A DNA stretch of 22,727 nt, from positions 1 through 22,727 of the IMG/VR virus record IMGVR_UViG_3300043466_002016; one strand, written 5' to 3'. Shown here one piece after another: positions 1 through 22,727 of this stretch (position 1 is the first letter of the stretch; every line of letters begins with the position of its first letter). Below the pieces are notes generated by a model. That model worked only from the letters and a program-made list of their open reading frames with translations. It was not told where the DNA came from and did not search any database. The DNA comes from a virus. A program made the translations under genes and the position numbers.

Positions 1-468
1 CCTCAAATCATTTGTTGTAGATGTTGTTGTTCTCGTTCTATAAAAGAAACCTGCACCACCAAACGCAGGATCTGTTACAACATATGATTCAAACCAATCA
101 TAACCTTGTGATTGACCCAAATAGTTTGGATCGTTAGGTGATGTAACAAACTGATTGAAAGTTCCTCCTGTGTTATTAACCATGAAGAACATCGTGTAAT
201 CAGTATATGAACCATAGTCACCAAGTTTGTTTGTGAGTACGTTTCCACCATTCGCTTGTGCAGTTCCTGAAAAACCTAACGCATTACTGAATCCACTATA
301 AACATAAAGGGGTTCACCATTACTTACACCTGAAAAGAATAATGACGGATTGGAAAGGTTTGTTGCTTTGTCAATCTGTGGATTACCAAATCCATTTGTG
401 GAAATAATAAGTGATGATTGATTTGTAAAATCAACCTGCCATGTTAAACCTGATGTTATTAAACTCAT
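1..468 (-). CDS. Partial virion protein, possibly lectin-like (LamG/concanavalin type)
   Basis: The reading frame opens with ATG at 468 and stays open for 156 codons to the window edge, so the C-terminus is missing. The start overlaps the stop of the preceding frame (TAATG), which implies translational coupling to the chaperone gene upstream. The protein is rich in Gly, Asn, Ser, Thr and aromatic residues, with short beta-strand-like stretches such as YTDYTMFFMV and GYDWFESYVV. This is the texture of phage tail or fibre beta-sandwich domains and resembles the C-terminal domain of the fibre encoded at 15057-16700. Its place after a tail-assembly chaperone also suggests a tail or fibre component. 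No catalytic motif is visible. The exact family is uncertain because only the N-terminal part is present. Confidence 0.6.
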   Translation of the reverse strand, partial: MSLITSGLTWQVDFTNQSSLIISTNGFGNPQIDKATNLSNPSLFFSGVSNGEPLYVYSGFSNALGFSGTAQANGGNVLTNKLGDYGSYTDYTMFFMVNNTGGTFNQFVTSPNDPNYLGQSQGYDWFESYVVTDPAFGGAGFFYRTRTTTSTTNDLR

Positions 469-1216
469 TACTTTTGTTGTTTCATTATTCTTTCTTTCTC
501 CTTATTGAGATCCATAAGGTAACTAAGATGATTAAGACAAGATATAAGGGGAAGAGAAGTAACCCTATCAATTTCTGTGACACGGTATTCTGATAGAACA
601 GAGATCGATTGATACCATCCCCAATGTTTCCCAAAACTATTCTGAGTCTCATTATCTGAAACATCAACTTGCTCTTCGAATAGAGACTTGAAACTTCTTG
701 TAATCCCCTTCCTAAATTCCACAAAAAAAAAAGTGCGCCCTCAACATAACGGATCGGGAGATCACGGAATTGATCAATACGTTTTGTGAAATCAGAATCA
801 GAATATTCAGTACCTTCTTCAATATAAAGATAAGACGCAAGTTCATTTAAGTTATTCAATCTATAACTGTCATCCTTCTGTAAGAAGGTATCAATATCAA
901 CGAACTGACCAAAGGATATTTTCTTGAAGTCTGTTAGGACATATTTAATTCCCTTGTGTTCAATGTTACGATAGAGTTCTCTAACCTCACGATTGATATA
1001 CTTGTTGATTTGGTGACCAATCTGATTGATTGTCTTTGCGTCGGTCTTCTTTACTTCATCCTCAGGAATGTCTGTAACATGAGAAATCATTTTAACATAC
1101 ATCTCATTGTCATCAATAAGATCTTTGAATTTCATTAACTCGGTCCAACTCTGTATTGTTGGTTCCTTGATCTCATATTTCTTTCCCTTGTGGACTATGT
1201 GACTTGTCATACTCAT
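468..1216 (-). CDS. Tail/baseplate assembly chaperone, expressed by -1 frameshift at a T10 run
   Basis: The first frame starts at ATG 1216 (MSMTSHIVHKG) and encodes a soluble helical protein to about residue 161. There the coding strand has ten T in a row (723-732). Moving to the -1 frame gives a well-formed charged C-terminus (VEFRKGITRSF... FGKHWGWYQSI... IMKQQK) that stops at 468-470, overlapping the next ATG as TAATG. The fused product is about 247 residues. The unshifted frame instead runs to 485 with an atypical hydrophobic tail. The whole resembles phage tail or baseplate assembly chaperones (T4 gp26-like, or the tail chaperones made by frameshifting); this assignment is from memory of the family and is tentative. 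It lies 28 bases after the large terminase. A homopolymer sequencing error is an alternative explanation for the two frames. Confidence 0.6.
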
Positions 1217-1244
1217 AAATATCTTTTATTTTATTGTCTCATTT

Positions 1245-2390
1245 TTAATATACGAATACACCACTATTTCTCATCATCTTCATCTGTAACACATATCTTA
1301 TCGCATCGATTAAGTGGTTGTTGCGATCCTCAGGTTCATCAAGGTTATTACCGTTCTTGTCTGACTTCCATACATAAGAGTTTAATTCATTGATAAGGTT
1401 TTGTGAACCACTATGAACAAAGAAATTGGATCTCTTGATCTGATCTATTCCTGACAGGATCGTATCCTTCTTAACTGCTTTTGCGTTGATACCATTACGG
1501 GACATTTCTGTTATCGCTTGTGGATTGGCGCTATCACAAATAAAATCATCTGTTAAATTGATCCCCAAGTCTTTGATCTTGTAAATAAAGTCGGGGATGG
1601 TAACATTCCTCATGTATAATAGTTCCTCACAATAAATCGAGTCATTGTCTTTGTATACTCTTACAAGGGTGGAAGGATCGTTAAAACCGAAGTCAACTCC
1701 ATAACCCAGTAATTTACAGGACTGTGGTAGTTGAGAATATGTTTGTTGATGAGAGAAAACAACACGTGTTGGAACACCTTTCTGACCTTCCCCGAATACT
1801 CTCCATAGGTTTGGATCTCTGGTTTTAAGTTTCTCGATTTCATCTACTAATGATTGTGATAAGAATGGGTTGTCCTGATACGTTACGATCGTATAGAAGA
1901 CATCATCTTGACCTTCGAGGTCATAGATCCATGAATTCCATAATGAGGGGTTTAAATCGATTACAATACGATCTGAGGTTCTTAGTACAAGTTGGATGTA
2001 TTCATCGTATGTAACTTCCGTTGCCTCGTTTAGAAATAGATAATCTCTCTTTCTTCCACGTAGTTTTGTTTCATCATCTACACTAAACCATTCGATGATG
2101 TTGGTCCCGAGTTGGTAATAACCATCAACGGAATGCCAATCATCGGGGTTATAGACATTGAACTTAATTAAGATTTCTTTTAGATCCCTGAGGACCGATC
2201 CTTTCAACGCAGGTAATGTTTTTCTTACAACAGATAATACTTTGTTCTCTTCTTGAAGTAGGGTATAAACAAAATAGATTAAGATGTTGTATGTCTTACT
2301 CGCACGGGATGATCCCTGAAATACATTAACCCTTTTGTTCTGTGATATTAAATCCTGAAATACTTTGGTCGTCTGTATCTTTGTTTGCAT
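1245..2390 (-). CDS. terL: Terminase large subunit (DNA-packaging ATPase/nuclease)
   Basis: This is the motor that pumps DNA into the prohead and cuts it. The 381-residue protein has a Walker A loop GSSRASKT at residues 26-33, a Walker B strand with catalytic acid, DYLFLNEA at 116-123, and an RNase H-like nuclease half. Likely metal ligands in the nuclease are Asp233 (GVDFGFNDPS), Asp286 (ICDSANP) and Asp362 in HLIDAIRYVL. All core motifs are intact, and the length is compact compared with the usual 400-600 residues. The start ATG at 2390 lies inside the 3' end of the preceding small basic gene (65-base overlap), so translation is probably coupled. The small subunit is encoded just upstream. 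Identification is secure. Confidence 0.95.
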   Translation of the reverse strand: MQTKIQTTKVFQDLISQNKRVNVFQGSSRASKTYNILIYFVYTLLQEENKVLSVVRKTLPALKGSVLRDLKEILIKFNVYNPDDWHSVDGYYQLGTNIIEWFSVDDETKLRGRKRDYLFLNEATEVTYDEYIQLVLRTSDRIVIDLNPSLWNSWIYDLEGQDDVFYTIVTYQDNPFLSQSLVDEIEKLKTRDPNLWRVFGEGQKGVPTRVVFSHQQTYSQLPQSCKLLGYGVDFGFNDPSTLVRVYKDNDSIYCEELLYMRNVTIPDFIYKIKDLGINLTDDFICDSANPQAITEMSRNGINAKAVKKDTILSGIDQIKRSNFFVHSGSQNLINELNSYVWKSDKNGNNLDEPEDRNNHLIDAIRYVLQMKMMRNSGVFVY

Positions 2391-2529
2391 CTTTTTGTTT
2401 TTTGGATTCTTCGAACTTCTCCCACGCCTTCTTTTGAAGTTTCTCCCACATACCTTTTAACATTTGGTTTCTACTTTCCACTCTTTTACGGTGTGCCTTT
2501 TCCCCACCACGTTTCTTACTTTTTCCCAT
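2326..2529 (-). CDS. Small basic Lys/Arg-rich protein between terminase genes
   Basis: The 67-residue product begins MGKSKKRGGEKAHRKRVESR and is strongly basic in its first half, with a helical, highly charged remainder. It starts 14 bases inside the end of the small terminase gene and ends 65 bases inside the large terminase gene, so it is embedded in the packaging operon. I recall comparable MGKSK(K/R)RGG small proteins at this position in other phages, but know no function. The basic N-terminus would suit nucleic-acid or terminase binding. The overlap with both neighbours is large, so a non-coding frame is possible, but the composition looks like real protein. Confidence 0.6.
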   Translation of the reverse strand: MGKSKKRGGEKAHRKRVESRNQMLKGMWEKLQKKAWEKFEESKKQKDANKDTDDQSISGFNITEQKG

Positions 2530-2854
2530 CTTTATTTGTTGTTATGATTTCAATTTGTATTGAGGGTTTGTTTAGTGATTCTTCGTTGGTTGTGATATCG
2601 ATTTGTTCTTTAACTTTTCCGTATCCACGATCCATTAGGAGTTGTGCAGATTTTACATCTCCTGTCTTCGCCTTCTTCTTCAAAGCGTCGATTATTAATT
2701 CAACCTCAGTTATTCCTTGATCGTTTTCTTTCCCTAAAACATTACCAAGTATTTCATCAAGTTTTGGTAGTTTTTTTGGTGCACCTTTACGGTTAATTCT
2801 TGGATCACCTTTTACAAAAGGTTTACCGTCTTTGTGTATATCTTTTCTTCCCAT
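2516..2854 (-). CDS. terS: Terminase small subunit-like DNA-binding protein
   Basis: The 112-residue protein has an N-terminal stretch PFVKGDPRINRKGAPKKLP (residues 13-31), typical of the N-terminus of a family of phage small terminases and related DNA-binding proteins. A helical region of about 60 residues follows, then a polar tail ending in NKDGKK. It would recognise the packaging site and deliver DNA to the large subunit. The start ATG at 2854 precedes the large terminase in the same operon, which supports the role. The helix-turn-helix itself cannot be demonstrated by eye, so the call rests on the N-terminal motif and position. Confidence 0.75.
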   Translation of the reverse strand: MGRKDIHKDGKPFVKGDPRINRKGAPKKLPKLDEILGNVLGKENDQGITEVELIIDALKKKAKTGDVKSAQLLMDRGYGKVKEQIDITTNEESLNKPSIQIEIITTNKDGKK

Positions 2855-2866
2855 GATATTCTGTAT

Positions 2867-3178
2867 TTAATCAGTTTTCGTTTTAAGATATTCCTGATAC
2901 ATAAGATACTTCTGTCTTAGATCTTGTGATCTATTTCTCATTGAATTGAGACAGATTGTATTACAATAATCAGGGGTTACTTGTTGATAGATTCTGTATA
3001 TGAAATCATACACAAATTGTTTTTGATGTTCATCTCTTGTGTTGATGTTCAGGTATGAATCTAATTTATCCAACTCTTCCAATGTATAGTTTGGTTCTAT
3101 TGGTGATGGTGGTATTGGAACTGGTGTTATTTCGTTCTTTGGTTGTGTATTTTGTTTTTGTTTACATCCGCATCCCAT
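2867..3178 (-). CDS. MGCGC-type small protein of unknown function
   Basis: The 103-residue protein begins MGCGCKQKQ, a cysteine-rich N-terminus that I associate with conserved small proteins beside terminase genes of Bacteroidota phages. A proline-rich linker follows (residues 14-30), then a helical region with two cysteines (YCNTICLNSM). The N-terminal GCGC could bind metal or be acylated; neither is shown. ATG at 3178 lies 17 bases inside the end of the sigma-like gene, and the stop is 12 bases before the small terminase, so it is part of the same operon. No function can be given. Confidence 0.7.
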   Translation of the reverse strand: MGCGCKQKQNTQPKNEITPVPIPPSPIEPNYTLEELDKLDSYLNINTRDEHQKQFVYDFIYRIYQQVTPDYCNTICLNSMRNRSQDLRQKYLMYQEYLKTKTD

Positions 3179-3653
3179 TTCTTCTTTTATTTAATTCTTT
3201 TCTAACTTTATTTATGTCCCTTGAAACTGTGTTTATTGGGATCGTTGTTTGTTGTGATAACTTTGTGATCGAACATCCTACTTGTAAATATAATTCAAAC
3301 AATCGTCCGTAGTACCATTGGTCCTTTTTGATATCTTGTAGTTGTTTGTTAACCCATTCAAGATTGATTTCTGTTTCATCATATTGTTGATCAGGTATTT
3401 CAAACTCTTTGAATTCTGAGAACTTATATTTGTGGTAGGTGTTGTAGTATTTTGATGTTGTAGAATAATAGTTGTTCTTTACAATCTTAGTAAAGAAATA
3501 AAGTTTCTGATCATCAGGAACATCATCTATTTTTTTGTTGGTAATAAATTGTTCTACACAGATTTGTAATAGATCATCAATATCATTTGACTTGGTAACC
3601 TTGTGACAGATCTTTTTTAGTTCTTCGTAATTTTTAGTTATCCAAGTATTCAA
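3162..3653 (-). CDS. Phage RNA polymerase sigma factor-like protein (ECF/sigma-70 type)
   Basis: The 163-residue protein has the two-part layout of a minimal sigma factor. Residues about 5-70 resemble region 2 (NDIDDLLQICVEQFITNK, then LYFFTKIVKNNYYS). Residues about 112-157 resemble region 4, a helix-turn-helix with LFELYLQVGCSITKLSQQ and TIPINTVSRDINKVRKEL. Such proteins redirect host RNA polymerase, probably to late phage genes, and this one sits at the head of the packaging operon. There is no ATG that could serve as start. The likely start is TTG at 3653, after an A-rich stretch, 22 bases past the preceding stop, which may limit expression. It could instead be a DNA-binding regulator that has lost sigma activity. 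Confidence 0.7.
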   Translation of the reverse strand: MNTWITKNYEELKKICHKVTKSNDIDDLLQICVEQFITNKKIDDVPDDQKLYFFTKIVKNNYYSTTSKYYNTYHKYKFSEFKEFEIPDQQYDETEINLEWVNKQLQDIKKDQWYYGRLFELYLQVGCSITKLSQQTTIPINTVSRDINKVRKELNKRRNGMRM

Positions 3654-3675
3654 ATTAGTTTGATTCAGTAATTTA

Positions 3676-3942
3676 TTATTTCGTTGGTGTTATCGGACCT
3701 TTGAATAATACACGGTTATGGAATTGACCATAAGGATCCCAATAGTTATTCACTCTCTGTAAATATCCCTGTTTTGATAAAAAGAGAACATGGTCCCTAA
3801 CTGAGAATGGGGAAACTTGTTTTGATAATAGATTATAGATCTCAACATTTGTTAATGTGGAATAATCTTCGTTACTGAATTTGATGTCATTGACAATCAT
3901 TTCATAGATCTCTTCGATCACTGGATTTGTAATTTTACTCAT
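3676..3942 (-). CDS. Small winged-helix-like protein, unknown function
   Basis: The 88-residue protein is mostly helical, with SPFSVRDHVLFLSKQGYLQRVNNYWDPYG resembling a recognition helix followed by a hairpin wing. This suggests a winged-helix DNA-binding protein, but the similarity is only by eye. It is the first gene of the minus-strand operon that continues through the sigma-like factor and terminase, starting about 16 bases after the presumed -7 box at 3958-3965. The leader ATAGAAAACAAATAAC just before ATG is A-rich without a Shine-Dalgarno sequence. A role in regulating the late operon is plausible but unproven. Confidence 0.55.
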   Translation of the reverse strand: MSKITNPVIEEIYEMIVNDIKFSNEDYSTLTNVEIYNLLSKQVSPFSVRDHVLFLSKQGYLQRVNNYWDPYGQFHNRVLFKGPITPTK

Positions 3943-3957
3943 GTTATTTGTTTTCTA

Positions 3958-3985
3958 TAAGTATAGTGTAGGATGGTGTAGTGTA
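3958..3985 (-). promoter_or_regulatory. Probable promoter of the terminase operon, with TACACTA direct repeats
   Basis: On the minus strand the box TATACTTA (3965-3958) is a partial match to TAnnTTTG, 16 bases before ATG 3942. Two copies of TACACTA lie at 3985-3979 and 3970-3964, 15 bases apart. The segment CTACACCATCCTACAC closely matches the spacer of the plus-strand promoter at 8386-8416. No good -33 TTTG is present, so a different or activator-dependent promoter is possible. Confidence 0.45.
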
Positions 3986-3995
3986 AAGATTAAAT

Positions 3996-4024
3996 AAAAA
4001 AACCCCACCATTTCTGATGAGGTT
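3996..4024 (-). terminator. Rho-independent terminator after the lipoprotein gene
   Basis: On the minus strand AACCTCA (4024-4018) can pair with TGGGGTT (4007-4001), with one mismatch and a 10-base loop, and is followed by a run of seven T. It lies just beyond the lipoprotein stop and separates the small-gene cluster from the terminase operon. Confidence 0.6.
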
Positions 4025-4045
4025 CTCCTTCACTATAACAACCAA

Positions 4046-4255
4046 CTAATTTCCACCGTGTTGAAAACATTTTGAATTCATACTCAGGGTGAAGTTTCTA
4101 CAACGAACACCTGATTGAGTATTACTGATACATTGAACTGAGGTTGTTCTCTTTTGACTGTTTGTGACAGTTGTTCCTGTTGGAGTTACAAGATCAGACT
4201 TAGAACAAGATACCATTGTGATTGAGGCGATCACGACCATAAGTAATTTTTTCAT
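4046..4255 (-). CDS. Small phage lipoprotein with a Cys/His knuckle
   Basis: The 69-residue precursor starts MKKLLMVVIASITMVSCSKSD, a short signal peptide with a lipobox ending at Cys17. The mature protein would be lipid-anchored, and Ser-Lys after the Cys fits Bacteroidota lipoproteins. The mature part has a Thr/Ser-rich linker and a compact motif CISNTQSGVRC... KCFQHGGN. Its three Cys and one His are spaced like a small zinc knuckle (C-x3-T-x2-G-x2-C-x9-K-C-x2-H). This knuckle is familiar as a stand-alone module in small phage proteins. A cell-surface location suggests superinfection exclusion or masking of the host, but that is inference. It is the last gene before a terminator. Confidence 0.75.
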   Translation of the reverse strand: MKKLLMVVIASITMVSCSKSDLVTPTGTTVTNSQKRTTSVQCISNTQSGVRCRNFTLSMNSKCFQHGGN

Positions 4256-4269
4256 GTTGTTATATTTTT

Positions 4270-4626
4270 TTACGAAGTTACTAAATTATTTGATTCCACC
4301 AATTCTAATTCAGGTTTGTAAGAGTTTTCGTCTGAAACCACATACTCATCATTGACCCTAACAGAGTCAATTTGGTACCACGTACCTCTGTTTAGATTAC
4401 ACGTAGGACGAATTCTGACCTTGATTTCTTGATCCTTGAAAGTGTATACAAGTGATTTTAATTCTTTGTCCCAAAAACTATTTTTTAATCTACCATAAAC
4501 TGATGATGGTAAGAAATTTTTTTTCACAGTCTTCATAAGTTTGTCTGCAAGTTCATCATAAGATAAATCCCATGTGTTATGAACTTTGAAAGATGCTCTG
4601 ATTGTAAAGTCGTTATATTTTTCCAT
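4270..4626 (-). CDS. Hypothetical protein, 118 aa
   Basis: This soluble mixed alpha/beta protein is rich in Lys, Tyr and Trp, with no signal peptide or membrane segment. The N-terminal part (residues 1-60) looks helical. The middle (VYTFKDQEIKVRIRPTC) and QIDSVRVNDEYVVSD look like beta strands. I do not recognise a family. ATG at 4626 is preceded by an A-rich leader ending AAATAACAACT, shared with the genes starting at 7287 and 8303. It is one of a series of small, probably early, host-interaction genes. Confidence 0.7.
   Translation of the reverse strand: MEKYNDFTIRASFKVHNTWDLSYDELADKLMKTVKKNFLPSSVYGRLKNSFWDKELKSLVYTFKDQEIKVRIRPTCNLNRGTWYQIDSVRVNDEYVVSDENSYKPELELVESNNLVTS
4273..4302 (-). 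promoter_or_regulatory. Probable promoter of the lipoprotein gene
   Basis: On the minus strand TTG (4302-4300) is followed after 19 bases by TAACTTCG (4280-4273), one base from TAnnTTTG. The start codon is 17 bases downstream of the box, after an A-rich leader ending ATAACAAC. Confidence 0.5.
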
Positions 4627-4631
4627 AGTTG

Positions 4632-4853
4632 TTATTTTTTTAAAAATTTAGAATTAGATTTTTCCATTGATAACATTGATTCATACATCTCAACAATTTG
4701 TTCTTTGGTGAACAATAACATTAGATCTTCTGATGTCTTTCTTGTGTCAGATTGTGCGTTAACTCCAACATACATAATGTTCTCATCCATAGTTTCAGAA
4801 TAAGTGAATTGTGTTGTGTGGATGTCGTTGATACCGTAGAATTTAGTTTTCAT
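4632..4853 (-). CDS. Hypothetical protein, 73 aa
   Basis: This small acidic protein begins MKTKFYGINDIHTTQF and ends in a Lys/Ser-rich tail (SKFLKK). The middle segment TSEDLMLLFTKEQIVEMYESMLSMEK is a likely amphipathic helix pair. I recognise no family. Its leader shares an identical 24-base block (4855-4878) with the next gene upstream (5172-5195), including a TACCTTTG promoter-like box. The stop is 5 bases before the ATG of the 118-residue protein at 4626. Confidence 0.65.
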   Translation of the reverse strand: MKTKFYGINDIHTTQFTYSETMDENIMYVGVNAQSDTRKTSEDLMLLFTKEQIVEMYESMLSMEKSNSKFLKK

Positions 4854-4869
4854 GGTGTGATTGTTTTTA

Positions 4870-4877
4870 CAAAGGTA
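4870..4877 (-). promoter_or_regulatory. TACCTTTG -7 box before the gene starting at 4853
   Basis: The minus strand reads TACCTTTG, a full match to the Bacteroidota -7 consensus TAnnTTTG, 16 bases before the ATG. No TTTG is seen at the expected -33 position. The box is part of a 24-base block repeated exactly at 5172-5195. Confidence 0.45.
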
Positions 4878-4882
4878 ATGAA

Positions 4883-5170
4883 TTATTCTGAATCATCAGA
4901 AAATATTTTTTGTTTTCCTTTCTCGATCAAATCATCCATCTCATTACTCCAATGACCGTAATCATAATCTACGACATAGAAGTTATCGATCACCACAGAA
5001 ATGTCGTGTTTGTTTTGTTCAACGAATAAATCTAATACTCTCATAAAATCCTCATCATCTTCATACTTGTATTCAAGAATTTCAGTTACACTTTGTTTGG
5101 TGTGAATTGTACCTGTCACAAAGTCAGGGTGTTGTTGGATTTCTTTCCAAAGATCATTGATGTTTTTCAT
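4883..5170 (-). CDS. Hypothetical acidic protein, 95 aa
   Basis: This strongly acidic protein begins MKNINDLWKEIQQHPDF and ends IFSDDSE. It has Asp/Glu runs (YKYEDDEDFMRVLDLF) and an aromatic segment NFYVVDYDYGHWSNEMDDL. The HPDF...GTIHTKQSV start could be a helix and beta strand. The size and charge resemble small phage DNA-mimic or inhibitor proteins, but nothing more specific supports that. The upstream leader carries a TACCTTTG box and is nearly identical to that of its downstream neighbour. Confidence 0.65.
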   Translation of the reverse strand: MKNINDLWKEIQQHPDFVTGTIHTKQSVTEILEYKYEDDEDFMRVLDLFVEQNKHDISVVIDNFYVVDYDYGHWSNEMDDLIEKGKQKIFSDDSE

Positions 5171-5186
5171 AGTGTGATTGTTTTTA

Positions 5187-5194
5187 CAAAGGTA
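5187..5194 (-). promoter_or_regulatory. TACCTTTG -7 box before the gene starting at 5170
   Basis: This full TAnnTTTG match lies on the minus strand, 16 bases before the ATG, inside the 24-base block shared with 4855-4878. A -33 TTTG is not evident. Confidence 0.45.
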
Positions 5195-5200
5195 AGGAAA

Positions 5201-5431
5201 TTATTCTGATATTATGAAATCTTTATTCAATGAATTTTTAACTAAATGTTCAAATTCTTGGGTAATGGAATCAGTGTCAAATAATATTTCACCTTCTTCA
5301 TCTTCACCCCAATAGATCGGTTGAATGATATATCCACCAACTTGTACGGGACCAAATTCATAAGTTTTACTTCTGTGTAATTCTAATTTGGTTAATAACT
5401 TTTCGAGTTGTAATACTTCTGTGTTTGTCAT
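5201..5431 (-). CDS. Hypothetical protein, 76 aa, related to the 67-aa protein at 11676
   Basis: An N-terminal helix (residues 1-22) is followed by a beta region with QPIYWGEDEEGEILFDTDSI and a final helix EFEHLVKNSL. The pattern PIY-(5 residues)-D/E-G-(3-4)-DT-x-S-(3-4)-EF also occurs in the product of 11676-11879 on the other strand, so the two are probably distant paralogues. No function is known. It has its own well-matched promoter (5451-5481) and a very short leader. Confidence 0.65.
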   Translation of the reverse strand: MTNTEVLQLEKLLTKLELHRSKTYEFGPVQVGGYIIQPIYWGEDEEGEILFDTDSITQEFEHLVKNSLNKDFIISE

Positions 5432-5450
5432 AGTGTGTTTGTTAAGGACA

Positions 5451-5481
5451 CAAAACTACATCAAGTTTTTCATTCTACCAA
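5451..5481 (-). promoter_or_regulatory. Bacteroidota-type promoter for the gene starting at 5431
   Basis: On the minus strand TTG (5481-5479) is followed after exactly 20 bases by TAGTTTTG (5458-5451), a full TAnnTTTG match. It lies inside the end of the upstream gene and gives a leader of roughly a dozen bases. Confidence 0.65.
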
Positions 5482-5797
5482 GTTTTCTTTGAAGTTTTTT
5501 TTGTAAACGAATAAGGATATCAGATTTCTCATACTCTTCATCCTTTTCTGTCTGAGAGATGAGAGTATCCATTGAATCTAAATAAAGGTAAATTAAGGTG
5601 GGATCTATTAAGAAATGTTTTTTATACATTGTAACAATAATATTTGTTATTTCATTCTTGTCCTTTTCTGGTAAAGAAAAATAACTTTCAATTGTTATAT
5701 TATATTTCTCATCTAATAATTTTGTTATATCCAATCTAGTTCTAGTAAGTAATTTATAAATATATCTTGGTGAGAGCGTTTCCCCCCCTCCCCCCAT
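5456..5797 (-). CDS. Hypothetical helical phage protein, 113 aa
   Basis: From ATG 5797 the product reads MGGGGETLSPRYIYKLL, then long helices: TRTRLDITKLLDEKYNI, EITNIIVTMYKKHFLIDP, LIYLYLDSMDTLISQ, and a Lys/Arg-rich C-terminus (IRLQKKLQRKLGRMK). I recall similar small proteins in other Bacteroidota phages but no assigned function. The start is uncertain. The frame stays open to 5920, but only a TTG exists there, and the predicted transcript begins near 5883, so ATG 5797 is the best in-frame start. The start region is very G-rich (six and seven G in a row). The leader upstream contains two out-of-frame ATGs. Confidence 0.6.
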   Translation of the reverse strand: MGGGGETLSPRYIYKLLTRTRLDITKLLDEKYNITIESYFSLPEKDKNEITNIIVTMYKKHFLIDPTLIYLYLDSMDTLISQTEKDEEYEKSDILIRLQKKLQRKLGRMKNLM

Positions 5798-5889
5798 TCG
5801 TGAAAATGAAGATAGAGAGGGAGGAATATCTTGGACCAAGTTGACAGGTTTACCCCCATTATCCGTCAGTGCATGGATTGATCTGATTA

Positions 5890-5920
5890 TAAATATATTC
5901 AAATTAAAAAAAAGTTTCAA
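5890..5920 (-). promoter_or_regulatory. Probable promoter for the gene starting at 5797
   Basis: On the minus strand TTG (5920-5918) is followed after 20 bases by TATATTTA (5897-5890), one base short of TAnnTTTG. Transcription would start near 5883 and leave an 86-base leader before ATG 5797. Confidence 0.5.
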
Positions 5921-5955
5921 GTGGATTTTTATTTTTTTTTCAGTATTTATTAAAA

Positions 5956-5974
5956 ACGATTTAGAGACGATTTA
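5956..5974 (+). repeat. Direct repeat ACGATTTA, 11-base period, upstream of 5994
   Basis: ACGATTTA occurs at 5956-5963 and 5967-5974, one helical turn apart, in the divergent gap before the zinc-finger gene. It could be an operator; no matching promoter box was found for the plus-strand gene, so this is tentative. Confidence 0.3.
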
Positions 5975-5993
5975 AGACACTTAAAATTATTAG

Positions 5994-6440
5994 ATGAGAA
6001 CACGTAAGGAAAATGAAATATACAGGACTGATGAGGATGGGAACCGTCTCTGTAAGAAATGTAAGTATACTAAACCACATACTAATTTTTATAAATGTCC
6101 CAAACGTGAAGGTGGTTTAATGTATGTCTGTAAAAGTTGTTTTCGTTCAACAGACCGATCAACCATCAAGGTGAACCCAAAACCCAAGATTGACCATAAA
6201 ACGTATTTAAAGTCTCTTCCTGAGGTTCAAATGGCGAGGATGACACAATGTTCCAAAGAAGATTATTTGTTCATGTATGAGTTCCTGAGACGTGTTGGTT
6301 ACGATCCTAATGGTAACATTGGATTACAGTTCTCAGAAAGACATGGAACGGTATACCAAGAAAGGAAAAGATTGGATCAAAATTTGTATCTACCTGATGG
6401 AAATAAAAATCCCCTCCATAGATCATGGAAGGGACTTTGA
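5994..6440 (+). CDS. Zinc-finger protein of unknown function
   Basis: The 148-residue protein carries a four-cysteine zinc ribbon: C20-x2-C23 (LCKKCKYTKPHTNFYK) and C46-x2-C49 (VCKSCF). The spacing and the TKPHTNFYK segment match the N-terminal finger common in phage endonuclease-VII- and HNH-type proteins. No HNH or ββα-metal catalytic core is visible in the rest (YLFMYEFLRRVGYDPNGNIG and a basic C-terminus), so nuclease activity is not supported. It is a lone plus-strand gene between minus-strand genes, as is common for acquired single genes. Its last 30 bases also contain the hairpin that probably terminates the opposing gene. Confidence 0.7.
   Translation: MRTRKENEIYRTDEDGNRLCKKCKYTKPHTNFYKCPKREGGLMYVCKSCFRSTDRSTIKVNPKPKIDHKTYLKSLPEVQMARMTQCSKEDYLFMYEFLRRVGYDPNGNIGLQFSERHGTVYQERKRLDQNLYLPDGNKNPLHRSWKGL
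6401..6433 (-). terminator. Terminator for the minus-strand gene at 6459-6911
   Basis: On the minus strand CCCTTCCAT (6433-6425) pairs with ATGGAGGGG (6419-6411), with one mismatch, around a GATC loop, and is followed by ATTTTTATTT. It lies within the 3' end of the convergent plus-strand gene. Confidence 0.55.
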
Positions 6441-6458
6441 CATATAACAACCAAGAGT

Positions 6459-6911
6459 TTAAGTTAGTAGACCGTTGAGAACACCTAACACCACACCTGC
6501 GATCAATATCTTAACCCACAGTGGTGTGTTCTTCTTTGACTCCTCTTTCTCCAATACGGATACTTGATCACCAGAAACCAACATACACTTCGGTAGGATC
6601 TCAATGATCTTTGAGATGTGTTCACTTGCGTTTTGTACTTCAACCCATTGGTCAAACGCACCCAACTTTCTTCTCACCTCAATATTGATCTCAGTTCTAT
6701 TATCATTCACAGAGGATAAGTTTACATCGATGTAAACACCCAAAGATAAGAACTCAGACACATCATAAACATAACCGTTGAACATATCGTTCTTTTGGTG
6801 TAGTTTGAATTTCTTTACAACTTTTGGAAGGTTTTCGAAACCTTGTTTCACTTGTGATAATGGATACTCCACAGTCACTTTCTTTGAAGGGTTTGGTATT
6901 ACTCCGATCAT
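6459..6911 (-). CDS. Tail-anchored membrane protein, 150 aa
   Basis: Residues 1-115 form a soluble region with alternating beta strands and helices (KKVTVEYPLSQVKQGFENLP; VYIDVNLSSVNDNRTEINIEVRRKL). A charged linker (EKEESKKNT) and one C-terminal hydrophobic segment (PLWVKILIAGVVLGVLNGLLT, about residues 129-149) follow. With no signal peptide, it should be a tail-anchored inner-membrane protein with the soluble part in the cytoplasm. I do not recognise the family. A role in remodelling the host envelope or excluding other phages is possible but speculative. Its leader is about 50 bases and includes a TATCTTTG box. Confidence 0.7.
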   Translation of the reverse strand: MIGVIPNPSKKVTVEYPLSQVKQGFENLPKVVKKFKLHQKNDMFNGYVYDVSEFLSLGVYIDVNLSSVNDNRTEINIEVRRKLGAFDQWVEVQNASEHISKIIEILPKCMLVSGDQVSVLEKEESKKNTPLWVKILIAGVVLGVLNGLLT

Positions 6912-6967
6912 AGTATTTGTTGTTCAGATTTTGTCCTGTCCCCGAGTTGATTGTTATTAATATTTTA

Positions 6968-6975
6968 CAAAGATA
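6968..6975 (-). promoter_or_regulatory. TATCTTTG -7 box before the gene starting at 6911
   Basis: This full TAnnTTTG match on the minus strand sits between the stop at 6982 and the ATG at 6911. The -33 element is weak. It leaves the longest leader of the cluster. Confidence 0.4.
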
Positions 6976-6981
6976 AGGAAA

Positions 6982-7287
6982 TTAATTATACCATTCATCA
7001 AGTTCATCTAATTTATTTTCTTCGATGATCTTTTCAACTTCATCTGTCCAACCATTTATTTCATGATAGGCTTCATCATCTTGAACACCATCATATTCTA
7101 CATTAACATATTCAACGAGATCTGATCTGTAACTTAGAATATCTTCCAACCAAAGATCTTTCAAATCAGATAGTTGTTCCCTTTTTTCTTTGATTGCCTG
7201 TTTGAATTTTTCAAGGTCTTTGATTTCATAATTGTAAGTCACTTCAACGAGTGCAAGACCACTGATAGAGATAATGTTTTTTTCCAT
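6982..7287 (-). CDS. Hypothetical acidic protein, 101 aa
   Basis: A short beta segment (IISISGLALVEVTYNYEI) is followed by a Lys/Glu helix (LEKFKQAIKEKREQLSDLKD) and an acidic C-terminal half (YDGVQDDEAYHEINGWTDEVEKIIEENKLDELDEWYN). There is no signal peptide or membrane span. No family is recognised. The leader ends in AAAAAATAACAACT, the same as that of the genes starting at 8303 and 4626. Confidence 0.65.
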   Translation of the reverse strand: MEKNIISISGLALVEVTYNYEIKDLEKFKQAIKEKREQLSDLKDLWLEDILSYRSDLVEYVNVEYDGVQDDEAYHEINGWTDEVEKIIEENKLDELDEWYN

Positions 7288-7299
7288 AGTTGTTATTTT

Positions 7300-7581
7300 T
7301 TAATTGTTAAACGAAGGTACGTTATTTTTTTCAATTGATGAAATAAATTTTTTAATTTTTTTATTGATACTCTCTTTTGATTCCCCATTCATGTGTAGAA
7401 AGGTACACAACGCAGAGATGGCATTCTTCCAACTTTTGATTGGGATTTCAGTTATTACATCTTCGCCTTTGTTTGGTAACCAATACTGTGCCCTTAAACC
7501 CGTGTTGTCAGGGTTATAGAATAATAAATTTAATTCTGATCCTTTGATTTGGATTCCGTCTAAAACGTAAAGATTTGTCAT
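7300..7581 (-). CDS. Hypothetical protein, 93 aa
   Basis: The protein has a beta-rich N-terminal half (MTNLYVLDGIQIKGSELNLLFYNPDN and LRAQYWLPNKGEDVITEIPI) and a helical C-terminal half (SWKNAISALCTFLHMNGESKESINKKIKKFISSIEKNN). No catalytic or binding motif is evident and no family is recognised. It has a well-formed promoter-like element upstream, overlapping the end of the GNAT-like gene. Confidence 0.65.
   Translation of the reverse strand: MTNLYVLDGIQIKGSELNLLFYNPDNTGLRAQYWLPNKGEDVITEIPIKSWKNAISALCTFLHMNGESKESINKKIKKFISSIEKNNVPSFNN
7312..7319 (-). promoter_or_regulatory. TACCTTCG box before the gene starting at 7287
   Basis: This is one base from TAnnTTTG on the minus strand and is identical to the box at 7598-7605, so it is probably the same promoter family. 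No clear -33 element is seen. Confidence 0.35.
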
Positions 7582-7597
7582 AGTGTTTTAATTTTTA

Positions 7598-7628
7598 CGA
7601 AGGTAAGGGATTATTTCGAACCACCAAA
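7598..7628 (-). promoter_or_regulatory. Probable promoter for the gene starting at 7581
   Basis: On the minus strand TTTG (7628-7625) is followed after 19 bases by TACCTTCG (7605-7598). The -33 match is full and the -7 box has one mismatch. It lies over the stop of the upstream gene. Confidence 0.55.
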
Positions 7629-8303
7629 AGTTTTTTTATATTGTGAAAATAATTCATTTTTGAACCACATTTGAACATAGTTGTTTTTGTAATTCGATAA
7701 ATTTTGGTCTACTCTGAATCCGAATTTTCTGAAAAACTTCGTTTGTAAAGTAATGGTAGATTCTTTACGATTAGAACCCCCACCAACTGCACCAACACAT
7801 TCCAACATTATCGGAGTTGTTTCTAAATCAATACCACCTTTAATCATCAAGGCCATAAACAAATCCATCAATCTTGTACCTTGACCCTTACCTAACTGAC
7901 CCTTAACCATAATACGAGTCAATTCCAAACCATTTTTATAAGAGGCAACACAGAAATGTCCGAATGATGTTTCGATTCTCATACGATTATGTTCTCTCAT
8001 AAGATCTTTGTTGGGAGAAATCTCGACAACAGAACTTATAAATTCTTCTTGGATATCGATATAGTCTTTATATTCAGGACATTCAGATAAAAAATTGTAA
8101 CAACCTTGACGAAACAATTTATATGGTTCATTGTCGGTATGAAATTCAAATTTCACTACGTTATAAACAATTTTGTTACCGAGATTATCCGTAGCCTTCA
8201 TCACACCCAAACATTTTTTTGGGTTACTGAGATAATCTTGATAAGCCTTTTCATAGGTTGGTCTGTCTTTTTTTGATTTTTCTAATAGTTCTTGGAAGTT
8301 CAT
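7611..8303 (-). CDS. GNAT-like N-acetyltransferase family protein
   Basis: The 230-residue protein has a C-terminal part that looks like a GNAT fold. A strand and pyrophosphate loop LTRIMVKGQLGKGQGTRL (about 128-145) carries the Q-x-x-G-x-G/A signature at Gln136-Gly138-Gly140-Gly142. A helix follows, and a later KFFRKFGFRVD (189-199) resembles the usual C-terminal motif of the family. The N-terminal 110 residues are helical and not recognised. The acceptor is unknown; phage GNATs may acetylate host proteins, small molecules or modified bases. It is the first gene of the minus-strand small-gene cluster, divergent from the DNA-modification operon, so the two may be expressed at the same time. 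Confidence 0.6.
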   Translation of the reverse strand: MNFQELLEKSKKDRPTYEKAYQDYLSNPKKCLGVMKATDNLGNKIVYNVVKFEFHTDNEPYKLFRQGCYNFLSECPEYKDYIDIQEEFISSVVEISPNKDLMREHNRMRIETSFGHFCVASYKNGLELTRIMVKGQLGKGQGTRLMDLFMALMIKGGIDLETTPIMLECVGAVGGGSNRKESTITLQTKFFRKFGFRVDQNLSNYKNNYVQMWFKNELFSQYKKTFGGSK

Positions 8304-8331
8304 AGTTGTTATTTTTTAATTGTTAAGAGTG

Positions 8332-8339
8332 CAAAGATA
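8332..8339 (-). promoter_or_regulatory. TATCTTTG -7 box before the GNAT-like gene
   Basis: This is a full TAnnTTTG match on the minus strand, 28 bases before ATG 8303. Together with the plus-strand promoter at 8386-8416 it makes 8304-8436 a divergent promoter region. No -33 TTTG is evident. Confidence 0.45.
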
Positions 8340-8385
8340 CGGGGACTTTTTTAATTAAAAAAATAAATTTTTATGTTTATTTTTA

Positions 8386-8416
8386 TTGACTATACCTTCC
8401 TACACCACTATATTTG
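8386..8416 (+). promoter_or_regulatory. Bacteroidota-type promoter of the DNA-modification operon
   Basis: TTG (8386-8388) is followed after 20 bases by TATATTTG (8409-8416), a full TAnnTTTG match. The leader to ATG 8437 is short and A-rich. The spacer segment CTATACCTTCCTACACCA resembles the terminase-operon promoter near 3965-3985. Confidence 0.7.
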
Positions 8417-8436
8417 TAATAATAAATCAATAAAAT

Positions 8437-8607
8437 ATGGCACAAAACTACGTTTACACGGTTAAATTTACCGACAATCAAATGAGATTAATGATGGAGA
8501 TCCTTATGTATTTGAAAAACACTCGTATTCAGAATCAACCTTTAACAGATCAACACATTATCGAAGATCAAATATTTGAAAAACTTAAAAAGAAATGGGA
8601 GGACTAA
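8437..8607 (+). CDS. Small hypothetical protein, 56 aa
   Basis: ATG at 8437 opens a 56-codon frame (MAQNYVYTVKFTDNQMR... EKLKKKWED) ending TAA at 8605-8607, 3 bases before the next ATG. It has one beta strand then two likely helices, with a basic C-terminus. A real promoter and an A-rich leader sit directly upstream, which supports it as the first gene of the modification operon. Its function is unknown. Confidence 0.65.
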   Translation: MAQNYVYTVKFTDNQMRLMMEILMYLKNTRIQNQPLTDQHIIEDQIFEKLKKKWED

Positions 8608-8610
8608 ACT

Positions 8611-8904
8611 ATGGAAAACAACAAAACAGATTATCGTAATCAACCATTAGGGTTCGATCGTACACAGTTGTATAAAGAATACAACAACCCACAGATCACA
8701 AGATCAGCAGGTCTTAGAATGGCAATGGATATGATGATCGCACATGAGTGTCAGTGGTCCATGTCACAACTCATATTGGTCTCCGATCGTATCATTCAAT
8801 ACTATGAATTAAACGATAAGACTTGGGTAACAAAAATGGATGAGTATTTCAAATTAAAAAAAGATGAACAACTTGAAAAAATTTTAAACAATGGGACAAA
8901 GTAA
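8611..8904 (+). CDS. Hypothetical helical protein, 97 aa
   Basis: This soluble, mainly helical protein (TRSAGLRMAMDMMIAHECQW and SMSQLILVSDRIIQYYEL) has a charged N-terminus and a Lys/Glu-rich tail. No family is recognised. It lies 3 bases after the 56-residue gene and overlaps the next gene by 14 bases, so it belongs to the operon that leads into the DNA methyltransferase. An accessory role in modification is possible only by position. Confidence 0.7.
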   Translation: MENNKTDYRNQPLGFDRTQLYKEYNNPQITRSAGLRMAMDMMIAHECQWSMSQLILVSDRIIQYYELNDKTWVTKMDEYFKLKKDEQLEKILNNGTK

Positions 8905-9046
8905 AAAATTATTGGAAGAACTAACATTCAATGTTTTCAATCTATTTCCTGATGAACCTGAAACATCATTTGAGGAAGATGAAGAAAGTTTTCGTCAATG
9001 GGTAGATGAACAATGGGAGTTACAATTAATGGAACAAGAAAACTAA
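8891..9046 (+). CDS. Small acidic protein, 51 aa
   Basis: ATG 8891 opens a 51-codon frame (MGQSKKLLEELTFNVFNLF... QWELQLMEQEN) with a very acidic centre (PDEPETSFEEDEESF) and two Trp. The stop at 9044-9046 is one base before the ATG of the methyltransferase gene, and the start overlaps the previous gene, as expected for a coupled operon gene. I see no motif. A regulatory or DNA-mimic-like role is conceivable from the charge alone. Confidence 0.6.
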   Translation: MGQSKKLLEELTFNVFNLFPDEPETSFEEDEESFRQWVDEQWELQLMEQEN

Positions 9047-9047
9047 T

Positions 9048-9998
9048 ATGAAAAAATTAAAAGTATTATCACTGTTTTCAGGATACGGAACTCAGGAACT
9101 TGGGTTGAAGTATCTTGGAGTTGACTATGAGATGGTTGGTCATTCGGATATATGTCCGAAGGTAAATAAAGTATATGACTCATTACATAAAACAAGTAAT
9201 GGTAATCTCGGTGATATTACCAAGATAACTCGTTTACCTGAGTGTGATCTGTTAACCTACTCATTCCCATGTCAGGATATTAGTATATCAGGAAAACAAA
9301 GGGGAGTGGTTCCTGGAACAAGATCAGGACTACTCTTAGAAGTTGAAAGGTTATTACAAGAAACTCAACCCACTTATTTGTTTATGGAGAATGTTAAAAA
9401 CCTTCTATCCAAAAAACATTTCCCTGTATTGAAATCTCACATCTCACTTCTTAATGGATTGGGATACGGTTGTTCTTATAAGTTATTAAACGGATCGAAG
9501 TATGGTTGTCCTCAGAACAGGGAACGTGTCTTTATGATGTCCGTTAAAGGTAAGACAAATGAAGAGGTTGAATCATTAATGAATTTGGTCCATCAAGATG
9601 TTGTACCAAAGGTCCCAATGAGAAACTTTTTGGAAAACAATGTTGATCCTAAATTGTATATCAATAGTCCTTACACACCACACACACCAAAGATAAACTC
9701 TGTATGTAGGTTGGTAGGTATTAGAAATGATGTTAAGTATGAACAATCTCAAAGGATCTATTCAATCGATCATTGTTCACCAACATTAACCAAATGTGGA
9801 TCACCTCAATTACTTATGGATGATGGACGTTTCAGAAATATAACATCAAGAGAGGCGTTCAGATTCATGGGTGTTAGAGATGAAGATATAGATGTAATTT
9901 TAACCAACGGATTAACAACAAGAATGTATTGGAACATTGCGGGTAGATCAATCTGTGTTCCTGTCGTTATGAGTATATTCAGTAAATTTTTTGTATGA
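9048..9998 (+). CDS. DNA cytosine-C5 methyltransferase family, motif X Asn replaced by Arg; candidate carboxymethyltransferase
   Basis: The 316-residue protein carries the C5-MTase motifs in order: I LSLFSGYGTQELGL (7-20), IV FPCQD with catalytic Cys75, VI FMENV with Glu114, VIII QNRERV (156-161), IX region SPTLTKCGSPQLL and RNITSREAFRFMG, and X AGRSICVPV (298-306). Residue 300 in motif X is Arg, where the family has Asn (GNS/GNA). In M.MpeI, changing this Asn (N374) to Lys lets the enzyme use carboxy-SAM and make 5-carboxymethylcytosine (known from memory). With a CmoA homologue two genes downstream, I infer a natural carboxymethyltransferase. The target-recognition part between motifs VIII and IX is short, about 80 residues, so the site cannot be predicted. 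No restriction enzyme is adjacent. The gene's TGA overlaps the next ATG (ATGA, 9995-9998). Confidence 0.93.
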   Translation: MKKLKVLSLFSGYGTQELGLKYLGVDYEMVGHSDICPKVNKVYDSLHKTSNGNLGDITKITRLPECDLLTYSFPCQDISISGKQRGVVPGTRSGLLLEVERLLQETQPTYLFMENVKNLLSKKHFPVLKSHISLLNGLGYGCSYKLLNGSKYGCPQNRERVFMMSVKGKTNEEVESLMNLVHQDVVPKVPMRNFLENNVDPKLYINSPYTPHTPKINSVCRLVGIRNDVKYEQSQRIYSIDHCSPTLTKCGSPQLLMDDGRFRNITSREAFRFMGVRDEDIDVILTNGLTTRMYWNIAGRSICVPVVMSIFSKFFV

Positions 9999-10810
9999 AA
10001 CCAAATGTTAAAAAAGTAATTCATGATTGTATATCTAATATTCCTGATAACGAAATCGCATTATGTTTATCAAGTGGTATAGATAGTAATTCACTTTTAT
10101 TTGAATTATTGGAACAAGATAAAAAAGTAACTGCGTTTACTTTTACAATGGAGGGTGTTGTTAGTAGAGATTTTATACATGCAAAAAAAAATTGTGAAAT
10201 CTTTGGTATAGAATTGGTTCACATAGAATTACCAACTGATATGGAAAAAATTAAAAAAGACATTTATACTCTTGCACGTCTTGGTGCCAGAAGTAAAACT
10301 GATTTTGAATGTTTTTTTCCATTCTTATATTTGTATAATCACCCCAAATTAACTCAGAAATATATTGTGAGTGGATTGGGTGCAGATGGTCATTTTTGTA
10401 TTTCTAAAAAAGGAATGATACATTTCAAGGATACTCGTATAGATGAATTCCGTGAATTATTATTTTCAAAACCCAATTACGCACAAAAGAATTTACATGA
10501 CGATTATTGTAAAAAAATTGGAAAAATACATATAACACCATTCTTAACACAAGAAATGATTAATGAGTTCAAGGGTACAACATGGGAACAAATAAATAAA
10601 CCAAAAGAAAAACAACCGATTTTAGATTCTTATGTTGATTGGTTTAATAAGATAAAAGTTTTTTCCCATACCAATTTTCAAAAAGGTGATAGTCAAATAT
10701 CAACTACTTTTTTAGAATTGACAAAAACAGATATAAATAAGAAACAACATAAAACACAAGTTGGTATCTTTAACGATATTATTCGTGAAGTAACTAATGA
10801 AAAAATTTAA
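9995..10810 (+). CDS. Asparagine-synthetase-type PP-loop ATP pyrophosphatase without glutaminase domain
   Basis: The 271-residue protein has a PP-loop LSSGIDS at 25-31, the adenylating ATP site. SGLGADGHF at 126-134 matches the SGxGADE(L)F motif of asparagine-synthetase-type synthetases (Glu is Gly here). A C-terminal segment KQPILDSYVDWFNKI, followed by a Lys/Gln stretch (FQKGDSQIS), resembles the same family. The N-terminal Cys-dependent glutaminase domain of AsnB is absent. Family chemistry is carboxylate activation as an acyl-adenylate and attack by an amine. I infer it amidates a carboxymethyl group on DNA made by its neighbours; the amine donor (ammonia or another amine) is unknown. It overlaps the methyltransferase by 4 bases and lies 2 bases before the CmoA-like gene. 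By eye it is more AT-rich than its neighbours. Confidence 0.75.
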   Translation: MKPNVKKVIHDCISNIPDNEIALCLSSGIDSNSLLFELLEQDKKVTAFTFTMEGVVSRDFIHAKKNCEIFGIELVHIELPTDMEKIKKDIYTLARLGARSKTDFECFFPFLYLYNHPKLTQKYIVSGLGADGHFCISKKGMIHFKDTRIDEFRELLFSKPNYAQKNLHDDYCKKIGKIHITPFLTQEMINEFKGTTWEQINKPKEKQPILDSYVDWFNKIKVFSHTNFQKGDSQISTTFLELTKTDINKKQHKTQVGIFNDIIREVTNEKI

Positions 10811-10812
10811 CA

Positions 10813-11451
10813 ATGGAAAAACTATTTGACTTTAACAAGATTAATGATTTTGATGATCACATCAATAAGAGTATTCCCAATTACGATTTGTTAATTGAGA
10901 TGATCAAAAGTATGAGTGAGTATTTTTACACACCCAATGGATCCATTTATGATCTTGGTTGTTCGACTGGTAAATTATTGAAGTCATTGAATTTTAATTG
11001 TAAAAAATACGGATACGATAACTCAACATTATTACCTGATGATTCACAATCAATCAACTTTGAAACTCATGATCTAAATCAGAAGTTCCCGATCAGTAAT
11101 GCGTGTTTGGTGTATAGTATCTTTACAATGCAGTTTCTTGATCCAATGAAGAGGAAACAATACCTGTCACAGATATACGAAGGAATGATTCCTGGTGGGT
11201 GTTTATTCATAACTGAGAAGATCTATCAAGAACACGGAATATCACAAGAGATATTTTCATTCAGTCATTACGATTTCAAATTGAAACAATTCTCAGGTAA
11301 TGAGATTTTGAAGAAGGAAAAAGACCTGAGATATAATATGAAACCATTACATGATACAGAATTATTACATATATTAAAATCAACAGGATTCAAAGTTGTA
11401 ACCCCATTTTTCCAAATGTTTAATTTTAAAGGATTTATTTGTATAAGATAA
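10813..11451 (+). CDS. cmoA: CmoA-like carboxy-SAM synthase (class I SAM fold)
   Basis: The 212-residue protein aligns along its length with E. coli CmoA (247 aa), recalled from memory. Matches are INKSIPNYDLLIEMIKSM (SRSVPGYSNIISMIGML), the SAM loop IYDLGCSTG (VYDLGCSLG), IFTMQFLDP (NFTLQFLEP), IYEGMIPGGCLFITEK (IYQGLNPGGALVLSEK), HYDFK (HHDFK) and the C-terminal FFQMFNFKG (WFQCFNFGS). CmoA converts SAM and prephenate to carboxy-SAM; in bacteria CmoB then modifies tRNA U34, but no CmoB is present here. The E. coli Arg199 that I recall contacting the carboxylate aligns by hand with Glu169 in a KKEK stretch, so activity needs proof. The gene follows the synthetase by 2 bases and completes the cassette. 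Confidence 0.85.
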   Translation: MEKLFDFNKINDFDDHINKSIPNYDLLIEMIKSMSEYFYTPNGSIYDLGCSTGKLLKSLNFNCKKYGYDNSTLLPDDSQSINFETHDLNQKFPISNACLVYSIFTMQFLDPMKRKQYLSQIYEGMIPGGCLFITEKIYQEHGISQEIFSFSHYDFKLKQFSGNEILKKEKDLRYNMKPLHDTELLHILKSTGFKVVTPFFQMFNFKGFICIR

Positions 11452-11469
11452 TAAAAACCCTTATCTTTG
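11438..11469 (+). promoter_or_regulatory. Bacteroidota-type promoter before the gene starting at 11483
   Basis: TTTG (11438-11441) is followed after exactly 20 bases by TATCTTTG (11462-11469). Both elements are full matches. It lies over the end of the CmoA-like gene and drives the last two small genes with a very short leader. Confidence 0.7.
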
Positions 11470-11482
11470 TCCCATAAATCAA

Positions 11483-11674
11483 ATGACTATGAGATACGAC
11501 TTATCACCAAAAATTGACTACTCTAAAATGACTGAGGAAGAGTTTTTTGAGTTTCTTGATTCTGAGTCAAAAAAAATTAAAGAAAAAAATTTTATCGCCC
11601 CTCTATCAGACTATCATAGAAAGTATGCAGTAGTGGGAACTGAAAACCAAAAAAAATCACCGAATAAAAAATAA
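11483..11674 (+). CDS. Hypothetical protein, 63 aa
   Basis: This short, highly charged protein has two likely helices (MTEEEFFEFLDSESKKIKEK) and a Lys/Asn-rich C-terminus (NQKKSPNKK). The start may be ATG 11483 or the in-frame ATG 11489; the short leader from the promoter at 11438-11469 favours neither. No family is recognised. It is one base before the next gene. Confidence 0.6.
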   Translation: MTMRYDLSPKIDYSKMTEEEFFEFLDSESKKIKEKNFIAPLSDYHRKYAVVGTENQKKSPNKK

Positions 11675-11675
11675 T

Positions 11676-11879
11676 ATGGAAAATAATTACAACGATCTTA
11701 ACAAGTTCAAAGCAACTAAAAAAAATGTAAGAAAAAAAATTGAAGGGAATGTTTTAATCCCAATTTATTATTACATCGATGATGATGGTACGGTCCATAT
11801 TGATACACGTTCAATGGAGATAGAATTCCAAAGAACCGTATATGGTATTGAAAGTGTATTGGAAGATTTACAACAATAA
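11676..11879 (+). CDS. Hypothetical protein, 67 aa, related to the 76-aa protein at 5201
   Basis: A basic N-terminal helix (NKFKATKKNVRKKIEGN) is followed by LIPIYYYIDDDGTVHIDTRSMEIEF and a final helix. The PIY... D-D-G... DT-x-S... EF pattern is shared with the minus-strand protein of 5201-5431, implying a common small domain in this phage. Its function is unknown. The stop at 11877-11879 abuts the convergent terminator. Confidence 0.6.
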   Translation: MENNYNDLNKFKATKKNVRKKIEGNVLIPIYYYIDDDGTVHIDTRSMEIEFQRTVYGIESVLEDLQQ

Positions 11880-11903
11880 AAAACCCACAGTAAAAACTGT
11901 GGG
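11878..11903 (-). terminator. Strong hairpin terminator of the structural operon
   Basis: CCCACAGT (11884-11891) and ACTGTGGG (11896-11903) form a perfect 8-bp stem with an AAAA loop. On the minus strand it is followed by six T, so it ends transcripts coming from the structural genes to the right. On the plus strand no T run follows. Confidence 0.75.
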
Positions 11904-11916
11904 CTCGGATAACTTG

Positions 11917-11965
11917 GGGATAGGGAACAATTAAATGGGAGTAAAAAATAAATCAAACCTATCCC
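11917..11965. repeat. Inverted repeat with long loop in the convergent region
   Basis: GGGATAGG (11917-11924) and CCTATCCC (11958-11965) are exact inverse complements, separated by 33 bases, between the terminator and the last gene of the structural operon. It could be an RNA structure or a protein-binding palindrome. No coding frame spans it. Confidence 0.4.
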
Positions 11966-12001
11966 TGTATAAATATACGTAAGTATCTCGGTAGTTAAAT
12001 A

Positions 12002-12919
12002 TTATTTACCTTCCAGTTCCCTCAATTTTCTTTCAGACCATGTCAATGCGGGTTCTCCGCCCCAACTATCATACATTAATTTTCCACATCCATCTTCATA
12101 AGATTTTGATGAGGTAAGATCTGATTTGTGTCTTGATAAATAAGAATACATCCTTTTGATCGTATCAACAGAAATGGGTTCACCACCTGCAAGTTGAGAG
12201 GCTCTTGTTTTTCCTACCTGAGTTCCACAAGATCCCCAACCATTCTTTTCTGCGTAATCCACTGCCTTCTTTGCGGCGTTCTTAACACCTTCGGGATAAT
12301 CAGAAATTGATTCCACGAAATCATCTTCTGTCATTTTGATTGGAACACAGTTTGGATCACCATTGTCTTTTAAACCAATGGCTTCGTACCCTGGCCAACA
12401 GGCATCCTCCAATCCCTTATCTTCATTATAACTTATATCGTAGAATTCATCTGTCTCCATTGTTACAACCTGAGGATTTGTTCCACCTTGTGGTTCAACA
12501 ACAACAGACGCAGAACAACGTTTACGCGCCTCTTCTTCTGTTAACGAAGAATCATCGATCATTCTTTTTTTAATACAATCACCAATGTTTGTGTCTTCGA
12601 ACATAACTGGTTCAACCAGTAATTCACCATCTTCTTGTTTCTTCATACACATGGCGTATGACTTCTTGTAGTCCATACCCCTTGCACGATTGTCTGCCAT
12701 ACACATTTCCATTGGAAGTTCATCTGTTGAGAACTCTTCCAACTTGGACCAATAACGATAATACGCATTGAATGCGTTGAGACATGATCCAAGACGTTCC
12801 TTCATGTTAGGGAACTGTTCTTTCATCTTTGAATTTGAACTACAACGAGACAAATACTTACCTCTGTTTTCACTCTTATTCGGCTTTAAAACGAAACCAT
12901 CTTCTTTAATTTTACTCAT
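12002..12919 (-). CDS. Head-associated protein with C-terminal SCGT...VGKTRASQLAGG domain
   Basis: I start the gene at ATG 12919 (MSKIKEDGFVLKP), which follows a TTGTTAAAAAAAAATAGT leader. The upstream in-frame ATG at 12952 would overlap the previous gene. The 305-residue protein is Cys-rich, with an N-terminal helical part (SRCSSNSKMKEQFPNMKERLGSCLNAF), a CWPGYEAIGLKDNGDPNCVP motif (about 174-193) and a C-terminal domain (about 210-305) with WGSCGTQVGKTRASQLAGGEPIS and LMYDSWGGEPALTWSERKL. I recall these motifs from phage head proteins located beside portals or proteases; no enzymatic function is known to me. It is last in the structural operon. Confidence 0.65.
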   Translation of the reverse strand: MSKIKEDGFVLKPNKSENRGKYLSRCSSNSKMKEQFPNMKERLGSCLNAFNAYYRYWSKLEEFSTDELPMEMCMADNRARGMDYKKSYAMCMKKQEDGELLVEPVMFEDTNIGDCIKKRMIDDSSLTEEEARKRCSASVVVEPQGGTNPQVVTMETDEFYDISYNEDKGLEDACWPGYEAIGLKDNGDPNCVPIKMTEDDFVESISDYPEGVKNAAKKAVDYAEKNGWGSCGTQVGKTRASQLAGGEPISVDTIKRMYSYLSRHKSDLTSSKSYEDGCGKLMYDSWGGEPALTWSERKLRELEGK

Positions 12920-12930
12920 ACTATTTTTTT

Positions 12931-13548
12931 TTAACAACCACCCCATATACATCTGTAAGTTGGATCAGAATAATAACCGATACCTGCTCTTGAAAATCCT
13001 GATGCGATATCATATCCTTCCCATCTTCCATTTGTTAATTCAACGCCTGAGAAATAATTCTTGCCCAAATGCGGAAATAATCCTTCGGTTGAATTAAAAT
13101 TGAAACATCTTGGATAGTTTCCTGAATTGAAAATAATTTCTTGAATCATTCTTTGTTCAAAGAATTGTGAACGTTGTTCCGCCTTCTCTGTGAACCATTG
13201 CATTTCTTTTAATGTAACGGTTTGTTCAGATCCATTTACTAGGCCATTATTTTTAATTCTGCCCCATACACTTGGCAAACATTCTGCGTATGCAGTCCAC
13301 AGCAATAACGGTTGCACGAAGTATTCCAAAAAGTTTTGGTTGATTGTTGTAAGATTTGAATTCGTTACTTGATCCAATAACTCAACGTAGTAAGGGCGGC
13401 CTATAATATATTCGAGTTTGGTCTGCTGCACGACTGAAATAAAAGGCAGAAGCACGGAACTCGAAACGTTTTGATCGATGTCCGTGAAGTTCTTAATCTT
13501 AACCTCGCTTATCAAAAGCACATTCTGCGGCACTAATGCTTGACTCAT
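12931..13548 (-). CDS. Head-tail connector/adaptor-like protein
   Basis: The 205-residue protein has an alpha-helical core (SSSVLLPFISVVQQTKLEYIIGRPYYVELLDQV, then a long helix around WFTEKAEQRSQFFEQRM) and a beta/aromatic C-terminus. A similar layout occurs in small connector proteins encoded directly after portals in Bacteroidota phages. Here the portal gene ends one base before its ATG. The position and helical plan are the whole evidence; no enzyme motif is seen. It would bind the portal and seat the tail. Confidence 0.55.
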   Translation of the reverse strand: MSQALVPQNVLLISEVKIKNFTDIDQNVSSSVLLPFISVVQQTKLEYIIGRPYYVELLDQVTNSNLTTINQNFLEYFVQPLLLWTAYAECLPSVWGRIKNNGLVNGSEQTVTLKEMQWFTEKAEQRSQFFEQRMIQEIIFNSGNYPRCFNFNSTEGLFPHLGKNYFSGVELTNGRWEGYDIASGFSRAGIGYYSDPTYRCIWGGC

Positions 13549-13549
13549 G

Positions 13550-14749
13550 TTATTCTGTTATGTTTTCTTTTTTATCAACACCAACGATTTCATTCTCATT
13601 TACGTTAACCGTTTCAACTGGTTTTTCATCAGGGATTGTTACCATTTGGAATTGTTTTATTTCTATCTCACATGGTTTACGATCACGTAGTGTAAGTAAA
13701 CGCTCGAACACACCTTTGATCTCATTTTGCGCAGGAGCGATTACTAAGTGCTGAAAATGATCTTGTGCTTCTAAATGATTTGGCGTCCCGAGAGATCCCG
13801 CAGTCTGAATGCCCAAGAGTTCAGGCGAACTAATTTGGTGTGATGTTAAGATGGCTTGTTGTACTTGTTGATTCATCTCGATCCACATTTTATCTGAACC
13901 ATTTGGTGAAATGGTTGTGATCTCAGGAGCCTCGTCTTTTGAATTGGCAAACGTCAGCATCAATTTTCCAGGGTTGTTGCTCGATGAATACTTTGCAGTG
14001 AGGGTCTGATAGATCTGTTCACGTTCTTCGGGTGCAGGAATTCCTGAATTCAGAGAAACGAAAAGCGATGGGTTAAGGCCGTTAATAATATTTGAGTGCC
14101 AGAAATTTAACACCTCGATTTCCGTTGCAATCGCAGTTGCTCCACCCCACCAATTCGGGTAACCATAATAGTCTGCGGATGGTGAGTGTGATCTATAATA
14201 AAATACTTGTGATGGATCTTCTCCATTAGGATCGAAGGCTTGAATTTTTCTTGGTGTGAATTGTGGTTTACGATAAAACGCCCAATCATTTGAATAATAA
14301 TAATTCTCAATCCTGTCATTTAACGTTGCTCTCTCTGCACGTAATTTGGAAGGATCCATATAATAAATTTCATACCCAAGATCACGATCACGTCTGTGGA
14401 CTATGTTAACACTAAACGCATTATAGAGAATGAAATCCAAAGTACATTTCATCCATATATCATAGATTGATTCTCCCATTGAGTTTGCCATTAATAAACG
14501 ATTATTATCTCCGTCTTTTAATGACATTTCTTCCCCGCGTATTCCAAACCACTTACTCATAATACATGCACGGTTTGTTGGTGACGTATTATAAAGTCTT
14601 ATGATTTCTTGTGGTGCAAGGTTGGCGACACCATAATAGACCCAAGGCGTTCTTGTGTTGATTGCGTCGTTCTCTTCAATGATCGGAACCCTCGCAACCG
14701 CAAAGTTGAACACTCTTAGTAAATCTTCTGGTAATTTTTGTTCGTCCAT
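13550..14749 (-). CDS. Portal protein
   Basis: The 399-residue protein shows the portal pattern. Its N-terminal part has helix and wing elements (IIRLYNTSPTNRACIMSKWFGIRGEEM, LDFILYNAFSVNIV). The middle has a membrane-free, beta-rich region with AFYRKPQFTPRKIQAFDPNG and VFYYRSHSPSADYYGYPNW, followed by the clip/stem region TEIEVLNFWHSNIINGLNPSLFVSLNSG. The C-terminal part has SHQISSPELLGIQTAGSLGTPNHLEAQDHFQHLVIAPAQNEIKGVFERLL, typical for the crown/stem of portals. It forms the dodecameric ring at one capsid vertex where DNA enters, contacting TerL and the connector. It starts at ATG 14749 and sits between a small gene and the connector in the minus-strand operon. Confidence 0.9.
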   Translation of the reverse strand: MDEQKLPEDLLRVFNFAVARVPIIEENDAINTRTPWVYYGVANLAPQEIIRLYNTSPTNRACIMSKWFGIRGEEMSLKDGDNNRLLMANSMGESIYDIWMKCTLDFILYNAFSVNIVHRRDRDLGYEIYYMDPSKLRAERATLNDRIENYYYSNDWAFYRKPQFTPRKIQAFDPNGEDPSQVFYYRSHSPSADYYGYPNWWGGATAIATEIEVLNFWHSNIINGLNPSLFVSLNSGIPAPEEREQIYQTLTAKYSSSNNPGKLMLTFANSKDEAPEITTISPNGSDKMWIEMNQQVQQAILTSHQISSPELLGIQTAGSLGTPNHLEAQDHFQHLVIAPAQNEIKGVFERLLTLRDRKPCEIEIKQFQMVTIPDEKPVETVNVNENEIVGVDKKENITE

Positions 14750-14779
14750 ACTTATAAATATATTTTTTTATCTCTTTAA

Positions 14780-15055
14780 TCAAACACCACAGATATAAAC
14801 ATCTGATGGTAATTCAATTATTTGACTCAGTTGTTGTGGTGTTAAACATTCTGATAATTGATCAGTATCAATTTTAATAACAGATCCCCAAAATATAGTT
14901 GATCCACTCTGAGAGTCCAATGTACAATATGCGATTGGTGTTTCTTGCCATGTAGTTGTTTCACCTTCTGGAAATCCCAAACAATCATTTATTTGATTGA
15001 TTAGATCATAACCTTTTGATGTTTCATCTTCATTAAATTTTATTAATCCTTTCAT
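14780..15055 (-). CDS. Hypothetical protein, 91 aa
   Basis: This small beta-rich protein has an acidic and Trp-containing centre (FPEGETTTWQETPIAY) and a C-terminal IELPSDVYICGV. It has three cysteines and no signal peptide. Its ATG is one base after the stop of the large fibre gene, so it may be an accessory or chaperone of the fibre, but this is by position only. No family is recognised. Confidence 0.6.
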   Translation of the reverse strand: MKGLIKFNEDETSKGYDLINQINDCLGFPEGETTTWQETPIAYCTLDSQSGSTIFWGSVIKIDTDQLSECLTPQQLSQIIELPSDVYICGV

Positions 15056-15056
15056 A

Positions 15057-16700
15057 TTAGTATTTTAAACCCCACTTATTTTTTAAATATGTATTCAAAT
15101 CACTTTGTTCCGTTGGTGTAAGTTCCCTTGTAAATATAAATACCTCACCAAGTTGACCTGCGAAGTCAGTTCCTGCTCCATCATAATTTAAAAGATTTAT
15201 CACACCACTATCAGTTGTATTTTGTATTGATCCATTATTAGATGTTATATTTTGTGTTGTTGCACTTGTGTTTACAATACAATAAGAAATTGCAGACGCT
15301 CCTGTTGTTGAAATAAACCACTGCATGGTTTGTCCTGAACTTGGGAATGTCACACCTGAATATTGTGCAGTTCTATTATTAGCACCATCTACATAAGTTC
15401 CTTGTATCGAATGTCTAAAATTATAAGGTGCTGTTGCAGATCTATTAAGTCCAAAATATTGTGATGAAGATACTGATCCATACTTATAAATAGGTGTCAT
15501 CGATGCAGTCTGTGCTGTTCCAAGACCACCAACTACTACAAAAACATTTAAGGTAGGTGAATTAAAATTAGTATTACTCTTTAATATATCGGTACTGAAT
15601 GTAACCGCAGAAACAGATGTTGTAAACGAAGTTCCTGATCCCCATAATGGTTGATCTGCCGCGGTTGATTGTGTAAACGCAGTTAATGAGACATCAGTTC
15701 CTTTATTAACAATTTTCTCAACATTTAATGTTCCTGATCTGAATGTAATTGTAGGTGATAATGTAGATGGATTAAATGGTGGAGTTGGACTTGGTGTATT
15801 AGTTATGGTTGGTGTATTAGTTGTGGTTGGTGTTTGAGTATTAGTAGGTGTTTGTGTTTGTGTTGGAGTCATTGTTTGACTGGCTGTAATGGATGGTGTT
15901 GGTGTCTGTGTATTAGTTGGTGTCTGTGTCATTGTAACACTTGGTGTTGGAGTCATTGTCTGACTTGCAGTGATACTCGGAGTTGGAGTCTGAGTTTGAC
16001 TTGCAGTGATACTCGGAGTTGGTGTTTGTGTCGGGGTTCCTGTTTGTGTCTGTGTATTCGTATTTGTAGGGGTCTGTGTGACCGTTGGAGTCTGAGTTGG
16101 TGTTTCTGTCTGACTTGGAGTAATGGACGGAGTAGGCGTGTTTGTAGGGGTATTGGTTGGTGTTGAACTATAAGTCAACGTTGGAGTATTTGTAGGTGTT
16201 GTTGTTTGAGTTTGTGTTTGTGTTGGAGTCTGAGTTGTTGTAGGTGTTTGAGTTGATGTTACGGTTGGAGTTGGAGATGGTGGATTTAATTCATCTGGCG
16301 CAAAAATATAGTTTGAGTTGATTTCATTATTAGAAACATACTCAACATAATAATCATTTGTTGTGTTTGCAGATTGTACAATAAGAAGTGCTTGACCTGA
16401 TTCAATAATACCAAGACTTAACGCAGGATCGAGATTTCCACTACCTTGTGTTTGTTGATAAATGCCATAGTTATAAAGTCCTTCATACGGGAACGCGATC
16501 TGACCCACACCTTGTCCTTCAACAAAATCAAATTCATCATATCTCGTCTTGTGAGTTGAAATATCTGTTGGAATGAAACGAACTTGTTGTTTAGAAAAAA
16601 TATGTGTGAAAGAAAATAACCATTCAGGATTCGATATCGTTGCGTTCTGTGATACAGTAACAACCATTGAATTCCTCTGACCCGTTTTAAGTAATATCAT
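15057..16700 (-). CDS. Virion fibre with Thr/Pro repeat and lectin-like C-terminal domain
   Basis: The 547-residue protein has three parts. Residues 1-139 form a beta-rich N-terminal domain ([19 protein letters not shown]... [10 protein letters not shown]), probably for attachment to the virion. Residues 140-310 are an extended Thr/Pro/Gln/Ser tract with recurring [11 protein letters not shown] units. Residues 311-547 look like a concanavalin-A/LamG-type beta sandwich ending in [20 protein letters not shown] and a final helix, as in many surface-displayed carbohydrate-binding domains. The tract likely works as a stiff or flexible stalk displaying the lectin to bind glycans. It lies between the tail tube and portal genes. 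A head or tail fibre are both possible. Confidence 0.75.
15771..16283 (-). repeat. Thr/Pro-rich short tandem repeat region
   Basis: This is the coding strand for about 171 residues of degenerate TP/TQ/TN units in the fibre gene, with four near-copies of [11 protein letters not shown] at residues 189-199, 229-237, 240-248 and 268-276. Codon variation keeps the DNA from being exactly repetitive, yet recombination could change stalk length. Confidence 0.8.
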
Positions 16701-16714
16701 ATTCTATAAATAAT

Positions 16715-16745
16715 AACAAGAGGAGAAATAAATTCCCCCCTTGTT
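16715..16745 (-). terminator. Hairpin between tail-tube and fibre genes
   Basis: On the minus strand AACAAGGGGGG (16745-16735) can pair with CTCCTCTTGTT (16725-16715), an 11-bp stem with two G-U pairs and a 9-base loop. It is followed by ATTATTTAT rather than a clean T run, so it may be a partial terminator or an RNA stabiliser. Confidence 0.45.
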
Positions 16746-16758
16746 AAAGTTTTTTTTA

Positions 16759-17286
16759 TTAAGGTAAGATAGTCATACCTGTTACCACACTTGCAAGATC
16801 ACCATCCAATTGATTCATCGGATTTTGTTCCAACGCTTGGAAAGTGATGTTGTAACCCGCCTGATCTCCAAGAGCCTTTCCGCTCACAGAAGTTCCTGCA
16901 GATACAAATGAGCCATACACCTCACCAAGTAAGAAACTATTTCCATTATTATCGATGAACACAATTCCTAATTTAGGAGACTGTGCCAAAGTTTTAAGAA
17001 TGTTTCTTTTTGTTTGGTCTAATTTTGCAAAATATGTAACTAATTCTTGTGTATAGAAAACTGTGCCATTCTCTAATGAAGCATTTACAGTTTCTGTAAA
17101 TTGTGAAGACGTGCGGATAAGTTCGAAAACATACCAACTACCACTACCGCTAATTGAAGTGATTAAATCACTACCATCTTTGGTAACATTTGTAATGTTT
17201 GTGAAGTCAGTTATGTATGCCGTACCTACACCACCCACGTTATCGCGACAAGAAAGTGCTATACCTGCTGTTAAATTACATGCCAT
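16759..17286 (-). CDS. Major tail tube-like protein
   Basis: The 175-residue protein begins MACNLTAGIALSCRDNVGG and has a beta-rich plan. It contains YVFELIRTSSQFTETVNASLENGTVFYTQELVTYFAKLDQTKRNILKTLAQ, a tail-tube-like helix and strand pair, and LGIVFIDNNGNSFLLGEVYGSFVSAGTSVSGKALGDQAGYNITFQA. This matches my recollection of tail tube proteins from Bacteroidota phages, but there is no absolute signature, so another small virion protein is possible. It follows the major capsid gene across a strong terminator, so it needs read-through or its own promoter; I found no clear one. Confidence 0.65.
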   Translation of the reverse strand: MACNLTAGIALSCRDNVGGVGTAYITDFTNITNVTKDGSDLITSISGSGSWYVFELIRTSSQFTETVNASLENGTVFYTQELVTYFAKLDQTKRNILKTLAQSPKLGIVFIDNNGNSFLLGEVYGSFVSAGTSVSGKALGDQAGYNITFQALEQNPMNQLDGDLASVVTGMTILP

Positions 17287-17325
17287 GTTATATTTTATTT
17301 ATTAAATAACGTTTATTGTTTTAAA

Positions 17326-17355
17326 AAAAGTGGTGAGTATTTCATCACCACTTTT
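17326..17355 (-). terminator. Strong terminator directly after the major capsid gene
   Basis: On the minus strand AAAAGTGGTGA (17355-17345) pairs perfectly with TCACCACTTTT (17336-17326) around an 8-base loop, and the T run (seven T, ending at 17323) follows. It begins 2 bases after the capsid stop codon and would separate capsid expression from the genes beyond. Confidence 0.85.
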
Positions 17356-17357
17356 AA

Positions 17358-18362
17358 TTATGAAAGACCGTTTGTTACAAAGAACTGAGGGAACGCAATT
17401 TGTGCTCCGATCTTGTACGCCGCCATAATACGCACTTCTTGAAAATCTTGGCTAAACCAAGCCCTGAAGCTGTCTTCATCGCTAGTTAAGTCCGTTCCGA
17501 TTAAGAAATACTGCGCAGGTCCTGCAGCAATTAAATTTGATCCGTTTAATCCAGGAACACCTACAACGCGATAGTTTGTTTGCGGATGATACATAGAATA
17601 AACAGAACCTAATTTATTTTCAGAAGAATCGATCCAGAAATTGTTTGCGTTTCTTACTGCTTGCAAGTAACATTTGAATTGTTGTTGCGACATAAAGATT
17701 ACGATATCATCTCTGTCATAAACGTTTGCGTTTAATAACTGAATGATGTTATCGATTTGACCTAATACGTTGTTTGCCTTGTCTTGAACAGAAGAACCTG
17801 TTACAGAACATAATGCAGTTGCACCTGTTACTTGAACAACACCCGCAGTGTTCTTTAATAACTCAACAAATCCACTGAATGTAGATCCTTGATATTGAGG
17901 GTAAGTACTACCTGTTGTTGAACCTGTTGAAGATTGCCAAATACGATATTCGTTGTCTCTTTTAATTTGCTTTGTTTGCAAATCAATGATTGCCTGCTCG
18001 AATGGTGCGTTTTCATTATACGATCCCGCGTTCAAATATTGACCAAGCCATAAAGTATTTAATTGTTGCAGACAAAGCGAGGTATTAATTTTCAGACTTT
18101 GTACTGTTACAGGAGCAACAGTGAATGTAGTTGTACCTGAGTTCTCCCAACCACAAGTTGTTCCTGTTTGAACTACTAATGATTCAGAAAGTAAGTTCAC
18201 GTTTTGTGTGCCCTTGATGCCCGGAATTACATTACAAAATTCCATAGTCACCGGTGAAAGCACCGCTTCACTTATGATATCACTGTTAAGTTGATCTACG
18301 TATGTAGATAAACCCGCAAGATCATAAGAAAAATTCATCTTAGAAAGATTTTTGTTTTTCAT
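17358..18362 (-). CDS. Major capsid protein (HK97-like fold)
   Basis: The 334-residue protein has the layout of phage major capsid proteins: a helical N-arm, then an extended Thr/Ser-rich core (NVNLLSESLVVQTGTTCGWENSG). A helical spine follows (KANNVLGQIDNIIQLLNANVYDRDDIVIFMSQQQFKCYLQAVRN), then the C-terminal beta segment (PAQYFLIGTDLTSDEDSFRAWFSQDFQEVRIMAAYKIGAQIAFPQFFVTNG). It assembles into the icosahedral shell. Gene order (protease, scaffold, then this gene) is the classic head module. No separate maturation cleavage site could be read. The start is ATG 18362, after an A-rich leader. A terminator immediately downstream would keep its transcript separate. Confidence 0.9.
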   Translation of the reverse strand: MKNKNLSKMNFSYDLAGLSTYVDQLNSDIISEAVLSPVTMEFCNVIPGIKGTQNVNLLSESLVVQTGTTCGWENSGTTTFTVAPVTVQSLKINTSLCLQQLNTLWLGQYLNAGSYNENAPFEQAIIDLQTKQIKRDNEYRIWQSSTGSTTGSTYPQYQGSTFSGFVELLKNTAGVVQVTGATALCSVTGSSVQDKANNVLGQIDNIIQLLNANVYDRDDIVIFMSQQQFKCYLQAVRNANNFWIDSSENKLGSVYSMYHPQTNYRVVGVPGLNGSNLIAAGPAQYFLIGTDLTSDEDSFRAWFSQDFQEVRIMAAYKIGAQIAFPQFFVTNGLS

Positions 18363-18381
18363 CTTATTGATTATTTTTTTT

Positions 18382-19416
18382 TTAATTATTATGAGAAAGT
18401 TTTTCTCTCATTCTTTTGAATCCTTCAACCTTGAAATTACTTGGGGTTGAGAATTCACTTTTGTTTATTTGATTTTTAGTTACTCTCGAACCTGCTGGTT
18501 CAGAAGAGAATTTTTTGAATTTTGTTTCAAGGGATTCATATTTCCCATTTAAATTATCGATCTTTGTTTCGATACGTTTCATTGCTTGTGAAAACGCCTC
18601 AACGAATCCTGACATATCTTCGTCACTTGATTCTTCAACGTTTTCTCTTTCTACAATCATACCATCTTTAACAATTACTCGAATTTTTACTTCGTTACCG
18701 TCAGAGTCTTTTAACATGATCTGATGTTCGCCATCGGGTGCAGGTAGTTTTTTATCACCATCCATTACCTCGATAGATTCACCTACGTCAAATGTTGGAG
18801 ATTCAAGGACAACACCATCACTTGTCTTTGCCTCGGTGAATACGGATTCATATCCCTCACCACGTGCATCAGATTGTGCTTTTGTTTGTATACCTTTAAT
18901 TTCTCCACCTACGATTGACATAACCATACCATCAGTTGTTTCGTATGATCCATCCGCAATTGCCGATAGTTGACCGTCATATCCAAGTTTTTTAACCATA
19001 GTTCCAGTCTCAGGTGATTCACCACCGATTCTAATAACCATTCCGTTTTTTAACTTAATATCACCATCTTCCATTGGAACATCAGATTCTGCCATGTTTT
19101 CTGATTTGATCATTTCGTCAGATTTTTTATCTTCGATCTTTTCGTCTTGGGTTTTTTCCATTTTACCACCCATTTTGATCTTTGATACTTTACCATCTTC
19201 GTCAACCTCAATTTCAGAACCATCTTCCATCTTGTGTGTTCCGGCAGGTGCAGGTATCATACCTTCCTCCGTCGCTACGTATAACATCTTTCCAACTTCT
19301 AAACTATCACCTTCCATTTTTACAGTAATACCTTGTTCGGTTTTACCATCATAGAATTTCTGTTCAGTAAAGTTGAGGATAGACATTATTTTTTGAATAG
19401 CCTGTTTACTTGTCAT
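18382..19416 (-). CDS. Capsid scaffold-like protein with three beta repeats and a coiled coil
   Basis: The 344-residue acidic protein has three related segments of about 60 residues, at 27-82, 115-178 and 195-259. Each runs roughly V-x-G-E/D-S-hydrophobic-E-V/T-G, then APxGxH or DGSY, then DG with a final KDG or GGE turn and I strand (for example VKMEGDSLEVGKMLYV, VRIGGESPETGTMV and LESPTFDVGESIEVMDG). An acidic linker and a C-terminal coiled coil (FVEAFSQAMKRIETKIDNLNGKYESLETKFKKF, about 270-305) follow, then a basic tail. Position between protease and major capsid makes it the scaffold. The start overlaps the protease stop by 11 bases. Confidence 0.65.
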   Translation of the reverse strand: MTSKQAIQKIMSILNFTEQKFYDGKTEQGITVKMEGDSLEVGKMLYVATEEGMIPAPAGTHKMEDGSEIEVDEDGKVSKIKMGGKMEKTQDEKIEDKKSDEMIKSENMAESDVPMEDGDIKLKNGMVIRIGGESPETGTMVKKLGYDGQLSAIADGSYETTDGMVMSIVGGEIKGIQTKAQSDARGEGYESVFTEAKTSDGVVLESPTFDVGESIEVMDGDKKLPAPDGEHQIMLKDSDGNEVKIRVIVKDGMIVERENVEESSDEDMSGFVEAFSQAMKRIETKIDNLNGKYESLETKFKKFSSEPAGSRVTKNQINKSEFSTPSNFKVEGFKRMREKLSHNN

Positions 19417-20620
19417 CTTTAATAGATTTTAAGATTTTTCTTATTGTGTTTATTTTTTTATCTTCTTCGGTAAACATTGATCTTTCACCAAATAGACCTT
19501 CAACTGAGAAACCAGTTAAGGATTTTTCTTTAATCATTTTCCAGATCTTATCATCCAATACCTTCATGGCCACGTACCATGTTCCCGAAGGCAAATTAAA
19601 TCCGTAAAAACTTGATTTATCTTTGATAGGATCTTCACTAACCCAAGATTCTGTTACGAATACTTTGTTAGATCCTAATTTAATGCCGTCATGTTCGACT
19701 GAGGTTTCATCAGTGCGTTTCTCTCTTAGGAATTTATTCGCCATTTTCTTGATCGAATCCTTACTGAAAAAAACGTAGAAAGGATTTCCCAATTCATCAT
19801 AACGAATAATCATTTTGTTTGGAACCATCGCCGCACCTACCACAATTCTTTTCTCATCATCAAAACCAAAAACCATTTTGAGTTTTGGATCTTGTTGTTG
19901 TTCTATAAATGTTGCGTTTGGTCCTTGTCTTGGCTTAACTTTTTCTCTTTGATTCTGTGGGACTGTATTTGGTTGTTGAGATGAATTTAAACCATCTTCA
20001 CCTTCCCATACACTATTTTCAACACTTGCGTCGTTGATGATCTTTCCTGTTTTCTTGTAGAGTAATCTTACCCATACGTGTCTGCAATTGAAAGATCCAC
20101 GCCAACGAAATATATTGTAGAAACCGAACTCAGGATTTGCGACACCATCTGTAAGATCATCAATATCTTCAAAACGATATACACGATCCTTGGCCATCAT
20201 CTCTGCACAGAACTTACGATTATCTTTGTCTCTTGGACCGACATACTTGAAACGAACTCTAAATTCACCCTCATCCAATTCAGATTCTTCATTTGGTTTG
20301 GAGAACCTTTGTTGTTCCATCTTGTGGATCATAGAAGGGGTTATTTTTTCGACTTTAATGATCTCGTAACCCTCATCTATCAATTGAGAATATGGTTCCC
20401 CTAATGTGTCTAATTTTGGGTTATGTGAACAGAAGTCATCTGACATGATTCTATACTCTGATTCATTATCAAGTTTTTCAACCTCTTCGAATTGTTGTTG
20501 TTTGTTAAACGCCAACCATGTCTCTTCATGTGCAGGTCTACTTACCAATGAAATCGCCTCGATACCTGATTCATCGTATTCGTCATTAATGAAAAGTTCT
20601 ACAATCTTTGTCGTACTCAT
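19406..20620 (-). CDS. XkdF-type prohead protease with extra middle domain
   Basis: The 404-residue protein starts with a short beta motif (IEAISLVSRPAHEETWLAF, 20-38) typical of phage proteases. Residues about 120-190 have FKYVGPRDKDNRKFC... YNIFRWRGSFNCRHVWV, a Cys-containing module that I recall from head proteins (Mu gpF-like in appearance). The C-terminal half (about 250-380) matches the XkdF serine protease family: AAMVPNKMIIRYDELGNPFYVFFSKDSI, a histidine SVEHDG (His310), TESWVSEDP and GTWYVAMKV, then GFSVEG (Ser372). His310 and Ser372 are the likely catalytic pair. It would cleave the scaffold and possibly the capsid during maturation. The stop overlaps the scaffold start. Confidence 0.8.
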   Translation of the reverse strand: MSTTKIVELFINDEYDESGIEAISLVSRPAHEETWLAFNKQQQFEEVEKLDNESEYRIMSDDFCSHNPKLDTLGEPYSQLIDEGYEIIKVEKITPSMIHKMEQQRFSKPNEESELDEGEFRVRFKYVGPRDKDNRKFCAEMMAKDRVYRFEDIDDLTDGVANPEFGFYNIFRWRGSFNCRHVWVRLLYKKTGKIINDASVENSVWEGEDGLNSSQQPNTVPQNQREKVKPRQGPNATFIEQQQDPKLKMVFGFDDEKRIVVGAAMVPNKMIIRYDELGNPFYVFFSKDSIKKMANKFLREKRTDETSVEHDGIKLGSNKVFVTESWVSEDPIKDKSSFYGFNLPSGTWYVAMKVLDDKIWKMIKEKSLTGFSVEGLFGERSMFTEEDKKINTIRKILKSIKDDK

Positions 20621-20657
20621 TATCTGTAAATATTAATATATGTATTTTTTACCATTT

Positions 20658-22727
20658 CTAAATTAAAGAACGGGATTTAATTACTCTATCGAATTGTTGT
20701 TGAGTTGAAATATCCGTTGATGTTACATAAGTTCTGATCGGTTGTTGTGAAATTGATTCACCAATCTGTTTAACCAATAACTCTGAATTATCGTTTGTTC
20801 TTCTTTCTTGTTTCGTTGCGAGTCCACCCATTGCAAATGTTGGTTGTAAACCAAAATCATTTATCGCACTGAGTAATGGTTGGAATACTCTTGTTGATCT
20901 TGCGTTGATAACGAACTCACCATCACTAAGTAACGCAGGGATTGAATCTGATGTCTCAGTTCCTTGTCCTCGAACAATTCCTCCTTGTGCCCTTCTCACT
21001 GCAACTGCTTGGATCGGTGCAGTAGGTGTTGATCCTACCTGTGGACCTGCGGGTGTTGATTGAACTCCACCACCACTTCCACCCTGTGCACCAGGAACTT
21101 GAACTGATACGATTTTCTTAACCGTTGCAATACCACTCGCAACTGCTGCACCTGCCGCAATTGCACCCAACGCAGGACCAATTACAGGAATTCCCGCCAA
21201 GGATTTATATGCCGCAACCGCAGACTGATACGTATCGATCGTTGCCTTTGCAATCGCAAACGCCTTACCTGCAACGGTATCCTGTCCTACGATCTGTGAT
21301 AATTGACCGAGTGCGTCTCCAACAAGTTTTGTTTTTTCTAACGCAGATCTTTCTTCTAATCTATCAAGTTCTCTTTTTGCCTTGGAGTTTCCCGCAGATC
21401 TCTTATTAAATTCATCCTCAGTGATTGCGTTACTTTTTCTTAACTGATCTAACTGTTGAAACTGTGTATTAAGTGCAGTTCTTTGTTCGTCATAAAAATC
21501 TTGATCGAATCTTGAAAAGTCACCATACTTGTTTTCAATTCTCTGAGTCTCCGCTTGGAATTGATTATCGATGATGGATAATATCTGATCCGCGTAGGTC
21601 TTTCTTAACTGAACTCTCTCTTGTTCAGAATAGTTTGTACTATTTGTAAGTTCTGTTTGTAAAGCCTGATATGCCGCAAGGGTTTGATCAAAATCACCCT
21701 TTGCATCGTCAAGATCTCTCTGTAATTTTTCTTGTTTCTTCTTCTTCTGTTCATCTTCATCAGTCTTGATCGCGTCTTTGAGTTGTTTTGCATATTTGTC
21801 ACGTATGACTTGTTTCTGTGCCTCACTCAATTCAAGATTGGAAAGTTCCTCTTGCATTCTTGCGTCGAGAAGGAATTTCAACTCTTCTCTTGAAGTATCT
21901 GCCTTATCAGTTTCGAGTTGTATTAAGGCGTCGAGTTCTGCCTCTCTTTGTTTTTTTCTTTTCTCCGAATCTGTCTTTAACGCATCTTCAAGTTTCGTTG
22001 CGTATTCTTGTCTGATGACTTCTTTCTGAGCCTCGGTAAGTTCTGCGTTACTTAACTCTAAGTTCATTCTCTGATCTAAGAGTGCCTTCAAGTTTTCCCT
22101 TGAAGTATTCTCTTTGTCAGTTTCGAGTTTGATCTTTGCGTCGAGATCTGCTTTTAATTTCTCTAATTGTTTCTGTCTAAGTTCCTCGGCTTTCTTTGCG
22201 GCATCTTCATTATTCTTCTGTCTCTGTGCCTGATTGTCTTTCTCAATTTTGGTTTGTTCCTTTGTACCGGCAGTGAATCTTTTGTATGCCTGATCACCAG
22301 CCTTGACTGCGTTACCGATCGATCCCGCAACTTGTGAAACACCTTCTGTGATTGAATCCCAATCAAACGTGAATATTCCTTTAAGTGTTTTTCCAACACC
22401 CACTCCTACATCTTTGATGAGGGTAAATAAACCAAATAAAACTGAATAGAATACACCAATACCTTTTGTTAATGGAGGTAAAACGAAATCCACCATTTCC
22501 ATAAACGCATCCAATACCGGTTCAAATGCACGGAAGATCCCACCCAATATTCTTTGTAAACCAATGAATAATGGTTGTAGTTTTTTCATTGCGGTATCAG
22601 ACTGACTGAACGCCGCAACTAATCCTCCAATTAAAGATACAAGAAGACCGATACCTGTTGCCTTGAAAGCAGTATCGAGTGAAGTAAATGCAACCTTTGC
22701 AGAGTTCAATCCCTTACCTAACATTCC
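20658..22727 (-). CDS. Tape measure protein (5' end beyond the window)
   Basis: At least 689 residues are visible and the frame is still open at the window edge, so the N-terminus is missing. The first visible part has hydrophobic helices (GLLVSLIGGLVAAF, FYSVLFGLFTLIKDVGVGVG). A long charged coiled coil follows (about residues 155-470), with two near-identical 70-residue units counted from the visible Met at 22724. Next is a hydrophobic stretch (IPVIGPALGAIAAGAAVASGIA), then Gly-rich sequence, then a C-terminal PALLSDGEFVINARSTRVFQPLL... FAMGG motif common in these proteins. It sets tail length and is injected at infection. The gene lies 37 bases upstream of the protease gene, an unusual place for a tail gene. 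Confidence 0.9.
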   Translation of the reverse strand, partial: GMLGKGLNSAKVAFTSLDTAFKATGIGLLVSLIGGLVAAFSQSDTAMKKLQPLFIGLQRILGGIFRAFEPVLDAFMEMVDFVLPPLTKGIGVFYSVLFGLFTLIKDVGVGVGKTLKGIFTFDWDSITEGVSQVAGSIGNAVKAGDQAYKRFTAGTKEQTKIEKDNQAQRQKNNEDAAKKAEELRQKQLEKLKADLDAKIKLETDKENTSRENLKALLDQRMNLELSNAELTEAQKEVIRQEYATKLEDALKTDSEKRKKQREAELDALIQLETDKADTSREELKFLLDARMQEELSNLELSEAQKQVIRDKYAKQLKDAIKTDEDEQKKKKQEKLQRDLDDAKGDFDQTLAAYQALQTELTNSTNYSEQERVQLRKTYADQILSIIDNQFQAETQRIENKYGDFSRFDQDFYDEQRTALNTQFQQLDQLRKSNAITEDEFNKRSAGNSKAKRELDRLEERSALEKTKLVGDALGQLSQIVGQDTVAGKAFAIAKATIDTYQSAVAAYKSLAGIPVIGPALGAIAAGAAVASGIATVKKIVSVQVPGAQGGSGGGVQSTPAGPQVGSTPTAPIQAVAVRRAQGGIVRGQGTETSDSIPALLSDGEFVINARSTRVFQPLLSAINDFGLQPTFAMGGLATKQERRTNDNSELLVKQIGESISQQPIRTYVTSTDISTQQQFDRVIKSRSLI
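21723..22142 (-). repeat. Two 70-residue coiled-coil units in the tape measure gene
   Basis: Residues 195-264 and 265-334 (counted from the Met at 22724) align without gaps: LETDKENTSRENLKALLDQR with LETDKADTSREELKFLLDAR, and AELTEAQKEVIRQEYATKLE with LELSEAQKQVIRDKYAKQLK. The DNA period is 210 bases, which shows a duplication. Confidence 0.85.

Follow-up and report, generated by a model that had tools for sequence, protein, structure and literature searches.

The closest described system is the CmoA-CmoX-CmoY pathway of the Synechococcus phage S-B43, in which CmoA provides carboxy-SAM (Cx-SAM), CmoX forms 5-carboxymethylcytosine (5cxmC), and CmoY joins glycine to this base (PMC12783734, December 2025). 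The wild-type CmoX of this phage (SpCmoX) takes Cx-SAM only. Its Arg350, which occupies the position of Asn304 in HhaI, contacts the carboxylate of the cofactor, and the R350N variant uses neither cofactor (PMC12783734). This arginine has already served as a signature, within the SPPC family only: a survey that filtered for SPPC plus Arg returned 5,615 CmoX candidates (PMC12783734). The second relevant system is engineered. The N374K variant of M.MpeI is a carboxymethyltransferase that uses carboxy-SAM (PMC12783734), a precedent that an earlier, sequence-only reading of the present locus had cited correctly.

The window analyzed here, 22,727 nucleotides long, corresponds to a linear virus record (22.7 kb) and includes genes for a terminase and a portal protein. 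The nearest relatives of these two genes are found in phages of Flavobacterium and Nonlabens, and a guess based on them makes a host within the Bacteroidota likely. On the plus strand, a nearly gapless run of three genes (9048-11451) encodes a C5-cytosine methyltransferase, an asparagine-synthetase-like protein, and a CmoA homologue. Scans for promoters and terminators gave results no better than shuffled sequences. Elsewhere, positions 15057-16700 of the minus strand encode a protein of 547 aa with a long Thr/Pro-rich repeat (TPTxT), possibly a structural linker.

The preferred reading, to which a probability of about 0.87 is assigned, is that the three genes form a phage DNA hypermodification cassette whose methyltransferase evolved convergently. 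The arginine, the neighboring genes, their co-distribution with it, and its separate origins are shown by the data below, whereas the chemistry and the function in the phage are predicted, as follows. CmoA would convert SAM and prephenate to Cx-SAM. This cofactor would be bound by the C5-methyltransferase, whose motif X residue Arg300 would make a salt bridge with the carboxylate. Cys75 would then attack C6 of cytosine, and the carboxymethyl group would be moved to C5 to give 5-carboxymethylcytosine. The asparagine-synthetase-like enzyme would adenylate the carboxylate and join an amine, probably glycine or another small amine, and the resulting amide-modified base would hide the phage DNA from host nucleases. 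The methyltransferase itself does not descend from the published CmoX family; it was derived from an ordinary M.MpeI-like enzyme by an Asn-to-Arg change, which had at least four such origins.

The locus shares with the S-B43 system the three predicted activities, the adjacency of the genes, the motif X arginine, and homologous CmoA and CmoY proteins. In contrast, the gene order is X-Y-A rather than A-Y-X, and the window methyltransferase, which is of the M.MpeI-like SFPC type, belongs to a different C5-methyltransferase family from the S-B43 CmoX of structure 8YF3. Because of this difference in family, the target sequence may differ from GC. The base composition of the window did not reveal a target, since the GC dinucleotide is depleted both in the window (strongly, rho 0.51) and in the Asn-type relatives (0.64) and is thus uninformative on specificity. 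The mechanism is of a known kind. The novelty lies in the window methyltransferase, which is, judging from its sequence, a separate and convergent version outside the SpCmoX clade.

Residue 300 of the window methyltransferase

The methyltransferase gene (9048..9998, plus strand) encodes a 316 aa protein that is matched by PF00145 (E 6e-56) and by TIGR00675 and is predicted to be an M.MpeI-like C5-cytosine methyltransferase acting as a CmoX-like carboxymethyltransferase. Motif IV (9261..9281, plus strand) reads S72-F73-P74-C75-Q76-D77-I78, contains the catalytic Cys75, and falls in invariant columns of the multiple alignment. Residues 296-307 are N-I-A-G-R-S-I-C-V-P-V-V. The proposal that motif X reads GRS, with Arg300 in place of the asparagine, was confirmed by the AGA codon at 9945..9947 on the plus strand and by alignment to M.MpeI and SpCmoX. 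When the enzyme is aligned to M.MpeI (8c56/4dkj) by phmmer, IAGNSIPVKILEAIF stops two residues short of chain residue 387, which places Arg300 exactly on Asn374. In the multiple alignment, Arg300 and SpCmoX Arg350 stand in one column, so that the comparison suggested with the original observation leaves the arginine in motif X.

The closest solved relative of the window enzyme, in both fold and sequence, is M.MpeI (E 8e-30). The AF2 model (pLDDT 87.2) has 4dkj as its top Foldseek match (TMq 0.85), compared with a TMq of 0.68 for SpCmoX (8yf3), to which local identity is only 24% with the C-terminal part outside the alignment. The position concerned is that changed in M.MpeI N374K, but the window enzyme carries a natural arginine instead of an engineered lysine, is shorter (316 vs 395-403 aa), and is linked to cmoA. 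Among the published features of CmoX, it possesses the C5-methyltransferase fold, the catalytic PC, intact ENV (114-116) and QxRxR (156-160) motifs, and arginine at the position of HhaI Asn304. It lacks the SPPC motif, having SFPC at 72-75, and common descent with SpCmoX among the Arg-type enzymes. The published survey filter would therefore miss this enzyme, which is predicted to work like CmoX, in both cofactor use and product, from outside its clade.

Arg300 is neither a sequencing error nor a chance oddity, because the same AGA codon is present in an independent sister contig (L082), whose methyltransferase is 96% identical, and asparagine occupies this site in 79/79 close relatives. Of the 162 columns that are conserved in the Asn-type relatives, 27 differ in the window and sister pair, 26 of them besides Arg300. 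Given these changed columns and the inactivity of SpCmoX R350N, arginine alone may be insufficient for Cx-SAM use. Two bases must change to convert AAY (Asn) to AGR (Arg), and lysine is the intermediate along one of the two possible routes. Natural lysine was not seen at the motif X site among the methyltransferases compared; lysine is the engineered state.

The predicted synthase and ligase

The CmoA homologue that had been noted two genes downstream of the methyltransferase was found at 10813..11451 on the plus strand. This putative carboxy-SAM synthase scores 123 bits against TIGR00740, compared with 115.6 for the proven SpCmoA, both under the curated value of 193.3, and the two proteins are 33% identical. 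The SAM-contact residues Y39, D62, G64, S66, D89, N90, D117, and E164 are kept, while N132 is not. In E. coli CmoA, the carboxylate is held by Arg199 (PMC3663124). This site is Glu in the window CmoA and in SpCmoA, both of which have Arg at 203. Since SpCmoA is active, the E. coli Arg199 criterion is unfit for phage CmoA. Among phage CmoA proteins, that of L086 (5962-6657) being among those compared, Arg at position 199 is found in PaBG and Y3. Glu, Gln, Ser, or Ala at 199 together with Arg at 203 is found in the window, S-B43, S-CRM01, Staphylococcus, and TurkishDelight proteins, and the L083 and Mcat8 proteins have Arg at neither position. CmoA is rare in the Bacteroidota, appearing above the cut-off in 6 of 148 genomes, so a host of that group would seldom supply Cx-SAM. 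As single queries in viral scans, the window CmoA and CmoY retrieved almost nothing besides the sister contig, and an alignment of seven CmoA sequences was too diverse for scanning.

Between the methyltransferase gene and cmoA lies a predicted CmoY-like ATP-dependent amide ligase (9995..10810, plus strand), an asparagine-synthetase-like PP-loop domain matched by PF00733 (29.1 bits, cut-off 21). It is 36% identical to SpCmoY, and the structural matches of its AF2 model (pLDDT 89.5) are asparagine and beta-lactam synthetases. The glutaminase domain is absent, which makes glutamine-derived ammonia unlikely as the amine.

The alternative that survives best concerns the last step only. Cx-SAM would be used, but the final base would be bare 5cxmC or an amide other than that of glycine. 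This outcome has a substantial, if minority, chance of being correct. The sister contig lacks the ligase gene (0.8 kb), and its cmoX directly overlaps cmoA, with a short AAATTT shared at the edges (L082 2300-2330 vs window 9970-10830). Likewise, S-CRM01 has cmoA and cmoX with no cmoY in the region. The ligase is thus an optional module, and the DNA of the sister phage may carry bare 5cxmC; ligase gain and ligase loss cannot be told apart in this pair. Moreover, ligase clusters with other active sites have been noted (PMC12783734), and the PP-loop of the window CmoY, LSSGIDS where most have LSGGxDS, is unlike that of SpCmoY. On the other hand, the window protein shares with SpCmoY the conserved blocks KTxFECxFPFLY, SGxGADG, and NKPxxKQ, and it has no glutaminase domain, both of which speak against this alternative.

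Arginine and cmoA among phage methyltransferases

Both domain models call the window protein a normal C5-methyltransferase. It could be an ordinary SAM-dependent 5mC enzyme with a tolerated substitution, in which case CmoA would act on tRNA or another substrate. The motif X asparagine, described in the sequence-only reading as near-invariant, is indeed common but not invariant. Among de-duplicated methyltransferases without cmoA, the counts are N 144, E 9, M 2, L 1, and G 1, so other residues do replace it. However, arginine is absent from the 79 closest relatives and segregates with cmoA across unrelated methyltransferase families. Additionally, a CmoY homologue stands between the window methyltransferase and cmoA, and a scan of the main genes of the window turned up no homologue of CmoB. 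Overall, an ordinary 5mC methyltransferase is improbable.

The segregation emerged from viral scans, the first of which was made by methyltransferase similarity and was blind to cmoA. It yielded 79 viral relatives with 57-63% identity to the window methyltransferase. Every one of them has Asn and is without a neighboring cmoA, and CmoA was not found elsewhere in their contigs, many of which are fragments. Among the M.MpeI-like SFPC relatives, Arg and cmoA occur together only in the window and the sister contig, where cmoA adjoins the methyltransferase. Within this family, cmoA accompanies 2/2 enzymes of the Arg type vs 0/100 of the non-Arg types. Two weak matches to PHROG 4752 in relatives were rejected as CmoA, being generic methyltransferases in glycosyltransferase gene clusters; this profile is too loose as a CmoA test (positive in 14/14 control genomes). 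Pattern scans for further SFPC enzymes of the Arg type returned the sister contig, a single transposase in reverse reading, and four more pattern matches, none of which yielded a methyltransferase.

A second blind scan started from a GTPC-type methyltransferase (L083). In this family, which gained the same Asn-to-Arg switch separately from the window enzyme, cmoA is present with 37 of the 41 distinct enzymes that have Arg and with none of the 27 that have Asn. Two of the four apparent exceptions (L285 and L308) lie on contigs (L370 and L369) without a separate cmoA, where a weakly scoring CmoA-like domain of almost complete length (25-29 bits) is embedded in very long reading frames of 1230-1507 aa, and the other two are on contigs of just 8.3 and 4.2 kb. 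In total, 95 of 99 distinct Arg-type methyltransferases have cmoA in the flank or in the same genome, and 157 of 162 non-Arg types are without it (Fisher p ~2e-59, relatedness not corrected). The SPPC set was largely gathered via cmoA and is therefore biased, a problem that does not affect the SFPC and GTPC sets. The existence of many Arg-type enzymes without cmoA, which the sequence-only reading had named as evidence against itself, was looked for, and just 4 were encountered. Its suggestion that arginine marks carboxymethyltransferases is supported by these large majorities, with an exception in some Staphylococcus phages, which pair cmoA with a Gly-type methyltransferase.

In giant phages of Erwinia and Yersinia (L173-L176, L268), cmoA lies near a ligase gene, and that region yielded no C5-methyltransferase. 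The Erwinia phage pEa_SNUABM_16 has an Arg-type methyltransferase about 17-18 kb from cmoA, a distance which indicates that local gene tables understate the linkage.

Origins of the motif X arginine

On a tree of 66 rows, no fewer than five changes along starred branches are required to explain the distribution of the Arg label. The SPPC, SFPC, GTPC, and GFPC families each gained it, and phage Melnitz, for which no cmoA was present in the region seen, switched to Leu. The SFPC Arg branch consists of two near-identical contigs only, and the GFPC gain lies on one long branch. All five independent pairs co-vary with cmoA, although five pairs cannot go below p 0.0625. A single Arg clade was rejected (AU p 2e-55; 3e-35 without L083), and placing every Arg row in one group carries a penalty of 223-237 log units. 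The window methyltransferase instead sits with the 57-63% identical Asn-type enzymes (clade support 100/100). Its descent from within the published CmoX (SPPC) family, as a divergent form co-inherited with cmoA and cmoY, is consequently very improbable: the 33-36% identity of its neighbors to the S-B43 proteins and the shared arginine would fit such descent, but the SFPC motif IV, the Asn-type nearest relatives, the cost of a single Arg clade, and the low identity to SpCmoX all argue against it.

It appears probable that natural DNA carboxymethyltransferases had at least four origins in unrelated C5-methyltransferase families (SPPC, SFPC/M.MpeI-like, GTPC, and GFPC), each by the same motif X Asn-to-Arg change in a phage with cmoA, with one loss in a phage without it. 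The CmoA-CmoY cassette would then be mobile, with a replaceable methyltransferase slot, and 5cxmC-type bases would be formed in several contexts, possibly CpG for the window type. The present data show that the switch engineered in M.MpeI was found repeatedly in nature and that arginine alone marks further families missed by the SPPC plus Arg filter. They provide a simple rule, open to testing, by which new carboxymethyltransferases that act on new DNA targets could be predicted, and which could be of use in DNA labelling and in reading phage DNA modification.

The arginine is a strong but not universal mark. In the Staphylococcus phages vB-SscS-F1 and SPbeta-like, cmoA adjoins the sole C5-methyltransferase, which has Gly at the motif X site, and no second C5-methyltransferase was found in the two complete Staphylococcus phage genomes. 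Arginine is therefore not strictly required. The Gly-type enzymes may have another role or may reveal a second way of holding Cx-SAM.

The cmoA-linked C5-methyltransferases of Staphylococcus and related phages (L087 7485-8492, L088 6654-7652, and L275-L278) have GSPC as motif IV and the same Gly (VGGVINQ). In one of these contigs (L275), an Arg-type (GFPC) and a Gly-type methyltransferase are encoded side by side (4143-4988 and 5016-6011), together with cmoA and cmoY.
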